Assembly: GCF_030408815.1 (NCBI RefSeq)
Contig: NZ_CP047355.1
Coordinates: 558,001-622,000, forward strand
Reading direction: 5' to 3'
From: Corynebacterium freiburgense
GTDB lineage: Bacteria; Actinomycetota; Actinomycetes; Mycobacteriales; Mycobacteriaceae
Length of the DNA: 64,000 nucleotides
This document shows positions 1 through 64,000 of this stretch, piece after piece; the stretch's first letter is position 1, and every line of letters begins with the position of its first letter. The notes below the pieces were generated by a model. That model had not been told where the DNA came from. It ran no database searches and worked only from the letters and a program-made list of their open reading frames with translations. The position numbers and the translations under genes are program-made.

Positions 1-545
1 GCTGTGACTTCTGCAGCCTGAGCGTCCAGTTGTTTGGTAGCTTCACCGAGCTTTGCTTGGGCTGCGTTTACTTCGTTTTCCGCCTGGACAATTGCTTGTT
101 TTGCGGCTTCAATGCTTTCCGGTTTGGCGGTTTCTGTGGCTTTAGCAACTGTATCTTTGGCCTTGCCAAGCTGCTCGGTAGCACGTGCGAGCGCAGCTTC
201 AACTGATTCTGAAGCTTTAGCGCTTTCTAGGGATTTCGTTAATTCCTCTAGTTCAATTTGGAGCTTGTCAGCTTCGCTTTGTTGCGCTCCAGCGTCCTTT
301 ATTTTTTGTTCAAGACTCGCTATTTCCTTCTGCTTTTGCGCGATCTTTTCCTGTATATCCGCAAGCTTGTCAGGTGTTTGAGTCTCTGCGTTAGCAACCT
401 TTGTGATCGCTGTATCAATAGCAGATTCGGCAGAGGTGAGGTGCTGAATTGGGGAAGGGTCAGCATATGCTGGTGCGGTTCCCGAGAGGACAATAGAGGT
501 TGCGACCATACCGGCAATTGCGGTCAGACGGCTACGCTGAAACAA
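1..545 (-). CDS. Secreted coiled-coil protein, 5' part only
   Basis: The reading frame runs off the left edge of the window, so about 181 N-terminal residues are visible. I chose the TTG start at 545-543 because AAGGGA lies 9 bases upstream and it opens a good Sec signal peptide: basic residues QRSR, a hydrophobic stretch, then APAYA before Asp. From about residue 40 the sequence is a long Ala/Glu/Lys/Gln-rich heptad coiled coil with almost no aromatic residues. Corynebacterial secreted proteins with this layout often carry a C-terminal NlpC/P60 hydrolase domain, but that part is outside the window, so function is unassigned. The frame opposite to it is also open but has the composition of a shadow. 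Confidence 0.75.
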   Translation of the reverse strand, partial: MFQRSRLTAIAGMVATSIVLSGTAPAYADPSPIQHLTSAESAIDTAITKVANAETQTPDKLADIQEKIAQKQKEIASLEQKIKDAGAQQSEADKLQIELEELTKSLESAKASESVEAALARATEQLGKAKDTVAKATETAKPESIEAAKQAIVQAENEVNAAQAKLGEATKQLDAQAAEVT

Positions 546-841
546 TCTTATAAATCCCTTCTCATAGGTTTGCCTCAGGTTTTACTTCTGACAGCTTAAT
601 GTATTTCTTGCGCGTTTCAATTATTTATCGGTTTGAGATCTGCGATATCAAAAGTTCATCACCCGAATGGGTGAGGGTACTAAAACTGCAGTACAAGCGC
701 GGTTTTTAAGGCTGAGGCAGATTATTGCGGGATTGCCTATTGAAGGGATTTCTGGCTATAGGTCCGTAATATGGATAAGCATTTTGCTTAAGAAATGGCT
801 GAGTGGAATTAATGCAATATTTGAAGCATGTTTTAACGCGA
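546..841. other. Intergenic region upstream of the coiled-coil gene
   Basis: About 300 bases with no convincing gene. It holds the promoter side of the leftward secreted protein gene and a small hairpin, CACCC-GAAT-GGGTG, at about 661-674. Nothing else recognisable was seen. Confidence 0.4.
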
Positions 842-1198
842 TTACTGCTGTAAAAATCCCGTGACCCAACGTGCTACGGTTTCCTCACCAGCGGCCACCG
901 CGTCTGCCACGGTTTTCTGTGGCAGTACTGGATCATTTGGCAAAACACGCGCGGGGTCGCCGATCGGTGTCACTCGAATTTTCCCGTCGTATACCGCCAA
1001 CGCGAGCATTTCCACATTGGTTTGCTCACACACAGCCCAACTAAATATGCTTTCCGACGCCCATCCGGCTTGGGCTTGCATAATAAGGTCGTCGGGGTTG
1101 TCAGTAATATGCTGCAGGGCTGGTCGGTCGTCGATGCGATTGTCGTTGTGGAGCGGCCGTAAGTAGAAACGGCCGCCATTGAGTTCCATTGCTTCCAT
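842..1198 (-). CDS. Conserved hypothetical protein (118 aa)
   Basis: A 118-residue cytosolic-looking protein with no signal peptide or membrane segment. The N-terminus (RFYLRPLHNDNRIDDRPAL) faintly recalls the first strand and helix of GNAT acetyltransferases, but no acetyl-CoA loop follows, so I do not assign that function. It lies directly downstream of the accBC terminator in the same direction. Start could be either of two in-frame ATGs nine bases apart. Confidence 0.6.
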   Translation of the reverse strand: MEAMELNGGRFYLRPLHNDNRIDDRPALQHITDNPDDLIMQAQAGWASESIFSWAVCEQTNVEMLALAVYDGKIRVTPIGDPARVLPNDPVLPQKTVADAVAAGEETVARWVTGFLQQ

Positions 1199-1261
1199 AC
1201 GAGTGGATTGTAATGGAATTGAAGCTCGTTCAAGTCGTGTGGCCTTATGCGTGTATGGAAA

Positions 1262-1283
1262 AGGCCCGGATTTCTCCGGGCCT
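1262..1283 (-). terminator. Rho-independent terminator of accBC
   Basis: Perfect 9-bp stem AGGCCCGGA / TCCGGGCCT with a 4-base loop. Read on the minus strand it is followed by a short T run, and it lies 23 bases past the accBC stop. Confidence 0.85.
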
Positions 1284-1305
1284 AGTAAAACTTCCTACAA
1301 GGAGG

Positions 1306-3084
1306 CTACTTCAGTTCCATAAGGACAGCACCCTTGCTGACACCTTCGCCAGCAGCACATGCAAGACCGGTTACCACACCAGACTTATGAGCCTTTACCG
1401 GGTTCTCCATCTTCATGGCCTCGAGAACGACTACCGTCTCGCCTTCTTCGACCTCTTGGCCTTCCTCAACATTGACCTTAATCACGGTACCTTGCATCGG
1501 GGCTGCCACAGCATCACCTGAAACAGCCTTCTTTCCGGCACCGCCACGGCGCTTCTTAGCCTTCTTCTTAGCGGCACCATTGCCGCCACCAAGTGCTAGG
1601 TCACCAGGCAGAGCCACCTCTACACGACGCCCATCAATCTCAACGACAACCTTTTGTGCAGGTGTTGCTTCCTCGGCCTCTTCACCCTCTTCCGGATCAA
1701 CATAGGCAGGAATCGGGTTATCCCACTCTTCCTCAATCCACTTGGTGTAAACATCAAACTTGGTGCCATCACCGATGTATGCAGGATTGTCAACGATATG
1801 ACGATGGAATGGAATGACTGTTGGCATGCCTTCGACAACATACTCATCGAGTGCGCGGCGGGCACGCTGCAAAGCTTCATCGCGAGTTTCTCCGTACACG
1901 ATGAGCTTCGCAAGCATTGAGTCGAACTGTCCGCCAATGACAGAACCTTCAACAATGCCGGAGTCCATGCGGATACCTGGGCCAGCAGGCTCAACATACT
2001 TGGTGATCTTGCCGGGAGCTGGCATAAAGTTTGTGCCTGCATCCTCGCCATTGATACGGAACTCAATTGCGTGACCACGAGGAGTTGGGTCTTCCTTGAT
2101 ATGGAGCTCGCGGCCTTCCGCAATGCGGAACTGTTCACGAACTAGATCTAGACCGGTGGTTGCCTCGGTTACAGGGTGCTCTACCTGCAGACGAGTGTTT
2201 ACTTCGAGGAAGGAAATTAAACCATCGGAACCGACCAAGTATTCGACGGTGCCAGCGCCATAGTAATGAGCTTCTTTGCAGATTGCTTTAGCGGACTCAT
2301 GTAGGCGAGTGCGCTGCTCGTCGGTAAGGAATGGTGCTGGCGCCTCTTCGACGAGCTTCTGGAAACGACGTTGCAGGGAGCAGTCGCGGGTACCAGCAAC
2401 AACAACATTGCCGTGCTGGTCTGCAAGAACCTGACACTCAACGTGACGAGCCTTATCAAGATAGCGCTCCACAAAGCATTCGCCTCGACCGAAAGCAGCT
2501 AGTGCTTCACGAGTAGCGGACTCGTAAAGATCCTTAACTTCTTCCATTTTGTAGGCAACCTTCATGCCACGACCACCGCCACCAAAGGCGGCCTTAATAG
2601 CAATCGGAAGACCATGTTCCTGGGCAAAAGCAACAACCTCGTCAGCGTCTTTGACTGGTTCCTTGGTGCCAGGTGCCATAGGGGCATTGGCTTTCAATGC
2701 AATATGACGAGCGGTCACCTTATCGCCAAGATCACGAATGGATTGCGGCGATGGGCCAATCCAAATCAGTCCAGCATTAATAACAGCCTCAGCGAAGTCG
2801 CCATTTTCAGACAAGAAGCCGTAACCAGGGTGAATTGCGTCCGCACCGGACTTCTTCGCGGCGTCGAGAATCTTGTCAAACACAAGGTACGACTCGGCAG
2901 AGTTCTGCCCGCCTAAGGCGAATGCTTCATCGGCCATTGAAACGAAAGGTGCATCAGCATCTGGTTCTGCGTAGACAGCAACACTGGCAATGCCAGCATC
3001 ACGAGCTGCGCGAATAACCCGAATGGCGATTTCGCCGCGGTTGGCGACAAGTACCTTAGTGATTTTCTTGGTCTCGACTGTCAC
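1306..3084 (-). CDS. accBC: Acyl-CoA carboxylase biotin carboxylase/BCCP subunit
   Basis: Alpha subunit of the actinobacterial acyl-CoA carboxylases. It carboxylates its own biotin with ATP and bicarbonate and hands CO2 to a DtsR-type beta subunit, giving malonyl-CoA or mycolate precursors. An N-terminal biotin carboxylase domain ([13 protein letters not shown] near the start) is followed by ATP-grasp with [10 protein letters not shown] and then [15 protein letters not shown] Lys/Ala/Gly-rich linker leads to the BCCP domain with the biotinyl lysine in EAMKMEN, at about residue 558. Length 592 aa matches corynebacterial AccBC. The GTG start at 3084 is preferred over an upstream extension because AGGAGGGG lies 5 bases before it and it matches the known N-terminus. 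Its partners lie at 18.3-21.9 kb. Confidence 0.96.
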
Positions 3085-3308
3085 GAGAACCCCTCCTGAA
3101 GAATTGCACCGCGACGCGACGCGCCGCCTTTTGAAAAACGAGTGTGCCACTCCTCACATGGGGGGTGAGGAGCAGTAAGACACCACTCATTCTTACACAC
3201 AAACTTGTGAAACCAAGGCGGTATTGCAGCGAAAATGCACGCTAGGGGGTAGCCTGATTCCCCTGGAATGGGGTAAGAGTCGCCACTACCTGCGTGCCTG
3301 AATAATGT

Positions 3309-4196
3309 TTAATTGCTTGGAATTTCTCCGGGGGTGGGGCCAATGGCGATCGGCATACGTATCATATTCCCCCATTCGACCCAAGAGCCATCATAATTGC
3401 GTACACCTTTCCGGCCCAAAAGGTACTTCAGAACAAACCATGTATGGGCACTGCGATCGCCAACTCGGCAGTAGACAATAACATCATCTGGAACCTCTGC
3501 GTAAATATCTTCTAGCTCTGCCAATGAGCGGAATCGGGAATTCGGGTGTACGGCAAGATTCCAAGGGATGTGTGTAGCAGTTGGAATATGGCCGCCACGC
3601 ATTACCCCTTCTTCGGGGTAGCCTTCCATATTGAAACGCTCACCGGTGTACTCCTCTAACGTCCGAACATCCAGTAGCGGAGTGGTACCGATATTTTCCT
3701 TAACCTCAGCTGCGAATGCGCGTAGCGGGACGTCGTTACGCTCAATGACTGGGTAGTCCGTGCGTGGGTACTCCGGAACCACAAATGAGGTGTCGCGTTC
3801 CTCTGCCATCCATGCGTCGCGGCCACCATTAAGAAGCCGGACATCTTCGTGTCCGAAAAGCTCAAAAACCCATAAGGTGAAAGACGCCCACCAGTTCGAC
3901 TTGTCCCCGTATATAACCACTGTATCGTCGCGCGATATTCCCTTAGATCTCATTAGCTCTGCAAACGCTTCGCCTGAAATGTAATCGCGTGTAACCGGAT
4001 TATTGAGGTCCTTACGCCAATCAATTCGAACGGCGCCAGGGATATGGCCTATGTCATAAAGTAGTGTATCTTCATCAGATTCAACTACTCGTAGACCAGG
4101 TGTGCCAAGGCGGGCACTCAGCCAAGAAGCAGAAACCAAACGCTCAGGATGTGCATACTCGGCGAACTGGGGATTTGGGTCGAATGGTGCAGTCAT
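3309..4196 (-). CDS. cysA: Thiosulfate sulfurtransferase, CysA/rhodanese type
   Basis: Two tandem rhodanese domains in 295 residues. The N-terminal one is catalytically inactive; the C-terminal one carries the active-site loop CRVGDRS with the persulfide cysteine, followed by [12 protein letters not shown]. It transfers sulfane sulfur from thiosulfate to cyanide or thiol acceptors in the cytosol. The CRxGxRS loop is typical of actinobacterial CysA/ThtR proteins, and its place beside accBC is conserved in corynebacteria. A GGAAGTTTT-type ribosome site precedes the ATG. Confidence 0.93.
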
Positions 4197-4230
4197 AAAA
4201 CTTCCTTTCTAGGATCATGCCTATTCCAGC

Positions 4231-4367
4231 TTATGCATAAGGCCATAATGAAGCGCGTGCTTTAGTGTGGCGTCGGTTACGTCCTCAGCGGTGATGTGGC
4301 CTGATGTCTTATTCTGTCGATGGATATTGAATCCCCACCCAAAGGAGAGTTTATGCATAAGGCCATA
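4231..4367 (+). repeat. 17-bp direct repeat duplicating the start of the next gene
   Basis: TTATGCATAAGGCCATA occurs at 4231-4247 and again at 4351-4367, exactly 120 bases apart. The second copy contains the start codon and first codons (M-H-K-A-I) of the following gene. The first copy opens an 11-codon frame that stops at once and has no ribosome site. Confidence 0.8.
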
Positions 4368-5414
4368 GTCGTTTTTGAAGTTGAAGGCGGCAGCGACAAG
4401 CAATTCAACGGTCACCGCAAAGACACCATGCCAATTGTCGACGCCATTAAAGCTAAAGGCTGGCACGCGGAAGTGGTGTACTACCGCCCTGAGTGGTCCG
4501 ATGCTTTGTTCGAGTACATCTCGAAGAATTTTGACGCATACATCTCCCGCGTAAACCCTGGCAATATCCCAGGTGGAGAAAAAGGCTACTTTGAGCTACT
4601 TACCCGCCTGTCCGATGAAGCCGGTCTGGTAGGCATGTCTCGCCCAGACGAAATGATGTCCTATGGGGCAAAGGATGCGTTGGTTAAGCTTGCCGATACC
4701 GAACTTGTTCCATCTGACACCTACGCGTACTACGACGTAGAAACCTTCCACAAGACCTTCCCAACATCCCTCTCCTATGGTGAACGCGTTCTTAAGCAAA
4801 ACCGCGGCTCCACAGGTGAGGGCATTTGGCGTGTTCAACTGGAAGACAAAGAGCTTGCAGCTTCTGTGGAGCCCGGCACGGAATTGCCGCTGGACACCAA
4901 ATTGCGCTGCACCGAAGCCGTGGACAACCACACCGAAATTCGTGAACTCGGTGAATTCATGGACTTCTGTGACCAATACATCATTGGCGACAACGGCATG
5001 CTCGTAGACATGCGTTTTATGCCACGCATTGTCGAAGGCGAAATCCGCATTCTGCTCGTAGGACCACACCCAGTATTCGTAGTGCATAAGAAGCCGGCCG
5101 AAGGTGGAGACAATTTCTCCGCAACCCTCTTCTCTGGCGCAAAGTACACCTACGATTCCCCTGAGAAGTGGCAAGAACTCGTAGATATGTTTGCCGAAGT
5201 CCGCCCAGTGATCGCAGAAAAACTCGGCGGCGACAATATTCCTTTGATCTGGACCGCCGACTTTATGCTTGATGACGCTGAAGATGGCGGCGACACCTAC
5301 GTCCTTGGAGAAATCAACTGCTCCTGCGTTGGATTTACGTCCGAACTTGACATGGGTATTCAAGAAATGGTCGCTGACGAAGCAATCTCCCGGGTGGAAA
5401 AGAAGCACGCCTAA
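4353..5414 (+). CDS. Cj0069-family ATP-grasp-like protein
   Basis: A 353-residue soluble protein resembling the Cj0069 family, which has an ATP-grasp-like fold. Visible features are the segment VLKQNRGSTGEGIWRV (nucleotide/phosphate-loop-like), RFMPRIVEGEIRILLVG, and the C-terminal LGEINCSCVG, placed where ATP-grasp enzymes put their metal-binding Glu/Asn pair. The substrate is unknown. The start at 4353 is set by AAAGGAG seven bases upstream. An upstream in-frame ATG at 4320 lacks such a site. A strong terminator follows the gene. Confidence 0.75.
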   Translation: MHKAIVVFEVEGGSDKQFNGHRKDTMPIVDAIKAKGWHAEVVYYRPEWSDALFEYISKNFDAYISRVNPGNIPGGEKGYFELLTRLSDEAGLVGMSRPDEMMSYGAKDALVKLADTELVPSDTYAYYDVETFHKTFPTSLSYGERVLKQNRGSTGEGIWRVQLEDKELAASVEPGTELPLDTKLRCTEAVDNHTEIRELGEFMDFCDQYIIGDNGMLVDMRFMPRIVEGEIRILLVGPHPVFVVHKKPAEGGDNFSATLFSGAKYTYDSPEKWQELVDMFAEVRPVIAEKLGGDNIPLIWTADFMLDDAEDGGDTYVLGEINCSCVGFTSELDMGIQEMVADEAISRVEKKHA

Positions 5415-5421
5415 CAACACA

Positions 5422-5466
5422 AACTCCCCATAAGTCGGGCTAAGGCCCGCTTAGTGGGGAGTTTTC
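5422..5466 (+). terminator. Terminator after the Cj0069-like gene
   Basis: An outer stem AACTCCCC / GGGGAGTT encloses an inner hairpin (CGGGC..GCCCG), followed by TTCTT. It lies 8 bases after the stop codon. Confidence 0.85.
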
Positions 5467-5499
5467 TTGTGTGGAACTGGAGTAATGTTTTTTGGGGCG

Positions 5500-5895
5500 G
5501 GGGTGTGTGGTTTCTGGCCGGTCTTTTGGGGCGCTGGTTGGTCTTTTCGGGTGCTGGCTGGTCCTTCTTGGGCGCTGGTTGGGCGTGTTGTCACAGATTC
5601 CATTTTTTCGGCTGTTTTTATGGAATCTGCGACACGATAGGTAGGGAACCTGTCACGAATTCCATTTTTTTCACTGTTTTAATGGAATCTGCGACAAACC
5701 CCAGGTCAACGATTGTGCACAACATGGGTTGCTGTCGCAAATTCCATTTTTTCAGGCGATTTTATGGAATCTGCGACAGTAGAGATGAAAACATCGCTAG
5801 TTTGATAGGGTAGACCTATCAAATTGCGGGTAAAGCGGCTCGAAGGCTCGGGAAACCAGCCGCCCCACCCCAAAAAACTCGGGAAAAGCAGCCTG
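5500..5895. repeat. Palindrome-rich non-coding element, copy 1
   Basis: Three long palindromes share the arms TGTCRCARATTCCAT / ATGGAATCTGYGACA, at 5589-5634, 5651-5696 and 5733-5778. A fourth hairpin, TTTGATAGG-N5-CCTATCAAA, is at 5801-5823. GT/GC-rich stretches with repeated CTGGTT motifs flank the set on both sides. The same series in reverse orientation lies at about 27060-27545. The element sits between convergent genes, has no credible coding frame and no transposase. Its function is unknown. Confidence 0.85.
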
Positions 5896-6122
5896 CTAAC
5901 GCCGAAAATCAGGCAGATCTGACACACCCACCCCCCGAAATCAGGCAGATTTCACATCACCCACAACCCACCACCGCATTTCCCCAGCTCACACCCTCAA
6001 ACCAGGAGTCCACAACATAAATCTGCCTTTCTGCGCTGTCCTGGGTACTCCACACTCTCCAAACTCTCCCCAGTTTTTATTTCTTCCCACAAGATCAGTA
6101 TCAAATATCGCCGGAGGTTGGG
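5896..6122. other. Intergenic region right of the repeat element
   Basis: AT/CA-rich sequence with a short repeated AATCAGGCAGAT motif at about 5907 and 5940. No gene recognised. Confidence 0.3.
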
Positions 6123-6779
6123 TTATGTCCATTGGAGTGGGTAATACAGGTTGACGTTGTGCAGGTTGATTCGCGATGTTGAAGTGCCGTCCCATTGGGT
6201 TGTTATGCCGTGGTTATTAAGTATTGGGATAACGGTGCTGGCAATGATCTCTAGAAGCTCCGCTTCGGTTGTATCGCCGATGGGGCCATAGCTTAAGCCA
6301 CCATCCCCATATTCAAACATGCTCTCGGTGTCTTGCTGGTGGAAGAAAATGTAGGCTTTCCAGTTTCCGTATTGGGGGACTTCGCTTAGGATTTCGTCGT
6401 GTCCGGTGCTATTGCAGCAGGTGAAGTTTTCTTTTGCAAGGATGTTATGTTGGCTTAGCTCCGCAAAGGCGCGTGTGATCGCGTTTTCGGGGGCGTCGTT
6501 AAAGGTTTGTTGTTGGGCGAGCCTGGCATTGAATAAGTATTCGGTGATAGCTTCGGCGTCGTGGGTCGATATTGGTGGTAATTCGCGTCGTTCAGCGTCC
6601 TCGCTAAAAAAGGGGAATTCGCTAATGTAGTCGACGAATTCTTCGAAGTAGGGCTCACCACCGGCAAGGATTTTTGTCCAGAGAATGTCGAGCAGCTCTT
6701 GTTGTTGTTCTTTTCCGACACCTTCTGGGAGGTATTGGGCTGGAATAGCGAGGCCTGTGGGCTGGGCGTTATAGTTCAT
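6123..6779 (-). CDS. Conserved hypothetical protein, DUF6891-like
   Basis: A 218-residue soluble acidic protein. The segment ILAKENFTCCNSTGHDEI, with a Cys pair and nearby His, and the later FFHQQDTESMFEYGDGGLSYG match what I recall of the DUF6891 family, of unknown function. No signal peptide or membrane helix. It reads leftward towards the repeat element and stands as a single gene. Confidence 0.6.
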   Translation of the reverse strand: MNYNAQPTGLAIPAQYLPEGVGKEQQQELLDILWTKILAGGEPYFEEFVDYISEFPFFSEDAERRELPPISTHDAEAITEYLFNARLAQQQTFNDAPENAITRAFAELSQHNILAKENFTCCNSTGHDEILSEVPQYGNWKAYIFFHQQDTESMFEYGDGGLSYGPIGDTTEAELLEIIASTVIPILNNHGITTQWDGTSTSRINLHNVNLYYPLQWT

Positions 6780-6879
6780 TGTAGTTCAGGGACTATCCGA
6801 ATCTGAGTTCAAGAGGGATCAATAGGGCCAGGGGAATGAATATGGCCGAAATAGGGTTTAAAAAGTGCAACCTGCAACA

Positions 6880-7251
6880 CTATGTATCGAGCAAGTGGGA
6901 TACGCAGCTGGGGTCACAGTCGGAGAGGAGTGCTCGGCAGCGGTCGTATTCGTGAGTTTCGTCGATATCGCGGGCGGCGAGTGCGAGTTGTGCAATGGCG
7001 CGTAGGACACCTTGGTTTGGTTCGTGGGACCAGGGGACTGGACCGAAGCCTTTCCAGCCATTGGCTCGTAGGGCATCGAGTCCTCGGTGGTAGCCGGTGC
7101 GGGCGAATGCATAGCGTATTAGAGGGTCTTCGCAGGTTTCGGCAAGGATTGCCCAGGCAAGAGGGCTTTCGGGGTGGCTTCGGGCGTCGGTATGTGTAAG
7201 GGTGTCTGGGAGTTTGACGGGTGGTGGGGCGAGGTAGTCTTTCATGTTCAT
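6880..7251 (-). CDS. DUF3151 family protein
   Basis: A 123-residue protein with the actinobacterial DUF3151 pattern: a short N-terminal PPPVKLP, then SPLAWAILAE, AYAFARTGYHRGLD-like (here YAFARTGYHRGLD) and LRANGWKGFGPVPW. The family is conserved in corynebacteria and mycobacteria with no known function. Its start overlaps the stop of the upstream cyclophilin gene by 4 bases, so the two are probably co-transcribed. Confidence 0.8.
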   Translation of the reverse strand: MNMKDYLAPPPVKLPDTLTHTDARSHPESPLAWAILAETCEDPLIRYAFARTGYHRGLDALRANGWKGFGPVPWSHEPNQGVLRAIAQLALAARDIDETHEYDRCRALLSDCDPSCVSHLLDT

Positions 7252-7886
7252 AGTGAGGCCTTATCGATGCGGACTTCTTCGGCAGGTGCGGCATCACGGG
7301 CGCCATCTGCTGCGCCTTTTTGTGCGATTGCTTGGAGGACCGGCAAGCTTTGGTCAGAGACGCGGCCGAGGATTGTGTAGTTGGGTGGTAATGGGGAGTC
7401 TTGATAGTTCAAGAAGAACTGTGAACCATTGGTATCTGGTCCAGCATTTGCCATTGCAATAACGCCAGCGCGGTAGAGGCCTTGTTCGCCGGTGTCAACG
7501 GGGTATTCATCTTTAAAGGTAAAGCCGGGGCCGCCGGAACCTGTGGCAGTGGGATCGCCGCACTGGAGTACGTAAATATTTTGGGTAGTAATGCGATGGC
7601 ATAAGGTGTTGTCATAAAAACCAGATTTGGCCAGGTGTTCGATTGCTCCGACACCGCAGGGAGCTTTTGAACCATCTAAATTCATTTCAATTTCGCCTTG
7701 ATTTGTGGCCAGTTTTACAGTGACCATTCCATCATTTGGCCCAGGTGGTAGCGAAACTTCCCTGGCCGCGGTGCCAGATTCCGTAAAGCCGCAGGTATTG
7801 TCCTGCGGTTGTGTGGGGGTAGAGGTTTCGGTTGAACAGGCTGTGAGTATCAGCGCGGTAGCTGCAAGGTAGGGCAAATACTTCAT
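7248..7886 (-). CDS. Lipoprotein peptidyl-prolyl cis-trans isomerase (cyclophilin type)
   Basis: The start at 7886 gives a lipoprotein signal with the lipobox ALILTAC. Mature residues carry a cyclophilin domain: GEIEMNLDGSKAPCGV, FYDNTLCHRIT (usually FHRV), VLQCGDPTATGSGGPGF, and AMANAGPDTNGSQFFLNY. It would catalyse proline isomerisation on exported proteins at the outer face of the membrane. The Phe-His-Arg catalytic motif is changed to Cys-His-Arg; the Arg is kept. It lies between maf and the DUF3151 gene in one leftward run. Confidence 0.88.
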   Translation of the reverse strand: MKYLPYLAATALILTACSTETSTPTQPQDNTCGFTESGTAAREVSLPPGPNDGMVTVKLATNQGEIEMNLDGSKAPCGVGAIEHLAKSGFYDNTLCHRITTQNIYVLQCGDPTATGSGGPGFTFKDEYPVDTGEQGLYRAGVIAMANAGPDTNGSQFFLNYQDSPLPPNYTILGRVSDQSLPVLQAIAQKGAADGARDAAPAEEVRIDKASL

Positions 7887-7896
7887 GGGTGTTATG

Positions 7897-8496
7897 TTAA
7901 TGGATCCAAAAATCTGAAACGTTGTACCCAAATCGGTAGAGGCTTTTGCGAAGCAACGGCAAGCTTAATCCCAGCACATTTGAAGGGTCGCCTTCGATCC
8001 GGTCAATAAACCAGCCGCCCAGTGCTTCCAGGGTAAAAGCCCCCGCGCATTGCAAGGGTTCGCCGGTGTGCGCGTATGCCTCGATATCTGCGTCGCTGAC
8101 CTGGGCAAATGTAATGCTTGTCCACGCCGCCTCTACTACCCGTTGGATATTGCCCGGCGCTACAATGCAGTGCCCGGTAATTAATGCCCCGGTCTTGCCG
8201 CGCTGATGTTTCCAACGGGCGATGGTAGTTTCTACGGTAAGTGGTTTACCTTGTAATTGGCCGTCAAGTAGGAGCATGGAATCACAGCCGATAACTATGT
8301 CGTTGGGGTACTCGCGCTGGATATGCTCTGCTTTGGCAACGCTGAGTGCCATGACTTGTTCCTGGGCGGGGGCGTCGGCAAGTTTGGTGAGGAGCTGCTC
8401 TTCATCGATGTTTGCTGGGTGCATTACGGGTTCCACGCCAGCCGCACGCAAAATGGCCAACCGGGATGCCGAGCCTGAGGCAAGCACAATCTTCAT
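7897..8496 (-). CDS. maf: Maf-like nucleoside triphosphate pyrophosphatase
   Basis: A 199-residue protein of the Maf/HAM1-like family that hydrolyses non-canonical or pyrimidine NTPs to NMP. It begins KIVLASGSASRLAILRAAGV (the SxSxxR phosphate loop), has VIGCDSMLLLDGQLQGKP with the catalytic Asp, and ends with EGDPSNVLGLSLPLL. It is 10 bases upstream of the cyclophilin gene. The position close to dtsR genes agrees with other corynebacteria. Confidence 0.93.
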   Translation of the reverse strand: MKIVLASGSASRLAILRAAGVEPVMHPANIDEEQLLTKLADAPAQEQVMALSVAKAEHIQREYPNDIVIGCDSMLLLDGQLQGKPLTVETTIARWKHQRGKTGALITGHCIVAPGNIQRVVEAAWTSITFAQVSDADIEAYAHTGEPLQCAGAFTLEALGGWFIDRIEGDPSNVLGLSLPLLRKSLYRFGYNVSDFWIH

Positions 8497-8538
8497 GTCT
8501 CACACACTACTGTTTCGCTTCTCGACGCCGCCCACAGC

Positions 8539-9966
8539 CTAGTACTCCGCAGCTGAGCGCAATGGCAGAATATCTATATTCCCTTCCTTTCCTGGTAGCC
8601 ATTGCACCGCAAAAAACATCTCTGGATTATTTGTTGAATATACGGCGAACTCTTTATCTTCTTTTACTCCGTATTTTTCTGGCGGGCCGAAATACTCATC
8701 GGCTTCCTGCCGATTCTTAAATGCCACATCATTGTCCCGGTTAAAAGGCAAGACATGAGAAACCTTTGTCTGCAGCGGATCGGTATCGGTATTTTCCGCC
8801 AAAATAAACACTCCACTGGAATGCTTTACTCCATAAAAATTTCCCATAGTAACAATATGATCCCGATCCAATCCTTCCGGAAGCTCACCTAAGGTTGCGC
8901 CTATAGCAATATCTCCTCCTTGCTGCTCAGCCGGCACTTTTGGGTCGGGATTGCACCTGCACAATGTAATACTTGTGATTTCTTGTTGCTCAACAATGAC
9001 TTTCCAGGAGTTTGTTGAACCTACTGGAAATAAGTACTCCGTTGTTCCATTGCCTAAATCTTTTTGTTGTACGGGATCACCCCAATATCCAATAGCCTTA
9101 TCGATTGAATCCCCGATTACAATACCGTCAATTGTAGTTGCATTGTTTGGTTCAATGGCATGAAGTGTCTTATCTACAAAAATATAGTCGCTCTTTTTAA
9201 ATGTCACCGTGCAGGTGCTTTCATCACAACGGAGGTCTGGAAAGTCCGGATTATTTTGCTGAATCTGATCAATGTGCTCGCCCAAATTAATCGAATTCAT
9301 TCCATTGCCATTGAGAGCCTCATGTAAGGCTTCGTCCCGAAACGCATGTAACCGTCGTGTTAACTGCTCCTGGTTATCGGCTGTAACTGAAATTCCTCCA
9401 GTGGCTGCCGTAATGGAGGCCAGATGGTGGGCATCTTCCTTAAAGGTCACGGCGTCGATACGTACCTTTGGATGTGAGTGCGTAACCGCATTGGCGAGCG
9501 CCTCAAAATCCCCATCACAAGTATCAATGCCGTCCGAAAGCACAATCACATTCGCTGGAATATCTGGTGGTAATTGAGACACAGCCTTTTCAATTGCCTT
9601 TGCTAATGGCGTCCATCCACGAGGGGTAATACTTCCTATGGAATTATAGGCATTCGCCGGATCCTTAATTGGCTGAAGTGTTCGGACCAAACTCACATCT
9701 TCACAGCTTAAGCCTCTTTCTGCCGGGCTATCTCCAACGCTTTGTCCATATGCAACAATGCCTAACTCCGTCTTTGTAGGCAATGAATCAATAAGTGTGC
9801 GAGCGGCAGCCTTTGCCGCATTAACACGCAGCCCATTTGCATCATTAATTAGCATGCTTGATGAGGCATCAAACACCAGTACGGTAGGGGGCTCATTTTT
9901 AAATGCGGAACAACCGGGGAGGAGAAAAAGGACAGAGCACAGGGCAAAAACTGTGCGAAATGACAT
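8539..9966 (-). CDS. VWA-domain lipoprotein
   Basis: A 475-residue predicted lipoprotein, lipobox LLPGC. A von Willebrand factor A domain follows at about residues 27-200, with the MIDAS motif DASSS, TPRGWTPL (the MIDAS Thr region) and VIVLSDGIDTC. The rest is a unique beta-rich region of about 260 residues without recognised domain. It is paralogous in its first half to the membrane-anchored VWA protein at 46387-48291: both share SML..DA, the CEDV/CQDV site and PRGWTP/PRGYTP. Likely an extracellular metal-dependent adhesion or assembly factor; that is inference. Confidence 0.85.
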   Translation of the reverse strand: MSFRTVFALCSVLFLLPGCSAFKNEPPTVLVFDASSSMLINDANGLRVNAAKAAARTLIDSLPTKTELGIVAYGQSVGDSPAERGLSCEDVSLVRTLQPIKDPANAYNSIGSITPRGWTPLAKAIEKAVSQLPPDIPANVIVLSDGIDTCDGDFEALANAVTHSHPKVRIDAVTFKEDAHHLASITAATGGISVTADNQEQLTRRLHAFRDEALHEALNGNGMNSINLGEHIDQIQQNNPDFPDLRCDESTCTVTFKKSDYIFVDKTLHAIEPNNATTIDGIVIGDSIDKAIGYWGDPVQQKDLGNGTTEYLFPVGSTNSWKVIVEQQEITSITLCRCNPDPKVPAEQQGGDIAIGATLGELPEGLDRDHIVTMGNFYGVKHSSGVFILAENTDTDPLQTKVSHVLPFNRDNDVAFKNRQEADEYFGPPEKYGVKEDKEFAVYSTNNPEMFFAVQWLPGKEGNIDILPLRSAAEY

Positions 9967-10074
9967 GGCAACCCCCAGAGAAGGATTCGCTGTGTGCAGT
10001 AGAAATGCTGCACATAGAATAGCAAGCGCGCTACCTAATTGGGAGTGGCTGAATTTCTGGGGGTGCCAACCGGG

Positions 10075-10965
10075 CTAGAATGACTTCTGAAGTGCTTCCT
10101 TTAAGGGGGTGGGGGTGAAATTAAATTCCCTGCGCAGCTCAGAATCATCCAGAATAAACGGCTCAGTAAACTGATACCGAATAGCAAATACTTCCCGCAA
10201 TGTTGGAGAAAATAACGATAGTATCCACAACAACGCTTTTGCCAATTGCTTTACCTTTGCCTTGGCATTTAGGGAAGCGGCGATCTCACGCATTGACGCA
10301 TCGCCTGACTTTGGCCCAACCCAAAACCTTCCCGAAAGCTCCGGCTGAGTGGCCAAAATAGCGAGGCACTGCCCAATGTCCGGAATATATGACCACGAGT
10401 GTGGTGCATTTGGGTCTCCTATAATTCGAGCGGTAGCCCCGTTTCGCACCGGCTTCATAAAGCGATCGCCCAAATGAGCATTGTTGCCAGCATTTGGGCC
10501 AAAATAATCACTTGCACGAAGCTCTGCTACTGCTATGCCATATTCTTTGGATGCCGCTTCAAGCATCTCCCAAAGTTGTGCCCTCACCTTTCCTTTAGTT
10601 TCTAAAGGTTGCTGCGGGGTTTGCTCCGACATTACTCCGGAGTTTGGCCCAAACGCATATAAGTTCCCTGCAAGAACGATTCGGCAACCAGTTTTTCGAG
10701 CAGCGACAATAGCAGAATCGATAATGGGTGGCCATTCAGTAGCCCACTTGTGATAGGTCGGATTTGTGCAAACCACCATTGCCTCGCAATCTGTGGCCGC
10801 TTTTGTAAGAGCGTCAGGGTCGGAGGCGTCGATCGTCAATGTAGTTGTGCCAGGTACTTTCGTTCCGGACCTAGTTCCAACCAAAACCGTGTGTCCAAGT
10901 TCGAGTAAAGCGGTGGCAGTAGCCTGGCCGAGGGGGCCTGCGCCAAGGATTAAAAACTGTGACAT
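10075..10965 (-). CDS. NAD(P)-dependent epimerase/reductase (atypical SDR)
   Basis: A 296-residue Rossmann-fold protein. It starts with FLILGAGPLGQATATALLE (glycine-rich nucleotide loop GxGxxG), then the acidic DAS after beta3, VVCTNPTYHK, and VAELRASDYFGPNAG, the last found in many nucleoside-sugar epimerase-like oxidoreductases. The substrate cannot be read from sequence. AGAAAGGG lies before the ATG. It is transcribed divergently from a TetR regulator, with two matching palindromes in between, so it is probably the main target of that regulator. Confidence 0.82.
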   Translation of the reverse strand: MSQFLILGAGPLGQATATALLELGHTVLVGTRSGTKVPGTTTLTIDASDPDALTKAATDCEAMVVCTNPTYHKWATEWPPIIDSAIVAARKTGCRIVLAGNLYAFGPNSGVMSEQTPQQPLETKGKVRAQLWEMLEAASKEYGIAVAELRASDYFGPNAGNNAHLGDRFMKPVRNGATARIIGDPNAPHSWSYIPDIGQCLAILATQPELSGRFWVGPKSGDASMREIAASLNAKAKVKQLAKALLWILSLFSPTLREVFAIRYQFTEPFILDDSELRREFNFTPTPLKEALQKSF

Positions 10966-10986
10966 GATGACCCTTTCTGAAAGTGT

Positions 10987-11046
10987 GAACGGTGTTCTCT
11001 CTTTTATGATAGCGACCGCTAGGGCGATAAATCAAGAACAGTGTTC
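10987..11046. promoter_or_regulatory. Twin palindromic operators between epimerase and tetR
   Basis: GAACGGTGTTC at 10987-10997 and GAACAGTGTTC at 11036-11046 are near-identical 11-bp palindromes, 49 bases apart centre to centre. Each sits next to one of the divergent genes. This is the usual layout of an autoregulated TetR operator pair. Confidence 0.7.
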
Positions 11047-11069
11047 GCAAAATGTGTAAGAATGTTCCT

Positions 11070-11741
11070 ATGTCTGTAAAGCCCCAAGGTGTTGGAAATC
11101 GAGCAAAAAATCGAGCGGCGACTGAACGGGCGATTATTGAAACTGCTGAACAGCATCTCGCTAAGTACGGGGCTGCTGGGCTCAGCCTGCGGAAAGTCGC
11201 CCGCGACGTTGGCATGGTTCCTTCCGCCTTGTATAGATACTTCAATGGCATCGACGAGCTCTATACCACACTTATTGTGCGGGCATTCGAAAGCCAGAAC
11301 GCGGCTGCGGCTAAGGTTGCTGCAACACTTCCCACTTCTATGCGGTGGGAACAACAAGTGGACAATGCCCTTGAAATAGCAAAAGCAATACGCAATTGGG
11401 CTCACGCCCATCCACATTTTTACGCCTTGATCTACGGATCTCCGGTACCTGGCTACAAGGCGCCGGATATCACAATCGAGCCCGCTGCCGGGGTTGGGAA
11501 GATTTTGCTCCAACAGTTTTATGTAGAAAAAACAAACGGTGACCGGTTTCAGTGGGAAATCATGCTGGAGCAAAAAATACTGCCCGAACCGATCGTAGCG
11601 TTTTGGTCTGGAATGTATGGAATAATAAGCTTTGAGTTGTTTGGGCACCTCAAGGGCACAATAGAAGACACTGAAGGATTCTTTGAACGCAGTATCATGC
11701 GAGCACTCGAAGCTTTACGCAGAGAGCTTGAAGAACTGTAG
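11070..11741 (+). CDS. TetR-family transcriptional regulator
   Basis: About 223 residues. The N-terminal helix-turn-helix is clear: ATERAIIETAEQHLAKYGAAGLSLRKVARDVGMVPSALYRYF at residues about 18-60. The C-terminal ligand domain contains WAHAHPHFYALIYGSPVPGY, a pattern of the TetR C-terminal WHG-type domain. Probably a repressor of itself and the divergent epimerase. Start is uncertain: ATG at 11052 or 11070; I took 11070 because it leaves the right operator clear of the coding region. Confidence 0.85.
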   Translation: MSVKPQGVGNRAKNRAATERAIIETAEQHLAKYGAAGLSLRKVARDVGMVPSALYRYFNGIDELYTTLIVRAFESQNAAAAKVAATLPTSMRWEQQVDNALEIAKAIRNWAHAHPHFYALIYGSPVPGYKAPDITIEPAAGVGKILLQQFYVEKTNGDRFQWEIMLEQKILPEPIVAFWSGMYGIISFELFGHLKGTIEDTEGFFERSIMRALEALRRELEEL

Positions 11742-12147
11742 TGAGAATATTTTGCGGCTAGTGGAGTGCTTTGGGTGCTGTCACGGATCCCAGTTCGGCG
11801 CGCCAAAATTGCACTAAGGCTGGTTGGGGTATTGAGAAGAATTTTGCTCAATATTGCCGGTGTTACTTAGGTTATAACCCGGTTTTTCGAATCATAAATT
11901 TTGGATGATCAAATGCGTGTAAAAATAAATCCAACCAACATTCCTGCCCCAGTGTGAACATAGCAAGCGATGCAGCTAAATACTTGAGGTTGTGTATCGC
12001 TGAACGATCGTTCGATGCTATGCATGGTGCGGCTGTGTGACGACGTAGCGTAATGCGTGACGTGCTGTAAGAGGTAAAATTCTTCAAATAAGGGGTGATT
12101 TTGGTACAAATTATGCAATATTTGCTCCAAAACGTTACTGTTGAGGC
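11742..12147. other. Intergenic region before the ATPase/RloB pair
   Basis: About 400 bases without a credible gene. A perfect 12-bp palindrome, GAACGATCGTTC, lies at 12002-12013 and could be an operator. The rest is AT-rich and contains the presumed promoter of the next two genes. Confidence 0.4.
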
Positions 12148-13515
12148 ATGTTGCTTTCTGTTACTTTGGAGAACTATCGTTCATTTGCCGAGGAAGTAAC
12201 ACTAGATTTGCAACGGCGCACCTTTAGTACGTTGCGGCCTCGGTCAGGCGAGCGTTGGCAAGATTTAGTACTGCCTCGGGCTGCCATTTTCGGCCCTAAT
12301 GCAGCGGGAAAATCAAATATGATTGCGCCGCTAGGATATCTGAAGGTGGCAGTTCTGTCGTCGTTGCGCAATCCAGATGCGGTCAAGAAACTATATGATC
12401 CTCATCGGCTCAAAAAGACAAGTGAGACAGTGTTCGATGTCGAATATGTTGCAGATGATATTCGATTTCGTTGGGTGCTGGTGTTAGATAAGGAAGGCGT
12501 AGTTACTGAAACGCTTGAAGCTAATGAGAAACGTTCTTGGCGAAGAGTTTTTCATCGCTCGCGTGATGCCATTATCTTTAATAAGAATATAGATATCTCC
12601 AAGGCAGTTCAAGATAACATCTCTGAGTTTTTGACGCCTTGGGCATTGACACTGTCTGCGTGGCTCACAGTCAAAACGCCTGGTCGCTTTGTTGGTGGCG
12701 CGCGGTGGTGGAGTGATTCATTATTGCCGATTGTCACGTGTAATGACGACGATCGTATTTTGCGACACGAGTGGGTCGTTGATATTGCTTCAAAGCACGG
12801 TGATTGGATGAAGCTACTTAAATTGGCATTGGTTACCGCCGATGTCGGTGTATCTGATGTGCGCGTTGTTGAAGAGAAACTTCCCGAGAGGATTAAAAGC
12901 GTACATTTCATATTGAATCGCGATGATGGCGGGGTTGAACTTCTAGAGGATCCGTCAAAGTTGGAGATCAAAGACCTTGAACAATATATGAAATATGTGG
13001 AGTTTTCTCACGGTCAAGGCGATGATGCTTTCAGTCTTGGTGAGTTGGATGAATCCCAAGGAACTCGCGTATGGATGGATATTGCAATTCCCGCGTATTG
13101 GGCCTTATATCGAGGCTCTGTGTTGGTAATTGATGAAATTGACAGTAGTCTGCATCCAGCGCTTGTGCGTGCACTTGTCGGTTACTTTGGAGAGCCTTCG
13201 GTAAATACACGTGGCGCGCAGCTTATTTTTAGTAGCCATGATATGACTTTGTTGGGTAAACATCCCGTGGAAGCTCTTGACCGCGAAGAAGTTTGGTTAG
13301 TGGAGAAACGTGGAGCTACATCAACTTTGGTAGCTCTTGACGAATTTTCTTTGCGGGAACCGCATAATATTGAAAAACGTTATTTCCAAGGAGCATTTGG
13401 GGCAGTGCCGATTATGTCCGAAAGTGGTTTGAGGATGGCGTTGGAGTCGATGCGTCAAGGGAGCGATGAAGTAAGTGGCAGCGAATCGGAATCGTCAGCG
13501 GCACAAACGACGTAA
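12148..13515 (+). CDS. AAA15-type ATPase, RloA/AbiLi-like
   Basis: A 455-residue ABC-like ATPase of the OLD/AAA15 group. It opens LENYRSFAEEVTLDL and has Walker A GPNAAGKSN at residues about 50-58, Walker B VLVIDEIDSSLHPALV at about 328, and the switch region LIFSSHDMTLL. Such ATPases act as sensors in several anti-phage modules. It overlaps by 41 bases the following gene for an RloB-like protein. The pair resembles RloA-RloB and the AbiL abortive infection system. Assignment to defence is inference from the pairing. Confidence 0.85.
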   Translation: MLLSVTLENYRSFAEEVTLDLQRRTFSTLRPRSGERWQDLVLPRAAIFGPNAAGKSNMIAPLGYLKVAVLSSLRNPDAVKKLYDPHRLKKTSETVFDVEYVADDIRFRWVLVLDKEGVVTETLEANEKRSWRRVFHRSRDAIIFNKNIDISKAVQDNISEFLTPWALTLSAWLTVKTPGRFVGGARWWSDSLLPIVTCNDDDRILRHEWVVDIASKHGDWMKLLKLALVTADVGVSDVRVVEEKLPERIKSVHFILNRDDGGVELLEDPSKLEIKDLEQYMKYVEFSHGQGDDAFSLGELDESQGTRVWMDIAIPAYWALYRGSVLVIDEIDSSLHPALVRALVGYFGEPSVNTRGAQLIFSSHDMTLLGKHPVEALDREEVWLVEKRGATSTLVALDEFSLREPHNIEKRYFQGAFGAVPIMSESGLRMALESMRQGSDEVSGSESESSAAQTT

Positions 13516-14101
13516 AGGAGCGCGGGGTTCGCGTAAGTCGAATCCAGCCTTGATGATTGTTGTTCAAGGCGAAGTGACTGAGGTGGAGTATTTTCGACGA
13601 TTACGTGAAATGTGGAGAATTCCAAACTTGCAAATTGTCCCAATTCCTGAGTCTCCTGAGACCATGGTCAATTCCGCTCTTTCTAAAATTGAAAGGGATT
13701 CTCGCGCACCGTATGACGAAGTCTATTTTGTTGTTGACGTTGATGATTCCAGCACTCGACAGTTTGATGAAGCGTTTCGCTTAGCAAAGAAATTAACGTC
13801 AAAATCAACTAGTTATTGGTTCGTAGTATCAAACGAAAGTTTTGATACATGGCTGCTTGGTCATTTTGAGGACATACGTAAATGTAATTGGGGGCGGAAG
13901 CAGATTCAGGAACGATTGAAGAAAGGAGGACATTTAATTGGGTCAAATGGTAAGAGCTTGAGTCTATCCTTTCCATTTGTCCTTATAGATACGGCAAGCG
14001 AACAAGTAGATTTGTGTGATTACAATGAAATGGGAAAGACTTGCTCGACTGCTGTGCCGCACTTAGTAAAACGCCTTGCTGAACTGCGCACAATAAATTG
14101 A
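13475..14101 (+). CDS. RloB/AbiLii-like protein, putative Toprim-type effector
   Basis: A 208-residue protein with a very basic N-terminus (RNRQRHKRRKGARGSRK), then ALMIVVQGEVTEVEYFRRL, the characteristic RloB opening with the conserved Glu. VYFVVDVDD supplies an acidic cluster like that of Toprim nucleases, and SNESFDTWLLGHFED follows, as in the family. It starts at a GTG inside the end of the ATPase gene, so the two are translationally coupled. Probable role: effector of an ATPase-controlled defence pair. Confidence 0.82.
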   Translation: MAANRNRQRHKRRKGARGSRKSNPALMIVVQGEVTEVEYFRRLREMWRIPNLQIVPIPESPETMVNSALSKIERDSRAPYDEVYFVVDVDDSSTRQFDEAFRLAKKLTSKSTSYWFVVSNESFDTWLLGHFEDIRKCNWGRKQIQERLKKGGHLIGSNGKSLSLSFPFVLIDTASEQVDLCDYNEMGKTCSTAVPHLVKRLAELRTIN

Positions 14102-14370
14102 AAATATCTTAACTATTGATTACTTTAAAAGTTTTCCTAGGGATCCAAGTTGGCCAAGATCATTAAGGAAGCCGCCTGGTGGATAAAGAGTGGATTTCGT
14201 CGATTCTTCTACCGAGATATACTGCTGCCAGTGCGGTTGGAACAGTGCCAACGATGATTCCAGTCGTTCAAATGGTGAGGGTGCGGCGGCTAATGCTAGT
14301 ACTCCAATTGGCTCTGTGAATTTAGCGAAGCAATTCGGAAGTACAAATCCGCAATTGCTGAAATAAAAAC
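14102..14370. other. Intergenic region with a doubtful leftward frame
   Basis: A leftward frame of about 95 codons (14407-14120) is open here. Its N-terminus is made of terminator sequence and it has no ribosome site. Its C-terminus (FLNDLGQLGSLGKLLK) could be a remnant of a small secreted peptide gene. I do not call it a gene. Confidence 0.35.
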
Positions 14371-14398
14371 GTGGGGCACCAATTTTTTGGCGCCCCAC
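14371..14398 (-). terminator. Terminator of small peptide gene A1
   Basis: Stem GTGGGGCACC / GGCGCCCCAC with an 8-base loop. On the minus strand it is followed by GTTTTTATTT. Confidence 0.8.
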
Positions 14399-14442
14399 TT
14401 TGAACATCTATTGAATATCACAACCGGCGGGTGTGAATTGTT

Positions 14443-14664
14443 TTAGCCGGAGATTGTGTTAAGCAGGTCGAAGATGCCGAGTTCCATGGAGATACCTGCT
14501 GGGATCCAGTATAGGTAGCTCAATACGATGTAGAGGAAGCTGGTAAACGCATTATTAATCTCGGCGCTAAGGTCTGCGGCTGCGGCGTTGGGGATTAGGA
14601 TAGCTCCGGCGGTGAGGGCGGTCATGCCAGCGGTGAGGGCGCGACGTCGAAAATTAGCAAACAT
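14443..14664 (-). CDS. Small secreted peptide, type A (copy A1)
   Basis: A 73-residue precursor. The signal peptide starts MFANFRRRALTAG and ends NAAA or NAAAA before Asp; the mature peptide is about 44 residues. The mature part is hydrophobic and Trp/Tyr-rich and carries YWIPAGISMELGIFDLL, which is almost repeated in copy A2 at 17015. TTGGAG precedes the ATG. I do not recognise a named family; a pore-forming or mycomembrane-associated role is possible but unproven. It has its own terminator and stands next to a type B gene. Confidence 0.8.
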   Translation of the reverse strand: MFANFRRRALTAGMTALTAGAILIPNAAAADLSAEINNAFTSFLYIVLSYLYWIPAGISMELGIFDLLNTISG

Positions 14665-14837
14665 GAATTTACTCCAATGGGTCGGCGAATATGGCGAAAC
14701 AGCTTATTTTTTTGAGGTTCCAATAACCTCAGTAATACTGATGTATTCTTGGGCTACTTATTTAATGCATCGTATAGGCATAAGAAAACATTACAGCCAA
14801 GGTGAAAAATATTTTGGTGAGCTTTTAGTTAACGTAA

Positions 14838-14865
14838 AAAGGCACCAAATTAGCTTGGTGCCTTT
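14838..14865 (-). terminator. Terminator of small peptide gene B1
   Basis: Perfect 11-bp stem AAAGGCACCAA / TTGGTGCCTTT with a 6-base loop, 20 bases past the stop of the leftward gene. Confidence 0.85.
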
Positions 14866-14884
14866 AGCTGAAGTTGGTTAAAAA

Positions 14885-15133
14885 TTATCCGGGTAGTATG
14901 GCGCCCACTATTGCGCGGAGGACATCAGTAATACCGAGTTGTGTGGAGAGGGCAAGCGGAACTCCATAGAGTGGGTAAAGGATGTCCACAACATGGGAGA
15001 GTGCATTTAAAACAGGTGTATCTTTAACAAATTGATCGAAATCTCCGGCTGCTGCTTGTGGAATGAATGCAACGCTTATGCCAGTTGCTGCAGCTGCTGC
15101 TGTGAGGGCACGTCGGCGGAGTGTTTTGAACAT
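14885..15133 (-). CDS. Small secreted peptide, type B (copy B1)
   Basis: An 82-residue precursor with signal MFKTLRRRALTAAAAATGI..FIPQAAAG and a mature part of about 53 residues. Mature features are LYPLYGVPLALSTQLGITDVLRAI and a C-terminal AILPG. It shares the signal-peptide style of the type A peptides, but its mature part matches the other B copy at 17444 (LYSLSAGPLTLSSNLGIFDFI). TTGGAGGG lies before the ATG. Function unknown. Confidence 0.8.
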   Translation of the reverse strand: MFKTLRRRALTAAAAATGISVAFIPQAAAGDFDQFVKDTPVLNALSHVVDILYPLYGVPLALSTQLGITDVLRAIVGAILPG

Positions 15134-15383
15134 AAGGTCCCTCCAAAAAGTAGGTGAATATGATGAAACAGTTCAAAATAAGGCGCCGGCTGCCTTAAAA
15201 TACGCTTGTATTTTTGATCTGTTTAATTATCGTAGCGGTGCGATGGCGGAAAACGTTACAAGATCCCTAGTGAATTTTTCACTAAATTAGCGGCACCGCA
15301 CCGCTCCAGAATTTAAAAATGGCATGCCTAAAAACACTGCCAGCCCAAAAGCCCCCAGGAACCCTCACACCCCGTCTAGTTCA

Positions 15384-16733
15384 TTAGAAGGGTGGTGGGT
15401 CGTCGGGTTCTGGTTCGGGGATTTGTCTTCTTGTGTTTCTTTGTAGGTGAATATTGTGGTTGAAGTTATCAAAGGTGGTGCCAAATCTTCCCATGCCGTG
15501 GCGGCTTGGGGGCGCCAACTTTTGTGGGCTTTGTATTGTTTTTATGTCTAGTTTGCCGGTGATGCCCGCTAAGGGACCTTCGGGGAGTGTGGTTCCGAGG
15601 TTTTGGTGTTCGGGGCCAATGGCTGGAGTGTTGTCTTTCCAGCCAACGGCGCCATCAGCGGTCATTGTGGCAGAGATTTTACGGTCGGTTTTGAGGTTGT
15701 GGTGGGTGCGGCAGAGGCATTGGAGGTTACTGAGTGTGGTTGGTCCGCCGTCATTGTGGTTGATTACATGGTCTATGTCGCACTGGTTGGCTGGGGTGGT
15801 GCAGCCGGGGTAGCGGCAGTGGCCGTCACGTTGTTGTACTAGGATGCGCTGTTCTTGGCTGGGGTCGTGGCTTGCTCGTTGGTGGAGTGCAATGTCCAGG
15901 GCGTTGCGGTAGTTAATGGGGGTGTTGCTGAGGGTTTCTCGGTCGGCTTCGGAGAGTTGCCCGGTTTTGTAGAGGTGGGTGATGTGGAGTTGCGTGTTTG
16001 GTTGTTGTACACCGATGCCGAATATGGTGACTTTGGTAAGGGTTTTTTCGCCTTTTAGTAGTTGTGTAAAGGCGTCAAGTTTGCTGATGTTATTGGCGTT
16101 GGCAACGGCTTCGACATGTCGGTCGATTGCTTCAGCCGTAGGCTTATCGACGTCCGCGCCAACGGTCCAAAGTCCACAGGTGTAGGCGGGGCCATTCCAG
16201 TATTGTTGGCGGCCAGTGGTGTCAGGGTCTCCAATGATTCGGTAGGTGCGGAGTTCTTCTTCGATACAGGCAGCCAGTGCGTTTGGGGTGGGGAGGTGTT
16301 GGTGCCTACGGATCGGCGTGAGTTTTTGAATAATGGCGGATTCAATAGCTTTAGCTACGTGTGACTCTGGGATTTTGGGGAGGTCTTGAAGTGCACGTTC
16401 CATTGCGGAGATCATTGGCACGCTGACAATGCCTTGCTCAAAAACATATGGGATCAGGCGAGGGAGTTGAAATCCTAGGCGGTAGATAAAACCAAGGATT
16501 CGTTTGTGTACGGTTTCACTTACGGTGGGATCGTCGGCAGCGAGTTGGGCCCCGAGTTTCATAATGTCGGCGTACTGAAAATTCGCTGTTTGCACGTGGT
16601 AGCGGTAAAATTCACACGTTTCAATATTGAGCGCAATACGCCGGGCGCCAGCGAGATTATCTGGTGCCTGTATGTGGAAAAATCCAACGCCCATTGTATT
16701 GCCCTGCCCGATTCCAAGAATTTCTTTCACCAC
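15384..16733 (-). CDS. DUF222/HNH endonuclease-domain protein
   Basis: A 449-residue protein of the actinobacterial 13E12-repeat/DUF222 type. An alpha-helical N-terminal region of about 270 residues is followed by an HNH domain: RDGHCRYPGC, DIDHVINHNDGG, LSNLQCLCRTHHNLKTD, with zinc cysteines and catalytic His. It would bind and nick DNA; the cellular role of the family is not settled. A paralog lies at 48655-50070. It separates the two A-B peptide pairs, so duplication of the pairs may have involved this gene. Start could also be an internal ATG at 16694. Confidence 0.85.
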   Translation of the reverse strand: MVKEILGIGQGNTMGVGFFHIQAPDNLAGARRIALNIETCEFYRYHVQTANFQYADIMKLGAQLAADDPTVSETVHKRILGFIYRLGFQLPRLIPYVFEQGIVSVPMISAMERALQDLPKIPESHVAKAIESAIIQKLTPIRRHQHLPTPNALAACIEEELRTYRIIGDPDTTGRQQYWNGPAYTCGLWTVGADVDKPTAEAIDRHVEAVANANNISKLDAFTQLLKGEKTLTKVTIFGIGVQQPNTQLHITHLYKTGQLSEADRETLSNTPINYRNALDIALHQRASHDPSQEQRILVQQRDGHCRYPGCTTPANQCDIDHVINHNDGGPTTLSNLQCLCRTHHNLKTDRKISATMTADGAVGWKDNTPAIGPEHQNLGTTLPEGPLAGITGKLDIKTIQSPQKLAPPSRHGMGRFGTTFDNFNHNIHLQRNTRRQIPEPEPDDPPPF

Positions 16734-17014
16734 TTATTCTACCCGATTCGCAGGTATGATACAAGTGTAAAATCGCAGGTCAATCGGTGTTTTAATTGGG
16801 TGGGGCGGGGTTCTGTGCGTAAGGTATTTGGCAGCATTGGGGGCGCTGGGCGTCGTAACGCAAGCGGTGCGGCAAAAAGTGATGTTTACCCAGGTGGGGG
16901 CGTCAAAATGCGTTTTGGGAAACCCCTTATTTGGGGGTGCTTCTCGACGCCGCGGCACGCCTGGGCAATGTGGTTCGCAACAACAATAGATGAATTGGGG
17001 GAATGCAAACTTTC
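16734..17014. other. Intergenic region between HNH gene and peptide A2
   Basis: About 280 bases, G-rich in parts. The open frames here are not convincing. Nothing recognisable. Confidence 0.3.
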
Positions 17015-17236
17015 TTAGAGTGAAAGGTTTTCCAATAAATTAAAAATGCCTAATTCCATGGAAATACCGGCAGGAATCCAGAAAACAGTATTCAAGAGGT
17101 CCCAAAGAAAGCCTGCAACGGAATCATTAATAGTCTTGCTGAGGTCTTGTGCTGCTGCACTAGGGATGAGGGCAGCGCCCATAGCGGCTGCAGTAGCTCC
17201 TGCAACAGTTGCGCGGCGGGTGAATTTACCAAACAT
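17015..17236 (-). CDS. Small secreted peptide, type A (copy A2)
   Basis: A 73-residue precursor of the same length as A1. The signal is MFGKFTRRATVAGATAAAMG..IPSAAA. The mature part DLSKTINDSVAGFLWDL..VFWIPAGISMELGIFNLLENLSL is plainly homologous to A1, with identical WIPAGISMELGIF. Divergence is mostly in the signal peptide and middle, as expected of an old tandem duplicate under selection on the C-terminal half. Confidence 0.8.
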   Translation of the reverse strand: MFGKFTRRATVAGATAAAMGAALIPSAAAQDLSKTINDSVAGFLWDLLNTVFWIPAGISMELGIFNLLENLSL

Positions 17237-17403
17237 TACGATGCTTCCAAAGTGGAAGGTTGAAAAAGGAATAGAGTTGCTTTTGAGCTACTCAGTTTAT
17301 GTATCGATGCCCTGTTGGAAGATATTACAGAATTACAGAAAGATTTTTAGTTGTATTTTGCTGCAATTCATTCAGAATAAATTTGGTTTGTAAAGCCCAA
17401 ATA

Positions 17404-17433
17404 AGGGGGCCGCCAATTTGTTTGGCGACCCCC
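17404..17433 (-). terminator. Terminator of small peptide gene B2
   Basis: Near-perfect stem AGGGGGCCGCCAA / TTGGCGACCCCCT with a short TTTG loop, about 10 bases after the stop of the leftward gene. Confidence 0.8.
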
Positions 17434-17443
17434 TATCTGTTCT

Positions 17444-17686
17444 TTAGCTGGGGATTGCGGCAAGGATGCCATTAATAAAATCAAAAATGCCGAGGTTTGA
17501 GGAGAGGGTCAGTGGACCAGCGGAAAGTGAGTAGAGCATTTCGAAAGTGCTTAAAAGCGAGCCTATACCGGGTGCTGATTTTAAGGTGTCATAATCGCCT
17601 GCAGCTGCTTGTGGGATAAAGACCGTACTAGCAATGATGGCAGTGGAGGTTGCCGCTAAGATGCGACGACGGGATACTTTGAACAT
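17444..17686 (-). CDS. Small secreted peptide, type B (copy B2)
   Basis: An 80-residue precursor with signal MFKVSRRRILAATSTAIIAS..FIPQAAAG. The mature part has SLLSTFEMLYSLSAGPLTLS then NLGIFDFINGILAAIPS, homologous to B1. The gene follows A2 exactly as B1 follows A1. AAGGAAT lies before the ATG. Function unknown. Confidence 0.8.
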   Translation of the reverse strand: MFKVSRRRILAATSTAIIASTVFIPQAAAGDYDTLKSAPGIGSLLSTFEMLYSLSAGPLTLSSNLGIFDFINGILAAIPS

Positions 17687-17733
17687 GGTATTCCTTCGAT
17701 TGAGAATATTTATTGAGTCTTAATGACGAAAAA

Positions 17734-17768
17734 GCGGGGTATTGGTGTTGTGTAAACCAATGCCCCGC
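17734..17768 (-). terminator. Terminator of small peptide gene A3
   Basis: Stem GCGGGGTATTGG / CCAATGCCCCGC around an 11-base loop, downstream of the leftward A3 gene and upstream of B2. Confidence 0.75.
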
Positions 17769-17883
17769 CGAATACTGGTAGCTTACGTCAGAGCGGAAGT
17801 GACTTCAGCACATCCATTCAGATGTGAAGCTATCAAGCACGTGTATAACTTTCACGTCAAGTTCGCTTGTCGGGTTCTAGTGA

Positions 17884-18105
17884 TTAAAACCCGAGTGAGG
17901 TAAGGATTTCATTTACGTGGAAGACCGATGAGAAGTATGCAGGGATCCACGCAAAGTTCCACCAAAACTCAATTAAGGAACCGGCGTACTTGGAGCTTAG
18001 ATCGCTTACAAGGTCATCGGCGGCAGTGGAGGGGACGAACAATGCGCCTGCAGCTGCTGCTGAAATGCCTGCTGTGGCGATACGGCGAGTCAATTTGCTG
18101 GACAT
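17884..18105 (-). CDS. Small secreted peptide, type A-like (copy A3)
   Basis: A 73-residue precursor from the ATG at 18105, with GGAGGAAACC directly upstream. The signal is MSSKLTRRIATAGISAAAAG..VPSTAA. The mature part DDLVSDLSSKYAGSLIEFWWNFAWIPAYFSSVFHVNEILTSLGF is the same length as A1 and A2 and keeps the W-IPA centre, but has lost GISMELGIF. It is the most divergent member of the set. Confidence 0.75.
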   Translation of the reverse strand: MSSKLTRRIATAGISAAAAGALFVPSTAADDLVSDLSSKYAGSLIEFWWNFAWIPAYFSSVFHVNEILTSLGF

Positions 18106-18256
18106 GGTTTCCTCCATTTCAAATACGAGATGAGAATTTGCACTTTGAAAACTAAAGTGCTTCGTTCGCGATCGTACTTGAATTTTTTAATTTGTCTATG
18201 GCATTTATTGGTATTTACTGACTAAAACTAGTTCGAGCAGACGAAACGATGAGACA

Positions 18257-18291
18257 AAAAACTCCTCCGAACAAGGAACGGAGGAGTTTTT
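18257..18291. terminator. Bidirectional terminator after accE
   Basis: Perfect 13-bp stem AAAAACTCCTCCG / CGGAGGAGTTTTT with a 9-base loop, 18 bases past the accE stop. T runs occur in both directions. Confidence 0.88.
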
Positions 18292-18308
18292 ACGGCTGCT
18301 GGTTGCTT

Positions 18309-18542
18309 CTAGTAGAAGCTCACATTCCGGAATGAGGCGGGGTTGTACGAGGAGTTCGCACGGAGGCGATCATCGTAGCTGCCCCACATATTGCGTTCGC
18401 GCTCTTCTTCTTGTGCCTGGGCATTGGATGCCATAGTGGCAAAGAGCACAGTGAGTGCCGCTACCTGGGTGTCGTCAGGATTACCGTTGACAATGGTCAG
18501 GAAGGGTTTTTTCACTTCACTGGTAGTGGTGTCCTCGGACAT
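18309..18542 (-). CDS. accE: Acyl-CoA carboxylase epsilon subunit
   Basis: A 77-residue small subunit that joins AccBC and DtsR/AccD subunits in corynebacterial carboxylase complexes. KPFLTIVNGNPDDTQVAALT followed by VLFATMASNAQ is the diagnostic AccE core, with a charged C-terminal tail. It lies 15 bases after dtsR2 in the same leftward operon, as in related genomes. Confidence 0.9.
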   Translation of the reverse strand: MSEDTTTSEVKKPFLTIVNGNPDDTQVAALTVLFATMASNAQAQEEERERNMWGSYDDRLRANSSYNPASFRNVSFY

Positions 18543-18557
18543 TGAGTGCCTTTCGGT

Positions 18558-20180
18558 TTACAGCGGGATATTGCCGTGCTTCTTAGCCGGAACCTGAACA
18601 ACTTTGCGGTCGAGGAGGCGGAGGCCTTCAATGATTTGACCGCGGGTTTCAGACGGTGGGATTACCGCGTCAACATAGCCGCGTTCTGCAGCCATATATG
18701 GGTTGACAAGGGTATCTTCATATTCCCGCTCGTATGCTTTCATGACCTGCATAACGTCTTTGCCTTCTGCGGCCGCAGCTTTGATTTCCTTGCGGTAAAT
18801 AAAGCCGACGGCACCGGCAGCGCCCATAACGGCGATCTGGGCGGTTGGCCATGCGAGCACGATATCTGCACCCATTTCTTTGCCGCCCATAACGCAGTAT
18901 GCGCCGCCGTAGGATTTACGAGTAATCACAGTGATCTTGCCAACGGTTGCTTCGCAGTATGCATAGAGGAGTTTTGCACCGCGGCGGATAATACCGTTGT
19001 ATTCTTCGTTGGTGCCAGGTAGGAAGCCGGGGACGTCAACAAATTCAATAATTGGGATATTGAATGCGTCACAGGTGCGCACGAAGCGGGCAGCCTTTTC
19101 TGAAGCTTTGATGTCCAAGCAGCCAGCGAATTGCATTGGCTGGTTGGCTACGATACCGACAGAGCGTCCTTCTACCCGGCCAAAACCAATCAGGATGTTT
19201 TCGGCGTAACCTTCTTGGATTTCAAAGAATTCACCATCATCGACAATGCGGGTGATGACGTCCTTCATATCGTATGGCTGGTTCGGGGAGTCTGGAATTA
19301 ACGTATCCAACTCGAGGTCAGAGTCGTTAATGTTTTCTTGGATGGAACCAACCATAATGTCGGCTTCGGCACGTGGTGTTTCGGCGCGGTTGTTTTGTGG
19401 CAGATAGGAAACCAGCTCTCGTACCCAATCGAGGGCGTCGGCATCATCAGATGCGGTGTAGTGCGATGTACCTGAGGTAGACATGTGGGTGTGAGCGCCA
19501 CCGAGTTCTTCCTGAGTGACCTCTTCACCGGTAACGGTCTTAATAACGTCCGGACCGGTAATAAACATCTTGGAGGTCTTGTCCACCATAATGATGAAGT
19601 CGGTGAGAGCTGGGGAGTACACGTGGCCACCAGCACAAGCACCCATAATGAGGGAGATCTGCGGGATCACACCAGATGCTTGGGTATTGCGGAAGAAGAT
19701 CTTGGAATAGAGGCCGAGGGAAACAACACCCTCTTGGATACGGGCACCAGCACCTTCATTAATGCCAATCAATGGCACACCAGTCTTAATGGCCATATCC
19801 ATGACCTTGACGATCTTTTCGCCATAAACTTCGCCAAGTGCACCACCGAAGATGGCACCGTCCTGGGAGAAGACGCAAACTTTGCGGCCATCAATGGTGC
19901 CATAGCCTGTGACTACACCGTCGGTTACAGGGCGTTTTGCGTCCAATCCGAAGTTCTTGGAGCGGTGACGTGCAAGAGCATCAATTTCTACGAACGAACC
20001 TTCGTCTAGAAGGTATTCGATGCGCTCGCGCGCGGTCTTCTTACCGGCCGCATGGGACTTTTCCACAGCGGCTTGGCCCATTGGGGCTTGGGTCTCAGCA
20101 AGGCGGGCGCGTAAGTCAGCCAGCTTGCCGGCGGTAGTGGTGAGGTCAGGCGCTTCAGCGCCGGTGTTGGCAGCAGTCAT
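18558..20180 (-). CDS. dtsR2: Acyl-CoA carboxylase beta subunit DtsR2-type
   Basis: Carboxyltransferase subunit of an acyl-CoA carboxylase, 540 residues from the ATG at 20180. Conserved parts are the N-terminal [47 protein letters not shown] and [21 protein letters not shown]. It has the same fold as dtsR1 but clearly different sequence. The position next to accE marks it as the DtsR2 paralog, thought to use longer substrates or propionyl-CoA. An N-terminal extension to 20258 is open but not preferred, since it runs through an inverted repeat. Confidence 0.92.
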
Positions 20181-20233
20181 GGCAATCAGTGTAAGTCCTA
20201 TTTCGCTGTTTTTTGCCAGTGTGGGAAAACAAC

Positions 20234-20287
20234 TGTGATCTTGAGTGGTATTTCCCACATATTTGGGGGTAACCGCTCAAGATCACA
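20234..20287. promoter_or_regulatory. 12-bp inverted repeat between dtsR1 and dtsR2
   Basis: TGTGATCTTGAG at 20234-20245 pairs perfectly with CTCAAGATCACA at 20276-20287, with a 30-base loop that contains a second short pairing, TTTCCCACA/TTTGGGGGT-like. It may end dtsR1 transcripts or regulate dtsR2. The T run after it is weak. Confidence 0.55.
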
Positions 20288-20319
20288 TGAGAATTTCGGG
20301 GGGATATCCGGGGGGTGGC

Positions 20320-21939
20320 TTATAGCGGGATATTGCCGTGCTTACGTGCTGGGCGAGGGACATTCTTATCGCGCAATAGACGTAAATTGCGTGCAATCTG
20401 ACCGCGAGTTTCGGACGGTACGATCACGGCGTCGATAAGACCCCGCTCGGCAGCGAGATATGGCGTCAGCATATAGTCTTCATACTCGCGTTCGAATGAT
20501 TTAGTAAGTTCTACAACGTCTACACCGCGCTCTGCGGCGTCGGCAATCTCGCGGCGGTAGAGGAAACCAACGGCGCCAGCAGCGCCCATAACAGCGATCT
20601 GTGCGGTCGGCCATGCGAGGTTAACATCAGCACCAAGGCCCTTAGACCCCATGACGCAGTAGGCGCCACCATATGCCTTACGGAGGGTCACGGTAATTTT
20701 CGGTACGGTAGCCTCACCGTAGGCGTACAACAGTTTGGCGCCACGGCGGAGAATGCCGTCATATTCCTGGCCGGAGCCTGGGAGGAAACCGGGAACATCT
20801 ACCAACATCACAATAGGAATATTGAATGCATCGCAGGTGCGTACAAATCGGGCGGCTTTTTCGGAAGCATCAATATCAAGGCAGCCAGCAAAATGCATTG
20901 GTTGGTTTGCTACAAAACCAACAGATTGACCTTCTACGCGGCCAAATGCAATAACAACATTGGGGGCGCGGTCTTCTTGGATTTCTAGGTAGGTGCCGTC
21001 GTCAGTAATGCTCTCAATAACTTCGCGGATATCGTAAGGAATCGTGGGGGAATCCGGAATAATATGGTCCAGTTTTAGATCATCTGGAGTCATATTTTCT
21101 TCAATGGTGCCTTCTTCACGATCATATGGTTCTAAAGGTGCCTGGAGGCGGTTATTAGAAGGCAAGAAGGATACTAAATCTTGCACCCAATCAAGTGCTT
21201 CCTCATCGCTGGATGCGGTGAAGTGAGAGTTACCCGCTTTCTCCATATGAACGCTCGCGCCGCCGAGCTCTTCCTGGGTGATATCTTCGCTGGTTACGGT
21301 CTTAATAACATCTGGGCCGGTAACAAACATTTTGGACGTTTGATCGACCATTACTACAAAGTCAGTGAGTGCGGGGGAATAAGCATTACCGCCAGCGCAA
21401 GAACCCATAATCACCGAAATCTGTGGGACCACACCGGAAGCATTAATATTGTGGTAGAAAGTTTGCGCAATAAGGTCTAGGGATACCGCGCCATCTTGAA
21501 TACGGGCACCCGCACCTTCATAAAGGCCGATCAGTGGTCGGCCAGTTGCTACGGCGAGTTCCATAATCTTAATCATTTTCTCGCCGTACACCTCGCCAAG
21601 GGCGCCGCCAAATACGGTGCCATCTTGTGAGAAAACACAAACCTCACGGCCGTCAATAGTGCCCCAACCAGTAATAATGCCGTCGGTGGTTGGGCGGCGC
21701 TTTTGCATCCCAAATGCATGGGTGCGGTGGCGGGTGAGTTGATCAGTCTCCATAAAGGAGCCTTCGTCAAGAAGGTAATCAAGGCGTTCCCGGGCAGTAA
21801 GACGACCAGCATTATGGACTTTTTCCACTGGGCGGTGGCCAACCGGATACTGCGCCTCGGCGCGCCGTGCCTTAAGATCGGCGATCTTATCGGCGGTAGT
21901 CATGGGCGCGATCTCGATCAAACGTGAGGAAATGGTCAT
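20320..21939 (-). CDS. dtsR1: Acetyl-CoA carboxylase beta subunit DtsR1-type
   Basis: Carboxyltransferase subunit of acetyl-CoA carboxylase needed for fatty acid synthesis; partner of AccBC. The protein is 539 residues from the ATG at 21939, which gives MTISS as in other corynebacterial DtsR1 proteins. Landmarks: [61 protein letters not shown] and the C-terminal [11 protein letters not shown]. It is adjacent to and divergent from birA, which biotinylates AccBC. The longer open frame to 22164 is not homologous and has no ribosome site. Confidence 0.94.
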
Positions 21940-22132
21940 GTTTTGGAATAGTAGACCATAGAAGTGTTTGTTTCCACTACAAAAGCCACGTGATTTGTGA
22001 CACGTTGCAAGATTTGGTGTGATGCAAATCAACTTTTTGTATGAATGAGCAGCGGAAATGCTGAGAAATGCAAAGTTTTTAGATCCAAAACACCCGAAAA
22101 AAATAAGTGGCAACTCAGCTAAAGTGGCGCTT

Positions 22133-22915
22133 ATGACAGACCGCACACCGATCGATATAGCCAAACTTCAGGCAAATATTGGCGCAAACTACCACGGCAT
22201 TGTGTATACCGAACAAACCGGATCTACCAATGCTGACCTAGTAGCCGCAGCTCATAAGGGTGCGCCGGCGTGGACCGCTCATATTACGGAGTATCAAAGT
22301 GCGGGCCGTGGCCGACACGGCAGGGTTTGGACTGCGCCGCCAGGAAGTCAAATAATTCTATCTATTTTAATTCGTCCACCTGGGCAAACGCTGCAAAGGC
22401 TTGGCACTATGCCCTTGATTACTGGGCTCGCTATTCTCGACGCCCTGCCTATCCCGGCCAAACTGAAATGGCCGAATGATGTGCTTGTTCACGGCCGAAA
22501 ACTCTGTGGGATTCTTGGGGAGGCAGTCTCATTAGGGGACGAGCCAGCACTTGTGCTCGGGCTCGGACTCAATGTTTCTTTAACAGAGGCGGAACTGCCT
22601 GTGCCTCACGCTATTTCTCTGGATATTGCGTATCCTGATAAGGATTTTGATCGTACGAAACTTGCTGGGGATATATTGCTTGCATTGCAAACGAGGTTGC
22701 GGCAATGGATGGCCGACACACCTACGCTTATGGCAGATTATCGGAAAGTTTGTTCGTCAATCGGGAAGCAAGTAAAGGTGCTGCTTCCAGAAGAAAAAAC
22801 CCTTATTGGTACCGCCGTAGACGTAGCTGATGACGGAAGGCTGGTGGTCGTCGATACGCAGGGAGAACGCCATATACTTGCGGCCGGAGATGTCACCCAC
22901 TTGAGGCTGCAATGA
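22133..22915 (+). CDS. birA: Biotin--[acetyl-CoA-carboxylase] ligase
   Basis: Attaches biotin to the AccBC and pyruvate carboxylase biotinyl lysine through biotinyl-AMP. The protein is 260 residues, mono-functional: it lacks the DNA-binding wHTH domain of E. coli BirA. Motifs: [19 protein letters not shown] (adenylate loop), [17 protein letters not shown] (catalytic Lys), and a C-terminal SH3-like domain. The ATG at 22133 is preferred over upstream in-frame starts. Its stop overlaps the next gene by 4 bases. Confidence 0.93.
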
Positions 22916-23319
22916 CCTATATTGATGTCACCGCACCGCTGCGAGCTATGACCCGGCATGTTATAGAGACCTTGGCTATTACGGCGATATTTTGGATTGC
23001 TGTGGGCTATCTTGACCGAGACGTTTATGCTTGGCGCAACCTTGTTGTGCTCGCTTGGTTTTTATGTGTACTTTGGCGTTTTGTATTGCCCTTGGTGCGG
23101 CAACGCCGACGTCGATTTACCGTTACTGACACTGAAATCCGTGTGCGAAACGATGGTTTATTTTCTCGCACAACAACCATTCCTCTGCAGGCAGTGCGGG
23201 GTGCTGGGCGGTATCGAAACACGATTACATTGCACACTCAGGCAGGTGCCGTACACGTTCCGGGAGTGCCAAAAGCGAAAAGAATTGCGGAGACTATAAA
23301 CCAGCTCGCCTATAGTTAA
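22912..23319 (+). CDS. Membrane protein with bacterial PH domain
   Basis: A 135-residue protein with two transmembrane helices (about residues 18-34 and 42-58), then a basic RQRRRR and a bacterial PH-like domain: FTVTDTEIRVRNDGLFSRTTTIPLQAV and RNTITLHT. It is always found between birA and purK in corynebacteria. Function is unknown, perhaps a membrane-associated assembly or signalling factor. ATGA overlap with birA indicates coupling. Confidence 0.85.
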   Translation: MTYIDVTAPLRAMTRHVIETLAITAIFWIAVGYLDRDVYAWRNLVVLAWFLCVLWRFVLPLVRQRRRRFTVTDTEIRVRNDGLFSRTTTIPLQAVRGAGRYRNTITLHTQAGAVHVPGVPKAKRIAETINQLAYS

Positions 23320-23323
23320 CCGA

Positions 23324-24529
23324 GTGAGTAACCACCCCTCTGATTCCCATCCTTCTGGAATGCCCATCATTACCGTGATTGGGGATGGGCAGCTTGCCCG
23401 CATGATGCATACCGAGGCCATCGAACTTGGCCAATCTATTCGACTTCTTGCGGAAACCCCCGATACCTCAGCTGCCCAAGTCATCCACAATATTGTGCTT
23501 GGCGACTACCGCAACCTCGATGATCTCCGAGCTGCAGCCGCCGGCGCTAGTGTAGTCACCTTTGACCACGAACACGTTCCAACCGAACACTTGCATCAGT
23601 TGGTTTCGGAAGGTGTGAATGTGCAACCCGGCCCTCGAGCCTTGGTGTTTGCCCAAGACAAGCTTTATATGAGGCAGCGTTTAGCGGAGATCGGCGCTCC
23701 CGTTCCTAAATTTGCAGATATACAAACGCAGGCTGATGCCATTGAATTCTGGACTGCCGCAGATGGGCAAGTGTGTTTGAAAGCCAGACGGGGTGGCTAT
23801 GACGGTAAAGGTGTATGGTTCCCGGCTGATCGTAATGAATTACAGACCCTAGTGGAAACGCTACTCAGCCAAGACATTCCCCTTATGGCGGAACAAAAAA
23901 TGCCGCTTATCCGCGAGCTTTCCGCATTGGTTGCCCGCACCCCATCTGGCGCAATGAAAACCTGGCCAGTAGCCCAATCTGTGCAACGCAATGGTATTTG
24001 TGTGGAAGCAATTGCCCCCGCACCGAATTGCAAATTTGCCGATAGCGCAACCAGCCTTGCTTGCCATATCGCACAATCTCTTGATGTTACTGGTGTGATG
24101 GCGGTAGAGCTTTTTGAAACCGCAGACGGTATTTGGGTCAATGAATTAGCTATGCGGCCGCATAATACTGGGCATTGGACGCAAAATGGTTGCGTTACTA
24201 GTCAGTTCGAACAGCATTTACGTGCAATTTTAGACCTTCCACTAGGGTCCACGCGCTGCCTGGGTGAACATACTGTTATGGCGAATGTTTTAGGTGGGGA
24301 AGAAGACCCCGATATGCCTATGTTCGAACGCGTATTTAATGTTTGGGCGCGGTTTGCGGACGCTAAGGTGCACCTTTACGGCAAAGATTGGCGCCCTGGA
24401 CGTAAAATTGGTCACATTACCATCTGCTCCGACGAACCCCTCCAAGCTTTACGACGCCGCGCCGAACTCGCCGCCCACTACCTCGTACATGCAACTTGGG
24501 CCGACGGTTACCTACCAGAAAAGGACTGA
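23324..24529 (+). CDS. purK: 5-(carboxyamino)imidazole ribonucleotide synthase
   Basis: ATP-grasp enzyme that converts AIR, ATP and bicarbonate into N5-CAIR in purine synthesis. [13 protein letters not shown] opens the protein, [12 protein letters not shown] is the ATP-grasp loop, [26 protein letters not shown] is the metal-binding and catalytic region. Length is 401 residues from a GTG at 23324; an ATG at 23360 is an alternative start. It is immediately upstream of purE, its partner. Confidence 0.94.
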
Positions 24530-24530
24530 A

Positions 24531-25031
24531 ATGACACCAGACATAGGCATTATTATGGGCTCCGATTCGGATTGGCCAACAGTAGAACCAGCCGCCGAAA
24601 TCCTTGCCGAATTCAATGTGCCTTTTGAAGTAGGAGTTGTGTCTGCACACCGCACGCCTGACCGTATGCTGAGCTATGCACGAGAAGCGCATACTCGAGG
24701 CTTGAAGTGCATTATTGCCTGTGCTGGTGGGGCAGCACACCTGCCAGGTATGGTGGCTGCAGCAACCCCGCTGCCCGTGATTGGTATTCCTCGGGCCTTG
24801 AGTGAACTCGATGGTATGGATTCGCTCCTTTCCATTGTGCAAATGCCGGGAGGCGTACCGGTGGCTACAGTTTCCATTGGTGGTGCTAAAAACGCTGGTT
24901 TGCTGGCAGTACGCATCCTCAGTGCCGGGCAGCCGGAGCTTATAGAAAAAATGGTGGCTTACCAAGAGCGAATGCGTGATGAAGTTTTGCGCAAAGACCA
25001 AGCACTTCGTGACCGACTTATGGGCAAATGA
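24531..25031 (+). CDS. purE: N5-carboxyaminoimidazole ribonucleotide mutase
   Basis: Converts N5-CAIR to CAIR. A 166-residue class I PurE with [23 protein letters not shown] (catalytic His) and [23 protein letters not shown] lies just upstream of the ATG. It follows purK with one base between stop and start, and its stop overlaps the next gene. Confidence 0.95.
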
Positions 25032-25483
25032 ATACACCCGTAGTTATTCTCGGTTGCCGCCCGGGCCCCGCACTCGACCGCAGGTTGGAAGCGGCATTGC
25101 CGCATATCCATGGAAACGTTGTAGTGACAGGATTCGGTGAAGCCCCGTATATGCGGGACTGGCTACTCGCCCGAGGAATACCGGATGAAGCAATCATTTT
25201 GGAGGAACATGCCACCTCCACAAATGAAAATCTTGAGCGAGTACACGGACTCCTTGGTGCCAATGGTTGGTTAGTAGTGACCAATACCTACCACAAGCCA
25301 CGAGTAAAACTTTGGGCTTGGCATCACAATATTCCTATGCGAGTTATCGGTGCGCCGACACCTCGAAATGTGCTTGCAAAACACTTATTACGCGAAGCAT
25401 TCGCCTTTATACACTCTATTGCGCGTGTGATCTGGAGAAGGTGGAAAACGTATCAGCGAGGATCCAATTATAAATTTTGGTAG
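25028..25483 (+). CDS. DUF218 (YdcF/SanA-like) domain protein
   Basis: A 151-residue protein with [40 protein letters not shown], then [18 protein letters not shown] and [10 protein letters not shown]. This is the DUF218 pattern, with the STNEN motif that in YdcF-like proteins forms a pocket. No transmembrane segment is seen, unlike SanA. Coupled by ATGA overlap to purE. Its 3' end overlaps the convergent gene on the other strand. Confidence 0.82.
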
Positions 25484-26184
25484 TTTGCACGTCGTAATGC
25501 TTCACCCATAATAGATTCAGCGGCGAGGAATGCCGCATAGTCACTAGGGTCATGTTCGGAAAGCGGGATTGTATCAATAACGACAGGACAGTCACCGTTT
25601 GCAGGTATGACTACATTTTCTTTGCCAACAATATCCGGTAGGGTCCGGGCATTTTCAAACATTTCACGGCTGGGATTTGTTATTGCATCGGTGCGCAAGA
25701 TTTCTTCACGAGAAAGAAACTTGCCATAGATACGTGGTTGTTTAGAAACCACAACTGGCAAATCCGGGTTTGCTGGAAACTCTTCAACAACAAACTCCTG
25801 ATCAGTAACCATATTTTCTGGGAAAAAATTCTGAAGCACTCTTTGCTTGTGATACAGACGATCAATATAGGCATTTCGCTGTTCGGGAAACATATGCAAC
25901 GTGCGATGATGAATTTTCCGAACGGCGTTTTCGCCATCAGCTATCACAACAGAGTGATAGCCCAACCCTACAACTTCAAACCCGTGTTTTCTATAGGAGC
26001 GCGTAACAAAATTAAAAAGTGTTGTCGGAATACGCCTCTGTGCGAAAAGGGCGGCCTGTGCGCCAAACAAATGGAAATTAGTTCGATTTTGTTCAGCTAG
26101 TAAAAAGTGTTCCCTAAGGAATTCGTTTGCGCCTACCGTGATGCTGTCATATAGGATTCGGCGGGTTTCTGCGAGCAACTTCAT
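25468..26184 (-). CDS. Hypothetical protein, kinase-like fold possible
   Basis: A 238-residue soluble protein. The segment GFEVVGLGYHSVVIADGENAVRKIHHRTL, described here by its parts GLGYHSVV and AVRKI, looks like the glycine loop and Lys-containing strand of a protein kinase-like fold. PADLPVV and VVIDTIPLS occur later. No canonical HRD/DFG motif is visible, so any kinase activity is doubtful. A possible DtxR box lies about 250 bases upstream. Convergent with the DUF218 gene. Confidence 0.6.
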   Translation of the reverse strand: MKLLAETRRILYDSITVGANEFLREHFLLAEQNRTNFHLFGAQAALFAQRRIPTTLFNFVTRSYRKHGFEVVGLGYHSVVIADGENAVRKIHHRTLHMFPEQRNAYIDRLYHKQRVLQNFFPENMVTDQEFVVEEFPANPDLPVVVSKQPRIYGKFLSREEILRTDAITNPSREMFENARTLPDIVGKENVVIPANGDCPVVIDTIPLSEHDPSDYAAFLAAESIMGEALRRANYQNL

Positions 26185-26431
26185 GTTTAATTCCGCGGTG
26201 CTTTTGTATTGGAGTACCTATTGTTGAATGCTTTCCTTTATGTGAAATTACTCGAATGTAAATAAGATCGCAAGGATAATCTGCAAGTGTCGCTTGTGAT
26301 GCTCACATTTTTGTGACAGGAAAGTGGAGATAATCTCGCGCTGAAGTGCGGCAATGCAAAGGCGGTCCTTTTTTAGAGGTGAGTTCAATTTTTACCATTT
26401 TGATACTTTGATTGAATGGTGTGGGTTTTAT
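26185..26431. other. Intergenic, upstream of the kinase-like gene
   Basis: AT-rich, no gene seen. It holds the presumed promoter region of the leftward 238-residue protein. Confidence 0.3.
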
Positions 26432-26450
26432 TTAGGCAAGGCTCACCTAT
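26432..26450. promoter_or_regulatory. Possible DtxR iron box
   Basis: TTAGGCAAGGCTCACCTAT matches the 19-bp DtxR consensus (TWAGGTWAGSCTWACCTWA) at about 16 of 19 positions. It is in the non-coding gap between two leftward genes, upstream of the 238-residue protein. It also forms part of a GCAAGG/CCTTGC hairpin, so an alternative reading as a weak terminator exists. Confidence 0.45.
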
Positions 26451-26512
26451 TAAAACCTTGCTTAAATTGTGGACTATTGAAGTAGTGCGCACACCGATTT
26501 GTGGGTGGTTAA

Positions 26513-26878
26513 TTATGTTCTTGATTTAGATTTGGATCGATATTCCCAAATGGCACTGGTGAATAGTAAAATGGCGACGATCATTCCAATAGCTGCGCCA
26601 AAAAGAGCGGTGGAGGTAAAAGTGCCAAGCATTAATATAAATAACAATACGGCCGCAGCAATTCGAGTGGGATAGTGATTGATTACCAAAAATCCCATAA
26701 TGATAAGGGCAAATCCGGCGACAAGGAACCATAATGCGGCCCTCTCTGCTGGTGTGTCTGCACTTTTCCACCACCCTTGATAGATCATTTGCAGAAGGGG
26801 ATGCCAATTGGTGCTAAAACTATGTGCAATCCCCATTATTATGAGTAGGAAGCCAGTCCAAGTGCGTAGATTCTTCAT
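26513..26878 (-). CDS. Small integral membrane protein (DUF6463-like)
   Basis: A 121-residue protein with four predicted membrane helices: WTGFLLIIMGIAHSF, ALWFLVAGFALIIMGFLV, AAAVLLFILMLGTFTST and FGAAIGMIVAILLFTSAIW. The pattern resembles the DUF6463 family, with the His-Ser after helix 1 and Pro-x-R-x-A in the loop. The ATG at 26878 is set by AAGGAAAG upstream. A palindromic operator candidate lies about 75 bases before it. Confidence 0.75.
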   Translation of the reverse strand: MKNLRTWTGFLLIIMGIAHSFSTNWHPLLQMIYQGWWKSADTPAERAALWFLVAGFALIIMGFLVINHYPTRIAAAVLLFILMLGTFTSTALFGAAIGMIVAILLFTSAIWEYRSKSKSRT

Positions 26879-26950
26879 CACTTTCCTTCCATGCGGCAAA
26901 ATGTGTTGGCAATAATTTCGTGCATGTTGAGTTGGTTTTATCTTTAAATT

Positions 26951-26965
26951 AGTAAGTTGCTTACT
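26951..26965. promoter_or_regulatory. Palindromic operator candidate
   Basis: AGTAAG-TTG-CTTACT is a perfect 6-bp inverted repeat in the promoter region of the leftward small membrane protein. It is typical in size for a TetR-type operator, but no regulator gene is adjacent. Confidence 0.55.
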
Positions 26966-27059
26966 ATATAAGTAAAGATGAAATGTAGGAGCTTTGCTAA
27001 AGATTACCCAAATTTAGGGTAGAAATGAATTTGCTTCCAAAAGTTATACTGACTGCTGT

Positions 27060-27545
27060 TGGTTTCCCGAGCGGGTTGGTTGCTTTTCCGGAGTTTCTGG
27101 GTGGTTCGGCTGACTTGCGAAGGGTACTGGCTGGTTTCCTGGGCGCGGGTTGGGCTTTCCCGGGTGTGGGCTGGTTTCCCGAGCCTTCGGGCCGCTTTCC
27201 CTGCGGTTTGATAGGCTCACCCTATCAAACTGGTGATGTTTTCATCTCTACTGTCGCAGATTCCATAAAATCGGCTGAAAAAATGGAATTTGTGACAGCA
27301 ACCAATCTTGCGCACAATCGTTGACCTGGGGTTTGTCGCAGATTCCATAAAAACAGTGAAAAAAATGGAATCTGTGACAGGTTCCCTACCTATCGTGTCA
27401 CAAATTCCATAAAATCCGCCGAAAAAATGGAATCTGTGACAACACGCCCAACCAGCACCCAAGAAGGACCGGCCAGTACCCCAAAAGACAGAGCGCCTCT
27501 CGGCCGGCAGCCCCAACCAGACCAACCAGCCTCCAAAAAGACCAC
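27060..27545. repeat. Palindrome-rich non-coding element, copy 2 (inverted)
   Basis: Reverse-oriented copy of the element at 5500-5895. The small hairpin TTTGATAGG-N5-CCTATCAAA is at 27207-27229; three large palindromes are at 27252-27297, 27334-27379 and 27396-27441. The flanking GT/GC-rich sequence with CTGGTT motifs is also shared and differs more than the palindromes. Spacing and order are those of copy 1 read backwards. Flanking sequence 26879-27059 and 27546-27698 holds no gene. Confidence 0.85.
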
Positions 27546-27698
27546 TCAGCCCTAATCAAATCCCAGGTCATCGGACGCGCACAATAAAACCACAAGCACA
27601 CAGCCAAACCACCGGCCAAAACCAAGCCACAAACCCCATAAACCACCCCAAGGCGCCCAGCAAGCAAATAACAGTACATAGAATCCCAGCGAGTTAGC

Positions 27699-28415
27699 TT
27701 AGCTTCCTTGGTGCAGCTCCCTGAGCGTAACAAGCGAATGAACTTGTTTATTTCCGCAAAAATTTTCAGGCTGGAGCCAACGCTGAAACACCGGTTCAAG
27801 AAGAGTCCATTCAATATCGGTAATGGAGTACCATGCGGTGTCGCGGCTTCGTCCGCTATAGACCATTGCGTTACGGAACGTTCCTTCATATTGGAAGCCA
27901 AGGCGTTGGGCGGTACGCCGCGAGGGAAGATTGAGTGAGTCGCATTTCCATTCGTATCGCCGGTAGCCGAGGGTATTGAATACGTATTTCATGGCAAGGA
28001 ATTGTGCTTCTGTGGAAATTCTTGATCCTTGCATAGCTGGAGAAAAAGTCACATTTCCAACTTCGATGGAACCATTGTCTGGGTCGATGCGCATAAGCGC
28101 AAGTGTTCCCAAAGGGCGCTGGGTGTCACTATCAAGAACGGCGTAGGTAATGGCATGTTCATTGGTAATGGCAGCCTCTACCCAGGTTTCGTATTCGGCG
28201 AGAGTTTTGAATGGTCCATGCCGTAAATAGGTCCACATACTATCGTCGTTTGCTTGACTGTAGGCCCGAAAAAGGTCTGCAGCATGAGTGCGCTCAAGTG
28301 GTGCGAGTGAGCAATAGGAACCAGCTAGAGTGACTCGCTGGGGAATAGAAGCCGGAGTCCAGTGTGGCAGAGCTGCCCCTATTGGCTGTCCAAATTTATT
28401 TACGCGTTCGATCAT
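27699..28415 (-). CDS. GNAT-family N-acetyltransferase (RimJ/RimL-like)
   Basis: A 238-residue acetyltransferase. It has LAPLERTHAADLFRAY at the N-terminal strand, TYAVLDSDTQRPLGTLALMRIDPDNGSIEVG, MQGSRISTEAQFLAMKY at the acetyl-CoA loop and RRTAQRLGFQYEGTFRNAMVYSGRSRDTAW, as in RimJ/RimL enzymes that acetylate N-termini or small molecules. The ATG at 28415 lies 5 bases after the hypD stop, so it is co-transcribed with hypCD though it has no known link to hydrogenase assembly. Confidence 0.85.
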   Translation of the reverse strand: MIERVNKFGQPIGAALPHWTPASIPQRVTLAGSYCSLAPLERTHAADLFRAYSQANDDSMWTYLRHGPFKTLAEYETWVEAAITNEHAITYAVLDSDTQRPLGTLALMRIDPDNGSIEVGNVTFSPAMQGSRISTEAQFLAMKYVFNTLGYRRYEWKCDSLNLPSRRTAQRLGFQYEGTFRNAMVYSGRSRDTAWYSITDIEWTLLEPVFQRWLQPENFCGNKQVHSLVTLRELHQGS

Positions 28416-28420
28416 TATTT

Positions 28421-29551
28421 CTATGTATGAGCCAATGCTGCGTGTGCTTCGCGGTCGATACGGCCAAAGTTGTAGTAGGCGGCGCAGGCACCTTCGGGTG
28501 AAACCATGCAGGTACCAATAGGTGTTGCTGGTGTGCAAGCGGTGCCGAACACACGACATTGCCATGGTTTAATGCGGCCAGTGAGTACCGATCCGCATTC
28601 ACAGGCTTTCGGGTCGGGGATGCGATTTCCGGGAACTTCAAAAATGCGTTCGGCATCCCATTTGGCGTATTCCGGTGCGATGCCAAGCCCGGAATTATCA
28701 AGCCAACCAAGTCCACGCCACTCAAAGGTTTCGCGGGTTTGGAAGACGCGGGACATAAGGGCTAGGGCACCAGGGTTGCCTTTTGTACGAACAACGCGAG
28801 CGTACTGGTTTCCTACCTCGGCGCGGCCGTCGATAAATTGTTGCAGGAGCATATCAACCGCTTGCAAAATATCCAGGGGTTCGAAACCAGCGATAACTAC
28901 CGGGCGGCCAAATTCGTGGGGGAGAAATTCGAATGTTTGGGTGCCAACAATAGTGGCTACGTGGCCGGGGCCGATAAAACCATGAACTTCCGTTTCGCCG
29001 TTATCTACAAGTGAGCGTAGGGGTGGTTCGATAGTCACATGGTTGGAAAATACAGAGAAGTTTGGGACTTGTTCGCGGCGGGCGGTTTCTAATGTAACTG
29101 CCGTAGATGGAGCCGTAGTTTCAAACCCAACGGCGAAAAACACCACGTGCTTATCCGGGTTTTCCTTCGCAAGTTTGAGCGCATCGAGGGGGGAGTAAAC
29201 AAAACGGACATCGGCACCACGAGCACGCGAGCCAAGCAGGGAATCATGAGAGCCTGGGACGCGCATCATATCGCCAAATGTGGTGAGTATTACATTGTCT
29301 TGTTCGGCTAACCAGAGAGCATCATCCACGCGGCCCATTGGAATGACGCAGACTGGACATCCAGGACCGTGCACAAGATTGATCGATTCGGGGAGTAAAT
29401 TTTCTAGTCCGTAGCGGTAAATCGTGTGGGTGTGGCCTCCGCAGATTTCCATAAGGTTGAGGGGGCGGCCTACCCGTTCCGCGTCGATAGTAATGCGCTT
29501 TAATAGGGCTTTTGCGGCGTCGGGGTCGCGGAACTCATCAACATATTTCAT
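28421..29551 (-). CDS. hypD: Hydrogenase maturation protein HypD
   Basis: Iron-sulfur scaffold that, with HypC, carries the Fe(CN)2CO unit for the [NiFe] site. 376 residues. Diagnostic motifs: MEICGGHTHTIYRYGLENLL, VHGPGCPVCVIP, FFAVGFETTAPSTA, GFIGPGHVATIVG and the C-terminal cysteine set in DPKACECGSVLTGRIKPWQC, then FGTACTPATPIGTCMVS for the 4Fe-4S cluster. It follows hypC by 12 bases on the minus strand. Confidence 0.96.
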   Translation of the reverse strand: MKYVDEFRDPDAAKALLKRITIDAERVGRPLNLMEICGGHTHTIYRYGLENLLPESINLVHGPGCPVCVIPMGRVDDALWLAEQDNVILTTFGDMMRVPGSHDSLLGSRARGADVRFVYSPLDALKLAKENPDKHVVFFAVGFETTAPSTAVTLETARREQVPNFSVFSNHVTIEPPLRSLVDNGETEVHGFIGPGHVATIVGTQTFEFLPHEFGRPVVIAGFEPLDILQAVDMLLQQFIDGRAEVGNQYARVVRTKGNPGALALMSRVFQTRETFEWRGLGWLDNSGLGIAPEYAKWDAERIFEVPGNRIPDPKACECGSVLTGRIKPWQCRVFGTACTPATPIGTCMVSPEGACAAYYNFGRIDREAHAALAHT

Positions 29552-29563
29552 GGGGCTGCGGTC

Positions 29564-29833
29564 CTAACCAATATCAGATGATGTAAACGATTCCAGCTCG
29601 TCTTCGAAGGTATCTCCGCCGAGTTGTTTAATTTGCTGGAGAGTAATTTGCGCTTCGGTCTCGTCGATTTTGCTTAAAGCGAAGCCGACGTGCACAAGCA
29701 CCCAATCGCCTAGAGCAAGGTCTTCGCCGATCAAAAGTTCGGTAGAAATCATTCTGGAAACGCCGCTAATACTGACTTTTGCCCGTGAATCATCCTGAAT
29801 TTCAACCACTTGTGCGGGTACGCCTAAGCACAT
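29564..29833 (-). CDS. hypC: Hydrogenase assembly chaperone HypC
   Basis: An 89-residue chaperone that binds HypD and the hydrogenase large subunit precursor. It begins MCLGVPAQVVEIQ with the essential Cys2, and has GDWVLVHVGFALSKIDE. AAAGGAGG lies a few bases before the ATG. First gene of the leftward hypC-hypD-acetyltransferase unit, divergent from hypE. A second hypC is at 58793. Confidence 0.95.
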   Translation of the reverse strand: MCLGVPAQVVEIQDDSRAKVSISGVSRMISTELLIGEDLALGDWVLVHVGFALSKIDETEAQITLQQIKQLGGDTFEDELESFTSSDIG

Positions 29834-29910
29834 AATGCTCCTCCTTTAACCACACCTCACAGTACCAGCGGGGCTACCATTGAGCTGAACATACTTTGGC
29901 AAGGAGAACC

Positions 29911-30993
29911 ATGGACCCGAAAAACCGGCTTAATGAGGATGAACGTCGCGTCAACCTCAATATTTCGCGCGTACGTTCACGTAAGGCTCGGCTCAATGAA
30001 AGTCACGTGACGCTTGCACATGGTGCAGGGGGCAAGGCTTCAGCCGCTCTTATTGAGGCTGTGTTTTATAGCGCCTACGATAATCCGGTCTTAAACCAAC
30101 AGGGCGATTCCGCAGTAATTCCCCTTGCGGAACTTGTACAAGCTCACGGTAGTTCGCTTGCATTTTCTACAGACTCCTATGTTGTGAGCCCTATTATCTT
30201 CCCAGGCGGCAACATTGGTGAATTGGCAATTAATGGCACGGTCAATGACCTTGCTGTAGCTGGTGCCCAACCAAAACTCATTTCCGTCGGTTTTATCCTT
30301 GAAGAGGGGCTCGCCATTACGGAATTGCGGGAAATTGTGCAATCAATGCGTGAGGCTGCCGAAAAGGCTGGTGTGCACATCGTTGCTGGGGATACCAAAG
30401 TTGTTCCAAAAGGTGCAGGTGACAAGGTGTATATCAATACCTCAGGCATAGGGGTTATCCCGCCTGGGCGCTTTTCGACGCCTATCCAGCCCGGCGACCG
30501 CATTATCGTTTCCGGCCCTATTGCGGATCACGGTATGGCCGTTATGCTTGCTCGCGGAGACTTGGCAATTAGCGCTCCAATTGAATCCGACACCCAATCA
30601 GTACACGGAATGACTGAAGCTCTATTTGCGAATTGCAACCCACGTTGGATGCGTGATGCCACCCGTGGCGGGCTAGCAACAGTAATGAATGAACTTGCGA
30701 AAGTCACTGGGTTCGGCGTGGCACTTGAAGATGTACAAATTCCGGTGCGGGATATGACACGGGCTGCCTGTGACATGCTTGGAATTGACCCACTCTATGT
30801 GGCAAATGAAGGAACCTTTGTGGCGGTAGTGCCGGAGGCGGACGTCGAAAACGCTCTAAGTGTTTTGCCGGAAGGAAAAGTAATAGGAACTGTGGTCGAA
30901 GAACCTGCTGCGGCGGTTGTTTTGAAAACAGGATTTGGTGGCACCCGCATGGTGGACATGTTGGTGGGTGACCCATTGCCACGGATTTGTTAG
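29911..30993 (+). CDS. hypE: Hydrogenase maturation protein HypE
   Basis: Dehydrates the carbamoyl group on its C-terminal Cys to thiocyanate to provide cyanide ligands. 360 residues. HGAGGKASAALIEAVF, FSTDSYVVSPIIFPGGNIGELAINGTVNDLAV-type region and GDTKVVPKG are PurM-like; the protein ends DPLPRIC with the required terminal Cys. The ATG at 29911 is set by AAGGAGAACC. It is divergent from hypC and is the last gene before the lanthipeptide cluster. Confidence 0.95.
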   Translation: MDPKNRLNEDERRVNLNISRVRSRKARLNESHVTLAHGAGGKASAALIEAVFYSAYDNPVLNQQGDSAVIPLAELVQAHGSSLAFSTDSYVVSPIIFPGGNIGELAINGTVNDLAVAGAQPKLISVGFILEEGLAITELREIVQSMREAAEKAGVHIVAGDTKVVPKGAGDKVYINTSGIGVIPPGRFSTPIQPGDRIIVSGPIADHGMAVMLARGDLAISAPIESDTQSVHGMTEALFANCNPRWMRDATRGGLATVMNELAKVTGFGVALEDVQIPVRDMTRAACDMLGIDPLYVANEGTFVAVVPEADVENALSVLPEGKVIGTVVEEPAAAVVLKTGFGGTRMVDMLVGDPLPRIC

Positions 30994-31073
30994 CTGTAAA
31001 GGCATTTGAGGGCTATTTGAATACATTTTGAATTCCTTTGTGTTGTTCTGGTACGGCTTTAATTTCTTTGAAT

Positions 31074-31149
31074 GCGTTTGCTCTTTTCAAACGCGAAATC
31101 TGGATTAAATTTGACCTTGTCGCAAACAAATTACTCAAAGGCGACAAGG
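31074..31149 (+). promoter_or_regulatory. lanA upstream region with two inverted repeats
   Basis: GCGTTTG / CAAACGC at about 31074-31094 and CCTTGTCGC (31115-31123) / GCGACAAGG (31141-31149) are perfect inverted repeats of 7 and 9 bp. They lie 33-110 bases upstream of the lanthipeptide start and could be operators or leader hairpins. GGAAGGAC before the ATG is the ribosome site. Confidence 0.55.
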
Positions 31150-31182
31150 CGCTAGTACTACTATTTTGGAAGGACTATTCAA

Positions 31183-31341
31183 ATGGCTGATTATGAATTT
31201 GATTTCGCAGAAGGTGACGCAACAGACGGAATTGATACGCAGTGGAAGTCAAAGTCTCTTTGCACTCCAGGCTGCATTACAGGAATTCTGCAGACCTGCG
31301 CAATTCAATCTTTCACCTGTGAGGTGCATGTTTCGCGCTAA
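31183..31341 (+). CDS. lanA: Class I lanthipeptide precursor, nisin-like
   Basis: A 52-residue precursor. The leader (residues 1-20) is acidic and has YEFDFAEGD in place of the FNLD box. I place the core at about W21. Core residues S25-L26-C27-T28-P29-G30-C31 equal nisin SLCTPGC, the lipid II-binding part, and the end VHVSR resembles nisin IHVSK. By alignment the rings would be S23-C27, T28-C31, T33-C39 and S43-C46. Nisin's last Cys (ring E) is absent because two residues are missing after C46, leaving T45 free. It is followed by a strong hairpin and by lanB and lanC. GGAAGGAC before the ATG. Confidence 0.92.
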   Translation: MADYEFDFAEGDATDGIDTQWKSKSLCTPGCITGILQTCAIQSFTCEVHVSR

Positions 31342-31355
31342 TATAGAAACTCGGC

Positions 31356-31398
31356 AAAAGAGCCCCCTGCCATAGGATTAATGGCAGGGGGCTCTTTT
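31356..31398 (+). terminator. Strong hairpin after lanA
   Basis: Perfect 18-bp stem AAAAGAGCCCCCTGCCAT / ATGGCAGGGGGCTCTTTT with a 7-base loop, 14 bases past the stop. Such hairpins usually let precursor transcript exceed that of the modification genes. Confidence 0.9.
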
Positions 31399-31583
31399 CG
31401 TGTGCTTTAGGGTAATGAATATGGGCATAAAGTATATTGTGTTCTACGTAGGTCTACACTGTTATCTACTTATGGATAATTCTGTGAAAAACTCTTGATT
31501 GAATTTGCCTGAATTTATAAAGTCAATTGTGATCGATTGAGATCGCTGTGCTAACCATCGTAAGGTTTTTGCAGAAGGGAATA
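31399..31583 (+). promoter_or_regulatory. Upstream region of the cluster regulator
   Basis: AT-rich, with GATCGATTGAGATCG at 31531-31545, a direct repeat of GATCG at 10-base spacing, ending about 40 bases before the regulator start. SARP proteins bind direct repeats, so this may be a target. Promoter boxes were not assigned. Confidence 0.4.
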
Positions 31584-32060
31584 ATGGTGCTCACCATTAC
31601 ATTGACAGGCAATCCAAGCGTAAACGGTAAGACAATAAGTAATATAAAGGCGCTAGAATTGGCGTACTTGTTTTCTGAAAATAATGGCAAGATTTCCAAG
31701 AAAACAATCTTGACCAAGCTTTACAATAACTTCTGTTCTAAAAATGCCCTATGGTACCCCGTAAAGGGGTGTACTTTAATGGGGGTTGATATTGAATACA
31801 ATGCTGAAAACCGTGAGTACGTTACTAACTCGGAGATTGCAAGTGACCTCGGCAAGGTTTTAACCAGTTTGGAAGATGGGAATATTGCAAAGGCGCTATT
31901 TTACTTGCGCGGCCCAATCCTTCCCGGTTGCCAAGATTGGTTTGCGGACAATATGCGTACTGTTTTGCAGCAATCACTGGTCGAGTTAGTCGAGGCCATG
32001 GAACCAACTCAGCGAAAAATAATTGTAGAAAACTTAAAAAATCGGGGAGTGCCACTGTGA
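31584..32060 (+). CDS. SARP/BTAD-like pathway regulator
   Basis: 158 residues from the ATG at 31584, with AAGGGA six bases upstream. Residues 1-75 look like an OmpR-type winged helix (LTGNPSVNGKTISNIKALELAYLF, KKTILTKLY), then a short bacterial transcriptional activator domain: ASDLGKVLTSLEDGNIAKAL, FYLRGPILPGCQDWFADNMR. This order is that of actinobacterial SARP activators, but the BTAD is cut short compared with the usual 250-plus residues. Its stop overlaps the LanB start (GTGA), so it is translated with the modification enzymes. Probably activates the cluster. Confidence 0.7.
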   Translation: MVLTITLTGNPSVNGKTISNIKALELAYLFSENNGKISKKTILTKLYNNFCSKNALWYPVKGCTLMGVDIEYNAENREYVTNSEIASDLGKVLTSLEDGNIAKALFYLRGPILPGCQDWFADNMRTVLQQSLVELVEAMEPTQRKIIVENLKNRGVPL

Positions 32061-34840
32061 AAAGTCAACTTGTTTCCAAAGCTACCGGAATTCGGTCAGC
32101 CTCGGTACGTTGGGAAGAATATTTAGAATTCCTACATGCTGAGGGAAACTACGAAAAATTACGGTTGGCATACAGCAACCCGACAATTCGAACTACGTTA
32201 AAAGCATTTCATCCAATTATTGATCGGAATATCCAGGCGATTTTCCAAGGAGAGTTGCTCATTAGCTCGAAAAAGGGGCGCAAAACGTTACGCCACGTGA
32301 TTACATTAATGGCGCGATCCGCAACCCGGGCAACACCTTCACGGTTATTAGGGCGCGTGGGAAATATACATGAGGCATCAAAGCTCTCGGAGGGAATCGG
32401 GCGGAATATTCATATTGTTCTGCACAATGAAATGGAAATTGGTTGCGTGGAACCAATCGTTCCTCATCGGGAAGAATTTGATACGCCCATTGAGGTCCGG
32501 TGGAACCCGTGTGTTATTGATGTGGGGGCTCGGTACTATGTGACGGCTCCAAGACACAGCGAGGACCCATTTGGATCAGTTGGGAAAAATAAACTTTTAA
32601 ATCGAATTGCAGATTTAACCAAGCAAGCGATGCCATGGGGGCAATTAGTCCAAACATTGATGGTGGAGTTTCAAGCTCCTAGCCCGGAACCCGTGGAAAA
32701 AGCACTAACTAGTTTGTTGCACAAGGAGTTTCTGCTCTCTTCATCCAGCTTGGGATATGCGGCACGCTGCAAGAAGCAGTTGGTTTCCACAAAAACTAGT
32801 ACCAGTTGTATCAACGAACTAACCTCTCAATGGGTTATTGAGAATCAAACGTCTGATTTTGAGGTACGACGTGATGCCACTGTGCATATTGACGAATATG
32901 CATTGACCAACTTAGAGCGGTGTTACTCATTATTGATCGAGTATGGGCTGGTGGATACTGCAGATCAAGGTGTCGCACAAAAGTTCGCCGAGCTTATCCA
33001 TGAACGTTATGGGTTTAGCCGGATTTGTCTTACAGACCTTATACATCCGGCGTTTGGATTTTCCTACCAAGGTGTGATCGATGCATTCACCGCAACAAGG
33101 GATACCTCACCTGACGAAAAGAAGGTTGAACTTTGCGGCTGGGCGGCGGCACACAAACAACAATGGATTGACCTGAACCAAAAAGAGATTCGGGATCTTT
33201 TACGAATCCACAACGCTACAACTAAAGGGCGATATTCCACGGAGTTGACGTCGTTTGCGGTGCCAGTAGTACCGCAACTTTCAGGTACGCCCGACAATAA
33301 ACCACTATTAATTGCCTGCGATGGCACTGTTGCTCTTCCTGGACCAACGTTAACCACGCGATATCGGTTGCTTTCCGACGCCCCGCCCTCAGCGGCTCAA
33401 GCTGTGCCCGGTGCCGTAAATGCGGGGATTGATTGGATGGGGCCAAAGGCCAATGTGAATGCGATCCGAGAGTCGTCTCACTCTCTTGATTACAACGTAA
33501 ATGTCAATGGGTTTTCTACAAACAATAAGGAACTTCTTTGTAAAGACCTGTACCTCTGGTCTGATGGCGATCGGATTTATTGTGAAACGCAGGACGGGAC
33601 AAGGCTTCGATTTGAGCCTTCGTGCATGGCTTCCATCCAGTTATATCCAGATTGGGTCCGATTACTTTACCTGGCTACAACCGTGGATTGGCCAATAATG
33701 GCATGGAGCTGGAAAGCATTGGAACAATATCACGATGTACTACCTGGTGTTCGCTATGACAATGTTATTTTGGAACGTCCAAAATACCGTTTTCGCGGTA
33801 ACGAAATTGCCGCTGACTTTAATCAGTGGTGCGATGGTCTTTCGATCTCAGAGTGGGTTCGGCTTGGAAGTCATGACCGAAAAGTACTCGTAAACCGAAG
33901 GCTAATTCAAGATAGCGCAGCATTGATATACTTGCTTCGATCTGGTGGAAATTGGGTAGAAGATGCGTCTGTAGAACAAGGCTCGCCATTGAGCGTAGAT
34001 CATGAGGGGAAGCGGATTCATAGTGAGCTAGTTGTGACATTCCAGTGCCCGCAGAACGCGCAAGAACAAACGTATGCTTCCCGACCAAAGTTTGCTGACG
34101 TGTTCAACTTTGGGTGCGAGCAGATTATCCCGGCAACGAGTACCTGGGTAAATATTGAATTAGTGCCGCGCGGAAATGCGGTCGCACCGCTAATTCCACT
34201 CTTGCAAAAACTGCCCAAACCGTATTACTTCGTACGCTATCGCACACAGAGTGGAAAGCCTTGTCTGCGTTTGCGAATGACTCGTGATGATCTCATGCAG
34301 ATTGAGACCCGAGCTTCTATAGAAACACTTGTGTGGGACGGGTGGGTTGCTGAAGTCAAAGAGCAGCAACACCGACTTGAAATTGAACGTTACGGAGGTG
34401 AAAAAGCATTTGCTGCGTTCACGGAATTGTTTATCGTTGAATCCGCGTTTGTAAGCTCAATTGCGAATCAACAACTTCTTGAACCTCTTAGCCTTGAAGA
34501 ACGCTCGTTTTTTCTTTTTCAATGGCTCAAATTAAGTCCAATAGATATCAAGAAAGCCGTTGTGCAACGCGGTTTTCGTAAGGGAAGTAGTGTCAAAAGG
34601 CAACTGCGAATACCAGACTCATACTCGGAATCTCTAGCGAAGAATGGCGCGGAAATCGACGAATTCTTTGCCGAAGTTCAGCGGCAAATGGAGATAATTT
34701 CGCAGCATGTGGGGGAAAGCCTTGAACCTTGGGCAGTAGCTGCGCATTTGTTCTGTAACCGGCTGGGTATTTCCAGTGATGAGGAAAAACTTGTGTGGAA
34801 AGCAATCGGGCAAAAAACCAGCACATTGGAAAGAGTGTAA
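32057..34840 (+). CDS. lanB: Class I lanthipeptide dehydratase LanB
   Basis: 927 residues, single chain. It glutamylates precursor Ser/Thr with Glu-tRNA and eliminates to dehydroamino acids. The N-terminal glutamylation region includes LMARSATRATPSRLLGRVG and, further on, VRWNPCVIDVGARYYVT. The C-terminal elimination domain has PYYFVRYRTQSGKPCLRLRM near residue 715. GTG start at 32057 overlaps the regulator stop; GGGGAG lies upstream. Length is near that of NisB. In-frame upstream extensions lie inside the regulator and are not used. Confidence 0.92.
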   Translation: MKSQLVSKATGIRSASVRWEEYLEFLHAEGNYEKLRLAYSNPTIRTTLKAFHPIIDRNIQAIFQGELLISSKKGRKTLRHVITLMARSATRATPSRLLGRVGNIHEASKLSEGIGRNIHIVLHNEMEIGCVEPIVPHREEFDTPIEVRWNPCVIDVGARYYVTAPRHSEDPFGSVGKNKLLNRIADLTKQAMPWGQLVQTLMVEFQAPSPEPVEKALTSLLHKEFLLSSSSLGYAARCKKQLVSTKTSTSCINELTSQWVIENQTSDFEVRRDATVHIDEYALTNLERCYSLLIEYGLVDTADQGVAQKFAELIHERYGFSRICLTDLIHPAFGFSYQGVIDAFTATRDTSPDEKKVELCGWAAAHKQQWIDLNQKEIRDLLRIHNATTKGRYSTELTSFAVPVVPQLSGTPDNKPLLIACDGTVALPGPTLTTRYRLLSDAPPSAAQAVPGAVNAGIDWMGPKANVNAIRESSHSLDYNVNVNGFSTNNKELLCKDLYLWSDGDRIYCETQDGTRLRFEPSCMASIQLYPDWVRLLYLATTVDWPIMAWSWKALEQYHDVLPGVRYDNVILERPKYRFRGNEIAADFNQWCDGLSISEWVRLGSHDRKVLVNRRLIQDSAALIYLLRSGGNWVEDASVEQGSPLSVDHEGKRIHSELVVTFQCPQNAQEQTYASRPKFADVFNFGCEQIIPATSTWVNIELVPRGNAVAPLIPLLQKLPKPYYFVRYRTQSGKPCLRLRMTRDDLMQIETRASIETLVWDGWVAEVKEQQHRLEIERYGGEKAFAAFTELFIVESAFVSSIANQQLLEPLSLEERSFFLFQWLKLSPIDIKKAVVQRGFRKGSSVKRQLRIPDSYSESLAKNGAEIDEFFAEVQRQMEIISQHVGESLEPWAVAAHLFCNRLGISSDEEKLVWKAIGQKTSTLERV

Positions 34841-34843
34841 AAG

Positions 34844-36067
34844 ATGATAACGCTTAACACCTCAGATTTACTCTTTGTCAAGCTTGAAAACGATAGTTTC
34901 GGACAAACAAAATCGGCAGATCCCCTGGATATCAATTCAGGATATTTGGGCGCGGCATATCTTGCAGCATCAATGGCACAGATCGACGATTCTCAAGATT
35001 GGCGGCAGGTCACAATGAAGCAGCTAAACCATATCTTTAAACAGCTCGGCGCAAGCAAATATTCACATGGTGGAATGCTCGGTGGGCTTGCTGGATTGGC
35101 ACTATTGCTCCAAACCTCCAAACAGGATCCTGCCGAATATGTGGGTGCATTGCATAAAATCGAAACACGGCTACTGCATCACGTCCGTTGTAGTTTGGAA
35201 AAACTACAAACCAGTATTGGTATGCCTAGGTTCGATTATGATTATGCGATTGGGCTGACTGGAATTCTTTACTATTTTGAGCTTTTCCCACCCGCCGAAA
35301 GAGAACAACAGGAACTTATTACCGGTGCACTGCAATATTTGGTTGGCGTAGCTAAATCGAGTTTTGATGAGTTCTTTTGGACGCCGTCAATTGCTGTTCC
35401 CCACGAGGTAGTGCAACAGGAACCAAAAGCCGCTTTTGGAATTCTTGATTTTGGACAGGCCCATGGAATCAGTGGTGTGTTAGGGCTCTTTCTGGCACAT
35501 GTGCAGCGTACAAAGGACCATAGTGTTCAAGAGGCTATTCCAGGGCTGCTGGCCGCGCTAGTTCGAGGATATGACACTTCAATTGTTCCCGGTATTCCGT
35601 ACTATCTTTGCGGGCATCCAGAAAGCGAATCGTGGCTCAATGATGAACCAGTAGGTTTTGGATCCGGCCCCACTGCACGTAATGGTTGGTGTTACGGTTT
35701 GCCAATTTTAGAAATTTATATGGCGAACTATGGTTTAGCTATTCCCAAACGCCTCGAGTTGAGTTTTACGTCGCCAGAGTACGTCGATCCACGAACTGGC
35801 GGTTTTGATGGGCCAGGATTGTGTCACGGAATTGCAGGGCGTATGGCATTGAACTATCTCATGCGTAAACCAATTCCTGATATTTGGTGGGAGAGAGCAG
35901 AACAACAACTTCAAGCATTGAATGATGTGGAGAATTCCGGACTCGATTTCGGGTTTTGGGATGGAATTGGCGGTCTGCAAATTGTGGTGCAAGCGATTTC
36001 TCAATCCAAGCCGTTGCCAAAACAATTACAAATTCTGGGGCTTCCATATGAACACATTGCGTTGTAA
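34844..36067 (+). CDS. lanC: Lanthionine cyclase LanC
   Basis: 407 residues. Zinc enzyme that adds Cys thiols to dehydro residues to close thioether rings. Zinc ligands are visible at C283 (NGWCYG), C327 and H328 (GLCHGIAG), close in number to those of NisC (C284, C330, H331). AHGISG at 207 holds the catalytic His. The gene starts 3 bases after lanB and overlaps the start of the ABC ATPase by 20 bases. Confidence 0.95.
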   Translation: MITLNTSDLLFVKLENDSFGQTKSADPLDINSGYLGAAYLAASMAQIDDSQDWRQVTMKQLNHIFKQLGASKYSHGGMLGGLAGLALLLQTSKQDPAEYVGALHKIETRLLHHVRCSLEKLQTSIGMPRFDYDYAIGLTGILYYFELFPPAEREQQELITGALQYLVGVAKSSFDEFFWTPSIAVPHEVVQQEPKAAFGILDFGQAHGISGVLGLFLAHVQRTKDHSVQEAIPGLLAALVRGYDTSIVPGIPYYLCGHPESESWLNDEPVGFGSGPTARNGWCYGLPILEIYMANYGLAIPKRLELSFTSPEYVDPRTGGFDGPGLCHGIAGRMALNYLMRKPIPDIWWERAEQQLQALNDVENSGLDFGFWDGIGGLQIVVQAISQSKPLPKQLQILGLPYEHIAL

Positions 36068-36686
36068 AGACGTCAGTTTTTCATACCCTGATAAGCCGGT
36101 CCTATCACATTGGTCTCAATGTTTCCCGCCAGGAAGCTCTACAGCAATCATTGGGCCAAATGGCTCAGGAAAAACGACATTACTGAAACTTTTAGCTGGT
36201 CTAGTAATACCAAATAGCGGTTGTGTGGCTTATGGGGATTGGACTACAGCACATGATTGGCGCCAATTTCGTTCGCGGATTGGAATGAGTTTATATTCTG
36301 AGCGCAGTTTTAACTTTCGGCTTAATGGATACCAGAATGCAGAGTTTATTGGCGCGCTAAATGGATTACATAAAGCCGAAGTGTATGAGCGAATCGAAGA
36401 GTTGTTCTCCAGATTCAATGCTGCAAAATTCTTTGAAACCAGGTTCAGTGACTTGTCCCTCGGGCAGCGCAGCATATACGGACTTCTGGTTGCGGCTTTA
36501 ACATCGCATGGAATTGTCATTTTGGACGAGCCAACAAGCACGTTAGATGTGCACAACAGGAGAATTGTGTGTGCGATGATTAAGGCCCTCACTGCGGGTG
36601 GACACATTGTCATTACATCGACGCATGATTCTGATTTGGCTGATGCTTCTGATTTTGTTATCAACTCTGAGGGGTTTTTGCGATGA
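36048..36686 (+). CDS. Lanthipeptide ABC transporter ATPase
   Basis: 212 residues from the ATG at 36048. Walker A GPNGSGKTT, signature LSLGQRS, Walker B HGIVILDEPTST. A single nucleotide-binding domain with no C39 peptidase or membrane part, so it is of the LanF type rather than LanT. It pairs with the permease whose start overlaps its stop (ATGA). May export the peptide or give immunity; no separate LanT is present. Confidence 0.9.
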   Translation: MNTLRCKDVSFSYPDKPVLSHWSQCFPPGSSTAIIGPNGSGKTTLLKLLAGLVIPNSGCVAYGDWTTAHDWRQFRSRIGMSLYSERSFNFRLNGYQNAEFIGALNGLHKAEVYERIEELFSRFNAAKFFETRFSDLSLGQRSIYGLLVAALTSHGIVILDEPTSTLDVHNRRIVCAMIKALTAGGHIVITSTHDSDLADASDFVINSEGFLR

Positions 36687-37501
36687 TTGTTGACGCCGTG
36701 GCGCTCATCGTGCCTCAAATGAAACGTTTTTGGAGGGAAAAACGCACCTATAAAACACAAATGGTGCTTACGATGTTGTCCTCAATTGTCGGCCTTGTTC
36801 AATTCGGAATTCTCGGCATGTTTATTTCTCAAGGTGGTTCGCTGCCAGGGTTGGATGCTTATGGAGGCAATGTCATTGGTTTTATGGTGACCGGAGCGAT
36901 GGGATCATCAGTGTTATTTATGTTGATGAATGTTCCAAAAGATACGATTCGTGAAGAGCAGCGCACCGGAACTCTAGAAATGATTATTATGTCCAAGCTT
37001 GGACTGCCCACCATTATTGTGACACGGTTATTGGTGAATTTGCTTTCAACGTTAGTGAGCAGCACGGTAGTTATCACGTGCTTCTTTGTGATATTTCATG
37101 TATCGTCCAATGTGAACTGGTTGAATCTATTGCTCACCGTACTAGTCGGGTTCGTGCTTATGTCATCAATCGGCTTATGTGCAGCGGGTTACATCCTCAA
37201 TTCGAAAAGTGGCGAACCATTTACGTGGACGATGACCGTGATTGTGGGATTATTTTCCGGCGTAATGTTTCCGGTGGAATTTTATCCGGAATGGATTCAA
37301 TCTCTAGCATTCTATATTCCAACGACCTCGGTAATGTCGGCGTTGAGACTTTCAACTTTAACCGAGTCAAATTTATTCGAAACCTGTAATGTGCTAATTC
37401 CAGCAATTGTTTGGATATGTATCTTACTGCCACTAAGCCTGTATGTTTTTTGTTGGGGAATGCGAAAAAGCCGGATTAGTGGAACGATCGGTAGTTATTA
37501 G
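36683..37501 (+). CDS. ABC-2 type permease
   Basis: 272 residues, six predicted membrane helices, ABC-2 pattern with the early amphipathic QMKRFWREKRTYKTQMVLTML and EEQRTGTLEMIIMSKLG. Forms a transporter with the preceding ATPase. Translation is coupled to it. Candidate exporter of the modified precursor. Confidence 0.88.
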   Translation: MIVDAVALIVPQMKRFWREKRTYKTQMVLTMLSSIVGLVQFGILGMFISQGGSLPGLDAYGGNVIGFMVTGAMGSSVLFMLMNVPKDTIREEQRTGTLEMIIMSKLGLPTIIVTRLLVNLLSTLVSSTVVITCFFVIFHVSSNVNWLNLLLTVLVGFVLMSSIGLCAAGYILNSKSGEPFTWTMTVIVGLFSGVMFPVEFYPEWIQSLAFYIPTTSVMSALRLSTLTESNLFETCNVLIPAIVWICILLPLSLYVFCWGMRKSRISGTIGSY

Positions 37502-37540
37502 CTATACGGAGCATTGAGTTTCGCGGAAAGGAGTCTTCCC

Positions 37541-37891
37541 ATGAATCGCGCAGTAACGATGTTAGCCCCTGTTATGTTGGTTATTTCATTATTTCTTCTA
37601 GTTGCGAGCTGGTTTGCCATTGTGTTTGGAGTCCTCGCTGTTCTTGCACTACTAGTCTCTGGTGTTTGTATCAAATTCGCAGGGACTGTGCAGGCGAAGA
37701 AGCTTAGTATTGCAGCGCTTTTTATGAGCCTGCTGGCAATTGCTATCGCGGGCATTGGGACATTGCTAATGATGTCAAATGTGCGCACTGAATGTGGGGC
37801 CTTAGATCCCGCATCGGAGGCTGGAATTACCTGCTTTAATCAGCAGTATTCCGCAAGTAAAGGTCTCCACCATTTGTTGTTCGAAAAGTAG
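37541..37891 (+). CDS. Small membrane protein of the lanthipeptide cluster
   Basis: 116 residues with three hydrophobic helices (about 5-25, 28-47, 55-78) and a short extracytoplasmic tail with two cysteines (TECGALD, GITCFNQQY). No family recognised. Its position between the exporter and the protease suggests an accessory role such as immunity or protease docking; this is inference. GGAAAGGAG lies before the ATG. Confidence 0.7.
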   Translation: MNRAVTMLAPVMLVISLFLLVASWFAIVFGVLAVLALLVSGVCIKFAGTVQAKKLSIAALFMSLLAIAIAGIGTLLMMSNVRTECGALDPASEAGITCFNQQYSASKGLHHLLFEK

Positions 37892-37917
37892 TTCATTTGA
37901 AAGAGAATAGGTTACTC

Positions 37918-38685
37918 ATGCTCCGTTATAGCGCGTTTAAAAAAGGGTTGGTTTGTGCATTATTTGGTGTGGTGATGTGTAGCGAGATTGCAGCTGCACA
38001 GGAGAATATGCAAAATCTCATTGGTGTTGGTGAGTTGCCTGAGGGAGTGTATTCAGAGCCATATACATTTGAGTCAACGAATACGCAGGATGCTGCCGAA
38101 TTGGTGCTTTACGGATTCACGGCTTCAACGGGTGATGGTTTTTGTAGTGGTATTTCACTAAATGAACATCAGTTTTTAACTTCACAGCATTGTACTAATG
38201 CCGCCACTTCCCTCGAGGATATGAAAGTGTTTGGACATCCCGATGCAATAGTCCAGGATATTGAGGATCTGCCGGGTGTTGATGCGACGGTAGTCACCCT
38301 TAAGAACCCGGTGTTTAGCCATCATTGCACTGAGTTTTCTGAATCAACCGTGCGGGTGGGCGAAAAGATTGATTTATACACTTTTGATTTTTCTAAGAAC
38401 AAGCCAAATAGTGAACAACTCAACGTTGAACAGGTCGATTATGTAGGTAATAATCCGGAGCTGGGGATTACTTCGCATGATTTGCTTCGTGCATCTGCGT
38501 TGGATGGTACAGCTACACAAGAAGGTGATTCGGGTGCGCCGGTGTTTATGCAGCGAGAAGATGGAGGCAAAGCATTGGCGGGAATTGTTGTCGGAGTTTC
38601 TAAAAAATATGGCGATGTTATTGTGCAGCCGATCGAGCCGTTGATTGATGACGTATTGGAGCGTGGTTCGTACTGTGGTGAATAG
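37918..38685 (+). CDS. Secreted trypsin-like serine protease
   Basis: 255 residues from the ATG at 37918. Signal peptide KKGLVCALFGVVMCSEIAAA, then an S1-family domain with the triad His91 (LTSQHC), Asp122 (GVDATVV) and Ser205 (EGDSGAP). Class I clusters usually have a subtilisin-type LanP; none is present here, so this enzyme is the best candidate for leader removal outside the cell. The precursor has Lys at positions 22 and 24 near the leader-core border, which a trypsin-like enzyme might use. Confidence 0.85.
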   Translation: MLRYSAFKKGLVCALFGVVMCSEIAAAQENMQNLIGVGELPEGVYSEPYTFESTNTQDAAELVLYGFTASTGDGFCSGISLNEHQFLTSQHCTNAATSLEDMKVFGHPDAIVQDIEDLPGVDATVVTLKNPVFSHHCTEFSESTVRVGEKIDLYTFDFSKNKPNSEQLNVEQVDYVGNNPELGITSHDLLRASALDGTATQEGDSGAPVFMQREDGGKALAGIVVGVSKKYGDVIVQPIEPLIDDVLERGSYCGE

Positions 38686-38699
38686 CTACACTGGTAGGT

Positions 38700-39863
38700 G
38701 TGTTTGCGAAGCGGCCAGCCTTAGGCGATTTTCTTCTAGCAACATTGGTGAGCATTGTCGCCATGTTTTATGTCTGGGTTGCTTGGGCAAATACCATTAG
38801 TGCACGGCCAGAGTCACCACAAATAGCGATTGTTGTTTGGGTACATGCCACCATTGCGGTGCTGCTTATCGGCACCGCTTTATTTATGCGCGTATATCCG
38901 TTGGTGTGTGCAGTTCTTACATTGGTTTTGCTGGGGTTTTGGTCGCTAGCATCGATAAGTGTTTTGCCAATTAATACCGGTTATCCGCCTGTACTATTCC
39001 TTGCATTGTGGGCTCTATATTGTGTGTCTCGTTCGGAACAAATTTCGCAATGGCTTATCGTTACCTTGGCCGTTGTGGCGGGTATTGGTTCGGTTTTTTC
39101 GCCAATTATGTGGCGGCTTTCTAATACCGGGGGCTTGGAGTATCGCACTGGCGATGAGATGTTGAGTTGGCTAGGGCTGCATTGGGTGACAATTATCTCG
39201 CTTGTGCTTTTTGCTTGGCGGAGAAAAAGCCTAGAAATTTCTCGCAGGGAAAGCATTATGCGTAGCCGGGAACGTGAGCATTTGCGTATTGCATCAGAGA
39301 TTCATGATGTATTGGCGCATTCGCTCACATTGATTCGGATGCAAGCTGCAGCGGGACTATATAATCCGGATTCAGCGAAAAGCAATTTAGAAACAATCCA
39401 TAAAGTTTCTGGTGATGGCATTGCGGAAGTGCGGATGATTGTGAATGCATTGCGTTCGGGAAATATTGAAGTGCCAGAAACGATGCATTTGCTGGATGTA
39501 GTTGATCGGTTTTTATCTGCTGGTTTACGTATTGAAGCCGATATTGATGCCTCAACGCAGCAGTACTCGCCGATTGTGCAATTGGCATTGCATCGAATAC
39601 TTACTGAAACATTGACAAATGTGCTAAAGCATCAGGGCGTAGATACCCATGTGACCTTGTCAGTACGGGATGTTGAAGAGCATATCGAAGTGCGAGTTTG
39701 TAGCCGTACACCGGCAAAAATCACGCAACGTTTCCCCTCATCAGGAGGCTTTGGATTAGAGGGAATTAAAGAGCGTTGCGTGGCACTAGGGGGAGAGTTT
39801 GAATTTCATTTTGAACAGAATACGGCTAATACGTTTGCTTGGCTGCCAAAGGATCCACAATGA
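38700..39863 (+). CDS. Sensor histidine kinase, NarL-type
   Basis: 387 residues. Six membrane helices in the first 175 residues form a sensor without large loop. The kinase core follows: REHLRIASEIHDVLAHSLT with the phospho-His, LTETLTNVLKHQG (N box) and GGFGLEGIKERCVALGG. HisKA_3 type, as in NarX/DesK relatives and several peptide-antibiotic sensors. GTG start at 38700. Stop overlaps the response regulator start. Confidence 0.9.
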   Translation: MFAKRPALGDFLLATLVSIVAMFYVWVAWANTISARPESPQIAIVVWVHATIAVLLIGTALFMRVYPLVCAVLTLVLLGFWSLASISVLPINTGYPPVLFLALWALYCVSRSEQISQWLIVTLAVVAGIGSVFSPIMWRLSNTGGLEYRTGDEMLSWLGLHWVTIISLVLFAWRRKSLEISRRESIMRSREREHLRIASEIHDVLAHSLTLIRMQAAAGLYNPDSAKSNLETIHKVSGDGIAEVRMIVNALRSGNIEVPETMHLLDVVDRFLSAGLRIEADIDASTQQYSPIVQLALHRILTETLTNVLKHQGVDTHVTLSVRDVEEHIEVRVCSRTPAKITQRFPSSGGFGLEGIKERCVALGGEFEFHFEQNTANTFAWLPKDPQ

Positions 39864-40531
39864 CTATTCGTGTACTCCTCGCTGATGACCAACCACTTCT
39901 AGCTTCTGCTCTGGCCACAATTATTTCCTCGCAATCTGATATGGAGGTAGTGGCTACTTGCTCAGATGGGCAGAGTGCAATCGATACTATTAGGGAGCAA
40001 CCTGTTGATATTGCCATTCTGGATATTCGAATGCCCGGCAAAGATGGTATCCAGGCATTGCAGGAAATCAACCGAATCGCACCAAATATTCGGGTGCTTA
40101 TGCTCACTACGTTTAATGTCCCGGATTTTGTCGAGCGTGCATTGGCTGCGGGGGCGCACGGATTTCTATTAAAAGATGCCGAACCAGAAGTATTATTGCA
40201 AGCGATTCGCTCTGTTTATAAAGGTGAATCGGTATTAAGCTCTGGTGTAACTGCCCATGTTATTAAGGCATGGCGGAAAAATTTACGCAAGGATTCGCAA
40301 CCGCTGGCACCGGAAACTCAACAAGGTTTAAGCTTATTGACGCCCCGCGAAGCAGAGATCCTAGCATTGATTGCGCAGGGTAAAACGAACCCAGAGATTT
40401 CAAGCGAATTGGTAATTTCTGCCACCACGGTAAAAACACATGTTTCACATTTGCTGGCGAAATTGAATTGTCGGGATCGGGTGGCATTGGTTATTGTGGC
40501 CCGGGAAGCTGGCTTGCATACCACTGAGTGA
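39860..40531 (+). CDS. NarL/LuxR-type response regulator
   Basis: 223 residues from the ATG at 39860. Receiver domain with DD at 9-10, phospho-Asp55 (AILDIRMPG), Thr, and Lys in LLKDAEP; C-terminal LuxR helix-turn-helix LTPREAEILALIAQGKTNPEI. Coupled by ATGA to its kinase. Likely responds to lanthipeptide or cell-envelope stress and controls the ABC genes that follow. Confidence 0.92.
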   Translation: MTIRVLLADDQPLLASALATIISSQSDMEVVATCSDGQSAIDTIREQPVDIAILDIRMPGKDGIQALQEINRIAPNIRVLMLTTFNVPDFVERALAAGAHGFLLKDAEPEVLLQAIRSVYKGESVLSSGVTAHVIKAWRKNLRKDSQPLAPETQQGLSLLTPREAEILALIAQGKTNPEISSELVISATTVKTHVSHLLAKLNCRDRVALVIVAREAGLHTTE

Positions 40532-40532
40532 T

Positions 40533-40552
40533 TCTCCTACCAGAGTAGGAGA
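40533..40552. promoter_or_regulatory. Palindrome between response regulator and ABC genes
   Basis: TCTCCTAC-CAGA-GTAGGAGA is a perfect 8-bp inverted repeat just past the regulator stop and 58 bases before the ATPase start. Candidate operator for the response regulator. Confidence 0.5.
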
Positions 40553-40609
40553 TGCAAGTTCGTGCCGTGGTTGGATTACTTTTTTGCTGAGCTTCGCCAC
40601 AATATAAGT

Positions 40610-41320
40610 ATGAAAACAGCAATTGAACTCCAGCAGATATCCGTTGAACTTGGCGGATCTAGGATCCTTAATAATTTGTCCCTAAGGGTTTTTTCGGGGA
40701 GGGTACACGCTTTATTAGGGCGGAATGGTGCGGGTAAATCCACTGCGTTTAAAGCCTTGTTGGGTTTGGTGCCTGTGCAAACCGGTGCGGTAAGTGTGTT
40801 CGGTAGGCCCGTGACGTCGGAAAGCTTGAAATATATTGGGTCTTCTATTAACGGCCCAGCCCTCTATGATCATCTTTCGGCGCGGGATAATGTGAAAATT
40901 CATGCACTGTTATTGGGGTTGCCCAAAACAGAAATCGATCGCGTGCTTACGCTTGTCGGGCTGGCGCAAGCCGGGAAAAAGAAAGCGAAGTCGTTTTCTA
41001 CTGGAATGCGGGCACGGCTGGCACTGGCAATCGCAATGTTAGGCTCGCCGCCCATTTTGATTTTGGATGAACCACAAAATGGCCTTGATCCACAAGGAAT
41101 TACGGATCTTCGGCAATTCCTACAACAGTGGGCGCGCGCTGGTGGCACCGTGTTGGTTAGCTCTCACCAGCTTGGGGAAGTGTCGCGCCTTGCTGACGAT
41201 ATCACCGTAATTGATAGTGGGACCACGGTGTTTTCCGGAACCGCGGAACAATTCCTGCAGGGAGAGGATCTGGAATCCCGCTTTTTGAGTATTACTGGTC
41301 AGAATGAGGGATTACAATGA
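40610..41320 (+). CDS. ABC transporter ATPase, BcrA/lanthipeptide immunity type
   Basis: 236 residues from the ATG at 40610. Walker A GRNGAGKST, signature SFSTGMRARLALA, Walker B ILILDEPQNGLDPQG, and the Gln-Asn variant of the D-loop region. The phrase EPQNGLDPQG is common in bacitracin and lantibiotic self-protection ATPases. It pairs with the large permease coupled by ATGA, downstream of the two-component genes. Confidence 0.9.
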   Translation: MKTAIELQQISVELGGSRILNNLSLRVFSGRVHALLGRNGAGKSTAFKALLGLVPVQTGAVSVFGRPVTSESLKYIGSSINGPALYDHLSARDNVKIHALLLGLPKTEIDRVLTLVGLAQAGKKKAKSFSTGMRARLALAIAMLGSPPILILDEPQNGLDPQGITDLRQFLQQWARAGGTVLVSSHQLGEVSRLADDITVIDSGTTVFSGTAEQFLQGEDLESRFLSITGQNEGLQ

Positions 41321-42786
41321 ACGCAACAGCATCACTTCTGCAGTATGTTCGAGTGGAGGGGATACGGTTACAGTCCTCCCCGGTACTGTACTTTTCGCTC
41401 ATCGGACTTATATTCGGAGCGTTAAGTTTGGTGCTATCGGTTGGTGCGCAAAATGCGGGCTTTCAGTCGGCGGCATTTTCCTGGCAAGTCATGTATTTCA
41501 CTGGCATGGCGGCTCCTCTAATGATGGTGTTGGCGGGACTTTCTGAACAGCGTGAGCTAGCTGCTCGCAATGGTGGAATTACCTGGAGGGGTGCTTCCGC
41601 CTATAAGGATCGCCTGGCCAGGCTCCTCGGAATTACATTCGTTTCCGCATTAGTTCAATTATTGAGTTTTGGCAGCGTGATTTTATTTGGTGCGCCCTTT
41701 ACCAATGGGGTTATCGCAGCGACTTATGCATGGATCGGTTCCTTGGGTTTATTGGGAATCGGCGCGATTGTAGCCCGCAGGCTAGGCACTATAGCAGCCC
41801 TTATCACAGGAATAGTATGGCAGTTAGTTGGTACTGCTTTTGCGGAATCTACCTGGTGGTGGCTGATTCCACCGACTTGGCCCATTCGTATTCTCTTAGT
41901 TCCAATTGGCGTTCAAGTCAATGGTGTTCCAATGGAAGCTGGCCATCCCGCACTGGATGAACCAGCATGGTTTGGGGTGGTGCTTTGCATTGTCTTTGGC
42001 GTTGCGACGTTCGCGGTTGCTACGCGAGTCGGGGAGCGCCAACCATCTAGAAAACCTAAGGTTGTTCAGGGTCCGAAAGTTGAAGTAACAAAGCCATTTG
42101 AGATGAATTCGGTAGCTGCGATTACCCCAACTGGGCAACGTAGCGCAAGGACATTTCCTCTTGAAGCATTTATGCTTGCTTTAAAAGGCAGCGGCGTGGG
42201 GATTTGTATGGTTCTTTCCGCAGTGGTCATTATTATCGCTGCTGGAACGTACACGATCGAAATAGTGAGCGGATTTTTTAGCTTTATTATTGTTCCGCTT
42301 GGGGCAGGAATTTTGCCGGTACTTGTATGGCGGGTACTTCAGGATACCTATACGCTAATGCATATTGAAAACCCGAAAATTACGCCCGGGATTGCAATTA
42401 TGCAAACGCTTGTTCTGGGTGTTTTGGTGGCAATTGTTAGTGTGTGTTTATTGGGTGGTGGATATCCCGTAATTGCACTTGCGGGAAAGATTTTATTGTG
42501 GATGCTGGTGGGAACTACCTTATTGTGTTTAGCCTTAGCATTAACTGTAAGGTTTGGTCCCGGGGCGTCGATAGCCGCAATGGTTTTCTGGACCATTATT
42601 GCGATTACCCTAGGCGGAGACGTACTGGCAGAAACATTCTTGTGGATCATTGCGTTTCCAGTATGGCCGGAATTGGCGAGCACATTGGCGAGGTTCTTGA
42701 TCGCACTGCCATTGGCTGTGCTCACCACGCTTGGTAGCTGGTATCTACTTATGCGAACTTTGAGGGCGCATCGTCGCACTTCATAG
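41317..42786 (+). CDS. ABC permease, lanthipeptide immunity type
   Basis: 489 residues with about 12 membrane helices, that is, two fused six-helix halves separated by a soluble stretch near residues 245-285. Large single-chain permeases of this kind replace the two small subunits (LanE and LanG) in some lanthipeptide immunity transporters. Coupled to the ATPase. Last gene of the cluster. Confidence 0.82.
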   Translation: MNATASLLQYVRVEGIRLQSSPVLYFSLIGLIFGALSLVLSVGAQNAGFQSAAFSWQVMYFTGMAAPLMMVLAGLSEQRELAARNGGITWRGASAYKDRLARLLGITFVSALVQLLSFGSVILFGAPFTNGVIAATYAWIGSLGLLGIGAIVARRLGTIAALITGIVWQLVGTAFAESTWWWLIPPTWPIRILLVPIGVQVNGVPMEAGHPALDEPAWFGVVLCIVFGVATFAVATRVGERQPSRKPKVVQGPKVEVTKPFEMNSVAAITPTGQRSARTFPLEAFMLALKGSGVGICMVLSAVVIIIAAGTYTIEIVSGFFSFIIVPLGAGILPVLVWRVLQDTYTLMHIENPKITPGIAIMQTLVLGVLVAIVSVCLLGGGYPVIALAGKILLWMLVGTTLLCLALALTVRFGPGASIAAMVFWTIIAITLGGDVLAETFLWIIAFPVWPELASTLARFLIALPLAVLTTLGSWYLLMRTLRAHRRTS

Positions 42787-42788
42787 CA

Positions 42789-43193
42789 CTAAATTTCAAT
42801 CACGCAGGAATTTGGCACCCCAATATCCCCGGTAGCGGCGACCTGAACCTGGCGCAAGTTCTTGGTTTCCTCCGGGGAAAGGGTTGTTATTTTTACTAAT
42901 TTTTGTTGCTCATTTGCTTGGCGTTCCTCTTCGCCTCGGTCTGTGTAGCGAAGGGTATAGTTCACCTCGTCGCCGGGCTGACCCCGATAGATAAGTTTTG
43001 CCGATCCATCGGTTTGGTATTCCAAGCTGACAATATACGGCGAACAAATACCTAGTTCGCTTACATCCTTAATGACGGGCTGGTCCGGGTCACGGCCAAG
43101 AAAAAGGTCATTAGCATTCGGGAGCGGTACATTGTTGGCAGAACAAGAAGTTATCAAAAACACTGCAAATAGCGTTAAGTAAACTCTAGACAA
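42789..43193 (-). CDS. Small lipoprotein
   Basis: 134 residues from a TTG start at 43193, with AAGG upstream. Signal and lipobox FAVFLITSC; mature part with SLEYQTDGSAKLIYRG and a basic/acidic centre EEERQANEQQK-like (GEEERQANEQQKL). No recognised domain. It overlaps the end of the orphan response regulator by 19 bases and is convergent with the lanthipeptide permease, two bases apart. A self-protection lipoprotein of LanI type would fit by place, but there is no sequence support. Confidence 0.7.
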   Translation of the reverse strand: MSRVYLTLFAVFLITSCSANNVPLPNANDLFLGRDPDQPVIKDVSELGICSPYIVSLEYQTDGSAKLIYRGQPGDEVNYTLRYTDRGEEERQANEQQKLVKITTLSPEETKNLRQVQVAATGDIGVPNSCVIEI

Positions 43194-43879
43194 TGTTTGT
43201 GCCTTACTAGAGCGCCAGATTCAACAACCAAGATAGCTAAGTGAAGCCGTGAATTTGCATGAAAACGAGCAATCAATGACGAAATATACTTTTTTACTGT
43301 CGCTTCCGAGTATTGTAAAGTACGAGCTATTTCGGCATTTGATTTTCCGCAGCAAAGGTTCTCAAGCACCCGTTTTTCGGTCTCATTAAGTGCCATAAAT
43401 ATACTTGTTACTGGGCAAGATTCTGCTGGTTCTATTTCACTTTGGTAGATATGTTCTACAAGCCGATTAAGTAGTTTTGGGGAGATTGCAATTCCACCGT
43501 TTGCCACTGTCTGAATGGCTGTGACAAGTTCTTTTGGACTCGCGCTTTTGAGAATATAGCCGGCGCCACCGGCTTGAAGTACTTTGAGCATGGTGGTGTC
43601 ATCGTCGAGGGTTGTAAGCGCTACAAACGGGGTGGGAATTTGTGAGAGACGCATGTTTTGAAGAAGTGTGATTCCGTCCATATGTGGCATACGTAGTGCG
43701 GCAATAACAATATCAATATCAAATTGCTGAAGCATATCCAGGGCCTGGAGCCCATTCTCTGCTTCGCCTACAATTTGCATTTCGGTATCACGTGATAAGT
43801 AACGTTTCACTGTTGAGATTGCTAATGGATCGTTGTCTGCTATAAGTACACGGAGTTTTGCTACGGGTTCGCTATGCAT
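43175..43879 (-). CDS. Atypical LuxR-type response regulator without phospho-Asp
   Basis: 234 residues. Receiver domain and LuxR helix-turn-helix (NETEKRVLENLCCGKSNAEIA). The phospho-acceptor Asp is Ala61 (DIVIAALRMP, where the partner regulator at 39860 has DIAILDIRMP), and the second acidic residue is Asn16 (ADNDP). The switch Thr and Lys (ILKSASP) are kept. No kinase is adjacent. It probably works without phosphorylation. Co-transcribed with the lipoprotein. Confidence 0.88.
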   Translation of the reverse strand: MHSEPVAKLRVLIADNDPLAISTVKRYLSRDTEMQIVGEAENGLQALDMLQQFDIDIVIAALRMPHMDGITLLQNMRLSQIPTPFVALTTLDDDTTMLKVLQAGGAGYILKSASPKELVTAIQTVANGGIAISPKLLNRLVEHIYQSEIEPAESCPVTSIFMALNETEKRVLENLCCGKSNAEIARTLQYSEATVKKYISSLIARFHANSRLHLAILVVESGALVRHKHCLEFT

Positions 43880-44227
43880 TCAAATACTTCCAATGTTAGC
43901 TTGCTCGATCGGTTTGCTTACCAAGCAATGTTACATCGAGCCTAAAATACGGGGGTGGATGATATTTATAGTGAAAAATGTATCTTGGTTGTTTTGGTTC
44001 AAATTGTGCAGATTACATATGTGCTACTCGCTCTGCATTGCTTGTATTATGATGTAATTCAGTGGGGAATATTTGTACTGCATATACCGTGAGATTAATT
44101 GGCTCGGCTGATACATAGCATGAGAAGCGGACACTAAAATATGCAGATCTGTTCTATAGGTCCGTGTTTGAGGCCGTTTTCATTGGTTTGTAGCGGTTTG
44201 TGCTTAAAAGATGGGGGAAATTTGGTG
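43880..44227. other. Intergenic region between hypF and the atypical regulator
   Basis: About 350 AT-rich bases with no convincing gene. The promoter of the leftward regulator should be here. Nothing else recognised. Confidence 0.35.
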
Positions 44228-46306
44228 TTAGTTTTTCCGCATTGCCAACCTTCCAGCGGCGACTTGTCCCAGGCTAAGGCCCCCATCATTGGGTGGCACA
44301 ATGCGGTGGGTGAGCAAAGTATTTGGAAGCTCTTCTTGTATTGCCTGTACAAGCACTTGGTTAAGGGCACAGCCACCTGTAATTCCGGGAATCTCTGCTT
44401 TTGTTTCTTTAAGCTTGGCTGCGACGATCTTTGCAATCGCATGATGGAACATATAGGCATCCTTTGTGCGAGCAAGTTCCATAAACGCTTCTGCAAATGT
44501 ATTTGCGGAGCTGAATTTGCCGGAGGTTGCCTGTTGTTCAAACCACATGGCAGCTTGGGCTTCGTAGGTATTCTTGATTTCTGGGTCGAGGACGGCGGCC
44601 GCGGCGTCGAAAATACGGCCCATGGAGGTTGTGGGAATCACTCCAACTCCTGACCGTAGTTGCGAATCCACAAGTGGGTGATGGCCAGGTAAATCAAGGC
44701 CCCATGCGTGTGTAATCCCTTGGAGTACCCGCCAAGGTTCACGAACTGCCAGATCGCCACCAACCAATGGGAAAGGCGGAATATGCCAGAGGCGCTGCCA
44801 GGATGGGCCATCAACTCGTATAAGCTCCCCACCCCAGATAGTGCCATCGGTACCGTACCCTGTTCCATCGAGTGTTGCCACAATTCCACTGGTTAATCCA
44901 TGTTCGGCGAGGAGTGCATAGGCGTGTGCGGCATGGTGCTGTACCTGTAGCAGTGGAATATCGTATTGATCGCAGAACCGTTCAGCCCATGCAGTGGTGG
45001 CATAGTTGGGATGCAGATCGCACACTACGAGTTCAGGTGTGGTGCGGTGGATTGCGAGCATTTGCTCGATTGAGCGTTTAAAAGCCTGTTGGGATGCTAA
45101 TGATTGCATCTCCCCTATATGGGCGGAAATATGGGCGAATTCATCTACCGCCAAAGCGAATGTATTTTTGAGTTCTCCGCCGACTGCAAGGATTGGTGGG
45201 CCTTTGGGAATCGGTATGGGTAATGGTGCCATTCCGCGGCTCCGGCGAATAGGTGTGGTCCCGCGCACTACCGAATCTTCAACAGGCAGGTAAATATCGC
45301 GGTCATGCATAACAAATGCGTCCGCCAGGTGGCAGAGTTTCTCCCGTGCATCCTCGTTGGTGTAGCACAGCGGTTCCCCTGGAGCATTACCAGAAGTAGC
45401 AACCATCGGGGACGTCACTAATAATTCATGCAGTGGGGTGTAGGGTAGCATGGTGCCTACTTCGCTGAGCCCAGGGGCTATGCCTTTAGTGGCGGTTCCG
45501 GGCCCAATCCGGATTGGGCGGACAGCATCGTCGCTTCCGTCGTAGGGAATCATTATTGCGAATGGTTTAGCGGGACGCCGTTTGCGCGCACGGAGTTCCG
45601 CAATTGCTTGGGCATTATTAGCGTCGCACATAAGGTGAAATCCGCCGAGCCCTTTGACCGCCAGAATTTTCCCTTCGGCAAGTAATTGTTGTGCCAAATA
45701 AATTGGGTCATCAACGATTGTTTCGCCGTTGTATTCGATCCATATTTTCGGTCCGCAATTCCAGCAACTAATCGGTTGTGCGTGAAAACGCCGGTTTTTA
45801 GGGTTTGTGTATTCGGTTTTGCATTCTCCGCACATTTCGAATTTCTGCATTGTGGTATTTGGTCGGTCATATGGGAGATCGTGAATAATGCTGTACCTAG
45901 GACCACAGTTGGTGCAATTAATAAAGGGGTAGAAGTAGCGGCGGTTCGCTGGATCAAACATTTCTTTTCGGCAGTCTGCACACATCGCCACATCTGGTGG
46001 CAAGAGTGACCGCGCGCCGGATGAATGTTCGGAAGCGACAATATGGAAACCAGTTTCCTCCACGGGTGTGATTTCAGTTTCCGAATATGTGAGCACCTGC
46101 GCCAGTGGTGGCAGGGTAGATACCATTTCTGTAAAGAAGGCTGTGATCGTGTCAGGTTTGCCTTGAACTTCTAGAAAAACGCTGGAGTCATTGTTCCCGC
46201 AGAATCCAGAAATCGTATACGCTGCAGCAACCCTAGCAATATGTGGCCGAAACCCCACACCTTGAACTACTCCGCGCAGAATATATCGTTTCCGGATAAC
46301 GCTCAT
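44228..46306 (-). CDS. hypF: Carbamoyltransferase HypF
   Basis: 692 residues. Makes carbamoyl-adenylate and passes the carbamoyl group to HypE. Domains in order: acylphosphatase (GVVQGVGFRPHIARVA), two zinc fingers (MCADCRKEMFDP..INCTNCGPRYS and MCGECKTEYTNP..SCWNCGPK), a YrdC-like domain (LAVKGLGGFHLMCDANN), and a Kae1-like domain (VQHHAAHAYALLAEHG, GTGYGTDGTIWGGE). It lies on the minus strand, away from both other hyp groups. Confidence 0.96.
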   Translation of the reverse strand: MSVIRKRYILRGVVQGVGFRPHIARVAAAYTISGFCGNNDSSVFLEVQGKPDTITAFFTEMVSTLPPLAQVLTYSETEITPVEETGFHIVASEHSSGARSLLPPDVAMCADCRKEMFDPANRRYFYPFINCTNCGPRYSIIHDLPYDRPNTTMQKFEMCGECKTEYTNPKNRRFHAQPISCWNCGPKIWIEYNGETIVDDPIYLAQQLLAEGKILAVKGLGGFHLMCDANNAQAIAELRARKRRPAKPFAIMIPYDGSDDAVRPIRIGPGTATKGIAPGLSEVGTMLPYTPLHELLVTSPMVATSGNAPGEPLCYTNEDAREKLCHLADAFVMHDRDIYLPVEDSVVRGTTPIRRSRGMAPLPIPIPKGPPILAVGGELKNTFALAVDEFAHISAHIGEMQSLASQQAFKRSIEQMLAIHRTTPELVVCDLHPNYATTAWAERFCDQYDIPLLQVQHHAAHAYALLAEHGLTSGIVATLDGTGYGTDGTIWGGELIRVDGPSWQRLWHIPPFPLVGGDLAVREPWRVLQGITHAWGLDLPGHHPLVDSQLRSGVGVIPTTSMGRIFDAAAAVLDPEIKNTYEAQAAMWFEQQATSGKFSSANTFAEAFMELARTKDAYMFHHAIAKIVAAKLKETKAEIPGITGGCALNQVLVQAIQEELPNTLLTHRIVPPNDGGLSLGQVAAGRLAMRKN

Positions 46307-46386
46307 GATTAGACACCTTAATCGGTGGTGCGATTCGGGGCTGATTTAGTGCGCATTATGAAATATTTTTGGTTAGCCTATGAAAT

Positions 46387-48291
46387 ATGTGTTTGCCGCA
46401 ATGCTTTTCGTGTGTTCGTTGGATCCTAGTATTTGCGACGTCCCTAACTTTGGTGTTAGTTCTCGCTTTACCGCCAGTTGCCACCGCTGAAGAACATCCA
46501 GCAACGGCGGTAATCGTTGATGCTTCGGGTTCTATGCTTGCTGAAGATGCAGGTGGCCAAACGCGTATGGATGCCGCCAAGCAGGCAGCGGAGGAACTTT
46601 TTAGTGAGCTTCCTGTTGAGCAGCAGGTTGCTTTACTTACCTATGGGACCGAAACCGGTAGCTCCGATGAAGAAAAAGAATTAGGCTGCCAGGATGTTCG
46701 TACTCTAGTCCCCCTTGGTGGTAATCGAACAGAAATCATAGACCAAGTGAAAAGCCTGCATCCGCGCGGCTATACACCCATAGGTGCTTCACTCCTGCAG
46801 GCCGAAAACGAGTTACCCAAGGAAGGGCCCCGTCAGATCGTTTTGGTTTCTGATGGTATTGATACCTGTGCACCACCACCAGTATGTGAGGTTGCCAAAG
46901 AGATTAAACAGCGCGGCATTGACATCGTAATCAATGTTATCGGCCTCAATGTAGATGAGCAGGCTCGTACAGAGTTGCAGTGTATTGCACAAGAAGGGGG
47001 TGGCTCATATGCCGATGCCCAAGATGCTGCTTCGCTCAAGGAACAATTGGTCCTAAAAACTATGCGAACCCTGCAAAAATACCAGCCAGGTGGTGTCCCG
47101 GTACAGGGCGCCAGTGATATAGCAGATGCGCCGCTCTTGGAAGTTGGTGGGCTTAATAATGGAGTTCCGGATCCTACTCATTATCAGGATGTAGTGGCAG
47201 CCGAGCAGACTTTGCACTATAAGGTCAAGGTTGCGGAAGGGGAGCAAATTATCGCCAGCTTTATCACGGTTCCGCCGGATACAGCAGGCGGCGAAGTCGG
47301 CCATTTTGCACGTCAGGAGGTCGAGTTTACTGATGCCCACGGCACTAAATGCGTACAAGAGTACAAAGTAAATCCTGCCGCAAATGAGTTCAAAAGCCCA
47401 TTGACTAGTTTTGTGGTATCAAAGCCGGCTGGAGAATCCTGTGCGCCAGGAGAACTCTATCTTCGTATGGTACGAAAGGGGTCTCTTGCGGCGGAGAAAA
47501 AGTTGCCCACGGAGTTTACACTCTGGAAAATGCCCCAGCTAGAGGTTGCAGAAACCAAGATTGAAACAACGGAGACCTCTCCTAATTTAGAAGTGGGTGA
47601 AACTCAAGGCCGCTTATCGGCTGCGTTTGGTCCGAGTCAGGCTCAGGTAGTACAGCCAGGTGCATATGATGTGGAGATCGTGCCGGGTGAAATGCAGTGG
47701 TTTAAAGTGCCGGTCCAAGAAGGCCAACGCTTACAATTGCTTTTCGACGCCCCGCCATTTGAGGTTGAAAACCCGGAGGTTGCGTTTACTGAAATTAGGC
47801 GAACGCTCGATTGGGTTGTTCTAAATCCGGTGTATACCCCCGTGAATCTGGAAACCTTTGAAGGGTCGGAAAGCTTCAGCACTATCCACAAACTTACCTT
47901 GAGCGATATGGAATCCCGGCGTGGCTATAGTGTTAGTGCTCCTCTGAACTGGGGAAATACCAAGAATAACAACTATTCCAGAGGTTTTCTCTCAGGGGAA
48001 CAAATCGTGGGTATTCGTTACAATACGCACTTCCGTAATGCCGATGAACAAACCAAATCATTGCCTGTGAAATTCAAGCTCGGCATCGAAACCATTGGCG
48101 AACCCAGGGTGCAGCCTACATTGAGCTATCAGGAAACCTTAGGGGAAGGGACGTCGAAAAGCACTGTCACTGAAACCACTGAAGAGCGTGGTTTGGGCGT
48201 AGTGGCTGCGTTGGTATTAGGTGCACTTGGTGTGATTATTGTGGCAATTCTTTTGTTTGGTATATTGAGGATGGTTCAGGGGAAACGGTAA
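46387..48291 (+). CDS. Membrane-anchored VWA-domain protein
   Basis: 634 residues. N-terminal signal (WILVFATSLTLVLVLALPP), VWA domain at about 38-210 with MIDAS DASGS, HPRGYTPI and IVLVSDGIDTC, a long beta-rich extracellular region, then a C-terminal helix GVVAALVLGALGVIIVAILLFGIL and a basic end. Paralogous in the VWA part to the lipoprotein at 8539-9966. Probably an extracellular adhesion or scaffold protein anchored in the plasma membrane. Divergent from hypF. Confidence 0.85.
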   Translation: MCLPQCFSCVRWILVFATSLTLVLVLALPPVATAEEHPATAVIVDASGSMLAEDAGGQTRMDAAKQAAEELFSELPVEQQVALLTYGTETGSSDEEKELGCQDVRTLVPLGGNRTEIIDQVKSLHPRGYTPIGASLLQAENELPKEGPRQIVLVSDGIDTCAPPPVCEVAKEIKQRGIDIVINVIGLNVDEQARTELQCIAQEGGGSYADAQDAASLKEQLVLKTMRTLQKYQPGGVPVQGASDIADAPLLEVGGLNNGVPDPTHYQDVVAAEQTLHYKVKVAEGEQIIASFITVPPDTAGGEVGHFARQEVEFTDAHGTKCVQEYKVNPAANEFKSPLTSFVVSKPAGESCAPGELYLRMVRKGSLAAEKKLPTEFTLWKMPQLEVAETKIETTETSPNLEVGETQGRLSAAFGPSQAQVVQPGAYDVEIVPGEMQWFKVPVQEGQRLQLLFDAPPFEVENPEVAFTEIRRTLDWVVLNPVYTPVNLETFEGSESFSTIHKLTLSDMESRRGYSVSAPLNWGNTKNNNYSRGFLSGEQIVGIRYNTHFRNADEQTKSLPVKFKLGIETIGEPRVQPTLSYQETLGEGTSKSTVTETTEERGLGVVAALVLGALGVIIVAILLFGILRMVQGKR

Positions 48292-48654
48292 TTATTCCAA
48301 GCTTCTGAATGGGGGTGATATTGTAACCTTTTGTGTATTTTAAAATGTGGCCAGTATCACCTTAATATATTTGCCGGTCGCAAATCCGCTAAGCATCAAT
48401 TTTGGACCCCTATATAGAAAACATTGAGTAGATGGCATTCTAGCGTGTAATTTCGCATAGTTCTGCATTATGTCCACCATGAAAATATATGGCTAAATTT
48501 TGTTTTGTTCAATTGGTTGGCATGTTGTTTTCCCTGGTGACGGCGCTTTGTGGGGGTAGTGGAATCAGTTGTTTGAAATAGGTCTTGAGCTGCGGAAATG
48601 CTAGAATTTCTTTTGGTGGCGGGGTAGTATCAAAGTAGATCAAAAAGGAGGTGC
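48292..48654. other. Intergenic region before the second HNH gene
   Basis: About 360 AT-rich bases. It should hold the promoter of the HNH gene; AAAAAGGAGG at its end is the ribosome site. No gene seen. Confidence 0.4.
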
Positions 48655-50070
48655 ATGGAAACAATGCTTCGGCGGGGTTCGCGGGGAAAATCTGAGGAAA
48701 TTGGTTTCCTTATGCACCATCCAGAAAATCCACTCGGTGCTCATGAAATTGCGCAAAATCAACGTTTTCTGCGCACGTATTTATCGGCAACTGTTGGCAT
48801 AGACTTTGAAAATGAAAATATTGAGGAAATTGTAAAAGACTTTGCCGCAATGAGTGGGCAATATTCTGAAATGCGGATGGAGAATGTCCTCGGCGGCTGC
48901 TATCTATTGCATCATTATTTGCCTAAACTCAAACAACTAGCATTAGACCTCGGTCATATTAACTATGAAATGCTGCGCACAATTTGGATGGGTTTGGTGG
49001 CCGCGCCTTGCTTAGGGCAACCGAGTGCGTTGTGGGATCGCATTGATAATTTCTTGGTCAATCAACTCAGCCCAAGCAAACCCAGGCAGGCATTGCCAAC
49101 TTGGCAGCATATTCGCCAAGCATTGCGTGATGAACTCGTCCGTTTGGGTCTTTATGAGGATCTTGAAGTGCAAGATGCCGAAGTTGACCGCATAATTGAA
49201 CCTAATTTCGGTGTGGAATTATTAAAGTCCACGCAGCCGGGGGCTTCTACTATTATGGTCACCCTGCCTAGTGACGCCGCCTATATGGTCAAAGAAAACC
49301 TTGAAGTTGCAGCAAAAAACCAGGGGATCCGCCAAGATGAGGTAATTACCAGTCAGCTGTGCGGAAATGGAACCACAACCCTTAATCACACCGTTCATAT
49401 TTTCGGTATATGTGAACTAGAGCCAGACCAAGACGCTGAACTTGTCTATGCACAAGGCATTGGCCGCCTTACAAAAACCCAGCAACAACGCCTATCACAG
49501 AAATACCGCTACCATAACGCGACGTCGATAGCCGCAATTAGCCGTGATGTGCATGACCCAACGCCTGCGCAACGCATGCTTGTAATGCTCCGCGACGGAA
49601 CATGCCGCTTCCCAGGGTGCCATATCGACGCGCGCTATTGCGATATCGACCATATTGTTAATCACGAGCAGGGTGGCTGGACCACACTTTCAAATTTGCA
49701 GTCACTCTGCCGGCACCACCACAACTATAAAACTGATCGTCATGCCCGGGCCGCCGCCGATGAATATGGTGCAATTACCTGGGAGTTCAATACTGGCCGC
49801 ATAGTAACAACCCTGCCAACCGGGCCACTGGCTGGAAAAATCACCGGTACCCCGGAAGGTATAACTACCCGCCATAACAAAGCAACCGAACCGGAAGAGT
49901 ATTCGTTACGTCCTCCGAAATATGATGGATTTGGAAGGTGGGGCACAACACTAAGCAAGCGAAGGAAAAAACAACGAGAACGCCACCTGCAACGCAACGG
50001 GGTACCACTCACAGCCGGAGATAAGTATGAGGATTGGCTTCCTATCCCAAGTGCCCCGCCGGAAGAGTAG
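48655..50070 (+). CDS. DUF222/HNH endonuclease-domain protein, second copy
   Basis: 471 residues, same layout as 15384-16733: helical N-terminal DUF222-like region and a C-terminal HNH domain with RDGTCRFPGC, DIDHIVNHEQGG and LQSLCRHHHNYKTD. AAAAAGGAGG precedes the ATG. It lies 36 bases upstream of hypA in the same direction, without a functional link that I can see. Confidence 0.87.
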   Translation: METMLRRGSRGKSEEIGFLMHHPENPLGAHEIAQNQRFLRTYLSATVGIDFENENIEEIVKDFAAMSGQYSEMRMENVLGGCYLLHHYLPKLKQLALDLGHINYEMLRTIWMGLVAAPCLGQPSALWDRIDNFLVNQLSPSKPRQALPTWQHIRQALRDELVRLGLYEDLEVQDAEVDRIIEPNFGVELLKSTQPGASTIMVTLPSDAAYMVKENLEVAAKNQGIRQDEVITSQLCGNGTTTLNHTVHIFGICELEPDQDAELVYAQGIGRLTKTQQQRLSQKYRYHNATSIAAISRDVHDPTPAQRMLVMLRDGTCRFPGCHIDARYCDIDHIVNHEQGGWTTLSNLQSLCRHHHNYKTDRHARAAADEYGAITWEFNTGRIVTTLPTGPLAGKITGTPEGITTRHNKATEPEEYSLRPPKYDGFGRWGTTLSKRRKKQRERHLQRNGVPLTAGDKYEDWLPIPSAPPEE

Positions 50071-50106
50071 CTGCGATTTTCACAGAAACTTGTTAGGTTC
50101 AAAGCT

Positions 50107-50436
50107 GTGCATGAAGTGGCATTAAGTACTCAACTAGCCCAAGTTGTGGCGCGTGCGGCAGCAGGCCGAACTGTCCGCCAAGTGCGGGTCGAAGTAGGAG
50201 CACTCCGCCAAGTCGTGCCAGAAACACTTGCCTATGCTTGGCGATTCGTTATTCAAGACACCCCACTTCAAACTGCACACCTTCATATAATTCCGGTTCC
50301 GCTACAACTCCAATGCGAAACCGGGCACCTCACAAATGTCACCGGTGAACTGGACTTTTCCTGCTCGCTTTGCGACGCCCCAACCCGCATTGTTTCCGGG
50401 GAAGAGTTCCGCGTCATCGACATAGATGTTGACTAA
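50107..50436 (+). CDS. hypA: Hydrogenase nickel incorporation protein HypA (first copy)
   Basis: 109 residues from a GTG at 50107, giving the required MHE N-terminus whose His2 binds nickel. VRVEVGALRQVVPETLAYAWRFV is the family core. The zinc site is unusual: CETGH replaces the first CxxC, while the second, CSLC, is intact. The second HypA at 57419 has two normal CxxC pairs. Upstream of hypB. Confidence 0.88.
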   Translation: MHEVALSTQLAQVVARAAAGRTVRQVRVEVGALRQVVPETLAYAWRFVIQDTPLQTAHLHIIPVPLQLQCETGHLTNVTGELDFSCSLCDAPTRIVSGEEFRVIDIDVD

Positions 50437-50450
50437 GAAAGGCACTCACC

Positions 50451-51173
50451 ATGGGTCGGTTCCACCGCCACGACGATGGCACAGTCCACACTCACGACGA
50501 CCACTCGGGATATACCACCGGCAAAGAACGTATTGCAGTACTTGAAGACATTTTTATAGAAAATGATCGATGCGCAGCAGAGAACCGCGCCGCTTTTGAT
50601 AAACATAATGTCCAAGTAGTCAATATTATGAGCTCCCCAGGTGCCGGGAAAACCAGTGTTCTTCAACATGTTCTGCAAGCCGCGCAAGGAAAAATCCGCG
50701 TAGGGGTGGTCGAAGGAGATATTGAAACTTCTATTGATGCGGACCGCCTCGGAGGATATGGTGCACAAATTTCATTATTGAATACGGGGCATGGATTCGG
50801 TGGCGAATGTCATCTAGACGCTCCAATGGTGGCGCGTGCTTTAAAAGACCTGGATCTTGAAAACCTTGACCTTGTTCTTATTGAAAATGTCGGCAATCTC
50901 GTGTGTCCAGCGGAATTTGAAGTAGGAGAACACCGCAAGGCCATGATCTTCTCTGTTACCGAAGGAGAGGATAAACCACTGAAATACCCAGTGATGTTTC
51001 GCTCCGTAGAAGCAGTGGTGGTGAATAAAATCGATCTGCTTCCTTATCTTGATTTTGATATGGAACTTTTTAAAGCAAATCTAGAAAAAGTTCATCCCGG
51101 TGTGCCTGTGTTTGAAGTTTCGGCAAAAACGGGAGAAGGCATCGAATCCTGGCTTCAATGGCTATTTAAGTGA
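50451..51173 (+). CDS. hypB: Hydrogenase nickel incorporation GTPase HypB
   Basis: 240 residues. His/Asp-rich N-terminus (HRHDDGTVHTHDDH) that can store nickel, then a G domain: SSPGAGKTS (P loop), EGDIETSIDADRL, GHGFGGECHLD (metal site), VVNKIDLL and FEVSAKTGEGI. Inserts nickel with HypA. 14 bases after hypA. Confidence 0.96.
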   Translation: MGRFHRHDDGTVHTHDDHSGYTTGKERIAVLEDIFIENDRCAAENRAAFDKHNVQVVNIMSSPGAGKTSVLQHVLQAAQGKIRVGVVEGDIETSIDADRLGGYGAQISLLNTGHGFGGECHLDAPMVARALKDLDLENLDLVLIENVGNLVCPAEFEVGEHRKAMIFSVTEGEDKPLKYPVMFRSVEAVVVNKIDLLPYLDFDMELFKANLEKVHPGVPVFEVSAKTGEGIESWLQWLFK

Positions 51174-51189
51174 TACGCTAAGCCTATAT

Positions 51190-51227
51190 AACGCTAATTT
51201 CTTATTTCCTAGGGGAAGGTTAGCGTT
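51190..51227 (+). promoter_or_regulatory. Hairpin that can hide the ribosome site of the Dcu gene
   Basis: AACGCTAA at 51190-51197 pairs with TTAGCGTT at 51220-51227, directly before the ATG. The loop holds TTTCCTAGGGGAAGG, in which the ribosome site GGGGAAGG can pair with TTTCC. Suggests translational control. Confidence 0.55.
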
Positions 51228-52613
51228 ATGCTGGCTTCAATTTTGGAACCAACATCAACACTTGCAATTATTTTGCAAGTAGCGGTGATTTTGTTCTGTT
51301 TACTTCGCGGAACGCACTATGGGGGTATTGGATTAGGCTTGATCTCGGGGGTTGGCCTCATCATTATGGTGTTCGTTTTCGGGCTGGAACCCGGCGAACC
51401 ACCAATGTCTGTAATGCTCACCATTATTGCGGTCATTGGTTGCGCATCTGCACTTCAACAATCCCAAGGTTTGGATGTAATGATGCAATTCGCGGAAAAA
51501 CTTCTGCGGAAAAAACCAGAAATGATAACCATAATGGCGCCGCTTACTACCTGGACACTTACCGTGCTATGCGGCACTGGTCACGTTGTGTACACAATGT
51601 TTCCTATTATCGAAGACATTGCGGTGAAAAAACATATCCGGCCAGAGCGGCCCATGGCAGTAGCATCTACGGCATCGCAGATGGGAATTACGGCATCACC
51701 AGTTTCCGTTGCCACTGTGTCATTGGTTTCTATACTTGCGGAAAATGCGGGGGTCACCGGCAAAGCGTTTTCTATTCCGCAGATTCTTAGTGTGGCTTTG
51801 CCAGCGTCTCTTTGTGGCGTTGTACTTGCCGCCTTATGGTCCTTGCGCCGCGGAAAAGACCTGGATAAAGACGAACAGTTCCAAGAAAAACTAAAAGATC
51901 CCGAATTTAAAGAAGCCATTTACGGTGCTAGTGAAACTTTATTGGGGAAAGTGTTTCCGGCAAGCGCGTATCGTGCGGTTGGTGTGTTCTTTTCCGCGAT
52001 TCTTATAGTGGTTATCCTTGGTGCTTTTGAGTTTCTCCGTCCTGAATTTGCTGGGGAAAACGGTGAGTTAAAACCGCTTTCAATGAACCTTGTTATCCAA
52101 ATGGTTATGCTTGCAGCCGGCGCCATAATCTTGGTGTTTTGCGGGGCAGACAATAGTAAAATTGCGTCGACAACCGTGTTTAAAGCCGGTATGACAGCGG
52201 TGTTTTCGGTATTTGGTGTGGCCTGGATGGCAGACACCTTCTTTCAAACGCATGTTTTAGCGTTGGAGAGTAGCCTCGGTGAAGTTATTGAGCAAGCTCC
52301 GTGGGCATATGCAATCGTATTGTTTGTGGTGTCCAAACTGGTGAATTCCCAGGCGGCGGCGCTGGTAGCAATTGCTCCTATTGGTTTGCAATTAGGGGTA
52401 GCCCCTGAAGTGCTCGTTGGTTTCTATGGAGCGGCCTACGGCTACTTTATTTTGCCAACCTATCCTTCGGATTTGGCGTGTATTGGCTTTGACCGCACGG
52501 GCACTACTCGCATTGGCCGGTTTATTATTAATCACTCGTTTATTATTCCGGGTTTGATTGGGGTGGTTACCTCATGTGTGGTTGGTAGTGTATTGGCCCA
52601 ACTGCTGCTTTGA
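51228..52613 (+). CDS. Anaerobic C4-dicarboxylate transporter, Dcu family
   Basis: 461 residues, about 11 membrane helices. Dcu features: VLCGTGHVVYTMFPIIEDIA, ERPMAVASTASQMGITASPVS and the C-terminal GAAYGYFILPTYPSDLACIGFDRTGTTRIGRFI. Dcu carriers exchange fumarate, malate or aspartate for succinate during fumarate respiration. Lying between hypB and the hydrogenase structural genes, it points to H2-dependent fumarate reduction. Two divergent relatives are at 60327 and 61453. DcuA and DcuB cannot be told apart by eye. Confidence 0.9.
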   Translation: MLASILEPTSTLAIILQVAVILFCLLRGTHYGGIGLGLISGVGLIIMVFVFGLEPGEPPMSVMLTIIAVIGCASALQQSQGLDVMMQFAEKLLRKKPEMITIMAPLTTWTLTVLCGTGHVVYTMFPIIEDIAVKKHIRPERPMAVASTASQMGITASPVSVATVSLVSILAENAGVTGKAFSIPQILSVALPASLCGVVLAALWSLRRGKDLDKDEQFQEKLKDPEFKEAIYGASETLLGKVFPASAYRAVGVFFSAILIVVILGAFEFLRPEFAGENGELKPLSMNLVIQMVMLAAGAIILVFCGADNSKIASTTVFKAGMTAVFSVFGVAWMADTFFQTHVLALESSLGEVIEQAPWAYAIVLFVVSKLVNSQAAALVAIAPIGLQLGVAPEVLVGFYGAAYGYFILPTYPSDLACIGFDRTGTTRIGRFIINHSFIIPGLIGVVTSCVVGSVLAQLLL

Positions 52614-52693
52614 TTTCCTGTGTAAAGGGGTGCTTTGGGGGTAAGTTTCCCCTGTGAGATTTCTTGCATTGTGGTAACTAAGGGTTCCCTGAC

Positions 52694-52787
52694 CTGCGGG
52701 GATGTATAAGCGATTCCCGCAGTTCGGGGCGATGAATTACGGATTTTTGCCGAGCGTGAGCCGACAGTTCTGGGTGGCTGAACTGTC
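52694..52787 (+). promoter_or_regulatory. Inverted repeats upstream of the hydrogenase operon
   Basis: CTGCGGG (52694-52700) / CCCGCAG (52716-52722) and GACAGTTC (52763-52770) / GAACTGTC (52780-52787) are perfect. They lie 56-149 bases before the small-subunit start. The first may end the Dcu transcript; the second may be an operator. Confidence 0.5.
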
Positions 52788-52842
52788 CTGGGGGCGATAG
52801 TCTGCAAACATACGCATGTACCGAATAAAAAGGATGGATCTC

Positions 52843-54033
52843 ATGGATTTCGGCGCTAGTTGGCAGGGTTCTTCCTTGCGCGAAAACCTTGAGCGGCGGG
52901 GGGTTTCACGCCGCGATTTTATGAAGCTTTGTGGCGGACTTGCCGCATTATTTGCGTACGGTGCTCCAGAGATCCCGCAAGCCCATGCAGAAGAACTGGA
53001 AACTCAAGCCCAAGAGATTGCCGATAAGCTCGGGGCCGTCGAAAAGCCAAATGTAGCGTGGCTGCAGCTGCAGGAGTGCACGGGCTGTATGGAATCGGTA
53101 CTACGTTCGGGTGGGACCACTGTTGAGGACCTAGTTTTAGGCATGCTCAGCATGAATTACAACGAGCTGGTCATGGCGGCTTCGGGTGAGGCTGCGGAGA
53201 AAGCGCTGCATGATCTTAATGAGCAGCCCCACATTTTGGTGGTGAATGGTTCGGTCCCCGTCGAGGAAAACGGTGTGTACTGTATGATCGGCGGGCATTC
53301 AGCAGAGCAGGTGCTTCTTGACGCCGCGAAAAATGCCACCGTTATTTTGGCTGTGGGTGCGTGCGCGGTGTATGGATCGGTACAGGCTGCACGTCCAAAT
53401 CCAACCGGTGCGGTAGGTGTAGACGAAATTATTAAAGATAAGCCAGTAATTAATGTGTCTGGCTGCCCGCCAATTGGTGAAGTTATTACCGCAACCATTA
53501 CGTATGTGCTTACTCATGGCACCGCACCGAAAGTAGATGCGGAAGGGCGGCCATTATTTGCCTACGATCAGCGTATCCATGATTCGTGTCCGCGTCGTGC
53601 ACATTTTGACGCCGGGCAATTTGTTCGTTCCTTTGATGATGCGGGCGCTCGCAATGGTTGGTGCCTCTATGAAGTTGGTTGTAAAGGTCCTTCGACCTTT
53701 AGCCCGTGCCCTATTATTCAATGGAATTTAAAGTCCGGTTGGCCGATTGGCGCTGGACACCCATGTATTGGCTGCACAGAAAAAGACTTCTTTGATAAGT
53801 TCACCCCGTTCTATTCCACGCTGCCTGATGTGGTTGGCGTGGGTATTGAATCCAGCGTGGAAAAACTCGGTTGGGGCATGATCGGTGCGGCGGCAGCCGG
53901 TGCGGCAGTGCACGCCGGTATTACAGCGGTTCGAAAGTCTCGTCACCGGGAAGACGAAGAATTATTAGCGGCGTTTGGTGAACCAGTGCACTTGCCTATG
54001 CCAACAATGCCTGGAAAGGAAAACGATCAGTAA
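52843..54033 (+). CDS. hyaA: [NiFe]-hydrogenase small subunit
   Basis: 396 residues from the ATG at 52843, 8 bases after AAGGA. Tat signal SRRDFMK at 22-28. Proximal cluster Cys79 and Cys82 (QECTGCMES), then GACAVYGSVQAARPNP and SGCPP. The medial and distal ligands are in DSCPRRAHFD, VGCKGPSTFSPCP and HPCIGC. A C-terminal helix (GMIGAAAAGAAVHAGITAV) anchors it. The two extra cysteines of oxygen-tolerant enzymes are Gly and Ser here, so a standard 4Fe-4S proximal cluster is expected. Confidence 0.95.
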   Translation: MDFGASWQGSSLRENLERRGVSRRDFMKLCGGLAALFAYGAPEIPQAHAEELETQAQEIADKLGAVEKPNVAWLQLQECTGCMESVLRSGGTTVEDLVLGMLSMNYNELVMAASGEAAEKALHDLNEQPHILVVNGSVPVEENGVYCMIGGHSAEQVLLDAAKNATVILAVGACAVYGSVQAARPNPTGAVGVDEIIKDKPVINVSGCPPIGEVITATITYVLTHGTAPKVDAEGRPLFAYDQRIHDSCPRRAHFDAGQFVRSFDDAGARNGWCLYEVGCKGPSTFSPCPIIQWNLKSGWPIGAGHPCIGCTEKDFFDKFTPFYSTLPDVVGVGIESSVEKLGWGMIGAAAAGAAVHAGITAVRKSRHREDEELLAAFGEPVHLPMPTMPGKENDQ

Positions 54034-55778
54034 TGGCTGAACGTGTTGTTATTGACCCTTTGACTCGTATTGAAGGGCATCTGCGCATCGAGCTTGAACG
54101 AGAAGGCGACAAGATTGTGCAGGCGTGGAGTGAAACCACGCAATTCCGCGGCATTGAAACCATTGTGAAGGATCGTGATCCGCGGGACGTATGGGCATTT
54201 GTTGGTCGCATTTGTGGTGTGTGCACCGGAACGCATTCAGTTGCTTCGATTACCGCAGTTGAGGATGCCATTGGCTCGAACCCACCACCGCAAGCACAAT
54301 TAATTCGTGACCTTGTTATGGCTAGCCAAGAAATCCATGACCATGTTGTGCATTTCTATCACCTTCACGCCTTGGATTGGGTAAATGTGGTTTCTGCTGC
54401 AGAAGCAGACCCAGCAAAAGCGGTGGAATTTGCTAAGTCTATTGGCTCGAAGTGGACTGGAAATTCAGAGGAAAAATTCGCCAAGGTAAAGGAAACCCTG
54501 CAGGGGGTTCTGGAATCCGGGCAGCTTTCTATTTTTACCGGAGGATATTGGGATCACCCGGATTATAGGCTTCCCCCAGAAGCGAATTTGATGGCGGTGT
54601 CACACTATCTTGATGCATTGGAGTTCCAACGGTCGATTATTCGGGTAAATACTGTTTTTGGTGGTAAAAATCCGCACCCGAATTTCCTTGTTGGTGGTAT
54701 GGCGTGCTCAATTGACCCGAATAAATCAGAAACCGTTAACCAAGTGCAATTAGATCAAATTGGTGCTTGGGTGAAGGAAATCTCGGATTTTGTGGAGCAT
54801 TGTTATTATCCAGATGCCGTAGCGATTATGTCGGTGTATAAGGATTACTTTGATATTGGGGCATCTTCCCCGAACTTCCTAGCGGTGGGCATGTCTGGGA
54901 CGCGGTTCCAGGGGGACGTCAATAAACAAGCGGTGTCGAATACAAACCCCAAAGTAAAACCAGGCGTAATTCTGGACGGCGACTATACCAAAGTGCACCC
55001 CTTGGAAGTTGGCATGATCCGTGAATATATTTCCTCGGCATGGTACACATACAAAGACGGTGATTCCGCAGGTGTTGCGCCTGCGGTTGGGGAAACAACA
55101 GTAAAATACACCGGGCCAAAACCGCCATATACGTGGCTAGCTGATAGCGATAAATATACCTGGTCCAAAGCACCGCGGTACGACGGCCGCCCAACCCAGG
55201 TTGGTCCGATTGCCCGAGTGCTCTCCGCATATATTCAAGGCGAAGAACTCACCAAAAAATTGGTTGATGAAGCAGCCAAGAAACTCGATATTAAAGTCGA
55301 GCAATTGAATTCTACTGGTGGCCGTACCTTTGCCAGGGCGGTCGAGGCAGTGACTACAGCCCATCATCTCAGTGATGATTTGCTTCCAAAATTTATTGAT
55401 GGGTTAACCCGTGGTGACTATAATGTTTTCGACCCAACAAAATGGGAACCTTCATCCTGGCCAAAGAAAGCCGATGGGTTTGCCCTCCAAGAAGTAGCCC
55501 GAGGTTGCCTTGGGCACTGGGTCAGTATAGAAAAAGGCAAGGTCACAAATTATCAGGCAGTGGTTCCTACCACATGGCTCGCTGGCGGCCGTGACCCCGA
55601 AGGCAATATGGGGCCGTATGAAGAATCCCTTGCGGGGAATAAAAGACATCCTCTCATTGACCCTAAACAACCATTGGAAGCGTTACGTACCATTCACTCC
55701 TTTGATCCATGTATGTCCTGTGCTGTGCACATCATGGATGAAAACGGCAATATGCAAGTGCAGGTGATTACGCCATGA
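54033..55778 (+). CDS. hyaB: [NiFe]-hydrogenase large subunit
   Basis: 581 residues. Holds the Ni-Fe(CN)2CO site. L1 motif RICGVCTGTH with Cys61 and Cys64; L2 motif DPCMSCAVH with Cys560, Cys563 and His566, followed by a 15-residue C-terminal tail to be removed by HyaD after nickel insertion. Stop and start overlap on both sides with hyaA and hyaC, so the operon is tightly coupled. Group 1-type uptake hydrogenase. Confidence 0.96.
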   Translation: MAERVVIDPLTRIEGHLRIELEREGDKIVQAWSETTQFRGIETIVKDRDPRDVWAFVGRICGVCTGTHSVASITAVEDAIGSNPPPQAQLIRDLVMASQEIHDHVVHFYHLHALDWVNVVSAAEADPAKAVEFAKSIGSKWTGNSEEKFAKVKETLQGVLESGQLSIFTGGYWDHPDYRLPPEANLMAVSHYLDALEFQRSIIRVNTVFGGKNPHPNFLVGGMACSIDPNKSETVNQVQLDQIGAWVKEISDFVEHCYYPDAVAIMSVYKDYFDIGASSPNFLAVGMSGTRFQGDVNKQAVSNTNPKVKPGVILDGDYTKVHPLEVGMIREYISSAWYTYKDGDSAGVAPAVGETTVKYTGPKPPYTWLADSDKYTWSKAPRYDGRPTQVGPIARVLSAYIQGEELTKKLVDEAAKKLDIKVEQLNSTGGRTFARAVEAVTTAHHLSDDLLPKFIDGLTRGDYNVFDPTKWEPSSWPKKADGFALQEVARGCLGHWVSIEKGKVTNYQAVVPTTWLAGGRDPEGNMGPYEESLAGNKRHPLIDPKQPLEALRTIHSFDPCMSCAVHIMDENGNMQVQVITP

Positions 55779-56953
55779 GCACCCGAGTGATTCGTGTGGC
55801 AACCAGCTATCCGGTGCGAAAACTAAGCCCCGGACGACTTCTAGCGATGGCGGCAGTATCCCCAGAAGGCTCCAAAGACCCAGTAGATTTGGCGCTGGAT
55901 GCCTCACTGAAGGTGAACCGCCCAGATATTGTCCCAACGTTTACTTCAGAATTCAGCCCCGCAAGCCCAAAGCGCAAATACTCCTTAGCCAAAGTAGATT
56001 TACCGCAAGTAGGCAATGTAATGGTTATGCGCGGTGATTTTAATGCCGTAATGGCATCCGCCAAAATGACCCGCGAAGAGCGCGCGCTTATTACCCGAAA
56101 CGCGGAAATCCAAGATAAAGCAGGCCGTAGATGTCTGGCAGTGGCAAGTGCACCAGTAGGCTCAGATGGCACCATAGGCGAATACCGCATGGAAGGTTTT
56201 GTGGCGCTTTCCTTGGAGCACCCACAGGAACTTGCCTCAAATGTGGCAGCTAATCCGAATGAATGGGTACGCGTAAACATTTGGTCCGCAACATTGCGTT
56301 TTCAGCACTGGGCCAATATGGCACTTATTGTGCTTATGAGCACATCCGGCTATTACATTATGCGGCCGTTTTTTGGGCCTGCCGCAGAAACCGGACCAGA
56401 TGTTGGGTATTTAATGGGTTGGATCAGGCTTATCCATTATGTGTCCGCATTCTTGTGGTTAGGGCTTGGATTTTCCCGCTTGATCTTGAGTTTTACAGCT
56501 AAAGACAGGCAGCTACGTTGGCGTTCACTGTGGCCATTGAACTCCAAAGAAGACGTAAAAAACCTGTGGGGAACTATGCAGTACTATATGTTCCTGCGCA
56601 AACACGGACCGCTCTATTTGGCACATAATCCTTTGCAGCAGCTTTCCTATACTGGAATCTATGCAATGTGTTTTATCCAAATGTGGACCGGGCTTATGTT
56701 GTATGGGCTTTACCACCAGGACAATTGGTTTTGGATTCTTATGGCCTATCCGGTGCACTGGTTTGGTATTCCGGTAATTCGATTAATCCACGCGCTTATT
56801 ATGTTTGTTTTGTGGGCGTTTGTGGTGCTTCATGTGTATTTGGCTATTCGTGCAGATGCCCTGGAACGCCACGGTGGTGTGTCATCTATGTTTAATGGTG
56901 GCGTATGGTTGCGTCGCGGAGCCCGACCAGTAGATGCACCGGAGATCGGATGA
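55775..56953 (+). CDS. hyaC: Hydrogenase cytochrome b subunit with fused P-type ATPase N-domain-like region
   Basis: 392 residues, about 150 more than usual. Residues 170-375 are the di-heme membrane cytochrome (FQHW at 176-179, about four helices, LIHALIMFVLWAFVVLHVYLA), which passes electrons from the small subunit to quinone. Residues 50-150 look like a P-type cation ATPase nucleotide-binding domain: KRKYS at 66-70, VMRGDF at 84-89 (usually KGAP), REERALI, GRRCLAVA at 117-124 and MEGFVAL at 139-145. It lacks the phosphorylation domain and cannot pump ions. The start at 55775 overlaps the hyaB stop. Confidence 0.88.
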   Translation: MSTRVIRVATSYPVRKLSPGRLLAMAAVSPEGSKDPVDLALDASLKVNRPDIVPTFTSEFSPASPKRKYSLAKVDLPQVGNVMVMRGDFNAVMASAKMTREERALITRNAEIQDKAGRRCLAVASAPVGSDGTIGEYRMEGFVALSLEHPQELASNVAANPNEWVRVNIWSATLRFQHWANMALIVLMSTSGYYIMRPFFGPAAETGPDVGYLMGWIRLIHYVSAFLWLGLGFSRLILSFTAKDRQLRWRSLWPLNSKEDVKNLWGTMQYYMFLRKHGPLYLAHNPLQQLSYTGIYAMCFIQMWTGLMLYGLYHQDNWFWILMAYPVHWFGIPVIRLIHALIMFVLWAFVVLHVYLAIRADALERHGGVSSMFNGGVWLRRGARPVDAPEIG

Positions 56954-57453
56954 TTGTACTCGGTATTGGCAACCCAATTATGGGTGATGATGGCATAGGA
57001 CTTGCCATTATGCGTCGGCTTCGAGCTGAGAAAGTTGATGACCTTGATTGGGTTCCTAGCCGCCATAGCACAGCTGCCGAAGACACTGTCGAATATATCG
57101 ATGGTGGGACAAATGGTATGGAATTATTGCCAATAGTTCAAGACGCCGAGGATTTAATCGTCCTCGACGCCGTGGCAGGGGACACCCCAGGGACTGTTGT
57201 AGTGCTTGAAGGGGACCAAGTTCCACGGCTTTTACAATCGAAGTTGTCTCCTCACCAGGTGGGGTTGTTAGATCTGCTCGCCACAGCAAAACTCCTTGGA
57301 CATGAGCCGCGCCGGGTAGCAGTGGTTGGGATCGTACCGGAATCAGCTGAGCTTCACGTAGGGCTGAGCGAAAGCGTGATCCAAGCACTCCCGAATGCAG
57401 TTGCGGCGGTGCGGGAGCTTATGGCTCGGTGGCAAGATCCACATACTGAATAG
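56950..57453 (+). CDS. hyaD: Hydrogenase maturation protease HyaD
   Basis: 167 residues from the ATG at 56950. Removes the C-terminal tail of the large subunit. VLGIGNPIMGDDGIGLAIM carries the first metal ligand (Asp where many have Glu), VEYIDGGTNGMELL the second and SPHQVGLLDLL the His. Start overlaps the hyaC stop. Its last 35 bases overlap the end of the antisense hypA. Confidence 0.94.
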   Translation: MIVLGIGNPIMGDDGIGLAIMRRLRAEKVDDLDWVPSRHSTAAEDTVEYIDGGTNGMELLPIVQDAEDLIVLDAVAGDTPGTVVVLEGDQVPRLLQSKLSPHQVGLLDLLATAKLLGHEPRRVAVVGIVPESAELHVGLSESVIQALPNAVAAVRELMARWQDPHTE

Positions 57454-57745
57454 CGAATTCCCGGCCATGGCGAAGATCTGCAGTTGGGGTGCCGCACGCT
57501 GGGCAGATAAGGGCGAAAAATTCATCTATTTCTTGCTCTTGAGCACATGCGGGGCAATATACGGTTGCGGGTATAATTTCAACAATAAGTTCGCCTTCAC
57601 CAACAAGTTCCCAGGCGGCGTAGAGCGCGTCTTCAACTACGCCTGCGCGAGTGCCTATCTGCAAGGCAACACGTAAAATAGGGCGCTCTCCAGCTGTTTC
57701 TTTAGCGGCTCGCATTACGCCGGTGAGTAAACCAAGTTCATGCAC
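57419..57745 (-). CDS. hypA: Hydrogenase nickel incorporation protein HypA (second copy)
   Basis: 108 residues from a GTG at 57745 (Val-His-Glu, read as Met-His-Glu). ILRVALQIGTRAGVVEDALYAAWELV is the core; the zinc site has normal CPAC and CPAC pairs. It lies on the opposite strand inside the hydrogenase cluster, divergent from the large-subunit-like gene and convergent with hyaD. Confidence 0.9.
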   Translation of the reverse strand: MHELGLLTGVMRAAKETAGERPILRVALQIGTRAGVVEDALYAAWELVGEGELIVEIIPATVYCPACAQEQEIDEFFALICPACGTPTADLRHGREFAIQYVDLATEP

Positions 57746-57770
57746 CTCTTTATTATGGAAAGGCAGGAAG

Positions 57771-58802
57771 ATGAGCACAACCTTGCGGCTCGATCACTTT
57801 CTTGACCCATTCGAAGCCCGGATCGTGGTTACAGAAAACGGCCCTAGGTTCGACCTGTCCGCATTACCTCGCTTGGATTCTATGTTGCTTGGGCGCAAGG
57901 TTATTGAGGTCCCCGATATAGTCAAACGCCTGTGCGGGATTTGTCCGGTAACGCACCACTTAGCGGGCATACGTGCCCTCGATATGCTTTTTGATGTTTC
58001 GCCGCCACCAGCAGCCCAAAACCTACGCCGCCTGCTGCATTATGGTTCCGTACTCGATGCGGTAGCCCCGAAGATTTTTTCGCATAGCCCAGACAAGGCT
58101 ATAGAGTTGAAAAAGTTCGCCAAAGAAGTGCTCACTATGGCAGGGTGCCCAGGGCATTTTCCTGATGTCGCTCTTCCTGGTGGGGTGCGCCCAGCGACTA
58201 TTTCAAAACTTGCAATTCCAGAGCCGATCACCGTACCAGAATTGGAATGGGATGATGCTTATTCGGGGCTTTCGCTCCGCCTGGAAACCGAAGATAAGTT
58301 TGATCCACTAGGTTCCAAGTTAAGTACCGGGGCCCCTATTGAACAGTGGCCTGAGTTGGTCATGGAAAAGCACCGCGGTGAGCCCGCACCACAACCCACC
58401 TACCAAGGCGAGCCCTACCGGGTGGGGCCGCTAGCACAATTCGGCGATATGCATCCCATAGCCGCGCAAGCTCACCAAATCAACCATGCGCTCGACCAAA
58501 TAAAGGTGCTATTAGCCGCGGATTATAGTGGCCCTTGGGAAACGCCTGGAACACTGTGCGATGGCACCGGCGTGGGGCTTATCGACGGCCCCCGTGGGAT
58601 CCTCGCCCATGTTTATACTGCGGTTGATGGTGTGCTTACGGCCTGCCAAATCCTCACCCCAACTGCGCAAAATGAACCTTGGCTTGCGGAAATGCTATTG
58701 CGTTTCGATCCAGAAGCCGCAATCCGTGCAGCCGATCCGTGTTTGCCGTGTAGTTCCGCGCCAGAAGGCCAAATGAATGTAAGGACCGTGGAATGTGCCT
58801 AG
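57771..58802 (+). CDS. [NiFe]-hydrogenase large-subunit-like protein, orphan
   Basis: 343 residues from the ATG at 57771; true large subunits have 450-600. L1 is RLCGICPVTHHLAG (Cys55, Cys58), closer to group 3 (HoxH/Mvh) than to hyaB. L2 is DPCLPC with Cys324 and Cys327, but the His or Arg three places on is Ala330. No matching small subunit is present. The four nickel-binding cysteines are kept, so a maturation, sensor or metal-carrier role, or a reduced enzyme, is possible. Overlaps hypC2. Confidence 0.88.
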   Translation: MSTTLRLDHFLDPFEARIVVTENGPRFDLSALPRLDSMLLGRKVIEVPDIVKRLCGICPVTHHLAGIRALDMLFDVSPPPAAQNLRRLLHYGSVLDAVAPKIFSHSPDKAIELKKFAKEVLTMAGCPGHFPDVALPGGVRPATISKLAIPEPITVPELEWDDAYSGLSLRLETEDKFDPLGSKLSTGAPIEQWPELVMEKHRGEPAPQPTYQGEPYRVGPLAQFGDMHPIAAQAHQINHALDQIKVLLAADYSGPWETPGTLCDGTGVGLIDGPRGILAHVYTAVDGVLTACQILTPTAQNEPWLAEMLLRFDPEAAIRAADPCLPCSSAPEGQMNVRTVECA

Positions 58803-59029
58803 GAATCCCCGCTAAAATACTCGAAATTACAGACGGACCGCTGCCCTCCGCAAGGCTCGATATTGCTGGGCAAGAACGCACCTGTTGCTTGGCTTATTTA
58901 CCAGAAGCCCAAGTGGGTGACTATGTGCTCATTCAGAACGGCTTTGCGATGTCTATTATGGATACAGCATCTGCATTAGAATCATTGGCCACTATTGAAG
59001 AGTTCAATTTAATTCAGAGAGATCTATAA
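58793..59029 (+). CDS. hypC: HypC-type chaperone (second copy)
   Basis: 78 residues. MCLGIPAKILEITDG with Cys2, and GDYVLIQNGFAMSIMD. It overlaps the stop of the large-subunit-like gene by 10 bases, so it probably serves that protein, while the 29564 copy serves HyaB. This mirrors specialised HypC/HybG pairs elsewhere. Confidence 0.93.
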   Translation: MCLGIPAKILEITDGPLPSARLDIAGQERTCCLAYLPEAQVGDYVLIQNGFAMSIMDTASALESLATIEEFNLIQRDL

Positions 59030-59085
59030 GTTCTAAGCCTTGGGTGGAGTTCTATAAGATCTACTCCATTGCGAAAGGAGTTGGA

Positions 59086-60204
59086 ATGGCCCAACGAAAT
59101 CCCTTCCGCCCAAGCTTCGGGGTTTCCCCACTATATTTAGCTGGCCGCCAAGAATCGCTCCGAGATTTTCAAATCGGACTCGTCGAAGGCATAGGTAGCC
59201 CTTACCGGGCAATGCTCGTCTCTGGTAGTCGTGGGATTGGGAAAACTGTCTTTCTGAATGAGGTAGAAGATGCTGCCCGCCAAGCTGGGTGGGTAGTACT
59301 TCGTGCCTACCCCGACAACCACCTTATAGAGCAGCTTATTCAATCGACGATTCCTGAGGCATTGACTGCTCTTGGAGAGGATCAAACGACCCGCACAATC
59401 ACTGGTGCATCAATCGCCGGAATCGGTTCAGTTTCTACGTCTGTAGAAACCGGGCAAAAGCCCGTACCTACACTTATTTCCAAATTCCGAGAGCTGGCCA
59501 GCCTGGTAGGGCAACACGAAGCCGGAGTGCTTATTACCGTAGACGAAGTGCAGAGTGTTGAGCCCGAACTTATGCACCAGCTAGCAACTGCGGTCCAAGA
59601 CTTAATCCGTGATGAATACGATATTGCATTTGTAGCCGCAGGGCTGCCTCTAGGGATCAATAATCTACTCCAGCATGATGGCACTACGTTTCTACGTCGC
59701 GCAGAGCGAGTAGAGCTGCTACCAGTAACTCACGAAGAAGCCCGACATGTAATAGTCCAAACAGTCATTGATAGCGGAAAGGAGATTACCGAAGAAGCAG
59801 CCGAAGCAGCTGCAAGCATTTCCCAAGGCTATCCATATCTCATTCAGCTTGTGGGGTCACTGATTTGGACATATGCCAGCCTGGAACAGCGAGACGAGAT
59901 CACGCTTCACGATGTACGGCAAGCCCACCCACAGATTATTAAACGCATGGGCACGCAAGTACACCGCCCTGCTCTTGCCGGTGTCCCCGATAGTGAAGTC
60001 AATATGCTGAAAGCGATGGCAAACCTTATGGAAGGAAATGATCCCGTACCAACCGGTGCACTTGCTAAAGCACTCGGGGTAAAACCCAACGCCCTATCAG
60101 TACGCCGCGCAAACCTTTTAGCACGGGAACTTATTGTGGTCCCAAAATATGGGTACCTTGGTTTTACTTTGCCTTATATGCGTGAGTACCTACTTGACGC
60201 TTAG
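59086..60204 (+). CDS. AAA ATPase, ORC1/Cdc6-like
   Basis: 372 residues from the ATG at 59086, with AAAGGAG upstream. P-loop SGSRGIGKT at about 48-56, Walker B VLITVDEVQSVEP, sensor AFVAAGLPLG, and a C-terminal winged-helix-like region GVKPNALSVRRANLLARELI. Orphan ATPases of this type occur in actinobacteria and archaea and are thought to act on DNA or as regulatory switches. Partner unknown. Convergent with the following membrane protein. Confidence 0.8.
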   Translation: MAQRNPFRPSFGVSPLYLAGRQESLRDFQIGLVEGIGSPYRAMLVSGSRGIGKTVFLNEVEDAARQAGWVVLRAYPDNHLIEQLIQSTIPEALTALGEDQTTRTITGASIAGIGSVSTSVETGQKPVPTLISKFRELASLVGQHEAGVLITVDEVQSVEPELMHQLATAVQDLIRDEYDIAFVAAGLPLGINNLLQHDGTTFLRRAERVELLPVTHEEARHVIVQTVIDSGKEITEEAAEAAASISQGYPYLIQLVGSLIWTYASLEQRDEITLHDVRQAHPQIIKRMGTQVHRPALAGVPDSEVNMLKAMANLMEGNDPVPTGALAKALGVKPNALSVRRANLLARELIVVPKYGYLGFTLPYMREYLLDA

Positions 60205-60326
60205 CAGTGTAGTGCAAACCGTGACCATATAGGTCATAAAGTATAAGACAATACTGCCAGCTGGAATACGTAGTCACGGTGAAAAATATTTTAGTTTGGT
60301 TTGAATATGCGAAAACTGGTGAAAGA

Positions 60327-61394
60327 TTAAGCCCCATTGATAAAGTAATCCAGTATCGTATATAACGAGCTACGATCAAAAAGAAAGAAATCCAGCAATT
60401 TGCGAAAATCTTTTTGAAAAAAAGTATCAGCGATAAACTCGACGATCAAAATGAAAAAACAGTAACATATAATTTTTGCATATAGTAAAAAGTTTAATTC
60501 TTTATTATCCACCAAAAATGAGTATAGATTACCCTTTCTCGAGAAAAGAGTTAGCAAAGCAGCTGTAACTGTTAGCACGCTAGCGGAAACTAATAAGCAG
60601 TTTCTAAAAGCGTATTGATTCGCGATAGGCACATATGGTGCCCATATTATGCTACTCAACGCTAAAACAGTTCCGCCAATATAAACCGATAATAGCAGTT
60701 TATTGCGGGCGCTCTTGCGTTCATATTCATAGAAAGAAGCAAAGTTTAATGGTTTTTCGATGTGGCTAAATAATGGCTTGAAAATAAAACCTGATTCTGA
60801 TTGGGGGATAAATTTATTGAAAACCAAGGCGGTAAGCAAAGTAAAATACGTGGCTATAATAAACCAGTTTAGTAGCGTAACTGTCCGAAAAGCTGCGTTG
60901 TCATTTGTTAATACAATTGGTGCAAAGATTAAAGCCAGTGGAGATAGTGGTGAGAGGTAAGCGCCAAGTTGTGTGGCGACATTTAGTCTTTTTACCTGGT
61001 ATTTTAAGATGTCCGGCCCTAGTTGTTTACTGGAGTTTTTATGTATTAAGGGGAGTGTAGAATGCATGAGGTAACCATTACCGGTCAGAAAAGTCACAGC
61101 AAAAGTATATAGCGCTTGTAAAGTTCGTGATGTTTGTATGGTGGCGAATTTCCTAAGGAAAACTTGGCGCGTCATCGTCATTGTGCCAGAATTAATAAGC
61201 GCTATATTAATGCTCCAAAACGCAGTCATTAATGCTATGGTAATTGCTGTCGAGGACTCAAAACTCCATTTAGGGATCACATAATATGGGAGTATGATAA
61301 TGAAGCTACACGTTAGGCAGCCAATGCTGATTCCATAGCGTCTCCAAACTATTAGAACGATTAGTGTGGTAACTGCAAAAAGAAGCAAATTCAT
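60327..61394 (-). CDS. Divergent Dcu-like membrane transporter
   Basis: 355 residues, about 10 membrane helices. LTGNGYLMHSTLPLIHKN and VATQLGAYLSPLSPLAL match in place the Dcu segments GTGHVVYTMFPIIEDI and TASQMGITASPVS of the 51228 protein, but identity is low. About 100 residues shorter than DcuB and lacks its C-terminal PTYPSDLACIG part. Possibly a carrier for another dicarboxylate or amino acid. Very AT-rich. Confidence 0.72.
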   Translation of the reverse strand: MNLLLFAVTTLIVLIVWRRYGISIGCLTCSFIIILPYYVIPKWSFESSTAITIALMTAFWSINIALINSGTMTMTRQVFLRKFATIQTSRTLQALYTFAVTFLTGNGYLMHSTLPLIHKNSSKQLGPDILKYQVKRLNVATQLGAYLSPLSPLALIFAPIVLTNDNAAFRTVTLLNWFIIATYFTLLTALVFNKFIPQSESGFIFKPLFSHIEKPLNFASFYEYERKSARNKLLLSVYIGGTVLALSSIIWAPYVPIANQYAFRNCLLVSASVLTVTAALLTLFSRKGNLYSFLVDNKELNFLLYAKIICYCFFILIVEFIADTFFQKDFRKLLDFFLFDRSSLYTILDYFINGA

Positions 61395-61452
61395 GTATTT
61401 ACCTTTAAAAAATCTAGCTTAATTAAAAATTGTTAATTCACAAACTTAAACT

Positions 61453-62535
61453 TTAAAGGGATGCTAGCCATTCCCCTAAGATTCCTGGTAATAAGAAAAA
61501 CCATATTAGGGGCCCAAGTGGTGTGACAAATGATGCGTATAGAACACTATGCAGTGACTCATAAATGCTATCGAAGTTTTTAACTATGATGGCATTGGGC
61601 ACCGTTGTAAACGCTAGTGTTCCAAAAAATGAAGATAAACCTAATTTTGCCACGGGAGATTTATGCAAACTGGTAACAGATACTTGGCTTACTAATCCAA
61701 GTAGCAATGTGAGTGCAAGTGTAGCCAGAGTTGCTGCAGTAAGTGGTGTAATTGTTGTATTGTAAACTGTGATCGGATTCAAATAAGCTTGTATTGTTAT
61801 GGTTAACGTCGCTATCGTCCCAAAACAATAGGTAATTAGAACCCAATTAGCATTCTTTGACCTATATCGTTGATCGCTGGTTCTATGACTTAAGGGATTA
61901 GTTTCAAGGTGTATAAATATAGGATCGAGGACAACCATTGGTTCATTAACTCTGGGTTTTATTTCGGCCAGAGAAAACATTATTGTAAAAAATATAATTG
62001 TGCCGCAAAAGGCGAGATACATGCTTGGTAGGAATGGACGTTCACTTGCTAGGATGGTCGATACTAGGCTTAGCGGAAGAATTGACATCGGTGATGTAAG
62101 GGCGCCAGCTTGGGCTGGAAGACTGAGGGCATAAAATTTATTAGCTAAGTCGGGTTTCTGAAGTGGCTGATTGTATATCTGGTAAATCGATGGGAATGCG
62201 GAATACACAAGGTATCCATTACCGGTGAATGTGGTGATGAGATACAAGTAGGCCATGGCAAAGAAGACGTGCTTCTCGGGGGCTGGGAATTTTCGAATTA
62301 GGTGATAGTGGGCGACTTCTATTGCGCCTGATCGCACCAAAATTGCATTAAGAATAGATATTGCGGCAATGTAAAGTACGAGCCAGAAAATCAGCGGATG
62401 AATATTCCATGCTTGATAATAAAAGCATATTGGTATAGTTGCAATGATGCCAACTATTCCGGCGGTGATGAGTCCGTATCGCTTTCCAATTAAGAAAATA
62501 AGTAATGGTGTGCCAGCAAATATAAGAAAATCCAC
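61453..62535 (-). CDS. Divergent Dcu-like membrane transporter
   Basis: 360 residues from a GTG at 62535, with AAAGGAGG five bases upstream; the longer frame to 62589 would bury that site. FTGNGYLVYSAFPSIYQI and LSLPAQAGALTSPMSILPLSLV correspond to the Dcu motifs, better conserved than in 60327. Also AT-rich and without the C-terminal Dcu motif. The pair probably arose by tandem duplication and may form a heteromer. Confidence 0.76.
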   Translation of the reverse strand: MDFLIFAGTPLLIFLIGKRYGLITAGIVGIIATIPICFYYQAWNIHPLIFWLVLYIAAISILNAILVRSGAIEVAHYHLIRKFPAPEKHVFFAMAYLYLITTFTGNGYLVYSAFPSIYQIYNQPLQKPDLANKFYALSLPAQAGALTSPMSILPLSLVSTILASERPFLPSMYLAFCGTIIFFTIMFSLAEIKPRVNEPMVVLDPIFIHLETNPLSHRTSDQRYRSKNANWVLITYCFGTIATLTITIQAYLNPITVYNTTITPLTAATLATLALTLLLGLVSQVSVTSLHKSPVAKLGLSSFFGTLAFTTVPNAIIVKNFDSIYESLHSVLYASFVTPLGPLIWFFLLPGILGEWLASL

Positions 62536-62607
62536 GAATCCTCCTTTGAGGATATTAAAGCTGAAGTTAGCATCGTGGAGTAGCCCCAAAAAGCAGCTGG
62601 CCTATTT

Positions 62608-62805
62608 TTAGCTGCTGCGCCAACTAATTATGGTAAGTATCACTAGGATTAGTGCGAGCGCTGCTGGCCAAATTGCGGGTTCTGGGGCAAAAAGATTGAG
62701 CACGGCTTGGATTACGGAGACCAAGGCAAAAAAGGAGAGAAATCCGGTGAGGGCATCACGTTGGAGTTTTCTCCTGGTTTCGCGGGTAGGGTCTTCGGGG
62801 TCCAT
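62608..62805 (-). CDS. Small two-helix membrane protein
   Basis: 65 residues. A charged N-terminus (MDPEDPTRETRRKLQRD), then two hydrophobic helices, FLSFFALVSVIQAVLNLF and WPAALALILVILTIISW. No family recognised. It follows the sugar permease gene by 16 bases in the same direction, so it may belong to that transporter operon. Confidence 0.7.
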   Translation of the reverse strand: MDPEDPTRETRRKLQRDALTGFLSFFALVSVIQAVLNLFAPEPAIWPAALALILVILTIISWRSS

Positions 62806-62821
62806 GTGAACATACTACCAA

Positions 62822-63643
62822 TTAGGCTTTTACGCCACCGGCTGTGAGCCCGGCAACAATTCTTCGCTGGAAAATAAGGACCATAATGACCAGCGGGATG
62901 GTTACCAAAGATCCCGCCGCCATAATAGATGCGTAGGGGAATTCAAATGAGCTCGGGCCTGAGAACCTGGCAATTGCTACAGTAACCGGTTCGGTCGATG
63001 TGGAAGAAAGCTGCTTAGCCAGCATGAATTCATTCCAGGTGGCAATAAAAGCCAAGATTGCGGTGGTAAATAAGGCAGGGGCGGCAAGTGGGAGGAGCAC
63101 AAGCCGGAATGCTTGGCCGCGCGTCGCGCCGTCGACACGCGCCGCTTCTTCTAATTCCCATGGAAGCTGGCGGAAAAACGATACCAATGTGTAAATAGTA
63201 AGCGGCAATGCAAAGGAAATATTTGGAATAATCAATGCGCGATAGGTGCCAATCCAGCCGAGATCGCCAAAAAGCTGAAACAGTGGAGTGACTAATGCAA
63301 TGCCTGGGAACATAGAAGCGCCCAAAACAATACCGGTCACAAAACCCTTGCCGCGGAAATCCAGGCGAGCCAATGCATAGGCGGTAAAGACCCCGACAAG
63401 AACTGCAAGGAATGTTGTGAGGGCGCCAACAAGTAGGGAATTTCCGATGGCGCGTAAGAAATTATTGCCTTCGCTGGTGGAGAGGGCGTCGTAAAAGTTT
63501 TCTAATGTAACGTGGGTTGGCCAAGGGGTGGTATCGAACGTGTATTTCTTATCCCGTAATGCGGTGATCAGCATCCAATAAAATGGTGCCAAACCCCAAA
63601 TAAGGATCAGGACAACACCAGCATATGTGCGGACTGTTTTCAT
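62822..63643 (-). CDS. Sugar ABC transporter permease, SugB/MalG type
   Basis: 273 residues, six membrane helices. EAA loop ELEEAARVDGATRGQAFRLV, and the C-terminal FQRRIVAGLTAGGVKA, close to trehalose permease SugB of mycobacteria. Works with the next permease, an MsiK-type ATPase and a binding lipoprotein, both outside the window. Its ATG overlaps the stop of the upstream permease by 4 bases. Confidence 0.88.
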   Translation of the reverse strand: MKTVRTYAGVVLILIWGLAPFYWMLITALRDKKYTFDTTPWPTHVTLENFYDALSTSEGNNFLRAIGNSLLVGALTTFLAVLVGVFTAYALARLDFRGKGFVTGIVLGASMFPGIALVTPLFQLFGDLGWIGTYRALIIPNISFALPLTIYTLVSFFRQLPWELEEAARVDGATRGQAFRLVLLPLAAPALFTTAILAFIATWNEFMLAKQLSSTSTEPVTVAIARFSGPSSFEFPYASIMAAGSLVTIPLVIMVLIFQRRIVAGLTAGGVKA

Positions 63644-64000
63644 CGTGTAGCACCTTCCTTACGGGCGGCGCGGCCAGACACATCAGCGCCAAAGAATCGG
63701 ATCATAATAAATGCGACTGTAAAGATCAGCAAAAATACCAAAGTGGAAAGCGCGGAAGCTGAATTAAAGTTATTCTGTCGCATATCTTCTACCACGAGTT
63801 GTGAAATGGTTGCTGTTGGAGAATTCGAAGAACTGGAAATCATAATGACTGGTAGGTCATACATCCGTAATGCGTCCAAGGTTCGGAATAACACTGCGAC
63901 CATGAGCGCAGGTTTTACTAATGGCATGGTGATTTTTGTAAAAATCTGCCATCGGGAAGCACCATCAACGCGCGCGGCTTCATAAAGCTCATTCGGGATC
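63640..64000 (-). CDS. Sugar ABC transporter permease, SugA/MalF type (3' part)
   Basis: The frame continues past the right edge of the window; about 119 C-terminal residues are visible. EAA loop ELYEAARVDGASRWQIFTKI just inside the edge, then a helix LVKPALMVAVLFRTLDALRMYD and a final helix FLLIFTVAFIMIRFFG. First permease of the SugAB/MalFG pair. Confidence 0.88.
   Translation of the reverse strand, partial: IPNELYEAARVDGASRWQIFTKITMPLVKPALMVAVLFRTLDALRMYDLPVIMISSSSNSPTATISQLVVEDMRQNNFNSASALSTLVFLLIFTVAFIMIRFFGADVSGRAARKEGATR

Follow-up and report, generated by a model that had tools for sequence, protein, structure and literature searches.

A nisin-family lanthipeptide cluster in Corynebacterium freiburgense with a precursor that lacks the ring E cysteine

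The window, a stretch of 64,000 nucleotides from the 2.96-Mb genome of Corynebacterium freiburgense, contains a gene cluster for a class I lanthipeptide that is headed by a short precursor gene, lanA (Table 1). Upstream of lanA is hypE, and we take the genes at 28421-30993 to be hypD, hypC and hypE of hydrogenase maturation. The encoded prepeptide consists of a leader, MADYEFDFAEGDATDGIDTQ (residues 1-20, ending in TQ), and a core, WKSKSLCTPGCITGILQTCAIQSFTCEVHVSR (residues 21-52). Its score passes the curated cut-offs of both the NCBIfam gallidermin/nisin model (TIGR03731; 46.6 bits versus 29.3, E = 2.5e−12) and the Pfam Gallidermin model (PF02052; 25.8 versus 21), and the product is therefore a member of the gallidermin/nisin family. 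An earlier note, made from the letters of this DNA, had placed a nisin-family precursor of a Corynebacterium at exactly these coordinates, and both the reading frame and the family assignment are borne out. Searched against some 5.8 billion proteins, LanA retrieved 11 at E values of up to 1, itself included, and the best other match was a Corynebacterium sp. precursor (73% identity). The earlier note had proposed conservation in relatives carrying lanB and lanC as a check on the frame; two genomes of the genus, each with the whole cluster, keep it (loci L008, 73%, and L009, 63%). Between these two loci lanA is under purifying selection (dN 0.16, dS 1.07), while dS is saturated for the window versus L009 (2.6) and not computable for the window versus L008. 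The family scores and the conservation together rule out a chance open reading frame at 31183..31341.

Table 1. Positions of the lanthipeptide cluster features in the window
Feature	Position	Strand	Remarks
Upstream block	31058..31124	+	Common to two same-genus genomes; likely activator site and promoter
lanA	31183..31341	+	Precursor, 52 aa, ATG to TAA
Intrinsic-terminator-like hairpin	31356..31398	+	Separates lanA from the other cluster genes
orf158	31584..32060	+	158 aa; predicted fold of the SARP DNA-binding half (winged helix and part of BTAD)
lanB	32057..34840	+	Class I lanthipeptide dehydratase, 927 aa from GTG start
lanC	34844..36067	+	Cyclase; zinc ligands present (WCYG, LCHG)
ABC ATPase 1	36048..36686	+	Likely exporter half
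ABC-2 permease 1	36683..37501	+	Likely exporter half
Small hydrophobic protein	37541..37891	+	116 aa; candidate immunity protein
S1 serine protease	37918..38685	+	Trypsin fold; likely leader peptidase
Histidine kinase	38700..39863	+	Kept in L008 and L009
Response regulator	39860..40531	+	NarL/LuxR type; kept in L008 and L009
ABC ATPase 2	40607..41320	+	Likely self-immunity
489-aa protein	41317..42786	+	Likely permease of ABC system 2

Among 242 genomes of the genus, six have a lanA match and five the cluster (G000, G025, G094, G190 and G196). The sixth match (G179, E = 0.005) was rejected because no further protein of the cluster is encoded in its 19.5-kb region. The gene order of the window, beside hypE, recurs in L008 (G196) and L009 (G025), with identities to the window proteins of about 50-53% for LanB and about 80% for the first ABC pair. 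Every cluster gene of the window is an open frame with a match in both loci. The cluster in L010 (G190) is cut by a contig end inside lanB, and that of C. lipophiloflavum (L011, G094) is a rearranged version. Because hypE adjoins the cluster in L010 as well as in L008, L009 and the window, the cluster appears to occupy a fixed chromosomal site. Two of the sister clusters contain additional precursors: four at 13300-14507 of L010, with leaders of the same type, of which only the last is nisin-like, and a second one at 3265-3402 of L009 with a core that is not nisin-like. These extra precursors combine YDFDFADG/YEFDFAEGD-type leaders with unrelated cores, and one leader and one set of machinery possibly serve several products there.

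Both lanB and lanC lie in the cluster downstream of the precursor gene. LanB carries the N and C domains of the lantibiotic dehydratases (PF04738 and PF14028), and its residues R91, R435, R727, R738, E777, R778, H897, N901 and R902 are invariant in all 13 proteins aligned (the window and 12 of the 23 others found; 8 of the 31 loci checked gave no LanB match, and the C. lipophiloflavum LanB, which contains a run of N, was left out). Among them, R91, R435, R738, E777, R778 and H897 are the residues of glutamylation and elimination. The one PDB relative of LanB at E values of up to 0.001 is 9g04, a LanB-type protein of bacteriocin biosynthesis. Because the AF2 model of LanB is of low confidence (pLDDT 62.8, pTM 0.37), the putative leader-binding segment was assigned from the alignment and a local strand-helix pattern. 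According to an earlier report, the C. lipophiloflavum LanB is without the RxTPFG motif and the GxG glycines (PMC3091789); the window LanB has RATPSR. LanC matches NisC (2g02, E = 6.7e−15) and retains the three zinc ligands. Both enzymes are only about 20-26% identical to those found outside the genus, and their handling of substrate could therefore differ. The 116-aa protein, which has no match above a curated cut-off, ends in a two-cysteine tail conserved in the four clusters aligned. The 489-aa protein has no Pfam match, and a 38% identical relative in another locus (L067) matches ABC2_membrane_4 below the cut-off. With this gene content, modification, export, cleavage and regulation all have encoded candidates.

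The protease has the PF00089 trypsin fold and a start that looks, by eye, like a signal peptide. Its S1 triad (H91, D122 and S205) is invariant in the three sequences aligned, and the same motifs occur in the L008 reading frame. In the numbering that we assume, it has no equivalent of the trypsin Asp189, and residue 190 is Thr in all four proteins compared; this pattern would suit an enzyme that spares Lys and Arg sites. This specificity matters because the core contains Lys2 and Lys4. Gln is the last leader residue in all five Corynebacterium precursors aligned. No sequence relative was found in the PDB at E values of up to 0.01, and no S8 protease (subtilisin-like LanP) is among the matches listed for the 10 cluster proteins or the second ABC system, the proteins that this check covered; for one ATPase and the response regulator, the NCBIfam matches considered were the first 25. 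Subtilisin-like LanP is the well-studied leader peptidase of class I (PMC8960859), and some nisin clusters are without it (PMC11811420). We suggest that the S1-type protease is likely to replace LanP as the leader peptidase and to cut after Gln20.

The product of orf158 has no Pfam match. Its predicted fold resembles AfsR and EmbR over residues 1-150, with a truncated BTAD, and this match spans nearly the whole model, whereas matches to the winged helix only cover 60-odd residues. Compared with AfsR and EmbR, it is far shorter and 14-17% identical, and by Z alone EmbR is tied with BirA, a winged-helix-only match (8.9, 63 aligned). From the model, we regard the orf158 product as a small SARP-like protein and a candidate regulator. 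The gene, whose stop overlaps the lanB GTG start (GTGA), is present in all five Corynebacterium clusters and in none of 26 loci fetched from outside the genus; this absence is local, because none of those loci is longer than about 20 kb and some are shorter still (5.3 kb in one case). An orf158-like protein followed by a LanC-like protein was also observed in three other Corynebacterium genomes (L064 10077-11753, L065 5909-7660 and L066 5398-7095). There, the LanC-like proteins have lost two or three zinc ligands (WSTG/WSRG/WATG; VCNG/LRNG/VCNG), a two-component system adjoins, and no LanB match lies in the fetched regions. A scan for small Cys-containing frames with a ribosome-site-like stretch found no convincing precursor beside these genes, which possibly encode a non-enzymatic LanC with a SARP-like partner.

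Three TTTGA/TTTGC-like words, 9-10 bp apart, begin at 31058, 31067 and 31077 upstream of lanA and are followed by TTTGACCTTGTCGCA at 31110. A template of these words was matched as well by 0 of 200 shuffles for both the window and L008, a post hoc value because the template had been read off these two sequences. In L009, 24 of 200 shuffles were as good for lanA and 3 of 200 for the second precursor, and the L010 precursors gave 7, 22, 59 and 198 of 200. For C. lipophiloflavum the triple words were not found (167 of 200 shuffles as good). A sigma-70 consensus scan gave no promoter-like site in the upstream block. The hairpin 3′ of the lanA stop has an 18-pair stem (z = −7.2, 0 of 200 shuffles). 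Together with the S1-type protease and the sister clusters, orf158 is among the less ordinary parts of this system, none of which the earlier note mentions.

The core has the four cysteines that had been claimed (positions 7, 11, 19 and 26), SLCTPGC stands at prepeptide residues 25-31 as described, and the lipid II motif (S3 to C7 and TPGC) is also intact in the core sequence. Cys28 is missing (TCEVHVSR), and with it the Cys26-x-Cys28 pattern behind the interlocked rings D and E of the five-ring nisin/subtilin group; ring E should therefore be absent. The earlier note described a deletion of Cys28 together with one neighbor. A two-residue gap does appear against nisin, but only there: the alignment with CMB001, a subtilin-type peptide from Paenibacillus (PDB 7k1q), is gapless, so that Cys28 is replaced by Val instead of deleted. 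CMB001 ranked at the top of the PDB sequence search (45.6 bits), above 9g05, a precursor chain of the gallidermin/nisin family (28.1), and nisin (19.7; 1wco). It shares the Trp1-Lys2-Ser3 start, the length of 32 residues and 20 of 32 residues with the window core, differs in having Cys28, and is 81% identical to subtilin (PMC7721686). Judged by sequence, the window core is of the subtilin type, with Val in the place of Cys28. By alignment with subtilin-type peptides, we predict rings S3-C7 (A), T8-C11 (B), T13-C19 (C) and S23-C26 (D) and cleavage after Gln20, although other pairings of the C-terminal rings, or a free C26, are conceivable. The leader had been called non-FNLD; we instead read its YEFD as a variant of the FNLD box, given the FTLDFAEGD of the C. 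lipophiloflavum leader.

The ring E cysteine is absent from all five aligned Corynebacterium precursors (the window, L008, L009, L010 and C. lipophiloflavum). Its absence is thus a shared feature of these Corynebacterium precursors and not a peculiarity of one peptide, and inheritance seems to explain it better than a recent lesion does. Four of these precursors keep the lipid II motif intact; in the nisin-like one of L010 the motif is changed (YCTAGC), and a fifth Cys stands at core position 1. Of 28 precursors extracted from the 29 loci of a GTDB-wide scan (L026 was missed by the extraction motif), a C-terminal Cys-x-Cys is seen in 11, another 13 are of a different kind with six or seven Cys, and four, from three Corynebacterium loci and Romboutsia, have neither.

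Across GTDB, scanned with one genome per species, 29 loci were found: by record title, 3 in Corynebacterium, 3 in Nocardia and 23 under Firmicutes names (some strains occur twice, and the scan may omit the window itself and records very close to it). The statement that nisin relatives come almost only from Firmicutes is thus fair, but the Corynebacterium and Nocardia loci make it less than exclusive. An order-wide search of 397 genomes drawn from a larger group gave six matches, namely the window itself and five weak ones (E = 0.001-0.009) from two other families. The leader pattern, which the C. lipophiloflavum leader does not fit, occurs in 9 of the 242 genus genomes, four of which are known cluster carriers (G000, G025, G190 and G196). 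Regions from four of the other five (L068-L071; G151 was not included) contained no cluster protein at E values of up to 0.01 and were rejected as further clusters. We also observed, at 3454-7934 of L067, a histidine kinase, a response regulator, an ABC ATPase 61% identical to the second ATPase of the window, a membrane protein and only a fragment of orf158; there are no lanABC matches in L067, which is possibly a resistance-only remnant. The first 22 core residues (31243-31308) are identical, 22 of 22, to those of a precursor from a Roseburia MAG (L015, 9986), whose core has Cys28 and whose locus encodes a LanB 23% identical to that of the window. A recent acquisition of the core from Roseburia as DNA was considered and dropped; the codons (11 of 22 identical) were not informative. 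A 2025 survey in mBio likewise reports stronger conservation of cores than of modification enzymes (PMC12506125).

The claim of a peptide without precedent finds no support. C. lipophiloflavum DSM 44291 is the source of flavucin, a nisin variant (PMC12506125, PMC6353901), and the only precursor found in that strain, with four Cys and a DFAEGD leader, is by our inference from the strain that of flavucin, as is the cluster. The flavucin strain is of the same genus and resembles the window in its leader (FTLDFAEGD versus YEFDFAEGD), its four-Cys core with the lipid II motif, and a cluster of orf158, LanB, LanC, an ABC pair, a small membrane protein and an S1-type protease. It differs in LanA (49% identity, with little of the core shared beyond ring B), LanB (two tblastn segments of 30-33%), gene order, and the absence of the triple repeat upstream. 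Rombocin A of Romboutsia sedimentorum is a natural nisin variant that has no ring E and kills cells; it binds lipid II and depolarizes membranes without potassium release, and propidium iodide enters the cells (PMC10804407). A precursor from strain RC002 of that species was recovered (L035). The rombocin A core is shorter, with a CTAGC motif and no hinge, whereas the window core keeps CTPGC, the hinge AIQ and a longer tail. With nisin A, the window core shares SLCTPGC, the Cys spacing up to C26 and HVS in the tail; it differs in the missing Cys28, two fewer residues, the Trp start and the Gln before the core, and no subtilisin-like LanP or LanI was recognized in the window cluster. According to the mBio 2025 survey, C. 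freiburgense DSM 45254 carries a nisin-like cluster and one Corynebacterium sp. an orphan core gene (PMC12506125), and this exact peptide may be among those of the survey. A Corynebacterium nisin variant and a variant without ring E are thus already known, and because of flavucin and rombocin the window peptide is less novel than claimed. What stands of the earlier interpretation is the nisin family, the lipid II motif, the four Cys and lanBC.

We propose, with considerable confidence, that LanB and LanC turn the 52-aa LanA into a four-ring, lipid II-binding lantibiotic without ring E. The RRE-like segment of LanB would bind the YEFDF of the leader, and LanB would dehydrate up to eight Ser and Thr residues of the core (S3, S5, T8, T13, T18, S23, T25 and S31), giving at full modification (minus 8 H2O) a computed core mass of 3353.96 (average) or 3351.63 (monoisotopic). 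LanC would close rings A to D; ring E, which interlocks with ring D, could not form because Cys28 is missing, and T25 would be left as Dhb. The first ABC pair (36048-37501) would export the peptide, and the S1-type protease would likely remove the leader. Because rombocin binds lipid II and depolarizes without ring E, we predict the same mode of action here: rings A and B would bind the lipid II pyrophosphate and membranes would be depolarized, and stable nisin-type pores are not expected. Expression of lanA would likely be turned on by the two-component system and orf158, and self-protection would likely come from the second ABC system.

The same cluster might be read in other ways. The modified peptide could be only weakly antibacterial and serve mainly to signal to the neighboring two-component system or to induce its own production through it. 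Conservation of the kinase and regulator in L008 and L009 agrees with such a role, as does a genome with two-component and ABC genes and no lanABC match (G217), in which sensing is thus separable from production. We nevertheless regard a mainly signaling peptide as very unlikely: the lipid II motif is intact in four Corynebacterium precursors, the cluster has a second ABC system that would suit self-protection, and nisin itself both signals and kills. It is also conceivable that the cluster is decaying, with the loss of Cys28 as the first lesion and a peptide no longer made or active. The altered YCTAGC motif of L010 and the three genomes with regulators, orf158 and a LanC-like protein minus zinc ligands, but no LanB match in the fetched regions, would suit decay. 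We judge it highly improbable, given the open frames of the window cluster and their matches in both L008 and L009, the purifying selection on lanA between those loci, and the non-Cys residue at position 28 in all five Corynebacterium precursors.

The role of orf158 invites two further proposals. Instead of a transcription factor, its product could be an accessory of the modification complex that has retained a SARP-like fold, for example an adaptor to the leader or to LanC. The overlap with lanB, the missing Pfam regulator match and the place of orf158 beside LanC-like genes, including those with lost zinc ligands and no LanB match in the region, all point this way, but the AfsR/EmbR match over nearly the whole model, the direct repeats upstream of lanA and the RRE-like segment that LanB itself seems to keep point to the SARP-like regulator; we view an adaptor as possible but doubtful. 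More speculatively, Corynebacterium may have a lantibiotic system of its own in which orf158, as a stand-alone miniature SARP protein, reads the state of the LanC cyclase and couples lanA transcription to the presence of the modification machinery; one leader would drive fast-changing cores, and the orf158-LanC pair would survive in other species as a sensor with a broken zinc site. We consider this coupling unlikely as it stands, yet an orf158-LanC association kept even with lost LanC zinc ligands would make the idea of a cyclase as sensor testable.

Returning to the proposed four-ring lantibiotic, the Corynebacterium clusters mark, besides Romboutsia, a lineage in which absence of the ring E Cys would be an inherited trait. 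If made, the window peptide would be a natural test of ring E function, and comparison with the Roseburia precursor would isolate the C-terminal rings, because the 22 N-terminal core residues are equal and Roseburia keeps Cys28. According to the mBio 2025 survey, no production of a natural nisin variant has been observed in Actinomycetota (PMC12506125), and we suggest that the clusters of the window, L008 and L009 are candidates for such production.
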